Assembly: GCF_009791395.1 (NCBI RefSeq)
Contig: NZ_WSZK01000017.1
Location: forward strand, 1-64,000
Reading direction: 5' to 3'
DNA length: 64,000 nucleotides
Source: Halomarina oriensis
GTDB taxonomy: Archaea; Halobacteriota; Halobacteria; Halobacteriales; Haloarculaceae
A program made the translations under genes and the position numbers. Position 1 is the stretch's first letter; every line of letters begins with the position of its first letter. Shown here piece by piece: positions 1 through 64,000 of the stretch. Under the pieces are notes generated by a model, which was given only the letters and a program-made list of their open reading frames with translations, was not told the DNA's origin and made no database searches.

Positions 1-108
1 CACATGGAGGACGTCGGCGGCCCGGACCTCGAAGAGGGCCAGGAAGTCGAGTTCGACATCGAGCAGGCGGACAAGGGTCCGCGTGCGACGAACCTCACCC
101 GTCTGTAA
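1..108 (+). CDS. cspA: Cold-shock domain protein, C-terminal part
   Basis: The window opens inside this gene; 35 codons and a TAA stop remain. The tail reads GPDLEEGQEVEFDIEQADKG then PRATNLTRL, the last beta strands of the small OB-fold cold-shock domain. Family members are about 64-70 residues, so roughly half is present. Known role of the family: binding single-stranded RNA or DNA and melting RNA structure. The start and promoter lie outside the window. Just past the stop (about 112-125) GTCGT and ACGAC can pair around a four-base loop, a possible weak 3-prime hairpin. Confidence 0.88.
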   Translation, partial: HMEDVGGPDLEEGQEVEFDIEQADKGPRATNLTRL

Positions 109-238
109 GGCCGTCGTTCACACGACGAACAACGATTCCCGGTTTATCACGCCACCCAGCGGCGCACCTCGGCGGGCCGGCACCGCGACGGCGTCAGCAG
201 ACCGTGAGAGGTAACACCGTCGGCAGTGAGTGGGATGT

Positions 239-634
239 ATGGAAACCGTCGATAAGGACCTCTACGAGCGGACGAAGGCGCTGCTCGAACCCGGTGACAT
301 CCGGTTGAACGGCGTCGTCGTCCATACCGGACTGGGCGACGACGACGAGGCACGCCTCCACCAGGCGACCCTCGACATCGGCGACGTCGTCGCCGAGGAG
401 TCGAGCAAGGGCGAGTGGTACGTCTACTCGGGCAACGACGACTCGCGGTTCGGCCTCAACCAGCACCAGGGGCTGACCATCGCCGAAGACGAGTTCGTCT
501 GGGAGTGTCAGCAACTGCTCCGGGAGGGGACGTTCAAGATCGTGTTCTACTACGAGGCCGACGCCGACCAGGAGGCGGTCGTCGCCGGCATCGAGGACCT
601 CGGGTTCCGCGCCGACAGCGTCGAAGGCGAGTAG
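239..634 (+). CDS. Small conserved haloarchaeal protein (DUF5778-like)
   Basis: An acidic protein of about 131 residues. I chose the ATG at 239; a GTG nine bases upstream in the same frame would add three residues. It resembles, from memory, the haloarchaeal family DUF5778, whose function is unknown. Visible pieces are an N-terminal helix METVDKDLYERTKALLEPGD, then mixed alpha/beta sequence, with WECQQLLREGTFKIVFYYEA near residue 95. No signal peptide, membrane segment or catalytic motif is seen. A TTTAT element near 140-146 lies about 95 bases upstream, so any promoter assignment is uncertain. Confidence 0.75.
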   Translation: METVDKDLYERTKALLEPGDIRLNGVVVHTGLGDDDEARLHQATLDIGDVVAEESSKGEWYVYSGNDDSRFGLNQHQGLTIAEDEFVWECQQLLREGTFKIVFYYEADADQEAVVAGIEDLGFRADSVEGE

Positions 635-1014
635 GAAGCGGAAAACACCCCGACAGCGCCGCTGTTGCCGGATGTGGTGTATCGTTCCCGGCTATCCAAC
701 GCTGAGATACGGCACCGAGGTGAAGTCCGTGAGCCACCGACGAGAACGTGACAGTAGGAGTGAACCCTCGGTGCGGAGTCGGTCGAACGAACGGGCGTCG
801 TCTCCTCGCTGACGCACACCCACCTTCCGGGCCGCGCGGACGCCGGTGTGGTGACGCACCACCGCGAGACGGGCGTGGTGCCGGGGACGCCCGAGACCGG
901 ACGGCTGGCGGAACTGCTGGCGTCGGTCTCGGCGTACCGTCCCCACGGTGTCGTGCTCACGTCCCGTTCGTTCGCCACACGCGCCGAGCGGAGCGACTCC
1001 GAACCGTCGAGGGT
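635..1014. other. 380-base stretch without a convincing complete gene
   Basis: No gene with a credible start and stop fits here. From 764 to about 1000, plus-strand frame 764 has codon use like a real gene (almost every third base is G or C, second positions mixed) and reads RTGVVSSLTHTHLPGRADAG and later LAELLASVSAYRPHGVVLTS. It begins right after a TGA at 761-763, has no ATG, and runs on without a stop into the downstream haem gene frame. It may be a decayed or frameshifted gene; I do not recognise the sequence. Confidence 0.35.
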
Positions 1015-1173
1015 TCAGGCGTGGTCCGGACAGCACCCACGGTACTCCGACTGGTCGGCCGGGCCGACGACGCCGTCGATGCTCAGGTCCGCCCACCCGT
1101 CGGCGCGGGCGGCGTGCTCGTCGTCGTACATCTCGCTTCTCGAACAGCGTTCGCAGGAGACGAAGACGCTCAT
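1015..1173 (-). CDS. 52-residue small zinc-finger protein
   Basis: A short gene with ATG at 1173 and TGA at 1015. The protein starts MSVFVSCERCSRSEMYDDEH and ends SEYRGCCPDHA. The Cys-X2-Cys pair near residue 7 and the CC-P-D-H end form a likely four-ligand zinc site; many haloarchaeal proteins of this size are similar zinc ribbons. It is divergent from the haem operon that starts at 1280, with 106 bases between the two starts for both promoters. Function unknown; a role in nucleic-acid or protein binding is only a guess. Confidence 0.7.
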   Translation of the reverse strand: MSVFVSCERCSRSEMYDDEHAARADGWADLSIDGVVGPADQSEYRGCCPDHA

Positions 1174-1279
1174 GGCTGGTGCTAGCTCGTCGGGGCATAT
1201 CAAGCCGCCGCCGGCACGAGAGTCCGGGCTCGCGGCCGCGAACGCGGTTCTTATCACCCGGTGGGCCCGACCGACTGGC

Positions 1280-2341
1280 ATGAACGCGGCCGCGCAGTTG
1301 GACCGGCTCGACCGGGCCGTCGTCAACGCCTTCCAGGGGGGGTTCCCCGTCTGTGAGCGACCGTTCGACCCCGCCAGCGAGGCGCTCCGCGAACGCGGTG
1401 TCGACGTCACCGCCGAGGCGTTGCTCGAACGGGTCCGAACGCTCGACGAGGAGGGCGTCCTGACGCGCTTCGGAGCGCTCGTGAACGCCGAGGCCATCGG
1501 TGGGACGGCGACGCTCGTCGCCATGCACGCACCGCCCGAACGCTACGACGAGGTGGCGGAACTGGTCAACGCCCACCGCGAGGTGGCGCACAACTACGAG
1601 CGCGAACACCCCCACCTCAACATGTGGTTCGTCGTCTCGGTCGCCGAGGAAGACGAGGTCGAACGTGTCCTCGCCGACATCGAAGCCGAGACGGGCCAGG
1701 AGACGTACGACATGCCCAAAGAACGAGAGTTCCGCGTCGAGGCGAAGTTCCTGCTCGACGGCCCGATTCCCGACGGCGACGTGGACCTGTCGCATCTCGG
1801 CCCCGAGGTGACGCCGACCGAACGGACGACGCTCACGCCCGCCGAGCGCGACCTGGTGGTGGAGATTCAGGGTGGCCTGCCCATCACCGGGACGCCGTAC
1901 GCCGACGTGGCCGACGCTATCGGGCAGGACACCGGGTGGGTCCTCGAGACGATCAAGCGCTTCGACGTGGAGGGGAAGGTTCGCCGCGTCGGCGTCATCC
2001 CGAACCACTACGCGCTTGGCTACACCGAGAACGGGATGACCGTCTGGAACGTCCCCGACGAACTGGTCGAGGAGGTGGGGCCGGCCGTCGCCTCGCTGGA
2101 CTTCGTCACGCACTGCTACCAGCGCCCGCGCCACGAACCCGTCTGGCCGTACAACTTCTTCGCCATGACCCACGGGCGCAGCGAGGCCGAGAGTCGCGAG
2201 CGTATCGAGCAGGTCCGCCAGCGCATGAGCGAGTTCTGGGTGGTGGGCGACGACGACTGGGACTCGCTGTTCTCGACGCGTATCCTGAAGAAGACCGGTA
2301 TCCGGATGACCGAGCGTGCGGACGCGAATACCGAGCAATAG
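1280..2341 (+). CDS. ahbB: Siroheme decarboxylase, fused AhbA/AhbB type (two Lrp/AsnC-like halves)
   Basis: Predicted to decarboxylate siroheme to didecarboxysiroheme in the alternative archaeal haem pathway. The 353 residues contain two tandem halves, each an HTH-like plus alpha/beta domain of the Lrp/AsnC fold; bacterial and methanogen AhbA and AhbB are separate proteins of about 150-170 residues, so this is a natural fusion. Half one has LTRFGALVNAEAIGG and EHPHLNMWFVVSV; half two has RRVGVIPNHYALGY and HEPVWPYNFFAMTHGR, His-rich stretches expected near the substrate pocket. Often misannotated as an AsnC regulator. First gene of the haem operon; ATG at 1280 matches the start of the first domain although the frame stays open far upstream. 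Confidence 0.88.
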   Translation: MNAAAQLDRLDRAVVNAFQGGFPVCERPFDPASEALRERGVDVTAEALLERVRTLDEEGVLTRFGALVNAEAIGGTATLVAMHAPPERYDEVAELVNAHREVAHNYEREHPHLNMWFVVSVAEEDEVERVLADIEAETGQETYDMPKEREFRVEAKFLLDGPIPDGDVDLSHLGPEVTPTERTTLTPAERDLVVEIQGGLPITGTPYADVADAIGQDTGWVLETIKRFDVEGKVRRVGVIPNHYALGYTENGMTVWNVPDELVEEVGPAVASLDFVTHCYQRPRHEPVWPYNFFAMTHGRSEAESRERIEQVRQRMSEFWVVGDDDWDSLFSTRILKKTGIRMTERADANTEQ

Positions 2342-2374
2342 CGATGTACGTCCAGTCGAGAGTCGTCGGACGTG

Positions 2375-3067
2375 ATGGGAGGTGCGGCCAGCGAGGCGTG
2401 CGGGCCGGCCGTCGGGGGCGCTGAGACCGTGCTTCCGCTCCTCCACGACCTGGCCGGCGAGTCCGTCCTCGTCTTCGGTGGTGGTCGCGTCGGTGCCCGC
2501 CGTGCCCGGACGTTCGCCGTCGAGAGCGACGTCGTCGTCGTGAGTCCGACGTTCTCCGAGCACGGCTTCGGCGACGCGCGACGGGTGCGGGCGGCCCCGT
2601 CTCCCGACGCGGTGGCCGAGTGGGTCGACCGGGTCGACCCCGTCCTCGTCGTCGCCGCGACGGACGACACGGCTGTCAACGCCACGGTCGAACGAGTCGC
2701 CGCCGAGCGAGGCCTGCTCTACAACCGCGCCGACCGGGCGGGAGCGCGCGACCCGTGTCACGTGGCGATCCCCTCGATGGTCCGGGACGGCGACGTGGTC
2801 GTCGGCCTCTCGACGGGCGTGCCGGCGCTGACGAAGGTGCTCCGACAGCGAATCGAGGCCGACGTCGACGGTGCCGGTGAACTCGCCGCGCTCACGGCCG
2901 AACTCCGCCGAGAACTGCGCGACGTGCACCCTCCGGAACGACGGCGAGCGGCCCTGCGTGCGGTGGTTCGTTCGGACCGGGTTTGGAAGGCTTTAGGTGA
3001 TGGAGTCGCTAACCCCAGACAGATAGTGGACGAAATCGTCTCCGAGGAGTTGGGTGAGTCGCCGTGA
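2375..3067 (+). CDS. Precorrin-2 dehydrogenase / sirohydrochlorin ferrochelatase-like protein (Met8/CysG-N)
   Basis: About 230 residues. A Rossmann NAD site is seen in VLVFGGGRVGARRARTFAVE, followed by DPVLVVAATDDTAVNATV and DPCHVAIPSMVRDGDVVVGL, the hallmarks of the siroheme synthase N-terminal domain. It oxidises precorrin-2 to sirohydrochlorin with NAD and may insert iron. The C-terminal helical part (about residues 160-230) matches the dimerisation domain. A GTG at 2372 directly precedes the ATG at 2375; either may start. The end overlaps the next gene by four bases (GTGA), pointing to translational coupling with hemA. Confidence 0.88.
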   Translation: MGGAASEACGPAVGGAETVLPLLHDLAGESVLVFGGGRVGARRARTFAVESDVVVVSPTFSEHGFGDARRVRAAPSPDAVAEWVDRVDPVLVVAATDDTAVNATVERVAAERGLLYNRADRAGARDPCHVAIPSMVRDGDVVVGLSTGVPALTKVLRQRIEADVDGAGELAALTAELRRELRDVHPPERRRAALRAVVRSDRVWKALGDGVANPRQIVDEIVSEELGESP

Positions 3068-4407
3068 CGACCGCGAGTGTCATCTCCGGTGTCAGCGTCG
3101 CCCACCAGCACGCGGACCTCGACGCCATCGACGCCGCGGCGGCCGAGGACGCCCGGACCCTCGTCGCGGACCTGCTCGCCGTCCCCGAGGTCGACGAGGC
3201 GTTCGCGCTCCAGACGTGCAACCGCGTCGAGGCGTACGTCGTCACCGACGACGAGGCCGACGGCCGGACCGCACTGGCCGGCGTCGTCGCCGACGTCCCT
3301 GCCGAGGGCGTGGTGCCGATGGACCACGAGACGAGTCTGCGCCACCTCATGCGCGTCGCCTGCGGCCTCGAATCGCTCGTCGTCGGCGAGGACCAGATTC
3401 TCGGCCAGTTCCGCGACGCCTACCTCGCCTCGCGGGCGGCCGGTGGGGTCGGTCCGGTCCTCGAAGAGGCGTTGACGAAGGCCATCCACGTCGGCGAACG
3501 CGCCCGCACCGAGACGGCCATCAACGAGGGCGTCGTCTCGCTCGGGAGCGCGGCCGTCCGACTCGCCGAGACGGACCTCGACGCCCTCGACGACGCGACG
3601 GCACTGGTCGTCGGCACCGGCGAGATGGGGACGCTCGCCGCACGGTCGCTCGCCGACCGTGTCGCACACGTCGTCGTCGCCAACCGGACGCTCGCCACCG
3701 CCGAACACGTCGCACGAACGCTCGACGGCGTCGAGTCCAGCGCCGTCGGTCTCGGTGCGCTCTCGCCGGCGCTCGAAGCCGCCGACGTCGTCGTCTCGGC
3801 GACCGGCGCGCCGACGACGGTCATCGACGCCGGCCACCTCTCGACGGCCGGCGAGACGTACCTCGTCGACCTCGCGCGACCGCGTGACGTCGACGCCGGG
3901 GTCGAGTCGCTGGCGGACGTGACCGTCGTCGACCTCGACACGCTGGAGGACGTCACCGACGCCACCGCCGAACGGCGAGCGGTCGCCGCCCGCGAGGTGG
4001 AGGCGATGATCGACCGCGAGTTCGAGAACCTGCTGGCCCAGTACAAACGTAAGCGTGCCGACGAGGCCATCGGCGCGATGTACGAGGGCGCAGAGCGCAT
4101 CAAGACCCGAGAGGTCGGGAAGGCGCTCTCACGGCTCGACGCGGCGGAGAGCGACGAGGAGCGCCACGAAGTGGTCGAGTCGCTCGCGGACGCGCTGGTC
4201 GGGCAGTTGCTCGCCGCGCCGACCAAGAGCCTCCGTGACGCCGCCGAGCGCGACGACTGGTCGACCATCCACACCGCGTTGCGCCTGTTCGACCCGAGCG
4301 AGGACGCCGGGGCCGTCCCGCCGATTCCCGCCAACGCCGCCGAGGACATCCCCGAATCCGTCCGCGACGGGATGCCAAACGCCGTGCTCGAACAGCTCGA
4401 CGACTGA
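3064..4407 (+). CDS. hemA: Glutamyl-tRNA reductase
   Basis: Reduces glutamyl-tRNA(Glu) to glutamate-1-semialdehyde with NADPH, the first step of tetrapyrrole synthesis by the C5 route. The 447 residues fit the family. The catalytic Cys is C52 in FALQTCNRVEAYV; the second signature is HLMRVACGLESLVVGEDQIL at about 110-129; the NADPH domain has ALVVGTGEMGTLAARSLADR near residue 180; the C-terminal dimerisation helix follows. It starts at a GTG overlapping the previous stop. With the siroheme genes upstream this makes one three-gene haem unit; hemL, hemB and hemC are not in the window. Confidence 0.96.
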   Translation: MTTASVISGVSVAHQHADLDAIDAAAAEDARTLVADLLAVPEVDEAFALQTCNRVEAYVVTDDEADGRTALAGVVADVPAEGVVPMDHETSLRHLMRVACGLESLVVGEDQILGQFRDAYLASRAAGGVGPVLEEALTKAIHVGERARTETAINEGVVSLGSAAVRLAETDLDALDDATALVVGTGEMGTLAARSLADRVAHVVVANRTLATAEHVARTLDGVESSAVGLGALSPALEAADVVVSATGAPTTVIDAGHLSTAGETYLVDLARPRDVDAGVESLADVTVVDLDTLEDVTDATAERRAVAAREVEAMIDREFENLLAQYKRKRADEAIGAMYEGAERIKTREVGKALSRLDAAESDEERHEVVESLADALVGQLLAAPTKSLRDAAERDDWSTIHTALRLFDPSEDAGAVPPIPANAAEDIPESVRDGMPNAVLEQLDD

Positions 4408-4497
4408 ACCGGGAGACGTCTCACAGTCGAGGCCGCGTCGCTCCCGTGGACGGCCGCGCCACGATGCCTTTTTGCCGACACGCTCACGTCCTCCGGT

Positions 4498-5763
4498 ATG
4501 ACACTCGACCCGGTGCACTTCGAGGGCATCACCCGTCTCGCCGGCCGCATCCGGCAGGACGTGGACGCGAGCGACCACCGGGCGTTCGCCCAGGAGGTGT
4601 GGGCCGACTGGCTCGACCCCCTACGTCTCGACGGCGACGTGGTGCTCGAACCGCTCGACGAGCACCGCCGCCGGATGATGCCCGTCGACGAGGCCGCCCT
4701 CCAACCCGACCGTTTCGAGACGCGCCACGGCCTCGACTCGGGCACCATCAACCCGACGACGTTCAAGAACGGCGTCGTCCTCGACGTGGCGCAGGCGGCG
4801 ATGAGCGCCGTCCCCTCCGACCTCGACCTCCACCGGGGCCGAACGACCGTGATGACCGTCCACACGAACGACGCGATGGCCGACCTCAACGGCGAGTGGA
4901 CCATGTTCGACGAGGGCTACACCCGTGGCCGGGTGCTCCACGCCCCGCGCGTCGACCGCTACGAGACCGCGGTCGTCCACGACCTCGCGCTGTTCCTCGC
5001 CGAGAGTTCCCACGCGCTGGAGAACGCCGAGGTAGTCTCCGACCTGCTGGTGATGGACGGCCCCGTCTACCCGAAGGGCCTGCTCAACTGGGCGAACCGC
5101 GAACCCGAACTCCGTGACCTGCTCGCCGAGGACGAGCGCCCGCGTGACGTCATCGAGAACTACATCCGCCTCGTCGAGTCGTTCGCCGACCGCGACGTGC
5201 CGCTGTGTGGGTTCGTCAAGACGCCCATCACCCGCGCCATCACCCGGACCGTGCGCCGCCAGCGCGGAAACGCGCCGTGGGTCAACGACGCCGCGTTCTT
5301 CTCGCAGGTGCTCGAACGCCGCGAACGGGTCGACGGCGAGGACGGCGTCGAGTACGACCGGGTCACCGACGCCCTGACGTTCACCAGTTGGTTCGTCTCG
5401 CGTGGCGGCGCGGACTACGAACTCTCGACGCTCAGCGACGCGTTCGGCATCGACCGGGAACTCCCGCCGGAAGCCTACGAGGTCACCTTCTGTGTCGTCT
5501 ACGACCCGCGGACGGACGTGGTCTACCGCCTCGAAGCTCCCGCCGTCTTCACCGCCGACGCCGAGCAGCGCGAGGCCATCACGATGCAGGCGCTCAAAGG
5601 GGTGGCCGTCGAGAAGGGGCCGCCGATGGCCGTCGCCAAGGCCGACGGTCTCGCCCAAATCGGTCGTGCCGAGACCGACGCGCTCCGCGAGGCGCTCGAG
5701 CGTGCGTTCGACACCGAGGCCGACACCACCTACGACGACGAGCGCTGGGGCCTGCTGGAGTAG
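4498..5763 (+). CDS. nurA: DNA double-strand break repair nuclease NurA
   Basis: NurA is a 5-prime to 3-prime exonuclease and endonuclease that works with the HerA translocase and Mre11/Rad50 to resect DNA ends. The 421 residues have the NurA fold; conserved acidic motifs for the manganese site appear in NGVVLDVAQAAMSAVP (about residues 91-106) and in SDLLVMDGPVYPKGLL (about 181-196). GFVKTPITRAITRTVRRQRG is the basic region later in the chain. herA lies about 700 bases downstream on the same strand, separated by one short gene on the other strand. ATG at 4498 has a TTTTTG element about 25 bases before it. Confidence 0.9.
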   Translation: MTLDPVHFEGITRLAGRIRQDVDASDHRAFAQEVWADWLDPLRLDGDVVLEPLDEHRRRMMPVDEAALQPDRFETRHGLDSGTINPTTFKNGVVLDVAQAAMSAVPSDLDLHRGRTTVMTVHTNDAMADLNGEWTMFDEGYTRGRVLHAPRVDRYETAVVHDLALFLAESSHALENAEVVSDLLVMDGPVYPKGLLNWANREPELRDLLAEDERPRDVIENYIRLVESFADRDVPLCGFVKTPITRAITRTVRRQRGNAPWVNDAAFFSQVLERRERVDGEDGVEYDRVTDALTFTSWFVSRGGADYELSTLSDAFGIDRELPPEAYEVTFCVVYDPRTDVVYRLEAPAVFTADAEQREAITMQALKGVAVEKGPPMAVAKADGLAQIGRAETDALREALERAFDTEADTTYDDERWGLLE

Positions 5764-5976
5764 CGACGACCGGCGACACGAATCGGGAGGCGACGACCCG
5801 CGACACGAGCCACGGGTGGGACTGAAAGGGGCCGCGCTCAGGGCGAAGGCGGCCGACGTAAGCACTGGAACGAACGTAGTGAGTGAAGGGCGAAACGAGG
5901 CCCCCGAGTCGTGAGCGCGGGGGCTTTCGAGGTTGCCTCTACTGATTCACCGACTCCACTGAAAACAGCTCCTTCG
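5764..5976. terminator. Intergenic element with hairpin between convergent genes
   Basis: This lies between the stops of nurA (plus) and a minus-strand gene. It has GGGTGGGACTGAAAGGGG at 5815-5832 and, at 5900-5924, GCCCCCG and CGGGGGC that pair over an 11-base loop, followed by TTTCG. I recall similar GGGACTGAAAGGGG cassettes in gene ends of other haloarchaea, but cannot check. Best guess: a bidirectional transcription end or a remnant of a small repeated element. Confidence 0.4.
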
Positions 5977-6318
5977 CTACCGAGCGCCGGGTTGGGTCTT
6001 GACGACCTCTATCTCCACGTCGGCCTCTCGAACGCCCACGCGGGCGAACTGCGTGCGGATGTGGTCTTCGGCAGCCGCCATCCCCTGGTCGCGCGTCTCG
6101 AACCCGCGGGGCATCGGCGTCTCGAACGCGACCTGGACCTCCTGGCCGTCGATGGTCTGGGTCTGGCCGCCGCTCTCGACCTGGTAGAACTCGTCGCAGA
6201 CCCAGACGTACGGCGCGTCCTCGTCGGGTGCGCCCTTGAACTCCGGGGCACGCTCGCCGCGTTCGTACAGCGTGCCGGTGAGCGTGGTCCCCCCGCCGTG
6301 ACCACTGATGAGTAACAT
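5977..6318 (-). CDS. Small conserved haloarchaeal protein (DUF7113-like)
   Basis: 113 residues from ATG at 6318. N-terminus MLLISGHGGGTTLTGTLYER, then DAPYVWVCDEFYQVESGG and AFETPMPRGFETRDQGMAAA, ending in a strand that carries KTQPGAR. From memory it belongs to a haloarchaea-only family (DUF7113), function unknown. No signal peptide, membrane segment or catalytic motif is seen. It lies between nurA and herA on the opposite strand, divergent from herA with 129 bases between starts. The placement is suggestive of a link to end resection but proves nothing. Confidence 0.75.
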   Translation of the reverse strand: MLLISGHGGGTTLTGTLYERGERAPEFKGAPDEDAPYVWVCDEFYQVESGGQTQTIDGQEVQVAFETPMPRGFETRDQGMAAAEDHIRTQFARVGVREADVEIEVVKTQPGAR

Positions 6319-6447
6319 TGTACGAGATACGGCGTCACGTCGGAAAAGGCTGTCCGGACGGGGACGACGGCTGTCAGACGACGCGGCCGACGGGCCGCCA
6401 GCGCCACGCAGGGAAACCGGTTTGTACACGCGCACCAACCGCCCGAC

Positions 6448-8310
6448 ATGACCGACCTCGGGGACTTCTCTGGTTTCTCGGCGGACGACCCGGACGCCGA
6501 CCTCTCGACCGACGGCGAGGCCGACGGTGACGCCTCCCAGCGCGACGGTCCGAACGCCGACGCTTCGACCGACACCGCGGCCGATGCCACCGACTCGACC
6601 GTCGAACCCGACGACTTCCAGCGCGTCGACCGGCCCGACATCGGGCAGGACCGCGGTATCGGGACGCTCTCGGCCTCCGCGGGCCTCGTCGTCAGCGAGG
6701 ACGACCGCGACACCTGCCTGCGGGCGTACGTCACCGTCTCGAACCGCTCGGCGGTACGAATCGGCTCGTACTTGCTGGCGCAGTATCCCGACGGCGAACG
6801 GCTGTTCTGTCGCATCACCGCGCTGGAGTACGTCCAGGAGTTCCGGTCGGACGACGCCAACGAGATCCACGCCCGCCGGGCGATGCGGACACAGGGAATC
6901 GACGAGCAGGACTACAAGTTCATGGCGACGCTCGACCCCGTCGCGGTGCTGTACGACGACGGCGGCGACCTCAAGCGCCGGATGACCGACCGCGTGCCGA
7001 AACCCGAGACGGTGGTCCGACCGGCGACCGACCCCGAGGAGATAAAGACGGGCCTGAAGATGCCCGAGGAGGGCGTCTTCCTCGGCCACCTCGCGGTCGG
7101 GGGCGAGAAGGTCCGGGCGGCGACGACTCCGCCGACCGTCGACTACCGCCTCAAGGACGACTACGACTCGGGCGACCCCCTCGTCTTCCGGCACACGCTG
7201 GTCGCCGGGGGGACCGGGTCGGGGAAGACCCACGCCGCGAAGAACGTGCTCCGGCAGTATCTCGGGCGGACCTACGAGATGAGCGACGGGCGCTCCCCCG
7301 AGACGGCGGTGGTCCAGTTCGACCCGCAGGACGAGTACGCCCAGATGCACGACGACAACCCGAACTTGCCCGACGAGACGGCCCGCGCCTACGAGGCCGA
7401 GGGCGTCGAACACGGCGGCTACGACGACACCGTCGCGTTCGTGCCACGCGTCGGGAACGCGACGTACGCCGCCAGTCACCACCGCGCCGAGCAGGTCGAG
7501 TTCACCATCCCGTTCTCGATGGTCTGGGACTCGAAGTGGCTCGTCGCCGGGTCGTCGCTCAACGACAACCAGTACGGGGCGCTGCGAGACCTGCTCGACC
7601 GGTTCTTCCGCCAGCACGGCGACTCGGGCACCTACCGCGAGTTCTGTTCGTTCGTCGACGACCCAGGTCTGCGCGAGGAACTCCACGAGTCCGGTCGGGT
7701 CCACGAGGCGACGTTCGACGCCGTCAAACGCCGTATCCGTGGGTTCGGGAACGTCTTCGACCAGGACGCCCCGCCCATCACCGAGCAGATTCACCAGTTC
7801 GTCCGGCCCGGCGGACTCACCGTCGTCCCCACCTACCACATCAACGACACGCGGGCGAAAGAGACCGTCGTGCTGGCGCTCTCCTCGCTGCTCATCGACC
7901 AGAAACTGTCGAACGACCCCGTCTACGACCGTATCAAGGAGACGCCGCTCGTCGTCGGGATGGACGAGGCGCACAACTTCCTCACCGACGCCGAGAGCGT
8001 GCAGGCGCGGAAGGTCATCGGGAAGTTCACCGACGCCGCCAAGCAGGGCCGAAAGGAACGACTGGGTCTGTTCCTCATCACGCAGGACCCACAGGACGTC
8101 GCGGACCCGGTGTTCAAACAGGTCAACACGAGTGTCGTCCTCAACCTCGGCGACGAGGACGCCATCAGGTCCGTCAACCTCCCGTCGTCGCTGGAGGGGA
8201 AGGTGCCGTACTTCGAGAAGGGTCAGATGGCGGTCTACTCCCCGGACAACTCCGAACCCGTCGAGATAATCGGCCTCCCCCACTGTCTGACACGTCACGG
8301 CCGGGACTGA
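6448..8310 (+). CDS. herA: HerA-family ATP-dependent DNA translocase
   Basis: A hexameric FtsK/HerA ATPase that pumps DNA and stimulates NurA. The 620 residues start with about 60 low-complexity, Asp/Thr/Ala-rich residues, then the HAS beta-barrel (about 65-225). Walker A is GGTGSGKTH at 254-262, Walker B is LVVGMDEAHN at about 501-510, and FLITQDPQDVADPVFKQVNT is the sensor/arginine-finger region. The C-terminal VPYFEKGQMAVYSPD is typical for HerA. TTTGTACA at about 6421-6428 could be the TATA element for a short-leader mRNA starting near ATG 6448. Confidence 0.92.
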   Translation: MTDLGDFSGFSADDPDADLSTDGEADGDASQRDGPNADASTDTAADATDSTVEPDDFQRVDRPDIGQDRGIGTLSASAGLVVSEDDRDTCLRAYVTVSNRSAVRIGSYLLAQYPDGERLFCRITALEYVQEFRSDDANEIHARRAMRTQGIDEQDYKFMATLDPVAVLYDDGGDLKRRMTDRVPKPETVVRPATDPEEIKTGLKMPEEGVFLGHLAVGGEKVRAATTPPTVDYRLKDDYDSGDPLVFRHTLVAGGTGSGKTHAAKNVLRQYLGRTYEMSDGRSPETAVVQFDPQDEYAQMHDDNPNLPDETARAYEAEGVEHGGYDDTVAFVPRVGNATYAASHHRAEQVEFTIPFSMVWDSKWLVAGSSLNDNQYGALRDLLDRFFRQHGDSGTYREFCSFVDDPGLREELHESGRVHEATFDAVKRRIRGFGNVFDQDAPPITEQIHQFVRPGGLTVVPTYHINDTRAKETVVLALSSLLIDQKLSNDPVYDRIKETPLVVGMDEAHNFLTDAESVQARKVIGKFTDAAKQGRKERLGLFLITQDPQDVADPVFKQVNTSVVLNLGDEDAIRSVNLPSSLEGKVPYFEKGQMAVYSPDNSEPVEIIGLPHCLTRHGRD

Positions 8311-8354
8311 GTCGTCGCCGCGTCGCCGCCCTCACCGTGTTCTCGCCACAACGG

Positions 8355-8361
8355 TTTTATC
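8355..8361 (+). promoter_or_regulatory. TATA element of the UspA gene
   Basis: TTTTATC lies 22-28 bases before the ATG at 8383, the spacing expected for a leaderless haloarchaeal transcript. No ribosome-binding sequence is seen in between, which fits leaderless initiation. Confidence 0.55.
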
Positions 8362-8382
8362 GACGAACGGACGACTCTCGGT

Positions 8383-8802
8383 ATGACACACGTTCTCGTG
8401 CCACTCGACGGGTCGGAGGGGGCCGAGGCGGCGCTGTCGTACGCGCTGGACCTCTTTCCCGACGCCCGGTTCACGCTCCTGGCGGCCATCGACCCGTCGG
8501 CGGGGTTCGCCGACGTCGGCGCGCCGGGGACCTCCGAGGTCTGGTACCGGAACGCGCGCGAGGAGGCGGCCGAACACCTCGGCCAGGGCCGGACGAACGC
8601 CGAGGCCCGCGGTGTCGACGTGTCGACGGTCGTCGAAGCGGGGCGGCCGGCCAGGGTCATCGTCGACTACGCCGAGGACTACGGGGTGGACCACGTCGTC
8701 CTCGGGAGTCACAGTCGTGAGGGGGTGTCGCGGCTCATCCTCGGGAGCGTCGCCGAGGCGGTCGTCCGACGGTCCTCGGTCCCCATCACCGTCGTCAGGT
8801 GA
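8383..8802 (+). CDS. Universal stress protein, UspA family
   Basis: A single Usp domain of 139 residues. The start MTHVLVPLDGSEGAEAALSY gives strand 1 and the first helix; the ATP-type loop is VVLGSHSREGVSRLILGSVA near residues 105-124, followed by the last strand RSSVPITVVR. The G-2x-G-9x-G pattern suggests an ATP-binding type Usp. Cytoplasmic. Haloarchaea have many such paralogues and individual functions are rarely known. Not clearly in an operon; its own TATA element is present upstream. Confidence 0.9.
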   Translation: MTHVLVPLDGSEGAEAALSYALDLFPDARFTLLAAIDPSAGFADVGAPGTSEVWYRNAREEAAEHLGQGRTNAEARGVDVSTVVEAGRPARVIVDYAEDYGVDHVVLGSHSREGVSRLILGSVAEAVVRRSSVPITVVR

Positions 8803-8974
8803 GTCGATACGCGCTCGCACTCTCGTCACCTCGCCGCCAGTCGCCACTGTTCTCGGTGTGACACGCCCCGTGACTGTCGGCGAACGGTTCTACGGTTTCG
8901 TCCCATTAGTTCGTGCATTACGACCGTCAGGACCGGGTAACAATACCCCGACCCTGTCAAAACCCGTCCGCGGA
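8803..8974 (+). other. 172-base intergenic region before the beta-helix gene
   Basis: No gene seen. A/T-rich pieces CATTAG and GGTAACAATACC (about 8904-8946) are candidate promoter elements for the gene that starts at 8975, but the spacing to the ATG is not compelling for any of them. Confidence 0.3.
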
Positions 8975-11125
8975 ATGAAATCAAAACGATTCCTCGCGGT
9001 CGCGTTCGCCGCCCTGACGGTCCTCTCCGGTATGGCTACCGGCGTCGTCGTCACCGGCAGTGCGCAGGCTGCGCCACAGACCATCTCGTCGTGTACCACT
9101 ATCGAGGAGCCCGGCACCTACGAACTGACCGGGAACGTCACGAACGACACCGATGGCGTGTGTATCGGTATCTCCGCCGAGAACGTCAGTATCGACGGCA
9201 ACGGCTACACGCTCAGCGGTGGCGACGAAGACGCCACGAACCGGGCCGGGACCGGTATCACCACCTTCGGAGCGACGGCGAGCTACACCGTCGAGAACCT
9301 CACCGTCAGCGGGTGGAGCGACGGTCTCAACCCCGAGTCCGGGACGGTCCGGGACAGCCGCATCGTCGACAACGACGTCGGCGTCTACTCCATCGGGGAC
9401 GCCGGCACCTTCACGAACACCGTGGTCGCCGACAACGGACAGGGCATCGTCTTCCAGATGTCCAGCGGGACGTTCGTCGGGAACGAGATCGTGAACAACG
9501 AGGAGAACGGCTTCTCCGCCATCGAGGGGGAGGGTCCGGTCACGTTCCGTGACAACCTCGTGGCGAACAACGGTGAGGGCGGTATCGTCTCCGAGGACAC
9601 CGCACTCGTCACCGAGAACAACACGATTCGGAACAACGGCGGGACGGGGCTGGGTGTCGTCGGTGTCTTCGGCGGCGACCTCGACTCGACCGGTGACGTC
9701 GTCGAGAACAACACCGGCGACGGCATCTCCGTGTTCGGAGAACTCGTCGTGACCGACACCGAGGTCCGGGACAACGCCGGCACGGGTATCGAAGTGCTTG
9801 GTGACTCGAACGCACCGGAGGGCTACGGCGACGCCACGGTTCGGAACGTGGTCGTCGAGAACAACGGCGGGGACGGCATCTACGTCCGCGGCGGTGACGC
9901 CGTCGTCACCGATACCGTGGCGACCGACAACGGCCGGGACGGCGTGCTGGCATCGACCGGCAGCACCCTGACCATCACCGACAGCGTCCTCGCGGGCAAC
10001 GAGCGCAACGGTGTGTTCACTCCCGACGGCTACACGGAGAGCCAGCGGAACGTCTACCGGAACAACACCGGCGACGGGTTCCACTCCAACTACGGCGGTC
10101 TCTACTCGACCGACGACACGTTCGTCGACAACGGGAACTACGGCGTCTACACCGCCGGCGAGACGACCGTCACTCGCGCGACCATCGAGGACAACGGCGA
10201 CGACGGGATTCAGTACATCGAACTCGTCGACGTCGACTCGGACGTCGAGGTGCGGCAGGGCGGTCTCACCGTCACCGAGAGCAGCATCCGGAACAACGCC
10301 AGAGACGGCGTCGCGGTCGGTGACGCCGACGGTGTCGCCGCCGAGATTCACGGGTCGGTCGTCGCCGACAACGGTGGACTCGGCGTGAACAACGAGGGCG
10401 ACACCGTCGTCGACGCGACGGGCAACTACTGGGGAGCCAGCGACGGTCCGTCCAGCCTGACCGCCGAACCGCTCGCAGACCCCGTGACGGGCGCACTCGC
10501 GGACGGTAGCGGCGACGCCGTCAGCGAGAACGAGTCGATGGCGGGGGTCTCGAACGTCCAGTTCGACTCGTTCCTCGCCGAGAACCCGTTCGCCGACGAC
10601 GGTGACGATTCGGACGACGGTGACGATTCGGAGGACTCCGACGACTCCGACGACTCCGACGACTCCGACGACGTACCCGCCTACCAGATCGACCTGGCCA
10701 ACAGCGAGGTCATCGAGACGCTGGGTGTCGACGGCGACGACGACGGCCGCCCCGACTTCTACGGGAACGTCAACGGCAACCTCATGCAGGCGACGACGCT
10801 CCTGCAGGACGGCACCGTCACCGGCACCCACCAGGTGCCGGAGGGCGAGACCACCGAGTCCATCCAGGGTTGTACGGTCACCTACGACGCGACGAGCTAC
10901 GACCCCGAGACGGGCGAAGTGAGCGTCACGGTCAGTGTCGCCGACGGTCCGAACTGTTACGACGTGCTGGTCACGCTCGCGGGCTACGAACTGCCCGGCG
11001 ACGAGACGACGTTCGACTACGCGAGCGCGTCCGAGCAGGAACTGCTCGACCACCGGACCGTCACCATCGACGCCGGTGAGGAGCGCACGCTCACCATCGA
11101 CCTCACGGAAGACGGCGACGACTGA
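8975..11125 (+). CDS. Secreted right-handed beta-helix repeat protein (NosD/CASH type)
   Basis: 716 residues from ATG 8975. The start MKSKRFLAVAFAALTVLSGM followed by a small-residue stretch ending SAQA is a Sec signal peptide. Residues about 45-520 are parallel beta-helix rungs of about 22 residues with recurring NN-x-GDG-I and VVENNGGDGIYVRGGD-like turns, as in CASH/NosD domains that bind or cleave carbohydrate. An Asp/Ser linker (DDSDDSDDSDD) follows at about 540-570, then a C-terminal beta-sandwich-like domain containing two Cys (IQGCTVTY, GPNCYDVLV). No PGF-CTERM or archaeosortase signal is visible at the end. Likely extracellular or surface attached; the substrate is unknown. Confidence 0.8.
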   Translation: MKSKRFLAVAFAALTVLSGMATGVVVTGSAQAAPQTISSCTTIEEPGTYELTGNVTNDTDGVCIGISAENVSIDGNGYTLSGGDEDATNRAGTGITTFGATASYTVENLTVSGWSDGLNPESGTVRDSRIVDNDVGVYSIGDAGTFTNTVVADNGQGIVFQMSSGTFVGNEIVNNEENGFSAIEGEGPVTFRDNLVANNGEGGIVSEDTALVTENNTIRNNGGTGLGVVGVFGGDLDSTGDVVENNTGDGISVFGELVVTDTEVRDNAGTGIEVLGDSNAPEGYGDATVRNVVVENNGGDGIYVRGGDAVVTDTVATDNGRDGVLASTGSTLTITDSVLAGNERNGVFTPDGYTESQRNVYRNNTGDGFHSNYGGLYSTDDTFVDNGNYGVYTAGETTVTRATIEDNGDDGIQYIELVDVDSDVEVRQGGLTVTESSIRNNARDGVAVGDADGVAAEIHGSVVADNGGLGVNNEGDTVVDATGNYWGASDGPSSLTAEPLADPVTGALADGSGDAVSENESMAGVSNVQFDSFLAENPFADDGDDSDDGDDSEDSDDSDDSDDSDDVPAYQIDLANSEVIETLGVDGDDDGRPDFYGNVNGNLMQATTLLQDGTVTGTHQVPEGETTESIQGCTVTYDATSYDPETGEVSVTVSVADGPNCYDVLVTLAGYELPGDETTFDYASASEQELLDHRTVTIDAGEERTLTIDLTEDGDD
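10595..10673 (+). repeat. Asp/Ser microsatellite inside the beta-helix gene
   Basis: GACTCCGAC is repeated in tandem from about 10634 to 10672, preceded by two copies of GACGGTGACGATTCGGA. It encodes an acidic spacer between the beta helix and the C-terminal domain. Tandem repeats of nine bases keep the frame when they expand or shrink, so linker length may vary between strains. Confidence 0.7.
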
Positions 11126-11192
11126 GCGCCACCGACGCGGCTCTCTTTCGCAGTTCGCCACCGACGCCGAGCGTCGGCCACGGACGGGGGCC

Positions 11193-12164
11193 TCAGTCGT
11201 CGCCGTGAGTCGGGCCACCGCGAACCGACCGCACCTCCGCGCGAATCGCGTCACGCTTGAGCAGGACGAAGCCGACGACGATGACGAGGAAGCCGACGAC
11301 GGTGGTCCCGTCGATGGTCTCGCTCAGGAAGAGGTAGCCGGCGGCGGCGGCGAACACCGGCGCGACGTAGGAGACGAGGTTGATCTCGACCGGTCCGAGG
11401 CGGTCGAGCAGGTCGAAGTAGACGAGGAAGCCGAGCGCACTGGCGACCACAGAGAGATAGCCCAGTGCGAGCAGCGCCCCTGTCGTGAGTTCGACCGAGG
11501 CGACCGGTTCGCCGAGCGCGAAACTCACCGCGTGCATCAACAGCGCACCGCCGAGCATCGACCACGCCTCCATCGCCTCGATGTCGAGGTCGGAGTCGAG
11601 TCGCCGTGTGAGGACACTCCCGAACGCGAACGAGAGCGTGGCGGCGAAGACGAGCAGTTTCCCGACGACGTTCGCGCTCAGCAGGTTCGTCTGGCCGAAC
11701 GGGTCGGCGATGACGACGGCCCCGACCAGCCCCAACAGGAGGCCCACGAGCCCCGCGAGGTCCAGTCGCTCGCTGGGGAGCAGACCACGGGCGATGGCCG
11801 TCGTGAGGACGGGCGACAGCGAGACGATGGTGGCGGCGGCGGCGCTCGTCGTGTTCAACTCGCCGACGAAGAGGAAGGCGTGGTAGGCGGCGATGAGGAA
11901 CGTCGCGCCGACGGCCACCTCGGCGACCTGTCTGCGGGTGCGAGGGAGCGGGTCGTCGAGGACGACGACGGCGTACGCGAGCATGAGGACGCCGGCGACG
12001 TCGTAGCGGACGGCGGCGAACAGGACGGGCGTCTCGAAGAACGGGCCGGGGGCGCTCGGGTCGCCGAGGCCGGCCTTGATAGCCATGAACGCCGACCCCC
12101 ACGCCGCGGCGAGGAGCACGAACAGCACGACGTTCCGATAGCGGGTCACGCCGTGAGTCGGCAC
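11193..12164 (-). CDS. EamA/DMT-superfamily transporter
   Basis: 323 residues with ten hydrophobic segments in two five-helix EamA repeats: for example VVLFVLLAAAWGSAFMAIKA at the start and EINLVSYVAPVFAAAAGYLF in the second repeat, both with the expected PVF/P-A helix kinks. Members export metabolites such as amino acids, purines or drugs; the substrate cannot be told. The last 25 residues are a hydrophilic cytoplasmic tail. ATG at 12164; the next gene (12280) is divergent, with 115 bases for both promoters. Confidence 0.88.
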   Translation of the reverse strand: MPTHGVTRYRNVVLFVLLAAAWGSAFMAIKAGLGDPSAPGPFFETPVLFAAVRYDVAGVLMLAYAVVVLDDPLPRTRRQVAEVAVGATFLIAAYHAFLFVGELNTTSAAAATIVSLSPVLTTAIARGLLPSERLDLAGLVGLLLGLVGAVVIADPFGQTNLLSANVVGKLLVFAATLSFAFGSVLTRRLDSDLDIEAMEAWSMLGGALLMHAVSFALGEPVASVELTTGALLALGYLSVVASALGFLVYFDLLDRLGPVEINLVSYVAPVFAAAAGYLFLSETIDGTTVVGFLVIVVGFVLLKRDAIRAEVRSVRGGPTHGDD

Positions 12165-12250
12165 AGCGCCCGCGTCAACCTTTCGCTCTGGAGTGCTATC
12201 GTGAGCAACGGTCCGGGATTTCTGCCGATAGCGGTAGTTCTACCCGCAAA

Positions 12251-12257
12251 GTTAAGT
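12251..12257 (+). promoter_or_regulatory. TATA element of the RNase H-like gene
   Basis: GTTAAGT lies 23-29 bases before the ATG at 12280, in a short A-rich stretch. Spacing fits a leaderless transcript. Confidence 0.4.
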
Positions 12258-12279
12258 CGATTCGTGAGAACGTACTGGC

Positions 12280-12915
12280 ATGGCCGCTTACGGTCGGCCG
12301 ACCCTGCGTGACCTGTTCGACGAGTCCCCCACGCCGCACATCGCGCACCCCCCGCGCACCCATCACCGAGACTACTACGTCGCTACCGATGGGTCCTTCC
12401 GGGAGGCCAGCGGCGGACTCGGCGTCGTCATCGAGACCCGCGACGGTGAGACCGTCGCGCGACGCTCCGTGACCGACGCCGTCCCCGACAACAACGTCGC
12501 CGAGTACCGGGCGCTCCACCTCGGACTCGACCTGCTGGCGACGCGCGCACCCCGTGACGCGAGCGTGGGTATCGTCCTGGACCACGACGACCTCGCCGCC
12601 AACGTCAACCGGGCGGCGCTGGCCGCTCGACAACCCGCTCACGGCCCACCGCACCCCTATCGCGTGCCGGTGACCACCCAGTACCACTGGCGGGGTATCC
12701 GCGCCCGAATCGCGGGCTTCCGGGAGATTCGGGCCGCACGCATCGACAGCGGCGTCAACCCGGCGCACTGTCTCGCGAACGCCCCCGACCAGTACGCGTT
12801 CGTCAACGACGAACCCGCCCGCTGCGTCCTGCCGTCGCTGACCACCGAGTCGCCCGGCCCGCAGTACCCACCGCCGTCGCGGGCGAACCGCAACACCGGC
12901 AACGCCAGCGACTGA
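12280..12915 (+). CDS. RNase H-fold protein (RNase HI-like)
   Basis: 211 residues. The RNase H fold is visible: first strand with TDGSFREASGGLGVV (Asp37), helix with NNVAEYRALHLGLDLL (Glu75), and strand GIVLDHDDLAANV (Asp101). In active RNase HI the fourth acidic residue lies in an N-x-x-A-D-x-L-A motif; here it reads NPAHCLANAPDQ, with His where the Asp is expected. It could still be active with altered metal binding, or act as a nucleic-acid binding protein. The last 30 residues (from about 181) are Pro/Asn/Arg-rich and look disordered. Known role of active relatives: cutting RNA in RNA-DNA hybrids. Confidence 0.75.
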   Translation: MAAYGRPTLRDLFDESPTPHIAHPPRTHHRDYYVATDGSFREASGGLGVVIETRDGETVARRSVTDAVPDNNVAEYRALHLGLDLLATRAPRDASVGIVLDHDDLAANVNRAALAARQPAHGPPHPYRVPVTTQYHWRGIRARIAGFREIRAARIDSGVNPAHCLANAPDQYAFVNDEPARCVLPSLTTESPGPQYPPPSRANRNTGNASD

Positions 12916-13101
12916 ACGCGTACTTCTCGGCTCTTTCATCACACTCTCGCAGAGGCGACGCTAGACGTTGCGATTGGCACGTTCGGTGTACGAACGTAAT
13001 CGAGGCAGATCAGCTACTGTGCGGATTGTCGGCAACGATAGACAGAGAGCGTGAGTCTATCGAGTCGAGAATAGTGAGTTGCGGAGTCGTAGCCGCTCCG
13101 T
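12916..13101. other. Intergenic start of the low-G+C island
   Basis: No gene seen. Composition drops markedly compared with the flanking genes. A perfect 7-base hairpin, ACGTTCG and CGAACGT around GTGTA, lies at 12979-12997; it may end transcripts from either side since the flanking genes are convergent. Confidence 0.4.
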
Positions 13102-14112
13102 TTAGTCGTCGTTACTCTTGATCTGGAACTCGGTGTCAGGAGTCACAAGGACTGCACCGGCAGGATTCGTTTCTACGATACTGAATACTTTGTCACGTGG
13201 ACTCAACCGGCTTTCCTTATCCGAGATCGTGAGGAGGAACCCCTCAACGAGCGTTCGGCCCCGCAGTTGCTGCTTCACGACTGCTTGGGGATCTGCGTCG
13301 AACTGAACCGGCGTCTCCTCCGACGGGCTAACCGTGATAGTCTGCGCTTCGCGGGCACCCGCGTGGCGGATTCGGATGTAGTCCTCAACGTCGACACCCG
13401 CTTTCTCGCGGAGGGTGCCGTTGAGGTGGATCGTCTCTGGGTTCCAGTGTTTCCGGTCGGAGCGATAGAGTCGTGCAAACACACTGTCGGCTCCCGTAAT
13501 CTCGACGAAGTCACCTGGCTCTGCGTCAAGTTGGTCGAATACGTCCGGCGAAATCCGAGCGATTGGTCGTCCCTCGTCATTCGGATTTCCCTTCTCGACG
13601 CGCAATCGGAGTGGCTCGGGGATTCTCGTTGGTGGTGATTTCACCGAAGGAGTCTCATGTGGCTCACGGTCGGGTTGGCCCTCGATACGGATGTCGAGGT
13701 CGTAGTCGTGTAGACCACCGCCAGACATGATGTCGCTCAGATGCATCTCGAACTCGGTGAGTACCTGGCTGGATTCGTCTTCAGCCGCACTGAGGTCTGT
13801 GTTGGGAACGACAATGGTCGTTCGATACTCATCGACCTGAACGACAACTACCTGCGTGAACGGTGCTCCCCGGTAGAGTACGCGAATCATGTTCAACGAG
13901 AACGTGGAGTCGGGAAACACGGAAGTCCACGACGACCGGTCAAGTTTCTCGTTTTCCATCTCTGTCGGATAGAGCATCGCGATGGAGTAGTCCCGGTTGG
14001 TCGTGAGCACCCACGTCTCGGGAATGTCGAAAAACTCCCAGTCAGCGGGACTGCTTTGCATAATTACCTCGCGGTGCTCGTCGGGAGGGTCGGTGATTGG
14101 TCGGACAGGCAT
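13102..14112 (-). CDS. Stand-alone Cdc48/VAT N-domain protein without an ATPase domain
   Basis: 336 residues, ATG at 14112. Residues about 166-336 match the N-terminal substrate-recruitment domain of Cdc48/VAT: GRPIARISPDVFDQLDAEPG, DFVEITGADSVFARLY and NGTLREKAGVDVEDYIRIRH form the double-psi barrel, and QQLRGRTLVEGF plus NPAGAVLVTPDTEFQI the second subdomain. A full Cdc48 is over 700 residues with two AAA+ domains; here the protein ends after the N-domain and no Walker motif exists. Residues 1-160 are a separate unknown domain (WEFFDIPETWVLTTNRDY, VLYRGAPFTQVVVVQVDE). Base composition is far below its neighbours, suggesting acquisition from elsewhere. Function unknown; a substrate adaptor, Cdc48 decoy or defence-related role are all guesses. 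Confidence 0.8.
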   Translation of the reverse strand: MPVRPITDPPDEHREVIMQSSPADWEFFDIPETWVLTTNRDYSIAMLYPTEMENEKLDRSSWTSVFPDSTFSLNMIRVLYRGAPFTQVVVVQVDEYRTTIVVPNTDLSAAEDESSQVLTEFEMHLSDIMSGGGLHDYDLDIRIEGQPDREPHETPSVKSPPTRIPEPLRLRVEKGNPNDEGRPIARISPDVFDQLDAEPGDFVEITGADSVFARLYRSDRKHWNPETIHLNGTLREKAGVDVEDYIRIRHAGAREAQTITVSPSEETPVQFDADPQAVVKQQLRGRTLVEGFLLTISDKESRLSPRDKVFSIVETNPAGAVLVTPDTEFQIKSNDD

Positions 14113-14309
14113 ACCTGGCTATCAGTTCGCATAATCTTGAAAACTCGCCTACGTGTTCGGCAGAACCCGCTGCCTCACCTCAAAACCAGTCAGCACTGAA
14201 ACCGTCACACACGTGGCACATGGCTAACAGCTGAAGCACGGAGTAGTTACTCGGAACAAAACCGTCGCAAGTTCGGGGGACTCTCGCTCTTCTGTCTGGG
14301 TCACGCGCG
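14113..14309. other. Intergenic stretch with element-like repeats
   Basis: No complete gene. Two related pieces, GAAACCGTCACACACG near 14199 and AAAACCGTCGCAAG near 14263, flank AACAGCTGAAGCACGGAGTA. On the minus strand one frame reads CDGFVPSNYSVLQLLAMCHV then CDGFSADWF and a stop, which looks like a decayed end of an open frame. It may be a remnant of a transposable element at the edge of the island. Confidence 0.35.
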
Positions 14310-15266
14310 CTACCGCACCGTCGCGCCCTCGTTGCGTCCGCGGACGACCCTGACTGCCCCCTCGACGCCGGCCGCGTCGAGCGCCCGTTCACCGGCCTCG
14401 TGGGCGGCGTCGGCGTTCGCCCGGTCGGTGACGCCGTACACCGTCGGTCCCCACGAGGACTGCCCGACACCCGTGACCGACGGTTCGTCGCCGAGCGTGG
14501 CGACGAGTTCGCCGACTGGCGGGCGGTACACCCCGCCCTGTTCGTCGGCGTACCACGCGCCGTTGAGGCGACCGAACTCGCCGACGGCGTGGCCGAACCG
14601 CTCGCGGTCGCCCGCCGCCAGCGCCGGGAGCAACTGCCGAACCAGCAGCGCCGAGAGGTCGTCCGCGATGGCGGGGTCCGCGCGTTCGACGACGGCACGC
14701 ATGCTGTCGTCCTCGCTCGACCCGGACTTCCCCTCGCCTTCCGGGACGACCAGCAGGACCCGCCAGTCGTCGGGAACCGGGTGGCGACTCACGACAGGCG
14801 GGACCGTCCACTCACCGCGAGCGGGTGGTGTCGTGGTGAACCGCTCGGTGGGGTGGCCGGCGTCGACGACGGCACCGCCCGTCTCGAAGGTGGCGACGCC
14901 GACGCCCGAGCGCCCGCCACGGCCCAGTTCGGGGGCACGCTCGCGGATTCGTGGCTCGCGGTCGTAGGCGCGAGCGACCGCCCCTAGGGTGGCGAGTGCG
15001 TGCTGGGTGCCGCTCCCGAGGCCGACGTGTCGTGGGAGTCCCTCGACCAGTCGGACCCGAGCGCCCGGCACGCCGAGTGCCTCGCAGGCCGCTCGGGTCG
15101 CGTCGCGGAGCACCGGGTCGGCGTCGACTGCCTCGGCGCGGGTCGCCTCGACGACGACGTGCGGTTCGTCGAGCGCGAGGCCGACGCCGCCGTAGAGGCG
15201 CTCGTGGGCCAGCGAGAGGTTCGTGAACCCGACGTGGAGGCGTGCGCCAGTCTCGACCCGGACCAT
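14310..15266 (-). CDS. Beta-ribofuranosylaminobenzene 5-phosphate synthase (GHMP family)
   Basis: Beta-RFAP synthase condenses p-hydroxybenzoate or p-aminobenzoate with PRPP, releasing CO2 and PPi, the first step of the arene arm of methanopterin. The 318 residues start VRVETGARLHVGFTNLSLAH and contain a GHMP glycine-rich loop GLPRHVGLGSGTQHALATLG, RSGVGVATFETGGAVVDAGH, and a late motif VTGVGQSSWGPTVYGVTDRA, all characteristic. Haloarchaea carry this gene although they are not methanogens; a modified pterin cofactor is inferred. ATG at 15266. No partner genes are adjacent. Confidence 0.88.
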   Translation of the reverse strand: MVRVETGARLHVGFTNLSLAHERLYGGVGLALDEPHVVVEATRAEAVDADPVLRDATRAACEALGVPGARVRLVEGLPRHVGLGSGTQHALATLGAVARAYDREPRIRERAPELGRGGRSGVGVATFETGGAVVDAGHPTERFTTTPPARGEWTVPPVVSRHPVPDDWRVLLVVPEGEGKSGSSEDDSMRAVVERADPAIADDLSALLVRQLLPALAAGDRERFGHAVGEFGRLNGAWYADEQGGVYRPPVGELVATLGDEPSVTGVGQSSWGPTVYGVTDRANADAAHEAGERALDAAGVEGAVRVVRGRNEGATVR

Positions 15267-15355
15267 ACCGGACGCTCGCGGGGCGGGTGGTTGGCCGTTT
15301 CGTCACCGGAAACGTTCGCCTGCCGTCGGTCGGTCGTCCCGAGTGCTCGTCGCGT

Positions 15356-16078
15356 TCAGAGTCGCCGGAAGTACCCGCCGTCCCCGTCGTCGTCGCCCGC
15401 GTCCGGGTCGGGGTTCAGCCCCAGCGCGTACCGAGCGTAGCCGACGGCGTACTGGGCGAACAGTCCCGCGTAGCCCTCCTCGTGTTGGCGACGGGGCGAC
15501 GTCTCGACGTACGCCAGTGGGTCGTAGACCATCCGGCCGTGGTGGCGCATCCGCAGCGAGCAGTCGGTGTCCTCCATGAACGGCAGGGCCTCGTCGAACC
15601 CGCCGGCGTCGAGCAGCGCCACGCGGCGGTACGAGCAGTTGTTCGTCGACGCCTGGACGAAGCCGACGGGCCAGGAGACACGATACCAGTAATCGGAGAG
15701 CAGTTTGAACAGCGCCCGGTCCCGTAGCGACCCCTCGTAGGGACGGAGCGGGCCGCCGACGCCGACGACACGCTTATCGTGGTAGCTGCTGAGGTGGCGG
15801 GCGACCCACCCCGGCGGGACGACGGTGTCGGCGTCGGTGAAACAGACCACCTCGGCGTCGACGGCGCGTGCGCCCTGGTTCCGGGCGGCGGCGGGGCCGG
15901 TCTCGGTCTCGTCGTCGAGCACCCGGTCGGTGGCGGGGTGGGCGTCGGCGACGACGGCGGTGTCGTCGGTGCCGCCGGCGACGACCACCACCTCGCAGTC
16001 GGCGTGGGCGAGGCTGTCGAGCGTCTGGGCGATGGTCTCTGCCTCGTCGTAGGCGGGGACGACGACGGCCGCGTTCAT
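15356..16078 (-). CDS. Family 2 glycosyltransferase (GT-A)
   Basis: 240 residues with a GT2 fold: N-terminal NAAVVVPAYDEAETIAQTLD, GPAAARNQGARAVDAEVVCF and the metal-binding DxD as FTDADTVVPPGW near residue 85, then NNCSYRRVALLDAGGFDEAL and FMEDTDCSLRMRHHGRM with the acceptor-base ED. No transmembrane segment is seen, so it probably works at the inner face of the membrane on lipid-linked sugars. The donor and acceptor cannot be told. It lies next to other single genes and is not part of a visible glycosylation cluster. Confidence 0.88.
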   Translation of the reverse strand: MNAAVVVPAYDEAETIAQTLDSLAHADCEVVVVAGGTDDTAVVADAHPATDRVLDDETETGPAAARNQGARAVDAEVVCFTDADTVVPPGWVARHLSSYHDKRVVGVGGPLRPYEGSLRDRALFKLLSDYWYRVSWPVGFVQASTNNCSYRRVALLDAGGFDEALPFMEDTDCSLRMRHHGRMVYDPLAYVETSPRRQHEEGYAGLFAQYAVGYARYALGLNPDPDAGDDDGDGGYFRRL

Positions 16079-16225
16079 GCCCCGTGGTACTCACGCCGTG
16101 CGGTAAATCGCTCGGTATCGGGGTGCCGTCGGACACTGGTCGTCACGGCTCGCGTCGTTCCGGGCGCTGTCGGGGCCGCACTCGCGGGGTCAACACCTAT
16201 CGGCGAGGGACGAGTGGCCCGCTGT

Positions 16226-17602
16226 ATGGAGAGAGAGAATCCGGCGACAGCGGAGTCACTCGACCCTATCGAGGGCGACACCGAGGCGGACGTGGAGGAC
16301 GCGCTCGCGCTGGCCGACGAGGTGTACCCCGCGTGGAGCGAGCGCCGACTGGAAGAACGGCGCCAACTGCTGAACGACGCCGCCGAGGTACTCCGGGAGA
16401 ACGCCGAGGAGTACGCCGAACTGATGGCCCGCGAGATGGGCAAACCCATCGCTGGCGGGCGCTCGGAGGTCGAGAAGTGCGCGTGGGTCTGTGAGCACTA
16501 CGCCGAGTACGCCGAGACGTACCTCGCCGACGAGGTACTCCAGAGCGCTCCCGAGGCGAAGGCGTTCGTCTCCTCCGAACCGCTCGGCCCCGTCCTCGCG
16601 GTGATGCCCTGGAACTACCCGTTCTGGCAGGTGTTCCGGTTCGCAGCGCCGAACCTCGTCGCGGGCAACGTCGGCCTCCTGAAACACGCCTCGAACGTGC
16701 CGGGGTGTGCACAGGCCATCGAGGAGGTGTTCCTCGAAGCGGGCCTCCCCGAGGGAGCGTTCCAGAGTCTCCTCGTCGGCTCGGACGCCATCGAGGACGT
16801 CGTCACCGACAAGCGGATTCGCGGTGTCACGCTCACCGGAAGCGAATCCGCGGGCCGCGCCGTCGCCGAGACCGCCGGGAAGGAACTGAAACCCTCCGTG
16901 CTCGAACTCGGCGGCTCCGACCCGTTCGTCGTGCTGGACGACGCGGACGTTGAGACGGCCGCGGAAGTGGGGATGCAGGCCCGAACGCTGAACTCGGGTC
17001 AGTCGTGTATCGCCGCCAAACGGTTCATCGTCCACGACGCGGTGTACGACGAGTTCGTCTCGGCGTTCGTCGACGAGATGGCGGCACAGGACATCGGCGA
17101 CCCGACGGACGACGACACCGACATCGGTCCGCAGGCCCGCGAGGACCTCATGGAGGACCTCCACGAGCAGGTCACCGAGACGCTCGACGCGGGCGCGACG
17201 CTGGAGACGGGTGGCGAACCGCTCGACCGGGAGGGCTACTTCTACCCGCCGACGGTCGTCACGGACGTGCCACGCGATTCGACGATGGCGACCGACGAGG
17301 TGTTCGGCCCCGCCGCCGCGGTGTTCCGCGTCGAGAGCGAGGACGAGGCGGTCGAACTCGCCAACGACTCCACGTACGGTCTGGGCGGGTCGGTGTGGAC
17401 GGAGGACTTAGAGCGTGGCGAACGGGTCGCGCGGCGCGTCGAGTCGGGGTGTGTCTTCGTCAACGAACTCACGAAATCGGACCCACGCATCCCGTTCGGC
17501 GGCGTGAAGAACTCGGGGTACGGCCGCGAACTCTCCGAACACGGGATGAAGGAGTTCCTCAACGAGAAGACGGTCTGGGTGCAGTCGGCGGCCGACCAGT
17601 GA
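16226..17602 (+). CDS. NAD(P)-dependent aldehyde dehydrogenase, succinate-semialdehyde type
   Basis: 458 residues. The ALDH fold is clear: the oxyanion region GPVLAVMPWNYPFWQVFRFA with its Asn, cofactor loop VTLTGSESAGRAVAETAGKE, the general base in KPSVLELGGSDPFVVLDDAD (Glu), and the catalytic Cys in RTLNSGQSCIAAKRFIV. The end EHGMKEFLNEKTVWVQ is typical of the succinate-semialdehyde dehydrogenase (GabD/Sad) branch. Substrate is inferred from similarity only. I chose ATG 16226 because alignment of the first helix starts there, although the frame stays open upstream. Confidence 0.88.
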   Translation: MERENPATAESLDPIEGDTEADVEDALALADEVYPAWSERRLEERRQLLNDAAEVLRENAEEYAELMAREMGKPIAGGRSEVEKCAWVCEHYAEYAETYLADEVLQSAPEAKAFVSSEPLGPVLAVMPWNYPFWQVFRFAAPNLVAGNVGLLKHASNVPGCAQAIEEVFLEAGLPEGAFQSLLVGSDAIEDVVTDKRIRGVTLTGSESAGRAVAETAGKELKPSVLELGGSDPFVVLDDADVETAAEVGMQARTLNSGQSCIAAKRFIVHDAVYDEFVSAFVDEMAAQDIGDPTDDDTDIGPQAREDLMEDLHEQVTETLDAGATLETGGEPLDREGYFYPPTVVTDVPRDSTMATDEVFGPAAAVFRVESEDEAVELANDSTYGLGGSVWTEDLERGERVARRVESGCVFVNELTKSDPRIPFGGVKNSGYGRELSEHGMKEFLNEKTVWVQSAADQ

Positions 17603-17671
17603 GGAGCCGAGTCGACCGACCGGGCCGTGGCGTGTGGAGAGAGAAGCAACGTCAGCGGGGGACTCGCCGTC

Positions 17672-18526
17672 TCACATCGACGTCACCGCCTCGAAGGCGA
17701 CGGGGAGGGCGGGCCGGACGACCAGGACTACTACGCCCGCGACCAGCGAGACGACGCCCGTCGCCGCCGATATCTCCTCGCCCCACGTCGGGATGCGTTC
17801 CATCGTGACGACGGCCGTCAGCACGACCATCCAGAAGAAGTTCATCTCGCCGAAAAACGGCATCACGAGGAAGAACAGGCCGAAGCAGATGACGACGCAC
17901 TCGACGCCGTGGTCGACGCCGTGCCGAAACCCGTCGAGCAGGCCGTCGGTGTGGTCCTCGACGGCCGCACAGCAACTCCGCAGGAGGCCCCGTTTGGGCG
18001 CGCTCAACTGGAACAGCCCCGCCAGGACGAGGACACCGCCGACGACGAGGTGCGGGTTCGACCGTGTGAACCCGTAGACGCCGCCGGGGAGGACGGCGTG
18101 GACGGACAGCGGAATCACGGCCGAGAGCGCCCAGACGAGGTGGTAGGTCGTCAGGAACCCCGCGAGCGCCGTCGTCGCCTCCAGGGCGCTCCCCTGGTGT
18201 GCGTCGGCGTAATCGCGGGCGAACCGCGTCATCGCGGGATGCATCATCGCCCACATCATCACGCCCCACATCACGGTGTAGCCGAGGACGGCTTCCAGCG
18301 TCCCGACGTGGAAGACGCCGAGTTCCATCGCGCCGGGCGCGGCCGCCGGGACGCCCTGCTCCATCAGCCACGCCATGCCCGGCATCGGGACGTGGCCGTC
18401 GAACAGCGCCACCCACCAGACGGCGTCGAGACCGAGCATCATCACGACGACCACCGCGGTCCGGGTCACGTCCACGTCGAAGGCTGCCTCGAACAGTTCC
18501 AGCGGGCCGTCGACGCTCGTACTCAT
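17672..18526 (-). CDS. DUF2182 polytopic membrane protein
   Basis: 284 residues and seven predicted membrane helices. It is rich in Met and His in the membrane part: YTVMWGVMMWAMMHPAMTRF at about 83-102 is the family signature, a possible metal site. Members are called predicted metal-binding integral membrane proteins and often sit next to DUF1326 genes; none is seen here. The start ATG overlaps the stop of a 36-codon gene upstream (ATGA), so the two are translationally coupled. The last helix runs almost to the C-terminus. Confidence 0.8.
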   Translation of the reverse strand: MSTSVDGPLELFEAAFDVDVTRTAVVVVMMLGLDAVWWVALFDGHVPMPGMAWLMEQGVPAAAPGAMELGVFHVGTLEAVLGYTVMWGVMMWAMMHPAMTRFARDYADAHQGSALEATTALAGFLTTYHLVWALSAVIPLSVHAVLPGGVYGFTRSNPHLVVGGVLVLAGLFQLSAPKRGLLRSCCAAVEDHTDGLLDGFRHGVDHGVECVVICFGLFFLVMPFFGEMNFFWMVVLTAVVTMERIPTWGEEISAATGVVSLVAGVVVLVVRPALPVAFEAVTSM

Positions 18527-18633
18527 CGGTCGGCCCCCCGTCCCGTCACCTCCGGTAACGACGACCGGACTCGTTCGCGTGCAGTCTCGTAGGCGTCTCT
18601 GACCGAATCGGGCAGGAGTGTCGGGAGCTCCAT
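18523..18633 (-). CDS. 36-residue coupled protein upstream of DUF2182
   Basis: A short gene from ATG 18633 to TGA 18523, overlapping the DUF2182 start by four bases. The protein begins MELPTLLPDSVRDAYETARE and forms one amphipathic helix, then SSLPEVTGRGADR. The reverse complement of ACTTTATT at 18657-18664 gives a TATA element 24-31 bases before the ATG, so this gene is likely the first of the transcript. It may be a real microprotein or mainly a coupling leader; too short for a family call. Confidence 0.5.
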   Translation of the reverse strand: MELPTLLPDSVRDAYETARERVRSSLPEVTGRGADR

Positions 18634-18656
18634 ACCCCACCGGACGGGCGGCTTCG

Positions 18657-18664
18657 ACTTTATT
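18657..18664 (-). promoter_or_regulatory. TATA element of the DUF2182 transcript
   Basis: Read on the minus strand this is AATAAAGT, 24-31 bases before the ATG at 18633. It sits beside a very A/T-rich spacer (about 18668-18695) that stands out from the local composition. Confidence 0.45.
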
Positions 18665-18749
18665 CGGGAACTATCTAAAAAGCAATTATCTATCGGGCTG
18701 GACCGTCTCCCGTCGTCGGGCACGGCCCGTCGGTGGAGCAGTCCCCGGT

Positions 18750-18854
18750 TCAGTCGCGCAGGACGCTGATGTTCTGCATCCGACCGCCACAGACCGAACA
18801 ACGACCGGGCGTCTCTGAGCGCCGCTCGCAGTCGTTACACTCGTACAGAGCCAT
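18750..18854 (-). CDS. 34-residue rubrerythrin-like zinc-ribbon protein
   Basis: Short gene from ATG 18854 to TGA 18750. The protein reads MALYECNDCERRSETPGRCS and then VCGGRMQNISVLRD. Two Cys-X2-Cys knuckles (C6/C9 and C19/C22) form a complete rubredoxin-like zinc or iron ribbon. This matches a widespread haloarchaeal family labelled rubrerythrin-like or DUF7129. Function unknown; members of this size probably bind zinc only. It lies eight bases past the stop of... the next minus-strand gene (stop 18862), so the two may be co-transcribed. Confidence 0.8.
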   Translation of the reverse strand: MALYECNDCERRSETPGRCSVCGGRMQNISVLRD

Positions 18855-18861
18855 GCTAACA

Positions 18862-19326
18862 CTACGCAGCGTCGGTAGATGAACCTGTCGCGGCCGGCGA
18901 CTCCGCCCGGTCGCGGACGGCGGTCATCACCTCGGGGAGCGCTCGCCGGTAGCGACGACCGAGCGTCCGCGAGTAGACCCCTCGGAGCGCCCCCTCGAAC
19001 CAGACCTCGTGAGTGAACGTCGTCCCGCCGTCGTGACCGTGCAGCGACCGCCGGACGTGGAGGCGACCGAGCGGCATCTCGACCGTGTAGCTGTACGACC
19101 GGCCGGGGTCGACCTCGGTGACGACGAACTCGGCGGTCGGGCCGAACCGCGGGTCGAGGAAGCCACGCGTCCCGACCTCGACCGCGCAGTGGGCGGTTCG
19201 GTCGTCCCCGCCGAGCGACGCCTCGCGCAGTTCGCCGTCCCACGTCGGCCACGCCTCGACGTCGGTCCAGACCTCCCAGACACGGCGTGGCGGAGCCGTC
19301 GTCTCCATCCTGTGACTGAACCACAT
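18862..19326 (-). CDS. SRPBCC-family (START-like) protein
   Basis: 154 residues with the helix-grip fold: the start VWFSHRMETTAPPRRVWEVW leads to VEAWPTWDGELREASLGG, the usual SRPBCC sequence around W-x-x-W, then antiparallel strands ending in a long helix GVYSRTLGRRYRRALPEVMT. The pocket binds hydrophobic ligands or lipids in relatives; the ligand here is unknown. The last 15 residues look disordered. Cytoplasmic. A zinc-ribbon gene follows directly on the same strand. Confidence 0.8.
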   Translation of the reverse strand: MWFSHRMETTAPPRRVWEVWTDVEAWPTWDGELREASLGGDDRTAHCAVEVGTRGFLDPRFGPTAEFVVTEVDPGRSYSYTVEMPLGRLHVRRSLHGHDGGTTFTHEVWFEGALRGVYSRTLGRRYRRALPEVMTAVRDRAESPAATGSSTDAA

Positions 19327-19439
19327 GGCGTCTCGTAGGAAGCGCGTGACGATGAGGTGTGCGCGTCCCCGAGAGCGGGCCGGTCGGTCGGTGACTGGCC
19401 GGGTCGGGGTTGATGTGTCGTCCCCGCGTGGCTCCGGGC

Positions 19440-21089
19440 ATGAAGACCGCCGACCTGCTCGTCTCCTGTCTCGAAGCGGAGGGCGTCGACTACGTGTTCG
19501 GGCTTCCCGGCGAGGAACTCGAAGACCTCCTGTTCGCGCTGGCTGACTCGCCGGTCGACTTCGTCCCCGTCCGCCACGAACAGGGTGCGGCGTTCATGGC
19601 CGACGTCCACGGCCGCCTCACCGGTGACGCCGGCGTCTGCCTCTCGACGCTCGGTCCCGGAGCGACCAACCTCCTGACCGGTGTCGCGGACGCCCACCTC
19701 GACAAGTCACCGCTCGTCGCCATCACCGGGCAGGGCGGCCGCGAGCGGCTCCACCAGGAGAGCCACCAGCTCATCGACGTGGTCGACATGTTCGGGCCGA
19801 TAACGAAGTGGAACACGCGCCTCGACGACCCGGACGTTGTCCACGAGTCCGTGCGCAAGGCGTTCAAACTCGCCGAGTACGAGAAACCGGGAGCGACCCA
19901 CCTCGAACTCCCGGAGGACGTCGCAGCAGCGGAGTCCTCGGCGACGGTCATCGAACCGACCGACCGGCACGTCCATCGCCCCGCGCCCGACCCGGAGAGC
20001 GTCGCGGAGGCCGCCGCGGTGCTCGGTGCGGTCGACCGGCCGCTGATTCTGGCGGGCAACGGGGCGGTCCGGTCACGCGCCTCCGAGCAGTTGCGCACGT
20101 TCGTCGACGAGACGGCCATCCCCGTCGTCGCCACCTACATGGGGAAGGGGGCGGTGTCGGACCGCGACGACCACTCGTTGCTGACGCTCGACTCGGGCAG
20201 TGGCGAGGTCGACCGGGTCATCGAGCGCGCCGACGCCGTCCTCACCGTCGGCTACGACGTCGCCGAACACGACCCCGAGAGCTGGAACCCCGACGGTGAC
20301 AAGCGCGTGGTCCACCTCGACTCCGAACCCGCGGAGGTGTACGAACACTACGTCCCCGACGTGGAGATGGTCTGTGACGTCGCCGCCGGCATCGAGGCGC
20401 TCTGTGACGTCTCGCTCGACCCCGTCGAGACCGACTGGTACGTGGACCTCCGGACCGACCTCGTCGAGTCGGTGACCGACCACCCCGACGAGGGCGACCC
20501 GTTCACCGTCGCCGACACGCTCCCTATCCTCCGCGAGGCGATGGCCGACCACGACGTCCTGCTATCCGACGTGGGGAGTCACAAGATGGCCATCGCCCAG
20601 TCGTACCCCACCTACGAGCCGAACACCTGTCTCATCTCGAACGGCCTGGCGACGATGGGCATCGCCGTTCCGGGGGCGGTCGCGGCGGACGTCGCGCTCT
20701 CCGGGGGTGACGGCGTCTCCGGTGAGGACGACACCCAACCCGACGGCGAGGGAGGGGATGTCTCCGAGCCGCCGAACGTCGTCGCCGCGACGGGCGACGG
20801 CGGCTTCCTGATGAACGCCGCCGAGTTGGAGACCGCCCAGCGGTTGGACTGTTCGTTCACCGTCGTCCTGTTCGTCGACGACGACTACGGTCTCATCTCG
20901 GAGAAACAGGAGGAACACCGCGGGTCGTCGACCGGGACCCGACTCGGGAACCCCGACTTCGTGCGGTTCGCCGAGTCGTTCGGGGTCGAGGCGCGTCGGC
21001 CCGAGACGTGGGCGGAGGTCCGGACCGCTATCGACGAGGCGGTGGGGAGCGAGGACCTGTCGCTCGTCGAGGTCCGAATCGAGCGGTAG
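19440..21089 (+). CDS. Thiamine-diphosphate enzyme, acetolactate synthase-like
   Basis: 549 residues with the three ThDP-enzyme domains: PYR domain with the catalytic Glu in VPVRHEQGAAFMADVHGRL, central domain with RPLILAGNGAVRSRASEQL, and PP domain with the cofactor motif ATGDGGFLMNAAELETAQ at about 450. Where most relatives have NN at the end of that motif it has VDDDYGL, which may still bind magnesium. About residues 419-446 form an acidic insert ahead of the cofactor motif. It resembles catabolic acetolactate synthase or other 2-oxo-acid decarboxylases; no small ALS subunit is nearby, so a role in branched-chain synthesis is not supported. ATG at 19440. Confidence 0.8.
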   Translation: MKTADLLVSCLEAEGVDYVFGLPGEELEDLLFALADSPVDFVPVRHEQGAAFMADVHGRLTGDAGVCLSTLGPGATNLLTGVADAHLDKSPLVAITGQGGRERLHQESHQLIDVVDMFGPITKWNTRLDDPDVVHESVRKAFKLAEYEKPGATHLELPEDVAAAESSATVIEPTDRHVHRPAPDPESVAEAAAVLGAVDRPLILAGNGAVRSRASEQLRTFVDETAIPVVATYMGKGAVSDRDDHSLLTLDSGSGEVDRVIERADAVLTVGYDVAEHDPESWNPDGDKRVVHLDSEPAEVYEHYVPDVEMVCDVAAGIEALCDVSLDPVETDWYVDLRTDLVESVTDHPDEGDPFTVADTLPILREAMADHDVLLSDVGSHKMAIAQSYPTYEPNTCLISNGLATMGIAVPGAVAADVALSGGDGVSGEDDTQPDGEGGDVSEPPNVVAATGDGGFLMNAAELETAQRLDCSFTVVLFVDDDYGLISEKQEEHRGSSTGTRLGNPDFVRFAESFGVEARRPETWAEVRTAIDEAVGSEDLSLVEVRIER

Positions 21090-21113
21090 GGGACCGACGG
21101 TCGAACGGGCACG

Positions 21114-21377
21114 TCAGCGTTCGTCGGCAGTCATCCGTACGCGGTGGAGCAGCCAGGGACCGACCCAGCCACGGACGAGGAGCAAGAGGAGGAACGTACA
21201 GAAGAACGCCGCCGCCAACAGGCCGATGTTCAGGGCTTGCCCGACCATCCCCCGTCGCCAGCCGTAGAGACTCATCGCTGCGAACAGCGCCGTCGCTGCC
21301 AACAGCACTCGCCCGGCCGCGCCGACCGCACCGACCCCCCGGCGAACGCTCGGTGTGTACTCGAACAGTCGAGTCAT
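21114..21377 (-). CDS. Small two-helix membrane protein
   Basis: 87 residues. Hydrophobic stretches VGAAGRVLLAATALFAAMSL (about 19-38) and ALNIGLLAAAFFCTFLLLLL (about 48-67) give two membrane helices, with basic loops RRGM and HRVRMTADER. I do not recognise a family beyond haloarchaeal hypotheticals. It is separated from the convergent ThDP gene by 24 bases. Confidence 0.65.
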   Translation of the reverse strand: MTRLFEYTPSVRRGVGAVGAAGRVLLAATALFAAMSLYGWRRGMVGQALNIGLLAAAFFCTFLLLLLVRGWVGPWLLHRVRMTADER

Positions 21378-21472
21378 GCGCTCGTCTTACGCGTCCGTCC
21401 GGAAAAGTCTCCCCACTTCGGCGACAGTCTCCGAGCGGGGTGACTCCTACGGGGACGGACCGTTCGACGGCG

Positions 21473-21961
21473 CTACTCGATACGCAGTTCGTCGGACTCG
21501 GGGACGGCCTCCTTGTCCCAGCGTAGCGAGAACGTCACCGTCTCCGCGCCGCTGGACATCATCGAGGAGTCCTCGCCGACGGAGACGTCGAGGGTCACCT
21601 CCTCGGGCGGGTTGACCGTCGCGCTGTCGTTGCCGACGAGGAACGTCACCTTCCCGGCGCTCGGGACGCTCGTCCCCTCGTGTCCGTCGGTCGTGTCGGT
21701 CTGTGACTGGTCGACCGTCTCGCTCGACGTCGTGCCGTCCGCTCCTCCCTGTCGTCGCGTCTCCGTCTCCCGGTCGCTCCGCTGGCCCGTGTCGGTGGTC
21801 GTCGTCTCGGTGGTGTTCGCACCGGTCACCCCGGTGTCGGCCGTCGTCCCGGCGTTCGTCGCACCGGCGTGGCCGTCGCCGGCGAGTTTGTCGGCGAACT
21901 CGCGCAGGTAGTCGGCGGCTTCGGCACGCGTCACGACTCGTTCGGTGTTGAGACCGGACAT
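21473..21961 (-). CDS. Amphi-Trp domain protein with long Thr-rich insert
   Basis: 162 residues. The start holds the first helix of the amphi-Trp domain (RAEAADYLREFADKLAGDG), and residues about 101-162 give its strands (GKVTFLVGNDSATVNPPEEV and ETVTFSLRWDKEA). Between them about 70 residues are Thr/Gly/Asp-rich and look disordered, splitting a domain that is normally 65-80 residues. Function of the family is not established; it often sits near stress genes. Cytoplasmic. Confidence 0.7.
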   Translation of the reverse strand: MSGLNTERVVTRAEAADYLREFADKLAGDGHAGATNAGTTADTGVTGANTTETTTTDTGQRSDRETETRRQGGADGTTSSETVDQSQTDTTDGHEGTSVPSAGKVTFLVGNDSATVNPPEEVTLDVSVGEDSSMMSSGAETVTFSLRWDKEAVPESDELRIE

Positions 21962-22012
21962 GGGTGGGCCGACACGTCCTCCCGGTAGCCCGGTTGTGCT
22001 TGCCTGTGCGTG

Positions 22013-22363
22013 TCAGTCGCGCACCGCGACCAGCACCGCCAGCGCCGCGAGCAGCATCGCCGGGAACAGTGGCAGCGTCAGGTAGGCGTCGCGCCACGTC
22101 AGGCCCAGCGACCGCAAGAACGGGTCGGAGTACGGCACCAGCAGGATGGCCACCGGGACGACGACGAACGCGAGGAAGATGGCCGCGACCAGTCCCCAGC
22201 CGCTCGCGCCGAACTCCTCGGACTGTGGCACCTCCGGGTGGTAGGCGCGGGTCGTCCGTCGCCCGTCGTCCTCGTCGTCTCCCTCGTGAAACTCCGTTGG
22301 CTCGTGGACGTAGCCACCGCTGGAGCCGCCTCCAGCCCGGTCGCTCGTCGCGTCCTCAGCCAT
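22013..22363 (-). CDS. Two-helix membrane protein with acidic N-terminus
   Basis: 116 residues: about 50 hydrophilic, Gly/Asp/Glu-rich residues, then LVAAIFLAFVVVPVAILLVP (about 58-77) and LPLFPAMLLAALAVLVAVRD (about 97-116) as membrane helices. No family recognised. Its start overlaps the end of the upstream alcohol dehydrogenase gene by eight bases, so the two are probably one transcript. Confidence 0.65.
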   Translation of the reverse strand: MAEDATSDRAGGGSSGGYVHEPTEFHEGDDEDDGRRTTRAYHPEVPQSEEFGASGWGLVAAIFLAFVVVPVAILLVPYSDPFLRSLGLTWRDAYLTLPLFPAMLLAALAVLVAVRD

Positions 22364-23402
22364 CGTACTCGCTGTCCGGGACGACGACGACCTTCCCGAA
22401 CCCCTCGCGCTCCTGGAGCATCTCGTGGGCGCGCTGGGCCTCGCTCATCGGGAGGACCTCCCGGACGCGGGGTTCGAAGGTGCCGTCCCAGACGAGCGGG
22501 AGGACGTCGTCTATCTCGCCCGGCGTCGCCATCGTCGACCCGAGCAGTTCCAGCTGGTTCCAGAACAGGCGGTTGATGTTGGTCTCGGCTTTCGGGCCGG
22601 TCGTCGCCCCGCAGGTGACCAGGCGGCCGCCCTTGGCGAGACACTTCGTCGAGTCGTCCCACGTCGCCGGGCCGATGTGGTCGACGACGACGTCCACACC
22701 ACGGCCGTCGGTGTGTTCACGGACGAACTGTGCGAACGACTCCGTCTCGTAGTTGACGACGTGGTCCGCGCCACACTCCTTGGCGTACTCCAACTTCTCC
22801 TCGGTACTGGCGGTGGCGTACACCTCCGCGCCCGCGTGGTCGGCGATCTGGACGGCGGCGTGACCGACCCCACCCGACGCGCCGAGGACGAGGATGGACT
22901 CGCCCTGCGTGAGTTCGGCCTGGGTCATCAGCATCCGCCACGCCGTCTGGAAGACGAGCGAGGAACTCGCGGCCGTCACCCAGTCGACGTCCTCGGGGAC
23001 GGGCACGAGGTTCTCGGCGGGGACGGCGGCCTGCTCGGCGTGGACGCCCCTGACGTGCTCGCCGATGAGGTGATAGGAGTCGCACTCGGGTTCCCGACCG
23101 TCGCGGCAGGCCTCACACTCGCCGCAGTACTTGCCCGCGCAGACGGCGACGTGGTCGCCCTCCTCGAACCGGGTCACGTCGGCACCCACGTCGGTCACGA
23201 CGCCGGCCGCGTCGCTGCCGGGGATGTGTGGCATGTCGAGTTCGACGCCGGGCAGGCCGCGGCGCGTCCACACGTCGAGGTGGTTCAGCGCCCCGGCCTT
23301 GATGTCGACGAGTACCTCGTCGTCACCGGCCTCGGGGTCCGGGAACTCGTCGTACTCCAGCACACTCGTCTCGCCGTGCTCGCCGAACTGGACTGCTTGC
23401 AT
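22356..23402 (-). CDS. Zinc-type alcohol dehydrogenase / quinone oxidoreductase (MDR)
   Basis: 348 residues of the medium-chain dehydrogenase fold. The GroES part has ALNHLDVWTRRGLPGVELDM and the structural-zinc cluster CGECEACRDGREPEC near residue 95; the Rossmann part has ILVLGASGGVGHAAVQIADH. The usual catalytic-zinc Cys of alcohol dehydrogenases is replaced by Asn-His (LNHLD), so it may rely on one zinc or none and act like a quinone reductase with NADPH. Substrate unknown. I start at ATG 23402, not the longer upstream frame, because MDR proteins start at MQAVQF-like sequence. Confidence 0.85.
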   Translation of the reverse strand: MQAVQFGEHGETSVLEYDEFPDPEAGDDEVLVDIKAGALNHLDVWTRRGLPGVELDMPHIPGSDAAGVVTDVGADVTRFEEGDHVAVCAGKYCGECEACRDGREPECDSYHLIGEHVRGVHAEQAAVPAENLVPVPEDVDWVTAASSSLVFQTAWRMLMTQAELTQGESILVLGASGGVGHAAVQIADHAGAEVYATASTEEKLEYAKECGADHVVNYETESFAQFVREHTDGRGVDVVVDHIGPATWDDSTKCLAKGGRLVTCGATTGPKAETNINRLFWNQLELLGSTMATPGEIDDVLPLVWDGTFEPRVREVLPMSEAQRAHEMLQEREGFGKVVVVPDSEYDG

Positions 23403-23468
23403 GGTCGTGGCTCCGAGCGGACGGCGCAAAACCCTGCCGATGAGTGGCACGGCCTCCTCCGTCGGAGG

Positions 23469-23475
23469 TTTATAT
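23469..23475 (+). promoter_or_regulatory. Strong TATA element of the MogA/MoaB gene
   Basis: TTTATAT at 24-30 bases before the ATG at 23499 is one of the best TATA matches in the window, with the spacing of a leaderless transcript. Confidence 0.65.
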
Positions 23476-23498
23476 CACTACCCGCCGAACGACCTCCC

Positions 23499-24122
23499 AT
23501 GAGCGACGAGGCCGACGGGAACGACGGACGAAGAGAGGGCCGAGCGGACGGCGGGGACGACGACCACCACGCCGGTCACGAACACGGCGAGGCGGGCACG
23601 CACGACCACCACCACCACGACCTGAGCCACCTCTCGATGGCCGTCGTCACCGTCTCCTCGACCCGCGAGGAGACTGAGGACGCCGCCGGCGACGCCATCG
23701 AAGCCGAACTCCGCGCCGCCGACAACGAGGTGGCGACGCGCGTGGTCGTCCCCGACGACTTCGCGGCCGTCCAGGAGGCGGTCCGCGAAGCGGTCGCCGA
23801 CGAGTCGGTCGACGCCGTCGTCACGACCGGTGGGACCGGCGTCACCCCCGACGACGTCACCGTCGAGGCCGTCGAGGCGCTGTTCGAGAAACGACTCCCC
23901 GGCTTCGGCGAACTGTTCCGTGACTTCTCCAGAGAGGAGGTCGGGACGCGCGTCGTCGGCACGCGAGCGACGGCGGGTATCGTCGCCCGCGACCCCGACA
24001 CACCCGACGCCGGTGGCGTTCCGGTGTTCTCGCTGCCGGGGAGCGAGAACGCCGCCCGACTCGGCACGCGGGACGTCATCGTCCCCGAAGCACCGCATCT
24101 CGCGGGGTTGGCCCGTCGGTGA
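23499..24122 (+). CDS. MogA/MoaB-family molybdopterin protein with His-rich N-terminus
   Basis: 207 residues. Residues 48-207 match the MogA/MoaB fold that adenylylates molybdopterin before metal insertion: AVVTVSSTREETEDAAGDAI, the GGTG loop in VVTTGGTGVTPDDVTVEAVE (111-114), and PVFSLPGSENAARLGTRDVI. The first 47 residues are an extra acidic tail with ten His between 23 and 44 (HHAGHEHG and HDHHHHDLSH), not part of the usual fold, which could store or deliver metal such as molybdate-linked zinc or copper; this is inference. The stop overlaps the next start (GTGA). Confidence 0.85.
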   Translation: MSDEADGNDGRREGRADGGDDDHHAGHEHGEAGTHDHHHHDLSHLSMAVVTVSSTREETEDAAGDAIEAELRAADNEVATRVVVPDDFAAVQEAVREAVADESVDAVVTTGGTGVTPDDVTVEAVEALFEKRLPGFGELFRDFSREEVGTRVVGTRATAGIVARDPDTPDAGGVPVFSLPGSENAARLGTRDVIVPEAPHLAGLARR

Positions 24123-24934
24123 CGGTGCTGGTCGTCGGCGCGAGCGGCTACCTCGGCCGGTCGGTCGTCGACGCGTTCGCCGCTCGGGGCGTCGACAGCC
24201 TCGGGACCTACTACAGCAACCCCATCGAGGGGGCGACGCGCCGCTACGACTTCTTCGCCGACGACCCGGCCGACCTCCCGTTAGACGCCGTCGAGAGCGT
24301 CGTCTTCGCGGCACACGTCGAACGCACCGACCACGACTTCGAGACGTTCGCGGCGGCGGCCGAGCGGTTCGTCGCCGCCGTCCGGTCGGCCGGCCCGCGA
24401 CTCGTCTACACGTCCAGTGCGGGCGTCTTCGACGGGAGCGGCAGTCGATACGACGAGGCGACACCCGCGACACCGAAGTCGAAGTACGGTCGACGACTCC
24501 GACGGTTCGAGCGGTTCGTCGCCGCCCACGACGACTCGTCTGTCCTCCGGGCAGACTACCTGTTCGGTCGGTCGCGGGGGAGCCTCGACCGTCGACTCGC
24601 CCGGACGCGACGGCTGGTCCGGGAGGGTCGGCGGGTCCCGTACTACGCCGACATGTGGAAGAGTCCCTGCCACGTCCGCGAGGCGGGGCGTGCGCTGGCG
24701 GTGCTCGCCGGTTCTGACGTACAGGGGGTCGTCCACGCGCCGACGCCACGGACGAGCGCGTGGGCGTTCCACCGCGCCGGGATGGCCGCCCTCGGCGAGC
24801 GCCCGCGCCTCGTGGTTCCCGAACCGATGCCCGACGACCCGACGCTCCACCGCGACACCTCGCTCTCGTCGTCGCGGTTCGAGCGGGTCTGTGGCTTCCG
24901 GCCCCGGTCGGTGGTCAGGGCGCTACGGGGCTGA
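24119..24934 (+). CDS. NAD(P)-dependent sugar epimerase/reductase (RmlD-like SDR)
   Basis: 271 residues from GTG 24119, overlapping the previous stop by four bases. Extended SDR fold: VLVVGASGYLGRSVVDAFAA is the NAD(P) loop, VVFAAHVERTDHD the second strand region, and RLVYTSSAGVFDGSGSRYDE holds the catalytic Ser; Tyr-x3-Lys appears as the related KSKYGRR without a clean YxxxK, so catalysis may differ. It resembles dTDP-4-dehydrorhamnose reductases. Coupling to the MogA gene is not explained by any shared pathway. Confidence 0.75.
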   Translation: MTVLVVGASGYLGRSVVDAFAARGVDSLGTYYSNPIEGATRRYDFFADDPADLPLDAVESVVFAAHVERTDHDFETFAAAAERFVAAVRSAGPRLVYTSSAGVFDGSGSRYDEATPATPKSKYGRRLRRFERFVAAHDDSSVLRADYLFGRSRGSLDRRLARTRRLVREGRRVPYYADMWKSPCHVREAGRALAVLAGSDVQGVVHAPTPRTSAWAFHRAGMAALGERPRLVVPEPMPDDPTLHRDTSLSSSRFERVCGFRPRSVVRALRG

Positions 24935-25352
24935 CGGTCCGCCGGTACATCCGCCGTGCGCCGTGTTCGAGGAACGCGACGAAGACGACGAGCGGTGCGA
25001 GCAGCCACGAGTACAGCACGACGACGGCCGGTACCGCGTCGAACCCGGCGGGCGCACGCAGACCGACGGTCCACGCGAACCAGCCGAACGCGAGGACGGC
25101 GACGAGCAGCGGCGTGACCAGCCCCAGTCGTTCGTAGAACGCGACCGGTGCGCCGACGACGACGAACGACGTGGCCACAGTGACGACGGCTAGCCCACCC
25201 GTCGTGGCGAGCCAGTCGGTCGTCGGTTCGGGGACTGTCGGGACGGTCCAACCGCCGAACGTGAACCCCAGCAGGGCCGTGAACAGCAGGAACGCCAGCC
25301 AGACCGTGACGCCGTCGACCAGCGACTGCCGGAGCGAGCGTGGAGGGCGCAT
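24915..25352 (-). CDS. Four-helix membrane protein
   Basis: 145 residues with about four membrane helices: GVTVWLAFLLFTALLGFTFG, GGLAVVTVATSFVVVGAPVA, GLVTPLLVAVLAFGWFAWTV and VVVLYSWLLAPLVVFVAFLE. The C-terminus is basic (RRMYRRTV). No family recognised. It overlaps the end of the convergent epimerase gene by 20 bases. Confidence 0.65.
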   Translation of the reverse strand: MRPPRSLRQSLVDGVTVWLAFLLFTALLGFTFGGWTVPTVPEPTTDWLATTGGLAVVTVATSFVVVGAPVAFYERLGLVTPLLVAVLAFGWFAWTVGLRAPAGFDAVPAVVVLYSWLLAPLVVFVAFLEHGARRMYRRTVSPVAP

Positions 25353-25419
25353 AGCTGTCAGTCGGGCGGTCGGTCACAAAAACCTACGCACGGACCGTGG
25401 CGTGTCGACGCGTCTGCCC

Positions 25420-25734
25420 TCAGTTCGGGAGCGGACAGAGCGACGCGGTGAACACCGCTACGTCGTCGCTCTCGTTGCGCGCGCCGTGTGGTTCGCCCCG
25501 CTCGTGGAGGACGACGCCCGGTGCCTCGACGGTCTCCTCGCTGTCGCCCTGCACCACCACGACCTCACCCTGGAGGACGTGGAACACGTTCGTCGCGTCG
25601 TCGTGTTCGTGAGTCGAGAGCTCCGCGCCCGGCCCGAGCGCGAAGTACTTCACCAGCACGTCGTCGGTGACGACGAGTTCGCCGGACGTTCGCTCACCCT
25701 CCGCGGGCTCCTCGAAGTCGAATCGGTCGAGCAT
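25420..25734 (-). CDS. Small cupin-domain protein
   Basis: 104 residues, a single cupin barrel. Motif 1 is ALGPGAELSTHEHDDATNVF with the metal ligands His-x-His-x-Asp, followed by VLQGEVVVVQGDSEETVEAP, and motif 2 has HERGEPHGARNESD. It probably binds one metal ion; relatives are enzymes or sensors. Function cannot be told. ATG at 25734; the frame stays open upstream, but the cupin start fits this Met. Confidence 0.85.
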   Translation of the reverse strand: MLDRFDFEEPAEGERTSGELVVTDDVLVKYFALGPGAELSTHEHDDATNVFHVLQGEVVVVQGDSEETVEAPGVVLHERGEPHGARNESDDVAVFTASLCPLPN

Positions 25735-25760
25735 GGCCGGGAGTTGGGCGGCCGACGGCT

Positions 25761-26582
25761 TCAATCGTCGGCCGTCAGGACGGTGAGTTCGTAGTACTCC
25801 TCGAACGCGACGAAGTCGTAGTCGGTGACGAGCGCTTCGAGTTCGTCGCGGACGCGCCCGGAGCGGTCGAGCGTCATGCGTCCGGAACTGGTCGTCTCTC
25901 GCAGCACCTCGTGGGTCTCCGAAGCGAGTCGCGGAAACGCGACGTCGTGAACCGGTCCCGTAGCCGTGTCGGGGGCTTTGCGGGCCCACACCGTCGTGTG
26001 CGGCGGCGGGTCGCCGACCCACCCGGCCTCGAACTCGTAGACCGACCCCTCGTGGCGGACCGGCGGGAGACGGTTCGGCCAGTCGGCTCCCCACGGGGGT
26101 TCGACGTGCCCGCCGCTCTCGAACCGGCCGACGTCGAGGGCGTGGTCGAACGCCGCCCGTCCACCGGCGGAGAGGTCGGCGTACGCGACGACCGCTCGTC
26201 CGTCGTCGGGCGTCCACGAGCCGTCGTGTCGGACGAACTCGGCACCGTACTCGGCGTGGAGGGCCGTCTCGACGACCACCTCGTAGGTCGCGTCCCCGCG
26301 TTGGACGAGCGTCTCACCGACCGTCGTCTCGACGGGGTCGTCGACCGTCTCCCACTCGATGTCCGCGACTCCGCCGTCGAACGCGTCGACGAACGCCTCC
26401 CGAATCGCGGTCGGAACCACGGCGACACCGGCCGCGTCGGGGAACTCCTCGGGGGGTACACGGGTCGCACGGAGTTCGTCGGGAACCGGCGTCGACCCGG
26501 CGCTGTCGTCGCTCACACACCCGGCGAGCGCGCTCGCACCGAGCGCACCCACTCCGGCGAGCAGTCGTCGTCTGGAGGGCAT
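25761..26582 (-). CDS. Tat-exported lipoprotein of unknown function
   Basis: 273 residues. The signal PSRRRLLAGVGALGASALAG ends in the lipobox LAGC with Cys22, a twin-arginine lipoprotein signal common in haloarchaea. The mature part is acidic and alpha/beta mixed, with DYDFVAFEEYYELTVLTADD at the end. No family recognised. Its start and the start of the aldo/keto reductase are 92 bases apart, divergent. Confidence 0.75.
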   Translation of the reverse strand: MPSRRRLLAGVGALGASALAGCVSDDSAGSTPVPDELRATRVPPEEFPDAAGVAVVPTAIREAFVDAFDGGVADIEWETVDDPVETTVGETLVQRGDATYEVVVETALHAEYGAEFVRHDGSWTPDDGRAVVAYADLSAGGRAAFDHALDVGRFESGGHVEPPWGADWPNRLPPVRHEGSVYEFEAGWVGDPPPHTTVWARKAPDTATGPVHDVAFPRLASETHEVLRETTSSGRMTLDRSGRVRDELEALVTDYDFVAFEEYYELTVLTADD

Positions 26583-26605
26583 CGTCCGGACTGGTCGGCG
26601 AGACG

Positions 26606-26649
26606 GAATAAGCTTTCAGTCAATCGGGCGAGGGCGGCGGTAAGCTATA
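26606..26649. promoter_or_regulatory. Divergent promoter region
   Basis: On the minus strand GCTTATTCC at 26605-26613 lies 24-31 bases before the lipoprotein ATG (26582); on the plus strand GCTATAC at 26643-26649 lies 26-32 bases before the reductase ATG (26675). Both spacings fit leaderless transcripts. Confidence 0.5.
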
Positions 26650-26674
26650 CCCACGAGGCGACCCTACGCCGGGT

Positions 26675-27499
26675 ATGGACATGGAGTACGCCACGGTACA
26701 GGGCGTCGACGTCCCGAAACTCGGTCTCGGCACGTGGCGACTGACCGGCGACGACTGTCGCAACGCCGTCTCGACGGCCCTCGAACTCGGCTATCGGCAC
26801 GTCGATACCGCACAGGCGTACGGCAACGAGCGGCAGGTCGGGGCGGCCATCGCCGGCAGCGACGTCGACCGCGAGGACGTGTTCCTGACGACGAAACTCG
26901 AGGGCGGCAACCGAGACTACGACGGCGTGTTGCGCTCGACGGACGAGAGCCTCGCCAAACTCCGGACGGACCACCTCGACCTCCTGCTGATTCACTGGCC
27001 GAACCGCCGGGTTCCGACCCGCGAGACGCTCGACGCGATGACCGAACTCGTCGAGAGCGGGAAGGTCGAGCACATCGGCGTGAGCAACTTCGACCGGGAG
27101 AGACTCGACGACGCCCGCGAGGACGCCGACGTCCCCATCTTCACCGACCAGGTGCAGTTCCACCCCTACTGGGACCAGACGGACCTGCTCGACTACTGCG
27201 CCATCCACGACGTCTTGCTGACGGCGTACAGTCCGCTCGGTCACGGGGGCGTCCTCACCGACCCGGTGTTGAAGGAGGTCGGCGAGCGCCACGGGAAGTC
27301 GGCCGCACAGGTCGCGCTCCGGTGGGTGATCCAGCACGACGAGGTCGTGACCGTCCCCAAAGCGACCAGCCGTGACCACCTCGAGGCCAACCTCCAGCTG
27401 TTCGACTTCGAGTTGACCGCCGAGGAGATGGACCGCATCAGCCAGCCGTCGAAGCTCAAGACCCTGTCGGGCGTGCTCCGGTCGCGCTCGCCGCTGTGA
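26675..27499 (+). CDS. Aldo/keto reductase
   Basis: 274 residues, the usual size. The catalytic tetrad is visible: Asp and Tyr in YRHVDTAQAYGNERQVG, Lys in VFLTTKLEGGNRDYDGV, His in LDLLLIHWPNRRVPT. NADP-binding region near the end has VTVPKATSRDHLEANL. It reduces aldehydes or ketones with NADPH; related enzymes include 2,5-diketogluconate reductase-like proteins. Substrate unknown. Cytoplasmic, probably transcribed alone. Confidence 0.9.
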   Translation: MDMEYATVQGVDVPKLGLGTWRLTGDDCRNAVSTALELGYRHVDTAQAYGNERQVGAAIAGSDVDREDVFLTTKLEGGNRDYDGVLRSTDESLAKLRTDHLDLLLIHWPNRRVPTRETLDAMTELVESGKVEHIGVSNFDRERLDDAREDADVPIFTDQVQFHPYWDQTDLLDYCAIHDVLLTAYSPLGHGGVLTDPVLKEVGERHGKSAAQVALRWVIQHDEVVTVPKATSRDHLEANLQLFDFELTAEEMDRISQPSKLKTLSGVLRSRSPL

Positions 27500-27564
27500 C
27501 ACCGGGCGATTCCGACCCTCGGGAGTCGTCATAGCTTTTCACCCTCGGCGCGCTACGTGTAGCC

Positions 27565-28419
27565 ATGCCGACGCAACTACGACCTGGCTGCTGGCTCATC
27601 GAGTTGACCGGTGTCAACGCCTACCTCGTCGAGGACGTGGTGGGGGAGACGCCGAACGGCGAGACGACCGCCGCCCGGGAGGAGCCGATTTCGGTCGACC
27701 TCTCCGAGGACGGAGCGACCGAGGCGGCCGACGAGGACGACTCCGGGGACGACGGCGAGTCGAGCGTCGAGGCGGGCACCGACGAGGAGGTCACGGACGA
27801 CACCGAGGGCGACGTGCGCACCGTCCTCACGCTCGTCGACGCCGGGATGCCGTTCGACGCCGACGCCGTCCGGGAGGCCATCGAGGAGACCGGCCACACG
27901 CTCGCGGACGTCGAGCGAGTCCTCGTCACCCACTACGACGTCGACCACGTCGGCGGCCTCTCCCGACTCGACCTCCCGAACGCGACGGTCTACATGGGGT
28001 CGCCCGACGCCGAGTATCTCACCGGGCGGCGCAGTCCGCCGCTCGACGGCCACAAGACGGCGCTCCAGCGGCTCTCCAAACCGTTCGTCTCGACGGACCT
28101 CGACGTCGAAGTCGTCGGTGACGGCGACCGGGTGGGGAGTTTCACCGTCTACGAGACGCCCGGGCACACCGAGGGGCACGTCGCCTACGTCAGCAGCGAC
28201 CTCTCGGTGGCGTTCGTCGGTGACCTCGTCCGGGAGTCCGACGGCGAACTCACGCCCTCGCCGTGGGTCATCAGCCACGACACCGACGCCGTCGCCGAGT
28301 CCATCCACGACCTCGCGGACCGCGAACCGGCCGTCGAGGTGCTGGGGATGGGCCACGGCGTCCCGTTCCTGCGCGGCGGGGCCGTGCGACTCGCGCAGTT
28401 GGGTCAGAAGGTCGATTAG
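27565..28419 (+). CDS. Metallo-beta-lactamase fold hydrolase with acidic insert
   Basis: 284 residues. The metal motif is RVLVTHYDVDHVGGLSRLD (H-x-D-x-DH in place of HxHxDH), with later ligands in YETPGHTEGHVAYVSSD and a final His in GMGHGVPFLRG. Between strands 2 and 3 (about residues 30-85) sits a very acidic, Glu/Asp/Ser-rich insert of some 55 residues. Such MBL proteins are often hydroxyacylglutathione hydrolase or lactonase relatives; the substrate is unknown. Confidence 0.82.
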   Translation: MPTQLRPGCWLIELTGVNAYLVEDVVGETPNGETTAAREEPISVDLSEDGATEAADEDDSGDDGESSVEAGTDEEVTDDTEGDVRTVLTLVDAGMPFDADAVREAIEETGHTLADVERVLVTHYDVDHVGGLSRLDLPNATVYMGSPDAEYLTGRRSPPLDGHKTALQRLSKPFVSTDLDVEVVGDGDRVGSFTVYETPGHTEGHVAYVSSDLSVAFVGDLVRESDGELTPSPWVISHDTDAVAESIHDLADREPAVEVLGMGHGVPFLRGGAVRLAQLGQKVD

Positions 28420-28533
28420 GACGCTCGACGGTCCGGCGAGTGAAGCGCCCGGTCGAGTCCGGCCGGCCGGAGAAACCCGCAAGGACGTCGCTCGGCGGCG
28501 GTTTCTTGATGGGTGGGGGCGTAGCCGGGCGTG

Positions 28534-28866
28534 ATGACCGAGACCGACTCGCTGCCCGAGGGCTGGACGGAACGCGACCACGACCCGCAGGTCGTCGACA
28601 AGTACGACCCTCGCCAGCCGTCGCTGTACGAGTCCGACGACGGCCACTGCGTCCAGGTCGTCCCCGACGCCGGCAACCAGGCGACGGGCGGCGAGGACCA
28701 CTGGCGCGTCGACGCCATCGAGGGCGACCCGAAGGCTCCCGAACACACGCGGACGCTCGGCGTGCGCGAGGGCCGGAGCGCCGCGCTCGACTTCGCTCGG
28801 GAGGCGATGACCGAGTACGGCGAGACCGGGAGTTTCGACGCCGTCGACGAGGAGACGGCGCGGTAG
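28534..28866 (+). CDS. Small conserved haloarchaeal protein
   Basis: 110 residues from ATG 28534 (a GTG precedes it directly). Acidic; central part SDDGHCVQVVPDAGNQATGG then EDHWRVDAIEGDPKAPEHTR looks like a small beta sheet, and the end is helical (SAALDFAREAMTEYGETG). No family name recalled, no membrane segment. Convergent with the next gene with nine bases between stops. Confidence 0.65.
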   Translation: MTETDSLPEGWTERDHDPQVVDKYDPRQPSLYESDDGHCVQVVPDAGNQATGGEDHWRVDAIEGDPKAPEHTRTLGVREGRSAALDFAREAMTEYGETGSFDAVDEETAR

Positions 28867-28875
28867 GGCGGCGAC

Positions 28876-29205
28876 TCAGTGCTCGGCGGTCAGTTCCTCC
28901 GCGACCGTCTCGACGTCGAGCAGGTCGGGGTCGACGACCAGGCCCGCGCTGGCGCGGGCGAACTCGGGGATCGAATCGTGCGAGTAGACGACGACCCTGA
29001 AGCGGTCGTTGAGTTCGCGGGCGACCGGAATCGACGTGGCGAGGCCGACGTCGGTGACGACGAGGGCGTCGGTCTCCTCGATTCCGGCGTCGACGAGCGA
29101 GTCGCGGTCGGCGGTGCCGGTCGCGCGACTCACGGTCACACCGTGCTCTTCGAGGGCTTCGCCCAGTCCGTCGGGGTCGGAGCCGATGACGACAGCGTGG
29201 TCCAT
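28876..29205 (-). CDS. DUF7126-like small protein of the pyrG-guaA operon
   Basis: About 109 residues from ATG 29205; an in-frame GTG at 29214 overlaps the guaA stop and would add three residues. It reads MDHAVVIGSDPDGLGEALEE, then TDALVVTDVGLATSIPVARE, a Rossmann-like half resembling the TrkA-N fold. From memory it is a haloarchaeal family (DUF7126) that usually follows guaA. Function unknown; a regulatory nucleotide-binding role is a guess. Confidence 0.72.
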   Translation of the reverse strand: MDHAVVIGSDPDGLGEALEEHGVTVSRATGTADRDSLVDAGIEETDALVVTDVGLATSIPVARELNDRFRVVVYSHDSIPEFARASAGLVVDPDLLDVETVAEELTAEH

Positions 29206-29210
29206 GGTGT

Positions 29211-30127
29211 TCACTCGTACTCGATTGTCGCGGGGGGTTTATGTGTGACGTCGTAGACCACGCGGGCGACGTTCGGCAACTGCCCCGTGATACGACTCTG
29301 GATGCGCTGGAGCGTCTCCCAGTCGAGTTCCTGGGCACGGGCGGTCATCCCGTCGCGCGATTCGACGGAGCGCACCGAGACGACCCAGCCGTGGACGCGG
29401 TTGTCACCCTTGACGCCCGTCGCCTTCCCGACGACGGCGGCGAACGCCTGCCACGGGTCGTACTCCTCCAGTTCCTCTTCGACGACGTGACAGGACTCGC
29501 GGGCCACCTCGACCTTCTCCTCGGTCACCTCACCGACGATACGGACGGCGAGGCCCGGTCCCGGAAACGGCATCCGCTCGGCGACGAGGTCAGCGAGGCC
29601 GAGTTCGCGGGCCACCTCCCGGACCTCGTCCTTGTAGAGGTCCCGGACGGGTTCGACGAGGCCGTCGAAGTCGACGACGTCGGGGAGGCCGCCGACGTTG
29701 TGGTGGGACTTGATGTTCCCCTCGCTCTCGATGCGGTCGGGGTAGATGGTGCCCTGCACCAGGCACGAGGCCTCCACCTCGGTGGCGACCGTCTCGAACT
29801 CGCGGATGAACTGCTCGCCGATGACCTTGCGCTTCTCCTCGGGGTCGGTGACGCCCGAGAGCGCGTCGAGGAACCGACCCTGCGCCTCGACGACGCGCAG
29901 GCTCTCCATGTAGTCGAACGTCTCGCGTATCTGGTCGGTCTCGCCTTTGCGCATCAGGCCGGTGTCGACGTAGACGGGGGTGAGTCGGTCGCCGATGGCC
30001 TCGTAGGCTAGCGCCGCGGCGACCGAGGAGTCGACGCCGCCCGACAGCGCGATGAGCGCCCGGTCGTCGCCGACCTGCTCTCGAATCTCCTCGACGGCCT
30101 CGGTCACGAACGTGCTCGCGTCGACCA

Positions 30128-30128
<1 letters not shown>
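29211..30128 (-). CDS. guaAB: GMP synthase, ATP-pyrophosphatase subunit
   Basis: 305 residues, the stand-alone archaeal subunit that adenylylates XMP and aminates it to GMP; the glutaminase partner (GuaAA) is coded elsewhere. The PP-loop is [20 protein letters not shown] (SGGVDSS at about 30-36), and the C-terminal dimerisation domain includes [20 protein letters not shown] and [20 protein letters not shown]. It starts one base into the pyrG stop (TGATG overlap), so pyrG and guaAB are translationally coupled, a purine and pyrimidine nucleotide operon. Confidence 0.94.
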
Positions 30129-31831
<1,703 letters not shown>

Positions 31832-31903
31832 TCACACACGCGTCGAATCGCCCACTCCTCTCTCCGGCTGACAACGTTACATCGCAGCGCACAACCGCTT
31901 AAC

Positions 31904-31911
31904 AATTATTA
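31904..31911 (+). promoter_or_regulatory. A/T-rich promoter of the globin gene
   Basis: The stretch CTTAACAATTATTAACATC (about 31898-31916) lies 19-37 bases before ATG 31935; its core ATTATTA around 31905-31911 has the expected TATA spacing. The palindromic look (TTAA...TTAA) may also offer a regulator site. Confidence 0.5.
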
Positions 31912-31934
31912 ACATCTACTCGTTCTTGATTTCC

Positions 31935-32411
31935 ATGAGTCAGGGTGACGAGGTGACGTACGACACGACCCCGACCGGCGACGAGGACCGGATCCCCGAG
32001 TACGAGGGCGAGACACTGTACGAGCGGCTGGGAGGTGTCTACGGCATCGCCGGTGCCGTCGACGACCTCGTCGACCGCCTCTACGAGAACGACACCGCCA
32101 ACCAGAACCCCGCGGTGCGGGAGTTCCACGAGGAGTTCCCCAAGCCCGGCTTCAAGTATCTCGTGACCGCGTGGTCCATCGAGCACTCCGGTGGTCCCGC
32201 CGTCTATCCCGGCCGCGGGATGGTCGAGGCACACGAGGACCTGGAGGTCACCGAACTGGAGTTCGACGTCGTGCGCACGGAGATCAAGACCACGCTCTAC
32301 CAGGTGGGCGTCCCCGAGCAGGAACTCCGGGAGTTCATGGACATCATCGACGTGTTCCGCGACCGGGTCGTCGCCGACGAGCACTACGAGGAGGACTGGG
32401 AAGCGCCGTAG
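31935..32411 (+). CDS. Truncated hemoglobin (group 1-like)
   Basis: 158 residues from ATG 31935, with about 25 extra acidic residues before the 2-on-2 globin fold. The fold starts ETLYERLGGVYGIAGAVDDL; the proximal haem His is His100 in GRGMVEAHEDLEVTELEFD; the last helix is EQELREFMDIIDVFRDRVV. Such globins bind O2 or NO and often protect from nitrosative stress. It follows a strong A/T-rich promoter and is transcribed alone. Confidence 0.85.
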   Translation: MSQGDEVTYDTTPTGDEDRIPEYEGETLYERLGGVYGIAGAVDDLVDRLYENDTANQNPAVREFHEEFPKPGFKYLVTAWSIEHSGGPAVYPGRGMVEAHEDLEVTELEFDVVRTEIKTTLYQVGVPEQELREFMDIIDVFRDRVVADEHYEEDWEAP

Positions 32412-32460
32412 CGACGACACGTCGGGCGAACCGACCGAGGCCGCGATGGGCGGGGCTCGA

Positions 32461-32859
32461 CTACAGTCGGACCAGCGCCAGCAGTTCGCGCGCATCGTCG
32501 AGTTTCTTCTGGCGCAGTTCCTCACCGAAACTCGGCGTGTCGAGTTCCTCCAGCGCGTTCAGCGCCCGGTCGAGACCGTGAATCTGTGTGGCGAGGGCCT
32601 CGCCCTCCTCGACGGTGACGTCCCCGTCGGCGATGCGCTGTTTCCGACGCAGACGCTCGCGGCGGAGTGTCTTTTTCGCCGACTCCAACTGCTCGCGTTC
32701 GGCGTCGGGAATCGTCTCTAGCTTGCTACACTCGAAGACGAGTTCGTTCGGGTCGATGGTCGTTCCGTCGACGGTGAGTTCGTCGGGCATCGCCACGCCG
32801 ACGGTCTTGGAGGGCCGCCCGATACGGTCGAGGAGTCGCTGGCGGGTCAACTCGTCCAT
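32461..32859 (-). CDS. DUF5788-like haloarchaeal protein
   Basis: 132 residues from ATG 32859. It starts MDELTRQRLLDRIGRPSKTV and continues with a long charged helical region (about residues 60-130, ADAEREQLESAKKTLRRERL-type) predicted to form coiled coils. From memory this is family DUF5788. Function unknown; no membrane part. The upstream frame stays open but the family starts at MDEL. Confidence 0.72.
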   Translation of the reverse strand: MDELTRQRLLDRIGRPSKTVGVAMPDELTVDGTTIDPNELVFECSKLETIPDAEREQLESAKKTLRRERLRRKQRIADGDVTVEEGEALATQIHGLDRALNALEELDTPSFGEELRQKKLDDARELLALVRL

Positions 32860-32963
32860 CCCGTCTACACGTCGGACTGCCCGCGAGAAAAACACTCTGT
32901 GCGGACACTCGCGGGGAACGGAGTCTCCCGAAGGACTTTCACGTCACTCTCCGAACACGAACT

Positions 32964-33374
32964 ATGGGCGAAGACACGCTCCGCGGCTGGTCCCCGTTCG
33001 ACTCCGACGTCGACGAACGAGCGAGAATTCGTCGGTCGTTGCTGTCCTCGTTCGCACTGACACCGCTGTTGTTCGCCAACGAACTGACGCGCCATGTCGT
33101 CTCGGTGGAGGCGACGGCCGCCGCCGTCGCGCTGGGCGTCGTCCTCGGCGTCGTCGCCGCCGTCGGACTGGCGGACGTCGATTACAGTCACGTCGACGGT
33201 GTCGTCGCCTCGTTCGTGGCGCTCGTCTTCATCGTCGTGGTGACCGTCGCCGTGTGGGCCGTCGTTCCACACCGGTACGTCGGGACGATGATGCAGTTCG
33301 CCGTCGCGTTCACGTGGGCGATGCCGGCGACGGAACTGCTCCACTATCGCCACCGGTCGTCCGGTCAGGACTGA
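32964..33374 (+). CDS. Four-helix membrane protein
   Basis: 136 residues. Hydrophobic helices: SLLSSFALTPLLFANELTRH, TAAAVALGVVLGVVAAVGLA, GVVASFVALVFIVVVTVAVW and GTMMQFAVAFTWAMPATELL. The N-terminus is acidic and cytoplasmic by charge. No family recognised. Confidence 0.65.
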   Translation: MGEDTLRGWSPFDSDVDERARIRRSLLSSFALTPLLFANELTRHVVSVEATAAAVALGVVLGVVAAVGLADVDYSHVDGVVASFVALVFIVVVTVAVWAVVPHRYVGTMMQFAVAFTWAMPATELLHYRHRSSGQD

Positions 33375-33718
33375 CGACACGACACGTGACGGTCGGACGC
33401 GTCTCGGTGACCGTCGCTCGTCTTCGGGCCGTCGGTGGCGACTCGACCGTTCGGCAGCGCTCCGCGTTCGGTGCGCTCCGTGTTGTCGCTCGTCTGCGAG
33501 CACAGCCGTCGCTCGTCGATGTGTAGAGACAGACGGGGTAGGTCAGCGACGAAGACGCGCGTGGAGACCACGTGCGTCGAAAGGTCGCCCCTGACCGTGC
33601 CGTCTATGATTCCGTCGCTCCCGCCGTCGTAAAACCCCTCCGGTACTCCGGCGACGGCATCCCGACTCGTCGGTCGCCCCGACCAGAGGCGGTCCCGATA
33701 GACCGACGACGCTGTCGG
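33375..33718. other. 344-base intergenic region between convergent genes
   Basis: No gene could be supported. An 11-pair stem with one G-U, GACGCGCGTGG and CCACGTGCGTC around AGA, lies at 33554-33578; a run TCGTAAAACCCC is at about 33629-33640. The flanking genes converge here, so the hairpin could end transcripts, or it belongs to an unannotated small RNA on the plus strand. Confidence 0.45.
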
Positions 33719-34306
33719 CTACAGGTGGTCGGCCAGGAACTCGGCACACCGTCCCGCCACCTTCGCCTCCTGCCCGATGAAGAAGTGGTCGCCGCTGAAC
33801 CCCTCGACGTCGAGTCCCAGCGCACGCGCCCGCTCGACGACCGGTTCCCACTCCGCCGTCGAATCGCGTTCGCCGTAGACGACCTGTGTCGGCGCGTCGA
33901 TAGCGTCGAGTGCGGCCACCGCGTCGACGTCCTCGGAGATACGGGCCGCGGGGGCGAGCGAACTCACACACGCGAGGGCCTCACGCTCGCTCCCGACGAC
34001 GAGCGCCAGACAGCCACCGAACGAGAACCCGAACAGGCCGACACGGTCGTATCGCTCGTCGGCCCAGTCCAGCGCGGCGTGTACGTCGGTTCGCTCACCG
34101 CGTCCCCCGTCCCACGCGCCGTAGTCGAAGCGCAGGCAGTCCACGTCGGGAGCGAGCGTCTCGCCGAGCGCGGTGAGTCGGGCGTCGGAACGAGAGCCGC
34201 CCATCTGGGGGTGCGGTGGGCAGGCGACGACACACGTCTCGGCGTCGGCCCCGTCGAGTGTCGCACGGACGTCGCGGGCGTGTGGAACGACGATGGCGTC
34301 GGTCAT
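33719..34306 (-). CDS. Alpha/beta hydrolase, dienelactone-hydrolase-like
   Basis: 195 residues from ATG 34306. The alpha/beta fold is visible: DAETCVVACPPHPQMGGSRS, LRFDYGAWDGGRGERTDVHA, the nucleophile elbow YDRVGLFGFSFGGCLALVVG (G-x-S-x-G with Ser), and the acid/base region QVVYGERDSTAEWEP and FSGDHFFIGQEAKVAG with His. Close relatives are carboxymethylenebutenolidase-like or AB-hydrolase family proteins; substrate unknown. Confidence 0.8.
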   Translation of the reverse strand: MTDAIVVPHARDVRATLDGADAETCVVACPPHPQMGGSRSDARLTALGETLAPDVDCLRFDYGAWDGGRGERTDVHAALDWADERYDRVGLFGFSFGGCLALVVGSEREALACVSSLAPAARISEDVDAVAALDAIDAPTQVVYGERDSTAEWEPVVERARALGLDVEGFSGDHFFIGQEAKVAGRCAEFLADHL

Positions 34307-34395
34307 GTCGGGCGGAGGTGCGGTGTGGACTTGAACGCCGGTGGTCGCCGTCGGCCGCCCCACGAGGTGACTGCCCTCTGTCAATCCCCTGTGCG

Positions 34396-34401
34396 TTTAA
34401 G
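34396..34401 (+). promoter_or_regulatory. TATA element of the PspA-like gene
   Basis: TTTAAG lies 24-29 bases before ATG 34425, in line with a leaderless transcript. Confidence 0.5.
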
Positions 34402-34424
34402 CCTCCGGACACTAATCGTGCGAT

Positions 34425-35291
34425 ATGGGAATCCTCTCACGCACCTCGTACGTCATCCGGTCGAAAATCAACTCGATTCTCGACCGGGCCGAGGACCCCA
34501 CCGAGACCCTCGATTACTCCTACGAGCAGTTGCGCGACGAACTCCAGAACGTCAAACGCGGCATCGCGGACCTGACGACCCAGAAGAAACGACTGGAGAT
34601 TCAGAAGCGCCGTCTCGAAGAGAACGTCTCCAAGCACAACGAGCAGGCGCGACAGGCGGTCAAGCAGGACCGCGACGACCTGGCCCGGAAGGCGCTCGAA
34701 CGCAAGAAACAGAAGATGACCCAGATAGAGGAACTCGAAGGGCAGATAGCGGACCTCCAGCAGACCCAGGACCAACTCGTCGACAAGAAGGACACCCTCG
34801 AACAGCGCATCGAGGAGTTCCGCACCAAGAAAGAGTCGATGAAGGCCCGCTACGAGGCCGCCGAGGCCAGCACCCGCGTCAGCGAAGCGATGACCGGCGC
34901 GGGCGACGACATGGCCGACATCAGCCGCTCCATCGAACGCGCCGAGGAGCGCACCGAGGACATGGAGGCACGCGCGGCGGCGATGGACGAACTGCAGGAG
35001 TCTGGTGCGTTCGACGACGCGCTCTCCGACAAGGACTCGCTCGACCGCGAACTCGACCAGCTCTCGACCGACAGCGAGGTGGAGGCCGAACTCGACACGC
35101 TCCGCACGGAGATGGGCAAACCCAGCGCCGACGGCGGCGAGGGCGAGACGGAGGCCGAGAGCGACGCCGACATCGAGGCCGAACTCGCCGAACTCGAGAC
35201 GGAGACCGAGTCCGCTTCCGGGTCGGACGGTGGCGACGGCGAGGAAGCGACCGACGCCGAACTCGAAGAGCTGAAAGACGACGACCAGTAG
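34425..35291 (+). CDS. PspA/IM30 (ESCRT-III-like) membrane-stress protein
   Basis: 288 residues. MGILSRTSYVIRSKINSILD is the amphipathic helix 0 that binds membranes; helices 1-5 follow as long coiled coils (for example DELQNVKRGIADLTTQKKRL), up to about residue 200. The last 80 residues are an acidic low-complexity tail rich in Glu/Asp/Ala. PspA/Vipp1 proteins polymerise on stressed membranes and repair them; they are ESCRT-III relatives. The acidic tail is unusual for PspA and may adapt it to high salt. Confidence 0.88.
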   Translation: MGILSRTSYVIRSKINSILDRAEDPTETLDYSYEQLRDELQNVKRGIADLTTQKKRLEIQKRRLEENVSKHNEQARQAVKQDRDDLARKALERKKQKMTQIEELEGQIADLQQTQDQLVDKKDTLEQRIEEFRTKKESMKARYEAAEASTRVSEAMTGAGDDMADISRSIERAEERTEDMEARAAAMDELQESGAFDDALSDKDSLDRELDQLSTDSEVEAELDTLRTEMGKPSADGGEGETEAESDADIEAELAELETETESASGSDGGDGEEATDAELEELKDDDQ

Positions 35292-35341
35292 GCCCCATCG
35301 TTCAGTATCGACGGTCGGCACTCACTGGCGTGCCACAACTC

Positions 35342-35348
35342 TATTATC
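35342..35348 (+). promoter_or_regulatory. TATA element of the 35369 lipoprotein
   Basis: TATTATC, 21-27 bases before ATG 35369; a leaderless arrangement. Confidence 0.45.
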
Positions 35349-35368
35349 GGTCCCCGTGTCGTCCCGGT

Positions 35369-35791
35369 ATGAACGACGAGGACGGTTCGAGCCGTCTCCC
35401 GCGACGTCGTCTCCTCACAGGTGTCGCCGCCGTCGGCACGACCGCGCTCGCCGGTTGTGTGACGACCGGTCTCTCGGTCTCCGCGCCGGAGGTAGACGAA
35501 TCGCCCGTGTTCGACTCCTTCTCCATCGGCAGCGGAGTCGTCTGGGGTAGTGACGCCGCACGGGTGAGCGCGACGCTGACCGAGCAGGCGACGACGACGC
35601 GGAAGGTCCGGGAGTTGAGTGCCATCACCGCCTCGGGAAGCGACGCGTGGACCGGGACGGTGGCGGGCGGTCAGACGAGTGTGACGATGCATCTCCCCGT
35701 GGGGACGGACCTGACGGTCCACGCCTTCGACTCCTCCGCGGAACCGGTCGACGCTCAGCCGCTGCGTATCACGGGGGACCGATTCCCGTGA
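35369..35791 (+). CDS. Tat-exported lipoprotein
   Basis: 140 residues. Signal SRLPRRRLLTGVAAVGTTAL ends with the lipobox LAGC near residue 29, so it is anchored by a lipid outside the cell. The mature part is beta-rich with Thr/Ser: DSFSIGSGVVWGSDAARVSA. No family recognised. Confidence 0.75.
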   Translation: MNDEDGSSRLPRRRLLTGVAAVGTTALAGCVTTGLSVSAPEVDESPVFDSFSIGSGVVWGSDAARVSATLTEQATTTRKVRELSAITASGSDAWTGTVAGGQTSVTMHLPVGTDLTVHAFDSSAEPVDAQPLRITGDRFP

Positions 35792-35809
35792 CGTCGGTCT
35801 CCCACTCTA

Positions 35810-35816
35810 TTTTTAT
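35810..35816 (+). promoter_or_regulatory. TATA element of the 35841 membrane protein
   Basis: TTTTTAT at 25-31 bases before ATG 35841; strong match and spacing for a leaderless transcript. Confidence 0.6.
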
Positions 35817-35840
35817 CACTCTCGGGCGTCGTCTGGTCCG

Positions 35841-36896
35841 ATGAGCGAGGCGACGGAGTCCGACAGTGCCGAAGCGGGCGACCAGCCCGAAGACAAGATG
35901 CGCCAGCGGTCCAATCGGAGTACCATCGTCCTTCGGCTGTTGCTCGAGACCGACCGTCGGCTGTTCGCCGCCGGACTGTTCGCCGTCATCCTCGTCGCCA
36001 TCCTCCTCGTGGGCATCGCCCACCCGACGTCCGCGACCATCCTGCGCACGGGCGACCCCGTCGAGACGCTGTTCAACGCACTCATCTCGGCGACCATCAC
36101 CGGCGTCACCGTCGTCCTGACGCTGAACCAGCTCGTGCTCTCACAGGAGCTGGGAGCGGTGGGTGATCAGCGCGAGCGCATGGAGGGGGCGATGGAGTTC
36201 CGAGAGGACGTCGAAACCCTGCTCGACACGCCGGTCGCGCCGGCGGACCCGTCAGCGTTCCTCCGCGCACTCATCGAGGTGACCGCGGAGCGTGCCGAGG
36301 ACATCAGGGAGACGCTCGACACGGACAACGAGGACCTGCACGACTACGTCGACGAACTCGTCTCCTCGACGACCGGAAACGCCACACAGGTGAGTCAGAG
36401 CCTCGAAGGCGAGCAGTTCGGTCGGTACTCGGTGCTCTCGGCCGCGCTCAACTTCAACTACTCCTGGAAGCTGTACGCCGCCCGACGCATCCGCAACCAG
36501 TTCGCCGACGAGTTGAGCGAGGAGGCCGACGAGGCGCTCGCCGAGTTCGTCGAGACGCTCCGACTGTTCGGCCCCGGCCGCGAACACTTCAAGACGCTCT
36601 ACTTCCAGTGGGAACTCATCAACCTCTCGCGGGCCATCGTCGCCACGGCGATTCCCGCGCTGGTCGTCGCTATCGCCACGCTGGTCTACTACGACCCGGG
36701 GGTCTACGGCGGCATCCTGTTCGGAGTCGACCAACTGGTCGTCTTCGTCGCCGTCGCGGCGTCCATCGCCGTCGCACCGTTCGTCGTGTTGCTGTCGTAC
36801 GTACTCCGCATCGCCACCGTCACCAAGCGGACGCTCTCCATCGGCCCGTTCATCCTCCGGGACACCGACCGCGACGAGGACCTCGACTGGCGGTGA
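35841..36896 (+). CDS. Four-helix membrane protein of unknown function
   Basis: 351 residues. Two helices near the start (LFAAGLFAVILVAILLVGIA at 41-60, and ATITGVTVVLTLNQLVLSQE at about 84-103), a cytoplasmic helical region of some 160 residues, then two more helices (ATAIPALVVAIATLVYY, and the stretch LVVFVAVAASIAVAPFVVLL). The C-terminal tail is acidic. No family recognised; the layout resembles small gating or sensor proteins but nothing proves this. Confidence 0.7.
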   Translation: MSEATESDSAEAGDQPEDKMRQRSNRSTIVLRLLLETDRRLFAAGLFAVILVAILLVGIAHPTSATILRTGDPVETLFNALISATITGVTVVLTLNQLVLSQELGAVGDQRERMEGAMEFREDVETLLDTPVAPADPSAFLRALIEVTAERAEDIRETLDTDNEDLHDYVDELVSSTTGNATQVSQSLEGEQFGRYSVLSAALNFNYSWKLYAARRIRNQFADELSEEADEALAEFVETLRLFGPGREHFKTLYFQWELINLSRAIVATAIPALVVAIATLVYYDPGVYGGILFGVDQLVVFVAVAASIAVAPFVVLLSYVLRIATVTKRTLSIGPFILRDTDRDEDLDWR

Positions 36897-37034
36897 CGGC
36901 TGGACGCCCGTCTCGGAGCCATCGCTGATGCTGTTCGCGCTCGTTCGGGTCTCGCTACTCCTCTACGACTCGCTCCGCTCACTGTTCGGTGGAGGGAGGT
37001 TCGACCGGACGAGCGTGTCGGTGAGCGAGCCCCC

Positions 37035-38960
37035 CTACTTCAGGAAGTCGACGGTGACGTGCTTCTCGTCGCGTTCGCGTTCGACGTGGTCGCGGAACGT
37101 CTCGACGGGAACGTCCTGTCGTTCGCGCTCCTCGCGGTCACGAACGGAGACGGTGCCGTCGGCCTCCTCGTTGTCGCCGACGACGAGCATGTAGGGGACC
37201 CGGTCGTCGTGGGCCTGTTGAATCTTCTTGCCGACCGTCCACGAGCGGTCTTCTATCTCGACGCGGAAGTCGCCGAGTTCGGCGGCGACGGCCTCGGCGT
37301 ACTCCAGGTTGTCGTCCGTGATGGGGAGGATGCGGACCTGCTCGGGGGCGAGCCACAGCGGGAACTTCCCGTTGAAGTGCTCTATCATGACGCCCATGAA
37401 CCGCTCGAACGTGCCGAGCAGTGCGCGGTGGACCATCACCGGGCGGTGCTCGTCGTTGTCCTCGCCGATGTAGGTGAGGTCGAGGCGCTCGGGGATGTTG
37501 AAGTCGAGTTGGACCGTCCCGATGGTCCACTCCCGACCGATGGCGTCGACGGCGTTGATACCGATTTTCGGACCGTAGAAGGCGGCTTCCCCCTCGTCGA
37601 CCTCGTACTCCAACCCCTCGGATTCGAGGGCGTCGCGCAGTGATTCGGTCGCCTCCGCCCAGATGTCGTCCGACCCGACGGCGTTGTCCCCCTGCGTCTC
37701 CAGGACGTACTCCATCTCGAAGTCGAAGTGGCCGAGAATCTCGTCGATGGCCTCCAGCACGTCGACGATTTCGCCCTGAATCTGGTCCTTCCGGATGAAC
37801 GCGTGGCCGTCGTCCTGGGTCATCCCGCGAACGCGGAGCAGACCCGACAACTCACCGGACTGCTCGTTGCGATACACCGTGCCGAACTCCGAGAACCGAA
37901 TCGGGAGGTCGCGGTACGAGCGTTTCTCCCGACCGTAGATGTACGCGTGGTTCGCGCAGTTCATCGGCTTCAGGCCGTACTCGGTGTCGTCCTGTTCCCA
38001 GTTGAACATCTCGCCTTCGGCCGTGAAGTTGTCGTAGTGGCCCGTCGGTTTCCAGAGGTCGGCCTTGTTGAGTTCGGGCGTCCAGACCTCCTCGTAGCCC
38101 AGCGACTCGTTCTGCTCGCGGATGTAGTCCTCCAGTTCACGGCGCATCGTCATGCCGTTGGGGTGGTAGTGGGGACACCCCGGCGAGTGGGCGGGGATGG
38201 AAAAGAGGTCCATCTCCCTGCCGATCTTCCGGTGGTCGCGCTCTTTGGCCGCCTCGCGGCGTTCGAGGAACTCCTCCAGTTGGGACTCGTTCGGGAAGGC
38301 CGTCCCGTAGACGCGCGTGAGCGTCTCGTTCTCTTCGTCGCCACGCCAGTACGCCGCCGAGATGTCGAGCAGTTTGAAGCCGCCGATGTCGCCCGTCGAC
38401 TCGACGTGCGGTCCCTTACAGAGGTCCTCGAACTCGCCCTGTCGGTAGAACGAGATGGGGTCGTCGCCGGCCGCTTCGGTTTCGAGGATGTCGCGTTTGA
38501 ACTCGTTGTCCTCGTAGAAGTCGAGCGCCTCCTCACGGGAGCGTTCGAACCGCTCGATGTCGAGGTCCTCCTCGACGATGGCGGCCATCTCGCTCTCGAT
38601 GTCCCGGAGGTCGGCCTCGTCGAGGTCGACGTTCGTGACGTCGTAGTAGAACCCGTCGTCCGTCCACGGGCCGATGGTGAGTTTCGCCTCGGGGTGGCGG
38701 CGCTGGAGGGCCTGTGCGAACAGGTGTGCACCGGAGTGCCGGAGGACGTCGAGGTACTCGTCGGACTGGTCGGTGACGATCTCGATACGGACGCCGTCGT
38801 AGACGGGCGATGCCTTGTCGACGAGGTCGCCGTCGAGGACGCCCGCGACCGTGTCTCGACCGAGTCCGGGACCGATGGAGTACGCGACGTCCTCCACGGT
38901 GGCTCCCTCGTCGACGGAGAGTTCGGAGCCGTCCGGGAGTTCGACGGTGATGTCGCTCAT
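37035..38960 (-). CDS. thrS: Threonyl-tRNA synthetase
   Basis: 641 residues from ATG 38960, the usual bacterial-type length: TGS domain at the start ([20 protein letters not shown]), editing domain with [20 protein letters not shown], and the class II catalytic core with [20 protein letters not shown] and [20 protein letters not shown], then the anticodon domain with HVTVDFLK at the end. Attaches threonine to tRNA(Thr). The frame continues upstream but the TGS start fits this ATG. No neighbour gene is coupled. Confidence 0.95.
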
Positions 38961-39147
38961 GTCGCGGGGTTGCCGCCATGCAGGGAAAAGCGTAGCCATC
39001 CCACGTCGACCGCAGTCACCCCTCCGCAAGCGTTAGGTGGCCGGACACCGGCCGTCGGCGAACGGGCGTCATCGCTCCCCTCTCCGGAACGCTGGGGGAG
39101 CGACCGACGATGCGGTCGGTAACTACCGACGTGTCCGGGTGGTCGCT

Positions 39148-40188
39148 TCAGGCGCGTCGAGCACCGGTCCCCGGCCGGTCGAGGGCCGAGCAGTCGACGA
39201 GGCCGGTGGGCATCGGGACGCCCTCGTAGGGGTCCGAGTCGAGCAGTAACGACCCGTCGAGGTCCGCGTAGTCGAGCAGCGGTGCGAGGTGGGCGGCCGC
39301 CGCGATGGCGGCGTTCGTCTCTATCATACAGCCGAGCATCGTCTCCAGACCGTGGGCCCGGGCGGCGTGGAACATCTCGACGGCCTGTCGCGGCCCACCG
39401 CACTTCATCAGTTTCACGTTGGCGACGTCACAGGCGTCGGCGATTCGCGGGAGGTCGGCGAGCGTCACGCAGGACTCGTCGGCCGCGATGGGGACCGCCG
39501 AGCGTTCGTAGACGTAGCGCAGTCCGTCGGGGTCCTCGGCCGGGACGGGTTGCTCACAGAACTCCACGTCGTAGCTCGCCAGCCACTCGCAGTTGTCGAC
39601 GGCCTCGCGTGGGGTCCACGCCTCGTTGGCGTCGACACGGATGCGGGCGTCGGGGGCCGCCTCCCGCACCGCCGCGAGTCGCGCCTCGTCGTCGTCGGTG
39701 CCCAACTTGGTCTTCAGGACGGTGTAGCCCGCGTCGACTGCCGTCCGAGTCTTCTCGCCCATCCGCTCGGGGTCGTCGATACCGACGGTGAACGAGGAGG
39801 TGACGGTCCGCTCGCCGTCGAGGCCGAACAGCCGGTAGAGAGGGACGTCGAGACGCTTCGCGGCGAGGTCACAGCAGGCGATGCGGACGGCCGCCTTCGC
39901 CGCGGGGTTGTCGCCGATTCGTCCGTCGATACGGGCGTCGATTCGGTCCAGCGCCAGCGGGTCGCCGGCCTCCTCGACCACGTCGAGCAGTTCGGGCAGG
40001 ACGGCCTCGACGGTGGCCGCCGTCTCGCCGTAGTGTCGGGACGGCGCGGCCGCGCCCACGCCGACGTGCTCGCCGTCCTCGATACGGACGACGACGTTCG
40101 CGGCGGTGTGCTGTGTCCCCCGCGAGATGGTGAACGGCGTCTCCAGGGGCAACTCGACGCGCTCGAACGCGGTGGTGAGGTCGGTCAT
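39148..40188 (-). CDS. Dipeptide / N-acyl amino-acid epimerase (DgcA-like)
   Basis: 346 residues of the enolase superfamily, muconate-lactonising subgroup. The K-x-K pair is in GYTVLKTKLGTDDDEARLAA, the metal ligands in RVDANEAWTPREA, DVEFCEQPVPAEDP and AADESCVTLADL, and the second Lys in NVKLMKCGGP. This group includes L-Ala-D/L-Glu epimerases and the N-acetyl-D-glutamate racemase DgcA. The partner gene upstream (40185-41192) is DgcN-like and its stop overlaps this ATG by four bases (ATGA), which favours the DgcA reading over cell-wall peptide use, since haloarchaea lack murein. Confidence 0.82.
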   Translation of the reverse strand: MTDLTTAFERVELPLETPFTISRGTQHTAANVVVRIEDGEHVGVGAAAPSRHYGETAATVEAVLPELLDVVEEAGDPLALDRIDARIDGRIGDNPAAKAAVRIACCDLAAKRLDVPLYRLFGLDGERTVTSSFTVGIDDPERMGEKTRTAVDAGYTVLKTKLGTDDDEARLAAVREAAPDARIRVDANEAWTPREAVDNCEWLASYDVEFCEQPVPAEDPDGLRYVYERSAVPIAADESCVTLADLPRIADACDVANVKLMKCGGPRQAVEMFHAARAHGLETMLGCMIETNAAIAAAAHLAPLLDYADLDGSLLLDSDPYEGVPMPTGLVDCSALDRPGTGARRA

Positions 40189-41192
40189 AGCGCGTCGAGA
40201 ATCTCGTCACAGCCGTACCGGACGGCGTCCGTCGCGGGCGCGTCGAGCGCCGTCGAGAACTCCTCGACGGCCTCCCGTGCCGCAGTGTCGTCCAGTTTCG
40301 ACGTGTTGAGCGACCCCGCGACGACGCTCGTCGGCTGGACCGGTTCGGCCAGCGACTCGTACAGCGAGGCGTGCTCGCCCACGTCCGGGATGGAGAACGA
40401 CTCGTAGCCGTGGACCGCCCCTCGATTCGCCTCGTGGCAGTAGACCAGCGCGTCGGGCATCGACCCGTGGAGGATGCCACAGGTCACGGCGGAGTACGCG
40501 GGATGTGTGATGGCTCCCTGCCCCTCGACGAACAGGTAGTCGTACTCCTCGGCGCGTTCGACGAGCATCCGCTCGACCGCACCGGCCGTGAAGTCCGAGA
40601 CGACGCGGTCGATGGGCAGGCCCCATCCCTCTATCATGATGCCCGTCTGTCCCGTCGGGACGAACCCGGCGCTCATCCCGCGTTCGCGGGCGGCTTCGAC
40701 GAGTTCGCACGTCGCGGTCATCTTCCCCGTCGAGCAGTCGCTGCCGACGGTGGTGACGACGGTCGCGTCCAGGTCGCGGGCGACCCCGTCCGCGACGGTG
40801 AGGTCGTCGGGCGGGTTCCGGACGTCCCAGAGACGCGCGTCGTGTTCCTCCGCGAGGGCGGCGAACTCCGCGTCGTCTTCGAGGAAGGAGTGGAGACCCG
40901 ACCACACCTCGACGCCGCGTTCGAGCGCACCGCGCACGTCGTCGCGCCACGTCTCGTCGAACCCGCCGCCGATGGGGGCGATGCCGACGACGAACGCGTC
41001 GATGTCCGGTACGTCGTCGATACCGGCGACGATGGGGGCGTCCTGCACGTCCCGGACGTGGTCGGCGACGTGGTCGCCGGCGTGGTCCCGGTCGAGGACG
41101 GCGACGACCTCGTGGTCGGTGTACCTGAGGAGACCGACGGCCGTCTTCGCCCGGTCGGGGAACTTCTCGTGTGCTAAGATGGCGAGTCGCAT
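40185..41192 (-). CDS. DUF1611 protein, DgcN-type D-amino acid acyltransferase-like
   Basis: 335 residues from ATG 41192. A Rossmann-like N-terminal domain (RLAILAHEKFPDRAKTAVGL) is followed by a P-loop variant in TVGSDCSTGKMTATCELVEA (about 145-164) and FVPTGQTGIMIEGWGLPIDR, DYLFVEGQGAITHPAYSAV. DUF1611 includes bacterial DgcN, which acetylates D-glutamate with acetyl-CoA in a pathway completed by DgcA; here the DgcA-like gene is translationally coupled downstream. The archaeal substrate is inferred. A TATA element (TTTATG on the minus strand, about 41218-41223) lies 26-31 bases upstream. Confidence 0.78.
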   Translation of the reverse strand: MRLAILAHEKFPDRAKTAVGLLRYTDHEVVAVLDRDHAGDHVADHVRDVQDAPIVAGIDDVPDIDAFVVGIAPIGGGFDETWRDDVRGALERGVEVWSGLHSFLEDDAEFAALAEEHDARLWDVRNPPDDLTVADGVARDLDATVVTTVGSDCSTGKMTATCELVEAARERGMSAGFVPTGQTGIMIEGWGLPIDRVVSDFTAGAVERMLVERAEEYDYLFVEGQGAITHPAYSAVTCGILHGSMPDALVYCHEANRGAVHGYESFSIPDVGEHASLYESLAEPVQPTSVVAGSLNTSKLDDTAAREAVEEFSTALDAPATDAVRYGCDEILDAL

Positions 41193-41216
41193 ACCCACTC
41201 GACCGTGGCGCGACGA

Positions 41217-41224
41217 CATAAACG
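41217..41224 (-). promoter_or_regulatory. TATA element of the DgcN/DgcA pair
   Basis: The minus-strand reading is CGTTTATG, 25-32 bases before ATG 41192. It is the only promoter seen for the two coupled genes. Confidence 0.5.
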
Positions 41225-41250
41225 ATAGTGGGTCGGTGGGGTCGCTCGTG

Positions 41251-41697
41251 TCATTCCTCGGGCATTCTGACGGCGAGGACGGGGACGGTCGAGAGCCTGA
41301 GGACCTTCTCGGTCACGCTGCCCATCAGCAGGCGGCCGAGTCCGCGGCGACCGTGCGTCGCCATCACGACGAGGTCTACGTCCGCTTCCGTCGCGTCGGC
41401 GATGGCGCTGTGTGGCGTCCGGCCGACGGTCACCTCCGTCTCGCAGTCGACGCCCGCCTCGCGGGCACGGTCGGCGGCCGCCGCGACGACGCGGTCCCCT
41501 CGGTCCTGGAGGTGCTGTTCGACGGCGGTGTAGTCGAAGTCCACGCCTTCGGGTTCGCCGGTGGGGTACCACACGTCCGCGACGACGTGGAGGACGTGGA
41601 GCGTCGCGTCGTAGCGTCCCGCGAGGTCGATGGCGTGGTCGAGCGCGTACTCCGCGCCGTCGCTGCCATCGGTCGGAAAGAGGATGTCCTGGTACAT
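41251..41697 (-). CDS. Universal stress protein, UspA family
   Basis: 148 residues from ATG 41697. Typical Usp: MYQDILFPTDGSDGAEYALD at the start, VDLVVMATHGRRGLGRLLMG with the ATP-type G-2x-G-9x-G pattern, and STVPVLAVRMPEE at the end. An insert DVWYPTGEPEGVDFDYTAVE after strand 2 is common in haloarchaeal paralogues. Function as for other Usp proteins: stress resilience, mechanism unknown. Confidence 0.9.
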   Translation of the reverse strand: MYQDILFPTDGSDGAEYALDHAIDLAGRYDATLHVLHVVADVWYPTGEPEGVDFDYTAVEQHLQDRGDRVVAAAADRAREAGVDCETEVTVGRTPHSAIADATEADVDLVVMATHGRRGLGRLLMGSVTEKVLRLSTVPVLAVRMPEE

Positions 41698-41739
41698 CGT
41701 CGGGGGTACAGCGTCGACCGACAAGAAACGGGAGGCCGT

Positions 41740-42624
41740 TCAGAACGTCGACAGTCTCGTCGTCCAGAACTCCCGCGTGGCCTCGTCGAGCGCCGCCTCG
41801 GTGTCGCCCGTCGCGTCGACCGACCGGGTCGCCGCCGCCCGGTCCTCGAACTCGCCGACGACGGTCCGTTCGCCGACGACGTACAGCGGGTCGGGCGCGT
41901 CTGCGAGTGCCTGCGTACAGCGCTCCAGGTGGTCGGCGATCTGGCCGTCGCGGATACGCTCGAACCGACCCTGGGAGAACCCGCCCTTCGAGTGCTGCTC
42001 TTTGACGTCGCTCTCGAACCCCTCGAACGAGACGCGTTCGGTCCCCTCGTAGACGCCGAGCGCGAACGTGTCCGAGCGGACGAGCGCCAGCGCGTGCTCC
42101 TCGTCGTCGCCGGGAGCGAACCACGACCGGTCGACCCGGAACGAGTCGTCCCACTCGCAGAACGCTTCGGGCGGGCGCGGTGGCGCGAGCGCGACGCTCA
42201 CCAGTTCGGCGTCGTCGACGTAGACGAGACACGGTCTGGCCCGCGAGACGAGTCCGGCCCGGTCGCCGAGCAAATCCGCGAGAGTGTCGGGCGTCTCGCC
42301 GTCGACCATCGCCGAGAGCGCCCCCTCCCGGTCGGTCCGGACCGAGTCGAGTCGGTCGAGGACGGTGTCTCGACGCGACCCACGGAGTCGTTCACGGCGG
42401 CCGAAGGTGGGGTCGGCGGTCGTTTCGGTGTGGTCTTCCCCCTCCATGCCGGCGATGCGGTCCTCCAGCCGGTTGACCCGCTCTTCGGCGTCCTGCCTGT
42501 CCGTGACGGCGTCGCTCCGACGGCGCTGTTCGGCCTCCAACTGGCGTTCGAGGTGGCGGTTCTCCTCTTCCAACGACGCGACCCGTTCGCGGAGTTCCTC
42601 GCGGCCGAGCAACCGGTCGAGCAT
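41740..42624 (-). CDS. Archaeal Vms1/Ankzf1-family peptidyl-tRNA hydrolase-like protein
   Basis: 294 residues from ATG 42624. An N-terminal coiled coil (about 5-58, ERVASLEEENRHLERQLEAE) precedes the eRF1-like VLRF1 core from about 90. The functional motif is KEQHSKGGFSQGRFERIRDG at 208-227; Gln218 is the candidate catalytic residue. Vms1/Ankzf1 releases peptides from tRNAs on stalled 60S subunits in eukaryotes; archaeal members probably rescue stalled large subunits too. It lies upstream of a UspA gene and downstream of a DUF5802 gene in the same direction, with short gaps (42 and 22 bases), possibly one transcript. Confidence 0.82.
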   Translation of the reverse strand: MLDRLLGREELRERVASLEEENRHLERQLEAEQRRRSDAVTDRQDAEERVNRLEDRIAGMEGEDHTETTADPTFGRRERLRGSRRDTVLDRLDSVRTDREGALSAMVDGETPDTLADLLGDRAGLVSRARPCLVYVDDAELVSVALAPPRPPEAFCEWDDSFRVDRSWFAPGDDEEHALALVRSDTFALGVYEGTERVSFEGFESDVKEQHSKGGFSQGRFERIRDGQIADHLERCTQALADAPDPLYVVGERTVVGEFEDRAAATRSVDATGDTEAALDEATREFWTTRLSTF

Positions 42625-42646
42625 ATCGGCACGACGGAGCGGGGAG

Positions 42647-43012
42647 TTAAATACCGACGGGAGCGCCGAGTTCGATGAGTCGCTCGGCCTGTGGCGCTTT
42701 CGCCAGCAGCACCTCCCGGAGGTCCGGGAGCGCGTCGCCGTCGTCGACGAGGTCGAAGGGGACGGCGAGCGTTCGGTCGGGCACCTCGTCGCGGCCACGC
42801 ACCGCGAGGTGTCGCGTTCCGAGTTTCATCACCAGCGGTCGGGTGCCGTCCGCGACGGGGTCGACGGCGGTCGCGGGACGCTCTGCCGTCGGCGTGTACA
42901 GTTGTCGTGCCACCTGCTCGTGGTCGAGACGGCTCATCGCCGGCCGCTCGCCCTCGTACGGCTCGACGTAGAGCCGCCCGAGATAGTATCCTCCTGAGAA
43001 CTGTTCGAACAT
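42647..43012 (-). CDS. DUF5802-like haloarchaeal protein
   Basis: 121 residues from ATG 43012. Starts MFEQFSGGYYLGRLYVEPYE, which is well conserved in haloarchaea as I recall (DUF5802), then VARQLYTPTAERPATAVDPV and PLVMKLGTRHLAVRGRDEVP, a small beta barrel-like sequence, and a C-terminal helix. Function unknown. A TATA element (GATTTATG on the minus strand, 43043-43050) lies about 31 bases upstream. The Vms1 gene follows at 22 bases. Confidence 0.75.
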   Translation of the reverse strand: MFEQFSGGYYLGRLYVEPYEGERPAMSRLDHEQVARQLYTPTAERPATAVDPVADGTRPLVMKLGTRHLAVRGRDEVPDRTLAVPFDLVDDGDALPDLREVLLAKAPQAERLIELGAPVGI

Positions 43013-43042
43013 CGGTACGGATGTGCGTTTGTCATTGTGTAG

Positions 43043-43050
43043 CATAAATC
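43043..43050 (-). promoter_or_regulatory. TATA element of DUF5802-Vms1 transcript
   Basis: The minus-strand reading is GATTTATG; about 31-38 bases before ATG 43012, slightly long for a leaderless start but the best candidate in the 142-base gap. Confidence 0.4.
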
Positions 43051-43154
43051 TTCCGCGCAACGGCTTTGTCGTCGGGCATTCACACCCGTCTCGGCGTGAG
43101 TCGGTGTCGTCTCGAGGCGACACGGCTTTGGCCGGCCCCGCCGCCCGTTCCGGT

Positions 43155-43823
43155 ATGATTCCAGAGCGGTGGGCGGAGTACTACCTCTCGAACGCCCCCA
43201 GTCTCGTCTGGCTGCTGGTGGCGAACGTCGCCGCCGTCCTCGTCGGCGTTCGCTACTACGTCGAGACGATGCCCGCCGTCGACACGTTCGCGTGGCCGCT
43301 CTACGCCGACTCGCCGACGGCGGTGTTCGTCGCCACGCTCTCCATCGCCACGCTCCTGCCGAACCTGGGGCGGCGACTCCGAGACGCCCCGACGAACCTG
43401 CCGCTGGCGTACCTCCACACGCTCGCGTTCGCGCTCCTCGTGAAGTACGGCCTCTGGACCGTACTCGCGCTCAACCTCCGGGTCTCGCTGTACTTCCCCG
43501 AGGTGTGGGCGTACTTCGGCATCATCCTCACCCACCTCGCGTTCGTCGGCGAGGCGTACCTCATCCCGCACTACGGGAAGACGACGCGCGGTGCGCTCGC
43601 GTTCGCACTGGTGGTCATGCTCGTCGGGGACTTCGTCGACTACGGCCTGGGGGCGACGTTCGGGTGTGTCCTCGGGTCGCCGGAGGGTCGGTGTAGCATC
43701 TATCCGCCGCTTCGATACGAACCGGAACTCCTCCTGCCAGCACTGACCGTCCTGACGACCGTTCTCACGGTCTGGTTGGCCGCCCGCGCGTTCGACCACT
43801 ACCCCGCTCCCGACGGTCGGTAA
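43155..43823 (+). CDS. DUF1405 membrane protein
   Basis: 222 residues with six membrane helices: APSLVWLLVANVAAVLVGVR, TAVFVATLSIATLLPNLGRR, NLPLAYLHTLAFALLVKYGL, and further ones up to LLPALTVLTTVLTVWLAARA. The set of a Tyr-rich first loop and KYGLWTVLALN is the DUF1405 signature. Function unknown; also found in bacilli and archaea. ATG at 43155. Confidence 0.8.
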   Translation: MIPERWAEYYLSNAPSLVWLLVANVAAVLVGVRYYVETMPAVDTFAWPLYADSPTAVFVATLSIATLLPNLGRRLRDAPTNLPLAYLHTLAFALLVKYGLWTVLALNLRVSLYFPEVWAYFGIILTHLAFVGEAYLIPHYGKTTRGALAFALVVMLVGDFVDYGLGATFGCVLGSPEGRCSIYPPLRYEPELLLPALTVLTTVLTVWLAARAFDHYPAPDGR

Positions 43824-43929
43824 AGCCGACCGTTCTCTGGGTTAGGACCACCGTAGTTCCGGCGTGGACGGTCTGAACGGAACGAACGGAGTCGAGTCCT
43901 TTTACGAAGTGGTGTCGCAGTATCACGCG

Positions 43930-44715
43930 ATGAACCGGCAGGTGGTGTCCGTGGTGGCCGTGTTGGCACTGGTGGTCCTCGCCGCCCCGACGGGCGGCGT
44001 CGCCCCACCGGCAGCGGGGCCGTCGGACGACTCGACGCTCGGGTCGGAGGTGTCGTCGTTCATGCAGGTCAGCGCCGTCGAGGCCGAGAGCGAACTCGAC
44101 CGGGGGATGTTCTCGGCGAAACTGGCGAACGCGCCGAACGACACCGTCCGCCAGCGCCTCGTCGAGCGCCGCGCGGACCGCCTGTCGAAGCGACTCGACA
44201 CCGTCGAACGCAGCGTCGAAGCGGCCGAGAACGGTGGCGTGGTCGACCGGACCGTCGCCGACGCGCTCGTCGACGCGCTCGAACGGAGCGTCGCCGACGT
44301 GGACGCGCTCGCCACCCGTATCGGCGTCTCGCTGCCCGGTCTGGACGGCCTCCGTGAGACCGCCCGCGGCCTCGGTGAGCCGTCCGTCCCGTCCGTCCTC
44401 GACGCGGGCGACGAGGTGGAGTTAGACCCCTCCGGGGACGGGTCCGAGAGCGACGGCGAGGACGGCGGTGTCCCCGCCGACCCGAACGAGAACGACGGTG
44501 GTGGTGACGACGGCGCGGCCGGTCAGGACGGGGCCGACGGTGACGGTGACGGGGGCGTCTCCGTCGACGGTGGCGACACTCCCGAGTCGGGCACGAGCGG
44601 CGTGAACGCCGGCCAGGACGGTGACAGCGAGGGTCCGTCGCTTCAGCAGAACTCGAACACGACGACCACCGACTCCCCCGAGTCCGTCCCGTTCGACGCC
44701 GGCCTCTCGGCCTGA
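43930..44715 (+). CDS. Secreted protein with acidic low-complexity tail
   Basis: 261 residues from ATG 43930. Signal peptide: NRQVVSVVAVLALVVLAAPT, cleaved around residue 25. Residues about 45-165 are a helical bundle (RQRLVERRADRLSKRLDTVE), then a Gly/Asp/Asn-rich tail of nearly 100 residues ending NTTTTDSPESVPFDAGLSA. No family recognised. TTTTAC near 43899-43904 may be its TATA element (25-31 bases upstream). Confidence 0.7.
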   Translation: MNRQVVSVVAVLALVVLAAPTGGVAPPAAGPSDDSTLGSEVSSFMQVSAVEAESELDRGMFSAKLANAPNDTVRQRLVERRADRLSKRLDTVERSVEAAENGGVVDRTVADALVDALERSVADVDALATRIGVSLPGLDGLRETARGLGEPSVPSVLDAGDEVELDPSGDGSESDGEDGGVPADPNENDGGGDDGAAGQDGADGDGDGGVSVDGGDTPESGTSGVNAGQDGDSEGPSLQQNSNTTTTDSPESVPFDAGLSA

Positions 44716-44748
44716 GACGCGGCCCCACGGCTACTCCGTGGCGTCACC

Positions 44749-44754
44749 GTTTTA
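44749..44754 (+). promoter_or_regulatory. TATA element of the HTH regulator
   Basis: GTTTTA, 25-30 bases before ATG 44779. Confidence 0.45.
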
Positions 44755-44778
44755 CCCGCCGACCACTAACCTCTGGTA

Positions 44779-45459
44779 ATGGACTCCGCGGCGTTGCTGG
44801 ATTTACTCGGCAACGAGAACCGCCGACGCATTCTCAGACTCCTCGCACGCAAACCGTGTTACGTCACCGAAATCAGCGAGTACCTCGGGGTCAGTCCGAA
44901 GGCGGTCATCGACCACCTCCGGCGACTCGAAGACGCCGGGTTGATCGAGTCACGCGTCGACGACCAGCGCCGCAAGTACTTCTCTATCGCCCGGAACCTC
45001 CGTCTGGAGGTGAACGTCTCGCCGTACGGCTTCGGCGCGAAGTCGGCGTATCCGGCGAGTCGCGGCCTCGACATGTCCCGGTGTCAGTACCTCACCATCG
45101 AGTGTTCGACGCCCGACGAGGCCGCCCAACTCGCGGAACTCGCCAGCGAACTCCGGCGACTCGAACGCCTGTCGAGCGAACTCTCGATGGCCCAGCGCTG
45201 GGTGCAGGGCCGTCTGACGGAGGTGATGGACGGCATCTCCGACCGGGTCGGCGAGACGCCCTCGCTCGGCGCACCCGGCGGTGCCGACACCCGGTTCTAC
45301 GCCGAGGTGCTGGCCGCACTCGCGAACGGCGCGGAGACGGTCCGAGCGGTCGCCCACCGCGCCGACGCGCCGCCGGAACTCACCGAGGAGGCGCTGGAGC
45401 GACTCGCGGACCACAGCGTCGTCGTGCGCGACGGCCAGCGCTGGTCGCTCGTCGAGTGA
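44779..45459 (+). CDS. ArsR-like winged-helix transcriptional regulator
   Basis: 226 residues. The winged helix is at the start: LLDLLGNENRRRILRLLARK, then the recognition helix EYLGVSPKAVIDHLRRLEDA and the wing YFSIARNLRLEVNVSPYGFG. Residues about 110-150 form a long helix for dimerisation (LASELRRLERLSSELSMAQR), and the last 70 residues look like a second small winged domain (LANGAETVRAVAHRADAPPE). Widely conserved in haloarchaea; targets unknown. No Cys cluster for arsenic is seen, so the ArsR name is structural only. Confidence 0.85.
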   Translation: MDSAALLDLLGNENRRRILRLLARKPCYVTEISEYLGVSPKAVIDHLRRLEDAGLIESRVDDQRRKYFSIARNLRLEVNVSPYGFGAKSAYPASRGLDMSRCQYLTIECSTPDEAAQLAELASELRRLERLSSELSMAQRWVQGRLTEVMDGISDRVGETPSLGAPGGADTRFYAEVLAALANGAETVRAVAHRADAPPELTEEALERLADHSVVVRDGQRWSLVE

Positions 45460-45493
45460 GCGCGGCGGCCGCCGGGACTGTCCGGTGGGTCGG

Positions 45494-46366
45494 CTACGGT
45501 GCCGGGTCGTCGACGTCCGCCTCGACGGGCGCACGGATGAGGCTCCCCCACTCGGTCCACGACCCGTCGTAGTTGCGTACCGCCTCGAAGTCGAGCAGTT
45601 CGTGGAGTGCGAACCACGTCAGTGACGACCGCTCCCCGATGCGACAGTACGTGACGACTTCACGGTCGTCCTCGACGCCGTACTCTCGGTAGAGGTCGCG
45701 CAGTTCGTCGGCCGACTTGAACCGCCCCTCGTCGTCGTAGTTCTCCGTCCACGAGACGTGAGTCGCGCCGGGGATGTGCCCGGCCCGTCTGGCCGTCTCG
45801 GCGCTCCCCTCCGGCGCGACGATTTCACCACGGAACTCCTCGGCCGAGCGCACGTCGACCATCGGGACGTCCTGGTCGAGCGCCTCGCGCACGCCGTCAC
45901 GGAAGATTCGGAACGTGCCGTACGGACCGCTCGCGTCGTACTCGCGGGTCGTGTACTCCGGCACCGCGTCGGTCAGCGGGAGGTCGTTGTCCGTCCAGTA
46001 CGGTCGGCCGCCGTCGAGCAGGCGGACGTCGTCGTGACCCCAGTAGCGGAACTGCCAGTAGGTGTAGGCCGCCCACTGGTTGGACTCGTCGCCGTAGAGG
46101 ACGACGGTCGTGTCCTCGGTGATGCCCGCTTCACCGAGCGTCTCCTCGAACGCCTCGCGTTTCAGCAGGTCGCGTTCGAGCGAGTCCTGCAGGTCGTCGT
46201 CCCAGTCGACCCCGACCGCGCCGGGGACGTGCGACTCGGCGTACGCCGTCTCGAACTCGCGGTCCGCTTCGACGAGACGGTAGTCGGGGTCGTCGCTCTC
46301 GAAGCGGTCGAGGTTCGATTCGAGCCACTCGGGCGAGACGAGGACGTCGCTGTCGTGGTCGGTCAC
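45494..46366 (-). CDS. Thiosulfate sulfurtransferase, two rhodanese domains
   Basis: 290 residues; start assigned to GTG 46366 (VTDHDSDVLVSPEWLESNLD) because no ATG fits. Two rhodanese domains: the first (about 10-130) lacks a catalytic Cys, the second has the active loop VVTYCRIGERSSLTWFALHE with the persulfide Cys near residue 243. It moves sulfane sulfur from thiosulfate or 3-mercaptopyruvate to acceptors. CRIGERS fits the thiosulfate branch (TST). Cytoplasmic. Confidence 0.88.
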   Translation of the reverse strand: MTDHDSDVLVSPEWLESNLDRFESDDPDYRLVEADREFETAYAESHVPGAVGVDWDDDLQDSLERDLLKREAFEETLGEAGITEDTTVVLYGDESNQWAAYTYWQFRYWGHDDVRLLDGGRPYWTDNDLPLTDAVPEYTTREYDASGPYGTFRIFRDGVREALDQDVPMVDVRSAEEFRGEIVAPEGSAETARRAGHIPGATHVSWTENYDDEGRFKSADELRDLYREYGVEDDREVVTYCRIGERSSLTWFALHELLDFEAVRNYDGSWTEWGSLIRAPVEADVDDPAP

Positions 46367-46453
46367 ACCGGAGACGCGAGCGGCGCGTGCAAAGCCGACC
46401 GGCCGGCGTGGGCAGGGACCGGTGGAGGCCGGTCGCACGGTGGGGGCGTGTCG

Positions 46454-46936
46454 TTACTGCTCCCCGATATCGGCGGTCAGGCCCGCCCGCAGGTCGCGGC
46501 CGAAGTAGGTCCCGACGACGCCGGCGAGGAAGCCCACGACGCCGATGGCGGCGAGTGCGACCTGTGGCCCGACACCGTCGAAGAGGCCGACGAACACCGC
46601 GCCGAAGTTGAACAGCGCGAAACTGACGGTGAAGACGAGTGCGCTCGCTACCCCGGATTCGAGGTAGCGCCGGTCGCTGACGACGAGTCCGTAGACGAAC
46701 GCGGCGAACGCGATACCGAGCAGTCCCGTCCCCGGAACCAGCGGGACGGCACTCCCGAGGACGAGGCCGCCGGCGGCGAACGCGAGGGCGGCGAGGAACT
46801 TCTTGGGCGAGAACACGCCCACGGCGCGACGTCTCGCTCGCGCCCGGCGCGTGTCCTGTGCGGGGGTCTCCGACGAGGTCGACCGGGTGGAGGAGTCCTC
46901 CTCTAACTCGCGGAGGAGTTCGTCGGTGCTAGACAT
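46454..46936 (-). CDS. Four-helix membrane protein with basic linker
   Basis: 160 residues from ATG 46936. Acidic/Ser-rich start with SSTDELLRELEEDSSTRSTS, a basic stretch RRARARRRA, then helices FLAALAFAAGGLVLGSAVPL, GIAFAAFVYGLVVSD, SALVFTVSFALFNFGAVFVG and ALAAIGVVGFLAGVVGTYFG. No family recognised. Gap of 41 bases to the next minus-strand gene, so possibly co-transcribed. Confidence 0.65.
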   Translation of the reverse strand: MSSTDELLRELEEDSSTRSTSSETPAQDTRRARARRRAVGVFSPKKFLAALAFAAGGLVLGSAVPLVPGTGLLGIAFAAFVYGLVVSDRRYLESGVASALVFTVSFALFNFGAVFVGLFDGVGPQVALAAIGVVGFLAGVVGTYFGRDLRAGLTADIGEQ

Positions 46937-46977
46937 GTTCCAGTCTCGGACGTGGGGCGCAATGGCTCTTGTGGCGC

Positions 46978-47253
46978 TCAGTCTGCCCACTGCGCGACGG
47001 TCCAGCGGTCGACGCTCCCGCCGGGCGCACAGCGGAGGGCGATAGCACCCCAGAGCACGCCCGTCATCAGCGACCCGACCGCCGAGAACGTCAGGCCGAG
47101 CGTGAGGAAGGCGACGGTGTAGACGAACGCGACGAGCGCGGACGGGACGCTGGTCGTCCGGGGGACCGAGGAGCGAACGTCGGTGAGGGTGGGGGCGAGC
47201 GTGACGATTGCGAGCAGCGAACCGGCGGTGAAGACGAGGTCGTGCCACGGCAT
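46978..47253 (-). CDS. Three-helix small membrane protein
   Basis: 91 residues from ATG 47253: DLVFTAGSLLAIVTLAPTLT, SALVAFVYTVAFLTLGLTFS and VGSLMTGVLWGAIALRC are hydrophobic. The shape resembles small permease-like proteins. No family recognised. Confidence 0.6.
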   Translation of the reverse strand: MPWHDLVFTAGSLLAIVTLAPTLTDVRSSVPRTTSVPSALVAFVYTVAFLTLGLTFSAVGSLMTGVLWGAIALRCAPGGSVDRWTVAQWAD

Positions 47254-47458
47254 GGACCCACCTCGGAGACGCGACGTGCTGAGGTGCGTGGCTTCAGGTG
47301 GTCATCTGTCACGGGCTGACAGCACTACGTCTGTAGCCACCGTGAACGAGCGACCGGCGGTCGGTTACCAGTGTACGACCCTTCGGGCGGTGGACGGACA
47401 CGGGCGGTCGCTCGTCGCTACCGTCGGCTTGAAGTCGGGGCGGCGGGAATCCGCGAGT

Positions 47459-48742
47459 ATGAATCCCGGAGACCGCGTACGCGTGGAGAGGGCGGCCGCT
47501 GCCGCCGAGGGTGCGGACGACGCTCCCACCTACGAGGGTATCCTGCTGCCCTCCACGACGGCCACGGAGGTCGTCGTGAAACTCGACGGCGGCTACAACG
47601 TCGGTATCGACCGCGAGGGGAGCGACGTCGACGTCCTCGAAGAGGGTGTCTTCGAGGTCGGCGAGAGCGAGAGCGACGACGCCTCGACCGTCGAGTTCGA
47701 CGACGACCTGCCGACCGTCGCGCTCATCTCGACGGGGGGGACCATCGCCTCCACCGTCGACTACCGTACCGGCGCGGTAACCGCCCAGTTCGACGCCGAG
47801 GACGTCCTGCGAGCGGTGCCGGATCTCGCCGGCCGGGCGAACTACCGGGGGCGCGTCGTCGCCAACATCCTCTCGGAGAACATGACGCCCGACGTCTGGC
47901 AGGACCTCGCTCGGGCGGTGAGAGCGGAGGTCGAGGCGGGCGCGGACGGCGTCGTCGTCATGCACGGCACCGACACGATGCAGTACACCGCGAGTGCGCT
48001 GTCGTTCATGCTCGATACGCCCGTCCCCGTCGTCTTCACGGGGTCGCAGCGCTCGGCGGACCGCCCCTCCTCGGACAACGTGATGAACGCGGTCTGTGCG
48101 GTCGAAGCCGCCAAGAGCGACTGCGTGGAGGTCATGGTCTGCATGCACGCCACCGAGTCCGACGACCGCTGTGCGCTCCACCGCGGCACGCGCGTCCGCA
48201 AGAACCACACCTCGCGGCGCGACGCCTTCGAGACGGTCGGCGCGGAACCGCTCGGGACGGTCGACTACTCCGGGATCGACGACGAGTCCGTCGCGGTCTC
48301 GTTCCGCCGTCCGCACGTCGAACGCGACGAGCGTGTCCTCGCCCTGCGCGACGACCTGGAGACGGACGTGGAACTGCTGAAGTTCGTCCCCGGCATGGAC
48401 CCGCAGTTCCTCGACGTCCTCGAAGGGAAGGCGGGCGTCGTCCTCGAAGGGACGGGCCTCGGCCACGTCCACACCGACTTCGTCGAACGTATCGAGGAAC
48501 TGGTCGAGGACGGAACCACCGTCGTCATGACCAGCCAGTGCATCGAGGGACGGGTCTGTGACCGCGTCTACGACACCGGTCGTGACCTGCTCGACGCGGG
48601 CGTCGTCGAGGGCGAGGACACCCTCCCCGAGACGGCGCTCGTCAAACTGATGTGGGTGCTTGCGAACGAAGACGACCCGGAGACGGCGATGGGCCGACCG
48701 CTCGCGGGAGAGTTGACCGAACGGTCGGTGCCGTGGACGTGA
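47459..48742 (+). CDS. gatD: Glu-tRNA(Gln) amidotransferase subunit D
   Basis: 427 residues from ATG 47459. GatD supplies ammonia from glutamine so that GatE can convert Glu-tRNA(Gln) to Gln-tRNA(Gln); archaea use GatDE in place of glutaminyl-tRNA synthetase. An N-terminal small beta barrel (1-80) precedes the L-asparaginase-like domain: LISTGGTIASTVDYRTGAV with the first catalytic Thr, VVMHGTDTMQYTASALSFML with the second Thr-Asp pair, and FTGSQRSADRPSSDN. gatE is not in the window. The gene end overlaps the next start by four bases (GTGA). Confidence 0.93.
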   Translation: MNPGDRVRVERAAAAAEGADDAPTYEGILLPSTTATEVVVKLDGGYNVGIDREGSDVDVLEEGVFEVGESESDDASTVEFDDDLPTVALISTGGTIASTVDYRTGAVTAQFDAEDVLRAVPDLAGRANYRGRVVANILSENMTPDVWQDLARAVRAEVEAGADGVVVMHGTDTMQYTASALSFMLDTPVPVVFTGSQRSADRPSSDNVMNAVCAVEAAKSDCVEVMVCMHATESDDRCALHRGTRVRKNHTSRRDAFETVGAEPLGTVDYSGIDDESVAVSFRRPHVERDERVLALRDDLETDVELLKFVPGMDPQFLDVLEGKAGVVLEGTGLGHVHTDFVERIEELVEDGTTVVMTSQCIEGRVCDRVYDTGRDLLDAGVVEGEDTLPETALVKLMWVLANEDDPETAMGRPLAGELTERSVPWT

Positions 48743-49656
48743 GCACGAGTATCGACCTCCGACAGGTTCGCCCCGACGACAAGGAGGCCGTCGTCGCGTT
48801 CACGCAGGACACCTGGGCCGAACGCGGCGGGAGCGACTACATCCCGACCGTCTTCGACGACTGGATTGCGGGCGACGGCGAGCGCCAGCGCACGTTCGTC
48901 CTCGACGTGGACGACGGCGAGGACGTCGCCGGCATCTGTCAGGGCGTGCTCCTCAGCGACGAGGAGGCGTGGGCACAGGGGATGCGCGTCAACCCCGACT
49001 ACCGGGGCCACGGCGTCAGCCTCGACCTGACTCACGGCCTCTTTCGCTGGGCGGCGGACGCGGGTGCCACCGTCTGCAGGAACATGGTGTTCTCGTGGAA
49101 CGTCGCGGGACTCGGCCAGTCTCGGGCCTCCGGGTTCGACGCCGCGACGGAGTTCCGCTGGGCACACCCCACCCCCGACGCCGACGCGGAGAGCGACCAC
49201 GAGGTGACGACGGACCCCGCCGCCGCGTGGCGCTGCTGGCAGGACTCCCACGCCCGCGACCACCTCCGCGGCCTCGCCCTCGACATGGACGAGTCGTGGG
49301 CCGTCTCGGAACTCACCCGTGACCGACTCCACCGGGCGGCCGACGAGACGACCACCGTCGCCGTCCACGACGAGGGGGCGCGCGCGATGGCGTTCCGCAC
49401 CCGGACCTACGAGCGCCCCAACGACGAGGGCGAATCGGTCCGCTGGGCGGAGTACGGCGTCGGCGCGTGGGAACACGTCGACCACGCACGCTCGCTGTTC
49501 GCGGCCATCGCCCGCGACGCAGCGAGCGTGGACGCCGACGAGACCCGCGTGCTCATCCCGGAGACGGTCCACCACGTCACGGACGTGGCGTACGCTCGGG
49601 CGGGCATCTCCGACGAACCGGACTTCGTGATGGCCGCCGACCTGACCGACTGGTAA
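48739..49656 (+). CDS. GNAT-fold acetyltransferase-like protein, coupled to gatD
   Basis: 305 residues from GTG 48739, overlapping the gatD stop. First half is a GNAT domain: TSIDLRQVRPDDKEAVVAFT, then GICQGVLLSDEEAWAQGMRV and the CoA loop NPDYRGHGVSLDLTHGLFRW (R-x-x-G-x-G/A). The second half (about 150-305) is a further GNAT-like fold without a clear loop. Substrate unknown. Coupling to gatD suggests joint expression, perhaps with tRNA or amino-acid metabolism, but nothing shows what it acts on. Confidence 0.82.
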   Translation: MSTSIDLRQVRPDDKEAVVAFTQDTWAERGGSDYIPTVFDDWIAGDGERQRTFVLDVDDGEDVAGICQGVLLSDEEAWAQGMRVNPDYRGHGVSLDLTHGLFRWAADAGATVCRNMVFSWNVAGLGQSRASGFDAATEFRWAHPTPDADAESDHEVTTDPAAAWRCWQDSHARDHLRGLALDMDESWAVSELTRDRLHRAADETTTVAVHDEGARAMAFRTRTYERPNDEGESVRWAEYGVGAWEHVDHARSLFAAIARDAASVDADETRVLIPETVHHVTDVAYARAGISDEPDFVMAADLTDW

Positions 49657-49699
49657 CCCGACCGAGCGTCCCCACCGAACGAATCGCCCCGCCCGACGG

Positions 49700-50164
49700 T
49701 TATCCCGCGTTGGCCGTCGGTTCGTCGCTCCCCCCGCCGACGGTGAGCACGACGACCCCTTCGACGACCAGGAGCGTCGGCAGGACGCCGAGGACGACCA
49801 CGGAGAACGGGTCCGCGGGCGTCGCGTCGGTGACGACGGGGACCAGCGCGAACACGGCGAGCGCCGCCAGCGCCGTGAGTCGGCGGGTCCGGGGCGTGTC
49901 CCGCCCGGTGTCGAGACGCGGGAGCCACCGCCGGATGGCGCGGACCTGCGCGTAGACGACGAGGACGAAGACGACGAGCAGACCGAGGCTGACGAGGTTG
50001 GCGTAGAGCGTGCGGGGGATGCCGGCCCCGACGAGGAACTCCGGGAGGAAGCCGGCGGCGACGGCGAACAGGCCGGTCGCTATCCAGCCGTTCAGCCAGC
50101 AGCAGAACAGCACCCAGGCGAGGACGTAGGGGCGCTCGACGGAGGTACGGGCGAGCCAGGACAT
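49700..50164 (-). CDS. Four-helix membrane protein
   Basis: 154 residues from ATG 50164 (MSWLARTSVERPYVLAWVLF). Helices: the first run to about 24, GWIATGLFAVAAGFLPEFLV, LVSLGLLVVFVLVVYAQVRA, TALAALAVFALVPVVTD and VVVLGVLPTLLVVEGVVVLT. No family recognised; a C-terminal Gly-rich tail GGGSDEPTANAG. Confidence 0.65.
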   Translation of the reverse strand: MSWLARTSVERPYVLAWVLFCCWLNGWIATGLFAVAAGFLPEFLVGAGIPRTLYANLVSLGLLVVFVLVVYAQVRAIRRWLPRLDTGRDTPRTRRLTALAALAVFALVPVVTDATPADPFSVVVLGVLPTLLVVEGVVVLTVGGGSDEPTANAG

Positions 50165-50234
50165 ACCACACGTCGTGTCGTCGACCGACAAGAAACTACC
50201 TCATGGGTCGGCCGCGACGTCACGTGACCGGCGT

Positions 50235-50513
50235 TCAGCCCCCCGAGACGGGTGGGAACATCGCCAACTCGTCGCCCTCCTCCAGCGTCGTCTCGTAGCC
50301 CGCGTCGCTGACGAACGGGTTGTGTGAGTTCCGCAGGACGCGGATGTGGTCTCGGAGGTTGCCCTCCTCGTCGGTGACCTGTTCGCGGAGGTCGGGGTGG
50401 CGCTCGAACAGGGCGTCGAGGGCGTCGCGGAACGTCGCCCCCGATTCGAGGTCCAGGTCGACGTCGCGTTCGCCCGCCGTCTCGGCGAGGTTGGCGAACA
50501 GCTTCCAGCGCAT
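50235..50513 (-). CDS. Ubiquitin-like small archaeal modifier / MoaD-family protein
   Basis: 92 residues from ATG 50513 with a beta-grasp fold and a C-terminal diglycine: WKLFANLAETAGERDVDLDL, SGATFRDALDALFERHPDLR, and the end EEGDELAMFPPVSGG. The Gly-Gly tail is the site of adenylation by E1-like UbaA. Such proteins serve as protein modifiers (SAMP1 type) and as sulfur carriers for molybdopterin. Length and NSHNPFVSD sequence fit SAMP1-like members. Confidence 0.88.
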   Translation of the reverse strand: MRWKLFANLAETAGERDVDLDLESGATFRDALDALFERHPDLREQVTDEEGNLRDHIRVLRNSHNPFVSDAGYETTLEEGDELAMFPPVSGG

Positions 50514-50573
50514 ACCCGGACTACGGTGTCGGGGGGCAAAGAATCGCCCGCTCGCCGGCGACGCGGGTCGGGG

Positions 50574-51743
50574 TCAGTCGTCGCTCGGCGTCGCCGCGAC
50601 GGAGCCCTCGCCGGCGTCCAGTTTCCGGAGCACGTCGGGGCGAGCGACGACGAACAGCGTCTCGCCGGGGGCGAGCGCCCGCGAGTCGTCCGGGAGCGTC
50701 TCGACGCTGCCGTCGGCCGCCCGGACGGCGACGACGGCGACGGGCAGCGACCCGACGGTCCGACCCGCGAGCGTGCCGTCGTCGGTGACGCCGACGACGG
50801 CGAGCGTCTCGTCGGCCGCCCGGAACAGCGCGGCGAACTCCCGGTCCACCCGCGCCTGCGAGGGCAGGGTCACCAGCCGATAGCTCGTCTCGCCGTCGAG
50901 GGCCGCCGCGTCCGCGTCGTCCACCGCGAGCGTCGCCACGTCGCCGGCGACCCCCCTGAGCTCTCCGGTCACGACCCGCTCCGGCGGGTCCCACACCTGC
51001 ACGAGGTCGCCCGGACTGGCCGTACTCGCGGGGTCCGCCCGGACCGCCACGGCGGCCTGTCCCGGCGGGAGCGTCGGGCCGATACCTGCCGCCCGACTGC
51101 CGAGCGCGAGGTACTCGACCGTGCCGTCGTCGGCGAGATCCACGTCGACGTGGCCCACCTCGTAGTCGGTCGTCAGCCGCTCGACCAGCCGCGACCGGAG
51201 TTCGTCGACGGTCAACCGACGCGGGAAGCCGAACGACGCGCCTTCCAGTCGCGTCCTCGTCTCCGGGGCGACGGGGTCGTAGTCGGGCATATCGTCGATG
51301 GTCTCGGGGAGCGTGACCGTTATCTGGCGGCCGACGGCCCGGACGATGTCGCGGGCGTCGGGGGCGTCGTCGAAGACCGACTGGGCGACCCGGTCGCCCG
51401 CGCGGCCCGCGAGGAGGGTGGCGACGGTGGCGACGAGGAACGTCCCGACGTTGAGGAGGACCGCGTTCGGTTCGACCTCGCCCCCTCTGCTGGTCGTGTT
51501 CGTCAGGACCTCCTGTGTGCTCAGGCCGATGGCGACGACACTGATGCCCGCGAGCACCGAGAGGCCGTCCGGAACTCGCGTCCGTGCGTACCAGCGGTGG
51601 AGGCCGCCGACGCCCCCGGCGACGAGCACGCCGCCGAGAACGAGACCGCCCAGTCTGACGAGCGTGAAGCCGTCGTCCGCGAGCGCCTGTCGCTGGACCT
51701 GTGAGACGAGGAGTGCCGTCTCGAACACGGTGGCGCTGCTCAC
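50574..51743 (-). CDS. Membrane protein with RCK-C (TrkA-C) type end, paralogue 1
   Basis: 389 residues from GTG 51743, overlapping the stop of the gene upstream. Three hydrophobic segments near the start (VRLGGLVLGGVLVAGGVGGL, GLSVLAGISVVAIGLS, NVGTFLVATVATLLAGRAGD), then a soluble part with a small ligand-type domain and a C-terminal TrkA-C-like fold (VGVTDDGTLAGRTVGSLPVA then LAPGETLFVVARPDVLRKL). RCK-C domains gate ion channels. The soluble part aligns with the next gene, so the two are tandem duplicates. Confidence 0.75.
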   Translation of the reverse strand: MSSATVFETALLVSQVQRQALADDGFTLVRLGGLVLGGVLVAGGVGGLHRWYARTRVPDGLSVLAGISVVAIGLSTQEVLTNTTSRGGEVEPNAVLLNVGTFLVATVATLLAGRAGDRVAQSVFDDAPDARDIVRAVGRQITVTLPETIDDMPDYDPVAPETRTRLEGASFGFPRRLTVDELRSRLVERLTTDYEVGHVDVDLADDGTVEYLALGSRAAGIGPTLPPGQAAVAVRADPASTASPGDLVQVWDPPERVVTGELRGVAGDVATLAVDDADAAALDGETSYRLVTLPSQARVDREFAALFRAADETLAVVGVTDDGTLAGRTVGSLPVAVVAVRAADGSVETLPDDSRALAPGETLFVVARPDVLRKLDAGEGSVAATPSDD

Positions 51744-52945
51744 GCCACGACCTCCGAGAACCGGTCGAGCGCGCCGTTCGTCCCGACGGCGAACAGTTCG
51801 TCACCCGACTCGACCCGCGTCTCACCGCGCGGTGCGAACCGCCAGCGCCCCTCGTGGCGGACGGCGAGTACGGTCACGTCGTGGGCCTCGCGGACGTTCA
51901 CCTCGCCGAGTGTCGACCCCGCGAGGTCGCCCCCCGCGACCGAGTACCGCCGGACCCGCCGGCCGGCACGACGCAAGAGCGAGAGCAGTTCGAACTCCCG
52001 GCGTTCGCCACGCGCGCCGACGACCAGCGTCGGCGAGTCGGCAGCCAGCACCGTCGCCGCGTCGCTTCGGGGGACCGCCAGCGTCACCCGGCCCTCGCCA
52101 CCCGTCGCCCGAATCGACCGTGGCCGGGGGGTGTCGTCGGCGGACGTCGCGTCGTCGTCCACGGTGTCGGCCGCGCCGTCGTCGGTCGTCGGGTCGGGCG
52201 GGACCCCGAGGACGGTCGAGTCGACGGGTCGCTCGGCCGTCCGGACGCTCACCTCGTCGCCCGGCGCGAGACCGGTCGGGACGAGCGTGTCGACGCTGAC
52301 CGCTCGCTCGCCGTCGGGGACGCGCTTCGAGAGTCCCGACAGCGGCGGGGCCGCCGCGACGGTCGCTCGCCCGCGTTCGTCGACGCGGACCGTCACCTCC
52401 GCGAGGTCGAACTCCGCACGCAGGCGGTCGGCAAAGCGCGTCTCCAGTTCGCCGAGCGAGAGGTCCGCGGGCAACGACGCGCCGAACTCACCGACGCGCT
52501 CGCGCAGGTCGTTCCCCAGGGCGGGGTAGCCCTCGATGTCCTCGACGGTGCCGTGGACGCGGACGCGCGCCTCGCCGCTGACACGGTCGACGAGTTCCGA
52601 GGAGAGCGTCCGCTCGCGGAGCGACCGGAACGAGACTCGCTTCGGGAACGACGTCCCCATCGCGTCGCCCTTCGCGTGCGTGTAGAGCGTCATCATCACG
52701 ATGACGACGATGGCGACCGGGATGCGCGCCCCGGCGCTGATGACCGACTGGTCGGACAGTGCGAGCAGGCCACCCTGGACCCCCGCGACGGCGAGTCCGA
52801 GGACGACCACACCGAAGCCGGGGATGGAGATGCCGGTGAAGTACCGGACGGTGAACCCGAGAATCCACGAGATGAGCGCCGGGATGACCCCCGTGAGCAG
52901 GCCGAGATAGATTCCCACGAGGAGTTCGACGGGGAACGAAGCCAT
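51740..52945 (-). CDS. Membrane protein with RCK-C (TrkA-C) type end, paralogue 2
   Basis: 401 residues from ATG 52945. Three to four membrane helices (VELLVGIYLGLLTGVIPALI, IPGFGVVVLGLAVAGVQGGL, ARIPVAIVVIVMMTLYTHAK), then soluble domains like those of the neighbour: LREFGASLPADLSLGELETR-type sequence around residue 160 and a C-terminal TrkA-C fold (VTVLAVRHEGRWRFAPRGET then SGDELFAVGTNGALDRF). Divergent from the potassium-channel gene with 97 bases between starts, suggesting joint control. Function inferred: part of an ion-channel or transport system. Confidence 0.75.
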   Translation of the reverse strand: MASFPVELLVGIYLGLLTGVIPALISWILGFTVRYFTGISIPGFGVVVLGLAVAGVQGGLLALSDQSVISAGARIPVAIVVIVMMTLYTHAKGDAMGTSFPKRVSFRSLRERTLSSELVDRVSGEARVRVHGTVEDIEGYPALGNDLRERVGEFGASLPADLSLGELETRFADRLRAEFDLAEVTVRVDERGRATVAAAPPLSGLSKRVPDGERAVSVDTLVPTGLAPGDEVSVRTAERPVDSTVLGVPPDPTTDDGAADTVDDDATSADDTPRPRSIRATGGEGRVTLAVPRSDAATVLAADSPTLVVGARGERREFELLSLLRRAGRRVRRYSVAGGDLAGSTLGEVNVREAHDVTVLAVRHEGRWRFAPRGETRVESGDELFAVGTNGALDRFSEVVA

Positions 52946-53042
52946 GAACGCGGCTTGGAACCGAGGGACAAAGCGTTGACGGAGTGCGAAACGACGCGCG
53001 GGGAACGGGATGGTTTTTGTCCCCCTGCGTCCACGGCCCGGT

Positions 53043-54221
53043 ATGGTCGACGAACAGCCACAGACGACGCGCCTGCTGCGGGTCCGGTTCGCCGTCCTGC
53101 TGGTGTTCGTCACCGCGCTCATCTCGTTCGTCACGGGGTTGGCCGCCATCGGCTTCGAGTCACTGGACCTCCAGTTGCGACTCTCCGACTCCGTCCCGCA
53201 GGCAGTGACCGACACCGTCTCGTTCACCGCCGTGCTGACGGGGTTCTTGCTGCTCGTGACGGTCTACCTGCTGCGACACCGGTACGAGGCCGGCTGGTAC
53301 GCCGCGCTCCTGTTGCTCCCGCTGTCGGCACTCCAGGGCGTGTTGCTCGTGAGCGCGTACTCGCTCCCGCTGGTCGTCCTCTCGCTGGCGGCGCTCCCCG
53401 GTCTCTACTTCAACCGGTCGGCGTTCGACCGCGAGGAGTGGCTGACGACGAGCCAGCAGGCCGCACTCGGGGCGCTCGTCGGCAGTCTCGCGTACGGGAC
53501 CGCGGGGTCGTGGTTCCTCCGCGAGGAGTTCTCCCAGGGGTCCATCACGGCCCCCATCGACGCGCTCTACTTCGCCGTCGTCACCGCCAGCACGGTCGGC
53601 TACGGCGACGTGACACCCGTACCGGGGTCGATAGTCGCCCGTCTGTTCACCCTCTCGTATCTCGTCGTCGGTATCGCCAGTTTCACCGTCGCGCTCGGGA
53701 CGTTGCTCGGTCCCGCGCTCGAAGCCCGCTTCGCCAGAGCCCTCGGAACCATGACAGACTCCACCCTCGAACTGCTGGACGACCACGTCATCGTGGTCGG
53801 CTTCAGCGACCTGACCGAACCCATCGTCTCGGAACTCGACCGCAACGACGTCCCGTTCGTCGTCATCACGCGCCACCCGGAGCGGGCGACCGCGCTCCGC
53901 GAGCGGGGTGTCGACGTCTACACGGGCGACCCGAGCAGCGAGGAACCGCTTCACGCCGTCGGCATCGAGCGCGCACAGGCGCTCATCACCGCCACGGAGG
54001 ACGACGCACAGGACGCGCTCGCGGTACTCACCGCGCGGGAACTCAACCCCGACATCCGTATCGTCGCCGCGGCGTCGGACGCGAGCAACCAGCGAAAGCT
54101 CAAACGGGCGGGCGCGGACACCGTCATCAGTCCCGCCGTCCTCGGCGGCCACCTGCTCGCGCTCTCGGCGTCGGGGGGTACCGACGCCGAACAGATCGCG
54201 GCACGCGTCCTCAGGGAGTGA
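53043..54221 (+). CDS. Two-pore-loop potassium channel with RCK-N domain
   Basis: 392 residues from ATG 53043. Six hydrophobic segments; the pore loop is FAVVTASTVGYGDVTPVPGS with the selectivity filter TVGYGD at 184-189, a strong match to K+ channels. The cytoplasmic RCK-N domain (about 248-365) starts DHVIVVGFSDLTEPIVSELD, a Rossmann fold for NAD or other nucleotides. No RCK-C domain follows: the protein stops after RCK-N. RCK-C domains are present instead in the two divergent neighbour genes. Confidence 0.88.
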   Translation: MVDEQPQTTRLLRVRFAVLLVFVTALISFVTGLAAIGFESLDLQLRLSDSVPQAVTDTVSFTAVLTGFLLLVTVYLLRHRYEAGWYAALLLLPLSALQGVLLVSAYSLPLVVLSLAALPGLYFNRSAFDREEWLTTSQQAALGALVGSLAYGTAGSWFLREEFSQGSITAPIDALYFAVVTASTVGYGDVTPVPGSIVARLFTLSYLVVGIASFTVALGTLLGPALEARFARALGTMTDSTLELLDDHVIVVGFSDLTEPIVSELDRNDVPFVVITRHPERATALRERGVDVYTGDPSSEEPLHAVGIERAQALITATEDDAQDALAVLTARELNPDIRIVAAASDASNQRKLKRAGADTVISPAVLGGHLLALSASGGTDAEQIAARVLRE

Positions 54222-54495
54222 GCGGCCGGTCGAGTCCCTCGACCGTCAACACCGCGTCGACGAGCAGCGCCAGTCCCGTCGAGTAGTCGTCGGTCGTCCC
54301 GACCGTCCGGACGGTCCGCCACGCTCGCCGTGCTCGTTCCGGTCGTCGTCGGTCCGCTCGCGTGTGCGCGGTGGACCTCCACGACGTACCGGCGGTGGCC
54401 GTCGTTCTCGTCGGGGACCATCGCCACCTCCACCGCCTCGGGAGTGTCGACCCCGACGAACGTCGTGTTCGTCGAACAGGTGGGGCCGTGTACAA
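54211..54495 (-). pseudogene. Frameshifted small conserved gene
   Basis: Two minus-strand frames each look like part of one protein. Near 54430-54480 one frame reads TCSTNTTFVGVDTPEA and EVAMVPDENDGHRRYVVEVH; the rest (from about 54340 to the TGA at 54211) in another frame reads RTVRTVGTTDDYSTGLALLV then DAVLTVEGLDRPLTP. A one-base insertion or deletion around 54300-54360 would join them. No good start codon is seen upstream. Either a recent pseudogene or a sequencing error. Product unknown. Confidence 0.5.
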
Positions 54496-54543
54496 CGGTC
54501 CTCGCGGGCGTTCGGAGGTGTCGAAACTGTGGGTGGATGTCGG

Positions 54544-56001
54544 TCAGAACCGGAAGTTCCGGTCGACGATGACCACGTCACAGTCGAGGTCACGGACGCG
54601 CTCGAAGGTGGGACGGGAGACGAACCGGGAGGCGGCCGACCGGTCCTGGCTCGCGCCCATGATGACGAGGTCGTAGCTCGGTGCGTTCGCCTCGAGGAAG
54701 GTGGTGATGTCCGACCGGGAGATACGCGTCTCGACGGCGGCGGTGGTCGTCTCGACGAGGTCACGGAGCATCGTCTCGGCGTGGCGACGGCTCTCCTCGC
54801 TCTCGATGCAGTGACAGAGCGCGACCCGGCCGGTGTGACCGGAGAGTCTGCCCGCGAAGTCCAGCATCTCGTGGGCGACGTCGCCCGCCTTCCGAACGGG
54901 GACCATGACGTGTTTCCAGCGCGTCCGGCCGTCACACGAGCGGTGGACCACGACGTCCACGTCGCCACGGAGCAGGTCCCGGACGAACGGCGAGAGGGAC
55001 CCTCGACTGGTCTCGTAGGGCGCGGCGATGAGGTCGCAGTTGGTGTCGTGGGCCGTCCGGACGACCGTCGAGGCGGGGTTCTGCCCCTCGCTGGCGACGA
55101 CCACCTCACACGGGACGCCCACCTGCGTTCGGATGGCGGCCGCGCGGCCTTCGAGGTCCGTCGCCGCTCGTGCGACCGCCCGGTCCTCGGCACGCTGTGT
55201 GCCCTCGGCCGTCGACGACCGCCCACCGTCGGCCGCCGTCCGCTTCCCGTCGGAGGCGTCGGCGGACGCGTCCACCGACTCTTCGTCGACGAGGTCCAGC
55301 AGGACGACCTTCCCCGCGTCGTGGGCGGCGGCCAACCGCGCGCCGAGCATCGCCGTCGCGCCCGGTTCGTGGCCGCGCATCGGGACGAGAACGTGGTCGT
55401 CGCCTTTCGTCGACTGGTAGAGGTAGCGAGCGCGTTCGGCGTACACGTGCCGCCGCCAGAGGACGAAGACGGTGGCGACGACGGCCGAGGAGACGGCGAT
55501 GCTCAGCACGTAGAGCACGCGCGACCCCGGCACGCCGTCGGTGACCAGCACGAGCAACGCCGAGGAGAACGCCGCCGGGACCTCCACGTCGAGCAGCCAC
55601 GTCACCAGTCCAGTCAGGAACACCGCGAGCGCCGCGCTCCCGGCACCGACGGTCGTCGGTTCGGTCGCGTAGAACAGTTCGCCGACCCGGTACGCCACCA
55701 GGCCACAGACGGCCCCGAGCGTCAGGCCGGCGACGAACCGGACCGGCGAGGAGTGTCGCCCGGTCGGGTCGGCGAACAGCGTGTACGCTCCCGCGGCCAG
55801 CGGCGGGAACAGCAGGAACGAGAACGCCGGCACCGCGTTGGAGACGCCGGTGACCAGCGCCAGGACGAGCGGGACGAACAGGAGCGCCGAGAGACGGATG
55901 AGGTTGCGCGTCGTCTCCAGCCACACCCGAAGCTCCCTGAGCTCTCGACGTTCGACGCGCCTGAGTCGTCGCACGGCCTCGCGGAGCCGCTCGCCTCGCA
56001 T
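54544..56001 (-). CDS. HPP-domain membrane protein fused to two Usp domains
   Basis: 485 residues from ATG 56001. First about 190 residues are membrane helices of the HPP family (LSALLFVPLVLALVTGVSNA, FPPLAAGAYTLFADPTGRHS), named for a His-Pro-Pro motif and thought to act in nitrite transport in cyanobacteria. Then two universal stress domains: the first from about 205 (HVLVPMRGHEPGATAMLGAR, DLIAAPYETSRGSLSPF), the second from about 355 (HVMVPVRKAGDVAHEMLDFA, YDLVIMGASQDRSAASRF). A Ser/Asp/Thr-rich spacer sits inside the first Usp domain. Ligand-gated transport is inferred. Confidence 0.82.
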   Translation of the reverse strand: MRGERLREAVRRLRRVERRELRELRVWLETTRNLIRLSALLFVPLVLALVTGVSNAVPAFSFLLFPPLAAGAYTLFADPTGRHSSPVRFVAGLTLGAVCGLVAYRVGELFYATEPTTVGAGSAALAVFLTGLVTWLLDVEVPAAFSSALLVLVTDGVPGSRVLYVLSIAVSSAVVATVFVLWRRHVYAERARYLYQSTKGDDHVLVPMRGHEPGATAMLGARLAAAHDAGKVVLLDLVDEESVDASADASDGKRTAADGGRSSTAEGTQRAEDRAVARAATDLEGRAAAIRTQVGVPCEVVVASEGQNPASTVVRTAHDTNCDLIAAPYETSRGSLSPFVRDLLRGDVDVVVHRSCDGRTRWKHVMVPVRKAGDVAHEMLDFAGRLSGHTGRVALCHCIESEESRRHAETMLRDLVETTTAAVETRISRSDITTFLEANAPSYDLVIMGASQDRSAASRFVSRPTFERVRDLDCDVVIVDRNFRF

Positions 56002-56095
56002 GGTGGGTGTGCGACGGCCACCGATGATGTGCGTTTCGCCCGACGTGGCCGGCTCTCACCCGAAAGCGTATGCTGGCAGACACGAGTGTCCGAGT

Positions 56096-56539
56096 ATGCG
56101 TGCCCTCCCCGTACTGCTCGTCTGCTGTGTCCTGCTCGCCGGCTGTGTCTCTGGACTCACGTTGCCCGGTGAGTCACCGAACACCGAGACCGACAACGGA
56201 ACCGTCTACGTGGTCGAATCGGGCGAGACGGTCCGCGTCGGCGTCGGGTTCGACGGGGTTCGTGAACTCCACCCCGAGTCCACCGACAGCGAGGCCATCG
56301 CGTTCGAGTCGGCGTCGTTCTCGCCTGGCTCCTCCTCGGTCGCGCAGTCGCTTCCGCCGTACTACGTGTGGGATGCCCGGACCGACGTGGAGGGTATCGT
56401 CGAATATTCGGTCGCCGAGGACGCCGAATCGGGCGACTATCCGGTGACGGTCACCGCGTGGTCGGACGGGGACCACAGCCACGAGAACGGAACGACAGAG
56501 CGAATCGTGATTCGCGTCGTCGAGAACGAGAGCGGCTGA
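56096..56539 (+). CDS. Small secreted lipoprotein
   Basis: 147 residues from ATG 56096. Sec-type signal RALPVLLVCCVLLAGCVSGL with lipobox LAGC (Cys17). Mature protein is beta-rich: GTVYVVESGETVRVGVGFDG, VEYSVAEDAESGDYPVTVTA, ending IVIRVVENESG, resembling a small immunoglobulin-like fold. No family recognised. Confidence 0.72.
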   Translation: MRALPVLLVCCVLLAGCVSGLTLPGESPNTETDNGTVYVVESGETVRVGVGFDGVRELHPESTDSEAIAFESASFSPGSSSVAQSLPPYYVWDARTDVEGIVEYSVAEDAESGDYPVTVTAWSDGDHSHENGTTERIVIRVVENESG

Positions 56540-56551
56540 GAACGGGCGAAC

Positions 56552-57277
56552 TTACAGCTGTGTCGTCGCCGTCAGCGCGATACCGATGGCGCGTTCGACG
56601 TTGTTCTTCGCCTTCTCGGGGAGTTCCTCGCCCTCCGTCTCGCCTTTCTGCGTGCCCTCGACGAGGTTCCCGTCCACCGTACAGATAGCGCCGGCGCGCA
56701 GGCCCTTCCGGCGAGCGAGCGTGAACACCGTCGCGGCCTCCATCTCGACGCTCAGGATGCCCGCCTTCTCCCACTCGGTGACGTACTCGTCGGTCTCGGC
56801 GTAGAACGCGTCGTCGGAGGCGATGGGGCCGACGTGGACTTCCTCGTCGTTGGCTTCCGAAGCGTCCACGAGTTCGGTGAGGACGTCGTAGTCCGGGACC
56901 GCAGGGTACTCGACGGACTCGTAGCGTTTCGAGGTGCCCTCGTTCTTCGCCGCGCCGGTGGCGACGACCATGTCGCCGATGTCGATGTGGCTCTGGAGCG
57001 CTCCGGTGGTCCCGACGCGGATGAACGTCTCGACGCCGATTCGAGAGAGTTCCTCGACGGCGATGGCGGCGGAGGGACAGCCGATACCGGTCGAGCAGAT
57101 GGTGAGTTCGCGGCCCTCGAACTCGGCGTTGACGAGTTTGTACTCGCGGTTCTCCGCGACCGTCTCGACGTTCTCACAGTGGCCTGCGATGCGGTCGACG
57201 CGGCCGGGGTCGCCGGGGATGAGCGCGATGTCGGTCACGTCGCCCGCCTCGGCGAGGATGTGGGGTTGTTTGGCCAT
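56552..57277 (-). CDS. udp: Nucleoside phosphorylase (uridine phosphorylase-like)
   Basis: 241 residues from ATG 57277. PNP/UDP fold: IALIPGDPGRVDRIAGHCEN at the start, the phosphate loop VETFIRVGTTGALQSHIDIG, and the substrate loop SVEMEAATVFTLARRKGLRA (Met-Glu-Ala). It splits nucleosides with phosphate, feeding ribose-1-phosphate into salvage. Haloarchaeal homologues act on uridine; purine use is possible. deoC lies 2.3 kb away in the same region, which fits a shared salvage role. Confidence 0.88.
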   Translation of the reverse strand: MAKQPHILAEAGDVTDIALIPGDPGRVDRIAGHCENVETVAENREYKLVNAEFEGRELTICSTGIGCPSAAIAVEELSRIGVETFIRVGTTGALQSHIDIGDMVVATGAAKNEGTSKRYESVEYPAVPDYDVLTELVDASEANDEEVHVGPIASDDAFYAETDEYVTEWEKAGILSVEMEAATVFTLARRKGLRAGAICTVDGNLVEGTQKGETEGEELPEKAKNNVERAIGIALTATTQL

Positions 57278-57348
57278 GGTCGGTCGTTCTCGCCGTGCGG
57301 GAAAAGTACGCCGGGTTCCGGTAGCGCCGACGGCCTCCGGGGGACGAC

Positions 57349-58008
57349 TCAGTCGGACCCGAACAGGTCGCGCAGACGGGGGACCTCGGCGGGTGCGTCG
57401 AGCGTGTAGGTCGCTCGCCCGTCCTCGCTCCCGACCAGCACCGTCTCGAAACCCAGTTCCAGCGCCGGTTCGAGGTCACCGTCGACGCTGTCACCGACGA
57501 CGACGTAGCGCTCGCCGGGGAGCGTTCGCGCCGCGAGACGGAGCAGGGCGGTGTCGGGTTTGAACGCCCGTGCTTCGACCGGCGAGACGAGCAGGTCGAC
57601 GCTCGACGAGAGGCCCGCCCGGTCGACCTTGCGGCGCTGGACGGGGCCGTGCCCGCCGGTGACGACGGCGACCGGCGCGTCACGCGAGAGAGCGGCGAGC
57701 GTCTCGCGGACGCCGTCGGGGACGGACATCGCGTCGAGTTCGGCCCGGAGGAGCGCACGCGTGAACCGCTCGGGGTCGACCGACAGACCGTGAACCGAGA
57801 CGAGGTCACGGGTCGCCGCGAGGAACGGGTCGTGGTGGAACGCGGTCGCGTGCTCGCGGATGGCCTCGCCGAACGTCGCCAGCAGGTCGTCGCCCGGTTC
57901 GACGCCGTGGTCGACACAGACCGCCGCGAAGATGCCCGGCGGTCGCGGGTCGTAGGTGACGAGCGTCTCGTCGAGGTCGAACAGGAAGACGATGGGAGTG
58001 TCGGACAT
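57349..58008 (-). CDS. HAD-superfamily hydrolase (phosphoglycolate phosphatase-like)
   Basis: 219 residues from ATG 58008. HAD motifs: VFLFDLDETLVTYDPR (nucleophile Asp and the following Asp), VAVVTGGHGPVQRRKVDRAG (motif II Thr), EARAFKPDTALLRLAARTLP (Lys), YVVVGDSVDGDLEPALELGF (motif IV). The cap domain is a four-helix type between residues 20 and 90. Cleaves small phosphorylated metabolites; the substrate is unknown. Confidence 0.85.
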   Translation of the reverse strand: MSDTPIVFLFDLDETLVTYDPRPPGIFAAVCVDHGVEPGDDLLATFGEAIREHATAFHHDPFLAATRDLVSVHGLSVDPERFTRALLRAELDAMSVPDGVRETLAALSRDAPVAVVTGGHGPVQRRKVDRAGLSSSVDLLVSPVEARAFKPDTALLRLAARTLPGERYVVVGDSVDGDLEPALELGFETVLVGSEDGRATYTLDAPAEVPRLRDLFGSD

Positions 58009-58068
58009 GCTGACGACCGTCGTCACGGGGTAGCCACGAGAGCGAGATACGTCCGCCGGTTCCCGTCT

Positions 58069-58587
58069 TCAGGCGAGCAGGAACGAGAACGCCGGGACGA
58101 ACAGGAGGAGTGCGACGACGAAGACGCCGACGGAGACGGCCCACGAGCGCCGGACCGTCGCGGCGACCGCTCGCTTCCCGCCGCCGTAGCGCGGGAGCAC
58201 GCCCCGAGCGAAGAAACTGTAGAGAAACAGGCCGACGAACGCTCCGGCGAGCAGGTGGGAAACGAGCGGGACCTCGGCGACGGTGACCACCGCCGGGACG
58301 ACGGCGTCGAGGACCAGCGCAACGAGCGCGTAGAGCACGCCGGCGAGGATGCCCGCAGTGTAGTGGACCGAGCGGGCCTGCTCCGGTCGTAACGAGTTCG
58401 GTGGCTCGTCGTAGAGGACGCCCGCGGCGACGAGCGGCGGCGTCGACCCCTCGTCGAGGCGGCCCATCGGCAGGTCCATCACGAGTGCGGCGAAGAACCC
58501 CCCGAGCATGGCGACCGGAACCCACAGCGTCGGCGAGATGGCTATCGGCACCGCGAGAGCCGAAGCCGGGAGTGTCCCGGCCGTCAT
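58069..58587 (-). CDS. Five-helix membrane protein coupled to DUF63
   Basis: 172 residues from ATG 58587. Membrane helices near the start (TAGTLPASALAVPIAISPTL, WVPVAMLGGFFAALVMDL), then an Asp/Pro-rich loop and helices in GILAGVLYALVALVLDAVVP, SHLLAGAFVGLFLYSFF and VSVGVFVVALLLFVPAFSFL. The ATG overlaps the DUF63 stop (ATGA), so they are coupled. No family recognised. Confidence 0.68.
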   Translation of the reverse strand: MTAGTLPASALAVPIAISPTLWVPVAMLGGFFAALVMDLPMGRLDEGSTPPLVAAGVLYDEPPNSLRPEQARSVHYTAGILAGVLYALVALVLDAVVPAVVTVAEVPLVSHLLAGAFVGLFLYSFFARGVLPRYGGGKRAVAATVRRSWAVSVGVFVVALLLFVPAFSFLLA

Positions 58588-59477
58588 GGCAGCGAAATCG
58601 GGCAGGCAGCCGTGAGCGAGGCGGCGAGCGGGGCGACCGCCGCGGTCGTCGGCTGGGCCGGCGAGATACTGAACAGGACGATGTTGTGGACTCCCGGCCC
58701 GAGACCGACCGCCGCGACGGCCGCCAGCAGGAGGTAGCCCTCGCTCGGGACCTCCTCGACGTAGTCCGCGACGAAGACGACGATGGCGGCCGCGAGGGCG
58801 AGTTTCAGCAGGACGAACAGCCACGCCGTCCCGAGAAACGGTTCCGTCGGCAGCCCTTCGCCCAGGGTGATGATGGCTGCCGACAGCGGCGTCTGCTCGC
58901 CGAAGCCCAACTGGTCGACGCCGACGGCCGTCGACAGCCCGTCGAGGACGTGTGCGAAGACGACGAGGACGCCCGCCCACCCGGTGATTCGGGTGGCGTC
59001 GGGGGCCAGTCGACCCAGCGCCCCCCACGTGAGGGCGGTCAGCACGACGGCACCGACGAGCGCGGCCCCCGGCCAGGCGATGTCGAGCGTCGTGCGCGTG
59101 ATGCCGACGACGAGCGCCAGGCCGAGCACCGCGAGCACCAGCCCCGCCCCGGAGACGACCAGGACCATCGAGGCGAGTTCCCGGCCGCCGAGCAGCGACG
59201 ACAGACCCCAGACGAACCCGAGGAGCGCGAACACGGTCAGGTAGACGATCGGCGACCCGAAGAACGGCGCGACGACGTCCGGAAAGACGTCGACCTGGTA
59301 GAGTGCGTACAGTCCCGCACCGACGACCATCCACGGCGTGAGCGCCAGCACCGTCACCTCCCGGACGGAGGGGCGTGCCAACCCGAGCGCCAACAGCGCC
59401 AGTGCGACCCCGCCGGCGACGACGAGGAGATATTGCACCGGCGGGAGCGAGAACCCCGACGGCAACAGTTGTAGCAT
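58584..59477 (-). CDS. DUF63 polytopic membrane protein
   Basis: 297 residues from ATG 59477 (a GTG at 59486 would add three). Eight membrane helices; the family signature is ARITGWAGVLVVFAHVLDGL then STAVGVDQLGFGEQTPLSAA, about residues 165-200. DUF63 is almost only in archaea and its function is unknown. The next gene is coupled, forming a two-gene unit. Confidence 0.78.
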   Translation of the reverse strand: MLQLLPSGFSLPPVQYLLVVAGGVALALLALGLARPSVREVTVLALTPWMVVGAGLYALYQVDVFPDVVAPFFGSPIVYLTVFALLGFVWGLSSLLGGRELASMVLVVSGAGLVLAVLGLALVVGITRTTLDIAWPGAALVGAVVLTALTWGALGRLAPDATRITGWAGVLVVFAHVLDGLSTAVGVDQLGFGEQTPLSAAIITLGEGLPTEPFLGTAWLFVLLKLALAAAIVVFVADYVEEVPSEGYLLLAAVAAVGLGPGVHNIVLFSISPAQPTTAAVAPLAASLTAACPISLP

Positions 59478-59547
59478 ACCGACCACTCTGTGGACACCTC
59501 CGAAAGGTTTGTGAATCGCTTTTGTACGGCGAGTCGCAGGTGGGGGT

Positions 59548-60177
59548 ATGGACTACGACGAGTTCGCGGCCAGTATCGACCACACCGTGCTCGGTCCGGA
59601 GACGACCCTCAACGACGTGGAGACGCTCGTCGCCGAGGCCGAGGAACACGGCACCAACGTCTGCATCCCGCCGTGTTACGTCGCCGACGTGGACACCGAC
59701 GTCACCGTCGCCACCGTCGTCGGGTTCCCCCACGGACAGCACGCGACCGGCGCGAAACACGACGAGGCCGAGCGGGCGTGGCGCGACGGCGCGGACGAAC
59801 TCGACCTCGTCATCAATATCGGCCGACTGAAAGCCGGCGACGACGAGGCCGTCCAGGAGGACGTCGAGGAGGTCGTCGCCGCCACCCCGCTGCCGGTGAA
59901 GGTCATCATCGAGACGGCGCTGCTCACCGACGACGAGAAGCGCCGCGCGTGCCAGGCCGCGAAGGACGCCGACGCCACCATGGTCAAGACGTCGACCGGG
60001 TTCGCCGAGGGCGGTGCGACCATCGCGGACGTGGAACTGATGAGCGAGTACCTGCCCGTCAAGGCCTCGGGCGGGGTCGGAAGCTACGAGGAGGCGATGG
60101 CGATGCTCGACGCCGGTGCCGTTCGTATCGGTGCGTCGTCGGGCGTCGACATCGTCACCGGTCACCCGGACGCCTGA
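59548..60177 (+). CDS. deoC: Deoxyribose-phosphate aldolase
   Basis: 209 residues. Splits deoxyribose-5-phosphate to acetaldehyde and glyceraldehyde-3-phosphate in nucleoside breakdown. The class I aldolase barrel is clear: [59 protein letters not shown], and the Schiff-base Lys in [20 protein letters not shown]. Length is normal for archaeal DeoC. TTTTGT just upstream (about 59519-59524, about 24-29 bases before the ATG) may be its TATA element. Confidence 0.93.
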
Positions 60178-60249
60178 GTCGGGTCCCGTTCGCGGGGGAC
60201 GGTCGCGGAACGTCGCGTTTTTGCCCGCGCGGACCGCATCCCCGCCAAG

Positions 60250-61500
60250 ATGGCCCGCTACCACATCGAGACCTACGGCTGTACCGCCAATCGCGGGGAG
60301 AGCCGCCACATCGAGGCGGCCCTCCGCGACGGCGGCCACCACCGTGCGTCCGGCCCCGAGGAGGCCGACGTCGCCATCCTCAACACCTGTACGGTCGTCG
60401 AGAAGACCGAACGCAACATGCTGACGCGGGCCAAGGAACTCGAGGACGTCACGAAAGACCTCATCGTCACCGGCTGTATGGCGCTCGCACAGGGTGAGGA
60501 GTTCCGCGAGGCCGGCGTCGACGCACAGGTCGTCCACTGGGACGACGTGCCGAGCGCCGCACTCAACGGTGAGTGCCCGACGCTCACGCCCGACACCGAA
60601 CCCGTCCTCGACGGCGTCGTCGGCATCCTCCCCATCGCTCGCGGCTGTATGAGCGACTGTTCGTACTGCATCACCAAGCAGGCGACGGGCCGCATCGACA
60701 GCCCCAGCGTCGAGGCGAACGTCGAGAAGGCGCGCGCGCTCGTCCACGCAGGTGCGAAGGAGATTCGCGTCACGGGACAGGACACCGGCGTCTACGGCTG
60801 GGACCAGGGCGAGCGCCAACTCCACACGCTCCTCGACCGTATCTGCGACATCGACGGCGAGTTCCGCGTTCGAGTGGGTATGGCGAACCCGAAGGGTGTC
60901 CACGGCATCCGCGAGGAACTCGCGGGGGTGTTCGCCGACAACGAGAAACTCTACAACTTCCTGCACATCCCCGTCCAGTCGGGGAGCGACGACGTACTCG
61001 GCGACATGCGCCGCCAGCACCAGGTTCGGGAGTTCGAGGAGGTCGTCGAGACGTTCGACCGCCACCTCGACCACTGGACCTGCTCGACGGACTTCATCGT
61101 CGGCTTCCCCACCGAGACGGACGCGGACCACCGACAGAGTCTCGACCTGTTCGAGCGCGTCCGTCCCGAGAAGGTCAACGTGACGCGCTTCTCGAAGCGG
61201 CCCGGCACCGACGCCGCCGACATGAAGGGTCTCGGTGGGACGCTGAAGAAGGAACGCTCGAAGGAGATGGTCGAACTGAAGATGGGCCTCCTCCGGGAGG
61301 TCCACGAGTCGATGGTCGGCGAGCGCCACGAGGTGCTCTGTGTCGAACAGGGCACCGGCGACTCGGTGAAGTGCTACGACGAGGCCTACCGGCAGGTCAT
61401 CGTCACGGACGCGGAGGCGAGGGGTGTCGAACCGGGTGACCTCTTGGAGGTCGAAATCACGAGCGCACAGAACGTTTACTGCTTCGGCGAACCGCTGTAG
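60250..61500 (+). CDS. tRNA methylthiotransferase for t6A37 (MtaB/CDKAL1 type)
   Basis: 416 residues. Radical SAM enzyme that adds methylthio to N6-threonylcarbamoyladenosine 37 of tRNAs reading ANN codons. N-terminal domain: YHIETYGCTANRGESRHIEA and NTCTVVEKTERNMLTR hold the three Cys of the second cluster; the radical SAM motif is ARGCMSDCSYCITKQATGRI (C-x3-C-x2-C) near residue 135; then VNVTRFSKRPGTDAADMKGL, and a TRAM domain at the end (LEVEITSAQNVYCFGEPL). A start at ATG 60250 fits the family. Confidence 0.88.
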   Translation: MARYHIETYGCTANRGESRHIEAALRDGGHHRASGPEEADVAILNTCTVVEKTERNMLTRAKELEDVTKDLIVTGCMALAQGEEFREAGVDAQVVHWDDVPSAALNGECPTLTPDTEPVLDGVVGILPIARGCMSDCSYCITKQATGRIDSPSVEANVEKARALVHAGAKEIRVTGQDTGVYGWDQGERQLHTLLDRICDIDGEFRVRVGMANPKGVHGIREELAGVFADNEKLYNFLHIPVQSGSDDVLGDMRRQHQVREFEEVVETFDRHLDHWTCSTDFIVGFPTETDADHRQSLDLFERVRPEKVNVTRFSKRPGTDAADMKGLGGTLKKERSKEMVELKMGLLREVHESMVGERHEVLCVEQGTGDSVKCYDEAYRQVIVTDAEARGVEPGDLLEVEITSAQNVYCFGEPL

Positions 61501-61703
61501 ACGCCTCCGCTCGCCGACCGGTTCTCGACGCTACTCCTCGTCCCGAGCGGCCGCACTCGGGCGTTCGCTCGACGCCCCGTGGCACCACGCCACACTTCAC
61601 CACGCAACGTGTGCCGTGATCGCATCGGCCGTGAGAACGGTCCGGTAAAGCGACGTTTTCACTCTACGCAACGGGCATGCCCCCGACGTCGGAAGGTGAA
61701 TCG
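61501..61703 (+). other. 203-base intergenic region upstream of a Tat lipoprotein
   Basis: No gene seen. TTTTCAC near 61666-61672 lies 31-37 bases before ATG 61704 and is a weak promoter candidate. Confidence 0.3.
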
Positions 61704-62633
61704 ATGAGTCTCCGACGACGTGACATTCTGACGATCGGAAGCGCTTCGGCCGTCGCAGCGCTGGCTGGCTGTCTCGGTTCGACCGACGACGACACCTCCG
61801 GAAACGACAGTACGAACGACAGCGCGAACGACTCCTCGGCGGGGAGCAACCAGTCGGTCGACGAGTTCGAGACGACGGACCTCGGCCAGGACGTCTCCGT
61901 CGACGGCACCTCCGTCGCCGTCAGCGCCCCCGACGTCCGTACCTCGCTCGTCTCCGAGACGGGCCGCAAGGAGTTCGCCCTGACCAACAGCGTCGGGAGC
62001 CACTACCTCCTCGTCCGCGTCGACGCCGGCGAGGGTGGTCCCGCTCCCGAGACGTTCACACTGGTGACCGAGTCCAGCGGCAACTACGACCCCTCGACGC
62101 CGACGAACGGCAACCCGCTCGCCGAGCGCGGTGCCGCGTACGACCCCGAGAACGGCGTCTCGGGTGGCTGGCTCGCGTTCACCGTCCCCGGCGGTATCGA
62201 CTACTCGTCGGCCGCCGTCGCCGTCGACGGTACCGAGACCGGGTGGGCGCTGGGCGAGGCGGTCGTCTCCTCGCTCTCCGAGGCCGTCCCGTCGTTCACC
62301 CTGGAGAGCGTCGACGCCCCCGAATCCGTCTCGGCGGGCACGCAGTTCGACGTGACCGTGACGGTCGCAAACGGGTCGTCGACCGACGGTACGCTCCGCG
62401 GACTGGTCGACATGTCCACACCGAACTCGACGGTCAAGCCGTTCAGCGTCGACGTCGCCGGCGGTGAGACCGCGACCTACACCGAGCAGTTCTTCGCGCC
62501 GACGACGGCCGAAGAAGTCGCGTTCACGCTCCGAACCGACGGCGGGAACCAGTCCGTGAGCATCGCCATCGAGGGCGGTGGGGCGAACGGGACGAACGCG
62601 TCCGGGAACGCGACGAACAGCACCGGTAACTGA
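61704..62633 (+). CDS. Tat-exported lipoprotein with DUF4352-like fold
   Basis: 309 residues from ATG 61704; an in-frame ATG at 61677 would add nine residues before the signal. Signal SLRRRDILTIGSASAVAALA has the twin arginines and is followed by the lipobox LAGC (Cys22). After a Ser/Asp/Asn linker, two beta-sandwich domains follow: DLGQDVSVDGTSVAVSAPDV at about 55-75, and SFTLESVDAPESVSAGTQFD near residue 200. The C-terminus is Asn/Gly/Thr-rich (GANGTNASGNATNSTGN). Function unknown; DUF4352 proteins are extracellular. Confidence 0.78.
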   Translation: MSLRRRDILTIGSASAVAALAGCLGSTDDDTSGNDSTNDSANDSSAGSNQSVDEFETTDLGQDVSVDGTSVAVSAPDVRTSLVSETGRKEFALTNSVGSHYLLVRVDAGEGGPAPETFTLVTESSGNYDPSTPTNGNPLAERGAAYDPENGVSGGWLAFTVPGGIDYSSAAVAVDGTETGWALGEAVVSSLSEAVPSFTLESVDAPESVSAGTQFDVTVTVANGSSTDGTLRGLVDMSTPNSTVKPFSVDVAGGETATYTEQFFAPTTAEEVAFTLRTDGGNQSVSIAIEGGGANGTNASGNATNSTGN

Positions 62634-62655
62634 AACCCGCGACGCTCGCGGCCGC

Positions 62656-63600
62656 TCACTGCCGGTCAGACCCCAACCGTCGTGCGGGCGGCGTGTCCTC
62701 GGCGGTGATTCGCTCGCCGTCCTCTTCTTTCCACTCCCCGAGCTCTCGCGGGTCGAGGTGGACGAACACGTCGTCGACGGCGTCGACGGCGCGTATCTCC
62801 CGGACGACCGCCGTCTCGATGTCGTGGGCCTCGCCGAGCGTCAGGTCGCCTTCGATTTCGAGGTGGAGGCTGACGTCGACCTCCGGGCCGACGTGGTGGG
62901 CGACCACGTCGTGGACGCCGTGGACGTCCGGGTGGGTGAGTGCCCGCTCGATGATGTCCTCGTGGAGTTCCTCGTCGGGGGCCCGACCGACGAGGTAGCC
63001 GACGTTGTCCCGGCCGATCTCGTAGCCCGTGTAGAGGATGCCCAGCGCGACCACGCCGCCCGCGAGCGGGTCGAACACCGGGTAGCCGAGCGCCGCCCCG
63101 AGCACGCCGACCAGCGCAGCGCTCGCGGTGAGGATGTCCGCCCGGTTGTCGAGAGCGGTCGCCCGGAGCGCCGGCGAGCGATGGGTGTCGGCCATCCGAG
63201 CGCAGTACCGATAGAGGAGGTACTTCACGACCGCACTGGCCGCGAGGACGCCGGCGGCCAGCGGCCCGGCGACGGCCGTCCCGCCCGCGAGAACCGACTG
63301 GACGGCCTGCCAGAGCACGCCGACGCCGGCGACGGCGATGCCGATGGCGACGACCAGCGAGACGAACGGTTCGATGCGCTCGTGCCCGTGTGGATGCCCG
63401 TCGTCGGCCGGTTGGGTCGTCAGGTAGAGGCCGGCGACGATGACGAGACTGTACGCGGTGTCGGCGAGGCTGTTGATGGCTTCCCCACCCACCGCGAGAC
63501 TGTCCGTCGAGAGGTAGACCGCGCCCTTCGCGAGCGCCAGCAGGAGGTTGACGCCGAGGACGAGCACTCCGACCCGTCTGAGCGCCGTGACGCGGTCCAT
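62656..63600 (-). CDS. Cation diffusion facilitator transporter
   Basis: 314 residues. CDF family with six helices: GVLVLGVNLLLALAKGAVYL, SLAVGGEAINSLADTAYSLV (ion-site H/D replaced by NSLAD), HPHGHERIEPFVSLVVAIG (His-rich loop), and the second half ALRATALDNRADILTASAAL with the site Asn-x3-Asp. C-terminal cytoplasmic dimerisation domain with HVGPEVDVSLHLEIEGDLTL and VFVHLDPRELGEWKEEDGER. Exports Zn, Mn or Co against protons. In site A the residues differ from classical HD-HD, so metal choice is open. Confidence 0.88.
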   Translation of the reverse strand: MDRVTALRRVGVLVLGVNLLLALAKGAVYLSTDSLAVGGEAINSLADTAYSLVIVAGLYLTTQPADDGHPHGHERIEPFVSLVVAIGIAVAGVGVLWQAVQSVLAGGTAVAGPLAAGVLAASAVVKYLLYRYCARMADTHRSPALRATALDNRADILTASAALVGVLGAALGYPVFDPLAGGVVALGILYTGYEIGRDNVGYLVGRAPDEELHEDIIERALTHPDVHGVHDVVAHHVGPEVDVSLHLEIEGDLTLGEAHDIETAVVREIRAVDAVDDVFVHLDPRELGEWKEEDGERITAEDTPPARRLGSDRQ

Positions 63601-63698
63601 ATCGCCCCGTTAGACACTCCGAGGTAAAGGCGCTGTGGGCTGTGCCGGACGAATCCCGGAGTTAGACGGGTCGAAACTTCGACCCGGAGGCGGGGTGC

Positions 63699-64000
63699 TC
63701 ACCGGAGTCTGACCGCGCCCGAGTCACCGACCGTCGCCCCCTCCTGGGCGGCGAACGCCTCGTGGAGACGGTCGTAGGTGTCCTCGACGGCCTCGACGAT
63801 GACCTTCGTCCCGCCGACGACGGGCATGAAGTTGGTGTCGCCGTCCCAGCGCGGGACGACGTGGGTGTGGAGGTGGTCTTCGATGGACCCGCCGGCGGCC
63901 CGCCGAGGTTCAACCCCGCGTTGAACGCCTGTGGCGAGAGCGCCGTCTCCAGTGCGTCGAACGTCCGCTGTTTGAGGCGGGCGTGGTCGAGCAGTTGCTC
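63699..64000 (-). pseudogene. HIT-family hydrolase, frameshifted and cut by window end
   Basis: Upstream part (64000 to about 63905) reads [20 protein letters not shown] then NAGLNLGG; after one extra base the other frame gives [20 protein letters not shown], then [20 protein letters not shown] and ends RLR with TGA at 63699. The motif HLHTH is the histidine triad of HIT proteins such as Ap4A hydrolases. One base seems missing in the G run about 63896-63903 (minus strand GGCGGGCCGCC, expected GGCGGGGCCGCC). Gene start lies beyond 64000. Either a genuine mutation or a sequencing error in a G run. Confidence 0.6.

Follow-up and report, generated by a model that had tools for sequence, protein, structure and literature searches.

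A predicted Cdc48/VAT N-domain without an ATPase, joined to a haloarchaeal domain of scattered distribution: a tentative mobile, defence-type docking protein

Cdc48/p97 ranks with the most thoroughly studied unfoldases, and the N-domain is usually regarded as a part of the machine. Ufd1, a eukaryotic Cdc48/p97 adaptor, has a Cdc48-N-like fold and lacks an ATPase. Haloferax Cdc48a associates with the SAMP1-bound nucleases RecJ3/4-aRNase J and affects DNA-damage survival (PMC10470531), and the SAMP-dependent turnover of TBP2 needs Cdc48c (PMC4895103). We found no descriptions of detached N-domain proteins in the literature searched, which lay mostly outside subscription journals. Here we analyse such a protein, encoded in a 64,000-nucleotide stretch of Halomarina oriensis DNA that we refer to as the window. 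The most likely reading, to which we assign a probability of roughly 40%, is that of a mobile, defence-type protein whose N-domain would serve as a motor-free ligand-docking module.

The gene occupies positions 13102–14112. This open reading frame is real, as the preliminary description held, but that description had overlooked that it lies on the minus strand, where it is read from 14112 to 13102. It starts with ATG and encodes 336 amino acids, with KSNDD at the C-terminus. The product consists of an N-terminal domain, here called X (residues 1 to about 147; 13672–14112), a Pro/Glu-rich linker of about residues 148–168 (PDREPHETPSVKSPPTRIPEP; 13609–13671) and a detached Cdc48 N-domain, all on the minus strand. 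The first half of the N-domain, the double-psi barrel, covers residues 169–251 (13360–13608) and the second half residues 270–332 (13117–13305).

To assign the C-terminal half, we relied on curated profiles and a known structure. In Pfam, the first half matched CDC48_N (PF02359; E 1.6e-17, 63.9 bits against a cut-off of 35.1) and the second CDC48_2 (PF02933; E 2.1e-7, 30.9 bits against 22.4), and no other family matched anywhere in the 336 residues at E≤1. Both subdomains are thus found above their curated cut-offs and in the order of a Cdc48 N-domain. Residues 169–331 were aligned by phmmer with residues 8–172 of VAT-N (PDB 1cz4; E 2.8e-8), and a profile of five detached N-domains, the window's included, matched positions 5–170 of the 176 in VAT-N with E 1e-23. 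AlphaFold2 models from an alignment of three sequences reached pLDDT values of 32.5 and 36.9 and gave no usable fold, and the fold assignment therefore rests on sequence profiles. These results indicate that residues 169–332 form what is by sequence a complete detached Cdc48/VAT N-domain, in agreement with the preliminary description, which had placed one at about residues 166–336.

We then looked for the missing ATPase. The protein contains neither a Walker A nor a Walker B motif, and Walker A is absent from all six frames of positions 12300–14400. The end of the protein is the end of the N-domain, so that the frame stops at the domain boundary, and no AAA+ frame is present in the 186 bases that separate its stop from the next gene. 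The NCBIfam model for CDC48, TIGR01243, scored 78 bits against a cut-off of 802.65, through its N-domain part only. The pair of Walker-bearing AAA+ modules that characterizes a Cdc48/VAT AAA+ ATPase is thus lacking. A frameshifted AAA+ module downstream was ruled out, as there is neither room for it nor a Walker A motif. The claim of an ATPase-free protein that ends at its N-domain was therefore upheld, also with regard to the downstream AAA+ frame that had been named as grounds for rejecting it.

The composition of the gene sets it apart from its surroundings. GC at the three codon positions is 0.63/0.41/0.665 and alike in both halves, which fits a coding gene that arrived in one piece. Third-position GC (0.665; 0.677 and 0.653 in the halves) contrasts with 0.87–0.93 in four nearby genes, and the gene is thus foreign by composition. 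A value for the aldehyde dehydrogenase gene was left out because it had been read out of frame. It lies in a variable gap of 1394 bases (12916–14309, no strand assigned) with GC below that of its flanks. On one side stands an RNase H-like gene (12280–12915, plus strand; sub-threshold RVT_3 match), which is also found beside the gap in two congeners, and on the other a GHMP-kinase family gene (14310–15266, minus strand) that is kept across the genus. In the same two congeners (G055 and G052) the gap measures about 415 and 346 bases and contains small, unrelated ORFs in place of our gene, which is wholly absent. The window locus shows no integrase or flanking repeat marking the insertion. Overall, we observed a lone, horizontally acquired two-domain gene, and the mobility proposed earlier is borne out by its foreign composition and its insertion between core genes. 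The gene list and the flanks read as core chromosome and probably not as a defence island, which counts against a docking role in defence.

A viral origin was rejected for want of relatives in IMG/VR or phage records, both of which were scanned by short peptide patterns and thus not exhaustively. The IMG/VR queries that gave no match were the whole protein, three subfamilies of X, a plasmid N-domain, and the Cdc48a N-domain with the start of D1.

A fusion confined to one genome may also be evolutionary debris, left when an X gene and a truncated Cdc48 paralogue happened to join, and under no selection for a function. The fusion is indeed a singleton, found in the window only and absent from the congeners searched. 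We nevertheless consider debris quite improbable, because the 336-codon frame is intact and ends exactly at the domain boundary, both halves have coding-type codon-position GC, no AAA+ remnant follows downstream, and other detached N-domains recur, as described below.

The N-terminal domain had been called unrecognised over residues 1–160. This holds for Pfam, PHROGs and the PDB, where residues 1–147 have no match, yet the domain belongs to a family. Used as a single-sequence query, residues 1–164 retrieved stand-alone haloarchaeal relatives at E 1.4e-34 and 2.3e-33, and the search for this domain in archaea, as proposed earlier, was thus productive. Across the 392 class-level genomes searched, stand-alone relatives are about 140–155 residues long, with E down to 1e-34, and the closest share 42–45% identity with the window's domain. 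We built a profile, A1, from 15 sequences with the window's among the seeds, and it matched the window's own domain, as a seed, with E 5.5e-45. It detected X in 9 of 125, 4 of 171 and 12 of 146 genomes of three families (roughly 2–8%), usually as one copy. A search of genome contigs with the whole window protein gave no match, and one with the close X subfamily gave two loci only. Judged from these profiles, X is a definable, scattered haloarchaeal family. Its members occur alone, with an N-terminal transmembrane segment (read from the sequence at loci L064 and L065), in a possible Mrr-like fusion, or with the Cdc48 N-domain. In the possible Mrr-like fusion (L107 and L108), X follows a putative PD-(D/E)XK domain with ...VDIYG...VQCK, for which Mrr_cat matched below its cut-off (E 1e-3 and 6e-3). 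As in the window, X is here one half of a two-domain protein, but it is the C-terminal half and its partner would be nuclease-like, whereas the window's partner is the N-domain. A membrane AAA+ protein at locus L119 was set aside as a further partner, since the region seems secretion- or conjugation-like.

Gene neighbourhoods of X were compared next, with gene calls in unannotated loci made by a simple composition score devised for this analysis. The clearest case is L064 (genome G273), where brxC (E 3.5e-176) is followed after 21 bases by a transmembrane X gene and then by pglX (E 4e-156), all on one strand, with further brxB-, brxA- and pglZ-like neighbours assigned by eye. This protein shares its domain with the window's (profile E 7.4e-41, the L064 sequence being a seed), but it has a transmembrane segment and sits inside a BREX operon, whereas the window's X is fused to an N-domain and stands alone. 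Elsewhere, transmembrane X is followed by hsdM and hsdS (L065), and X lies near an Eco57I-type restriction-modification (R-M) gene (L056), PLD-helicases (L057 and L110) or a PDC-S02 protein (L107). Several X genes adjoin tyrosine recombinases or integrases or sit on plasmids. Another branch occupies conserved chromosomal sites with SpoU-methylase and UPF0179 neighbours. Since X is partly found in such conserved places, the defence link rests on few clear loci.

The comparison with control genes is suggestive only. At least 7 of 113 X neighbours had a PADLOC match against about 5 of 120 controls, which is not clearly above and speaks against the docking reading in defence. The PADLOC models matched numbered 82 among the 113 X neighbours and 13 among the 120 control genes. 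As the models are redundant and the gene counts close, we claim no significance for defence enrichment. The window protein itself matched no PADLOC model. Thus, the defence link raised in the preliminary description is suggested by X relatives in BREX and R-M loci but is not established.

Two further observations concern these neighbourhoods. Related small proteins lie near X in BREX (L064 3866–4405), type I R-M (L065 9133–9663 and 16360–16908) and PLD-helicase (L057 11004–11279) loci. They resemble two X-neighbour genes that match Pfam TBP, and they are possibly defence-linked TBP homologues. Separately, at L063 (G300) and L066 (G328) X lies near alcohol dehydrogenase-like and CTP synthase-like core genes; the same core genes occur in the window at 22356–31771, 8–18 kb from the fusion gene, which may be coincidence.

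The preliminary description was right about a stand-alone N-domain and had overlooked that others exist. Complete listings for 44 related genomes gave about 150 N-domain places, nearly all in frames of more than 600 residues. Besides the window genome, 2 of the 44 carry N-domain genes free of AAA. The first (G056) encodes a 438-residue protein with two complete tandem N-domains, which adjoins a resolvase-like gene (L054 4707–6023), and a 201-residue protein with a weaker, sub-threshold Pfam match. The second (G141; L183 5241–6008) encodes a 255-residue N-HNH protein whose HNH match is above the cut-off (E 1.2e-6). Like the window protein, it would have an N-domain without AAA+, but its partner is HNH on the C-terminal side, whereas X lies on the N-terminal side. 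Frames of 423 residues near a contig end (G135) and 362 residues at a contig start (G512) were discarded as probably cut genes. Three plasmid-borne N-only proteins were also found, in Haladaptatus halobius (WP_227380495.1), Halobacterium salinarum (WP_338756434.1; adjoining a recombinase) and Halorientalis (WP_077208389.1; near plasmid replication genes). On plasmid pHOS100, an N-only protein (L185 5965–6501) overlaps the end of a family B DNA polymerase gene. Putative N-domains without AAA thus recur in archaea as double-N, N-only and N-HNH proteins. In a tree with long branches, the window's domain grouped with the Haladaptatus and double-N domains (94/87), near Cdc48a, and the others fell elsewhere, so that detached N-domains occupy at least two places.

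Such settings, whether a plasmid with adjacent replication or recombinase genes or a chromosomal region with a resolvase-like neighbour, would suit a decoy or dominant inhibitor of Cdc48, as would a lone N-domain (174–201 residues) with no other evident activity. A free N-domain would compete for clients or adaptors and blunt host proteolysis to the benefit of the mobile element. Three further N-domain genes in the host genome, with open frames of 759–825 residues, are of ordinary Cdc48 size. We regard this explanation as doubtful: the window's domain is 37–40% identical to Cdc48a, where a mimic might be expected to be closer, neither X nor HNH would be needed, and the non-exhaustive scans of IMG/VR and phage collections gave no match.

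Sequence divergence and the two or more places in the tree could also mean that the double-psi barrel has lost its Cdc48 role and has been repurposed to bind DNA or protein on behalf of X, possibly in a toxin-antitoxin-like or regulatory unit; the N-HNH protein is a plausible DNA-directed example. However, DNA binding would require the barrel only, and both subdomains are kept in the same order in the window, tandem, Haladaptatus and H. salinarum proteins, which makes repurposing unlikely here. There is room for a repurposed barrel in G141, G056:C2 and Halorientalis, where the match to the second subdomain is weak or missing.

The docking reading of the window protein draws on its intact N-domain halves, its foreign composition, the occurrence of X near defence genes and the recurrence of detached N-domains. 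The N-domain would bind Cdc48-N ligands, be they clients, adaptors or SAMP-tagged proteins, and thereby bring X, to which the defence or inter-element function would belong, to these targets. In the N-HNH protein, a nuclease may be positioned in the same manner. Against docking stand the singleton status of the fusion and the finding that the domain retains only 51 of the 136 positions at which the five haloarchaeal Cdc48a sequences compared are invariant, so that the ligand surface may have changed.

Other routes to Cdc48 or the proteasome were considered. A pattern search of the protein found no canonical SHP or VIM motif, although divergent archaeal motifs are possible, and a C-terminal HbYX motif, as used for proteasome docking, is likewise absent from the protein. 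This argues against a classical adaptor or a proteasome-docking role and not against a docking N-domain. Lacking these canonical motifs, the role as adaptor, decoy or inhibitor acting on the host Cdc48 that was first proposed gained no support. Instead of a role directed at Cdc48, the relatives point to the N-domain as one of several partners of X, or as a carrier of effectors as in N-HNH.

That haloarchaea possess a class of mobile, ATPase-free N-domain proteins for effector targeting (HNH nuclease, X and others), tying the SAMP/Cdc48 pathway of protein quality control to conflict with viruses or between genetic elements, seems rather doubtful to us. Detached N-domains would connect ubiquitin-like tagging in archaea, in a way open to testing, with conflicts involving viruses or plasmids. 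A second lead is the X family, an uncharacterised domain that in one case lies inside a BREX operon.

With the N-domain of archaeal Cdc48/VAT (1cz4), the window protein appears to share both subdomains and their order, with an alignment that spans the entire domain; unlike Cdc48/VAT, it has no D1/D2 ATPase and carries X on the N-terminal side. A parallel may be drawn with Ufd1, in which a Cdc48-N-like fold likewise stands in an ATPase-free protein. However, the window protein lacks an SHP motif and any Pfam match to the Ufd1 family (at E≤1), and its sequence is nearest to haloarchaeal Cdc48a. Recurrent motor-free N-domains, some of them fused to effectors, would be a prokaryotic counterpart of Ufd1-like adaptor evolution.
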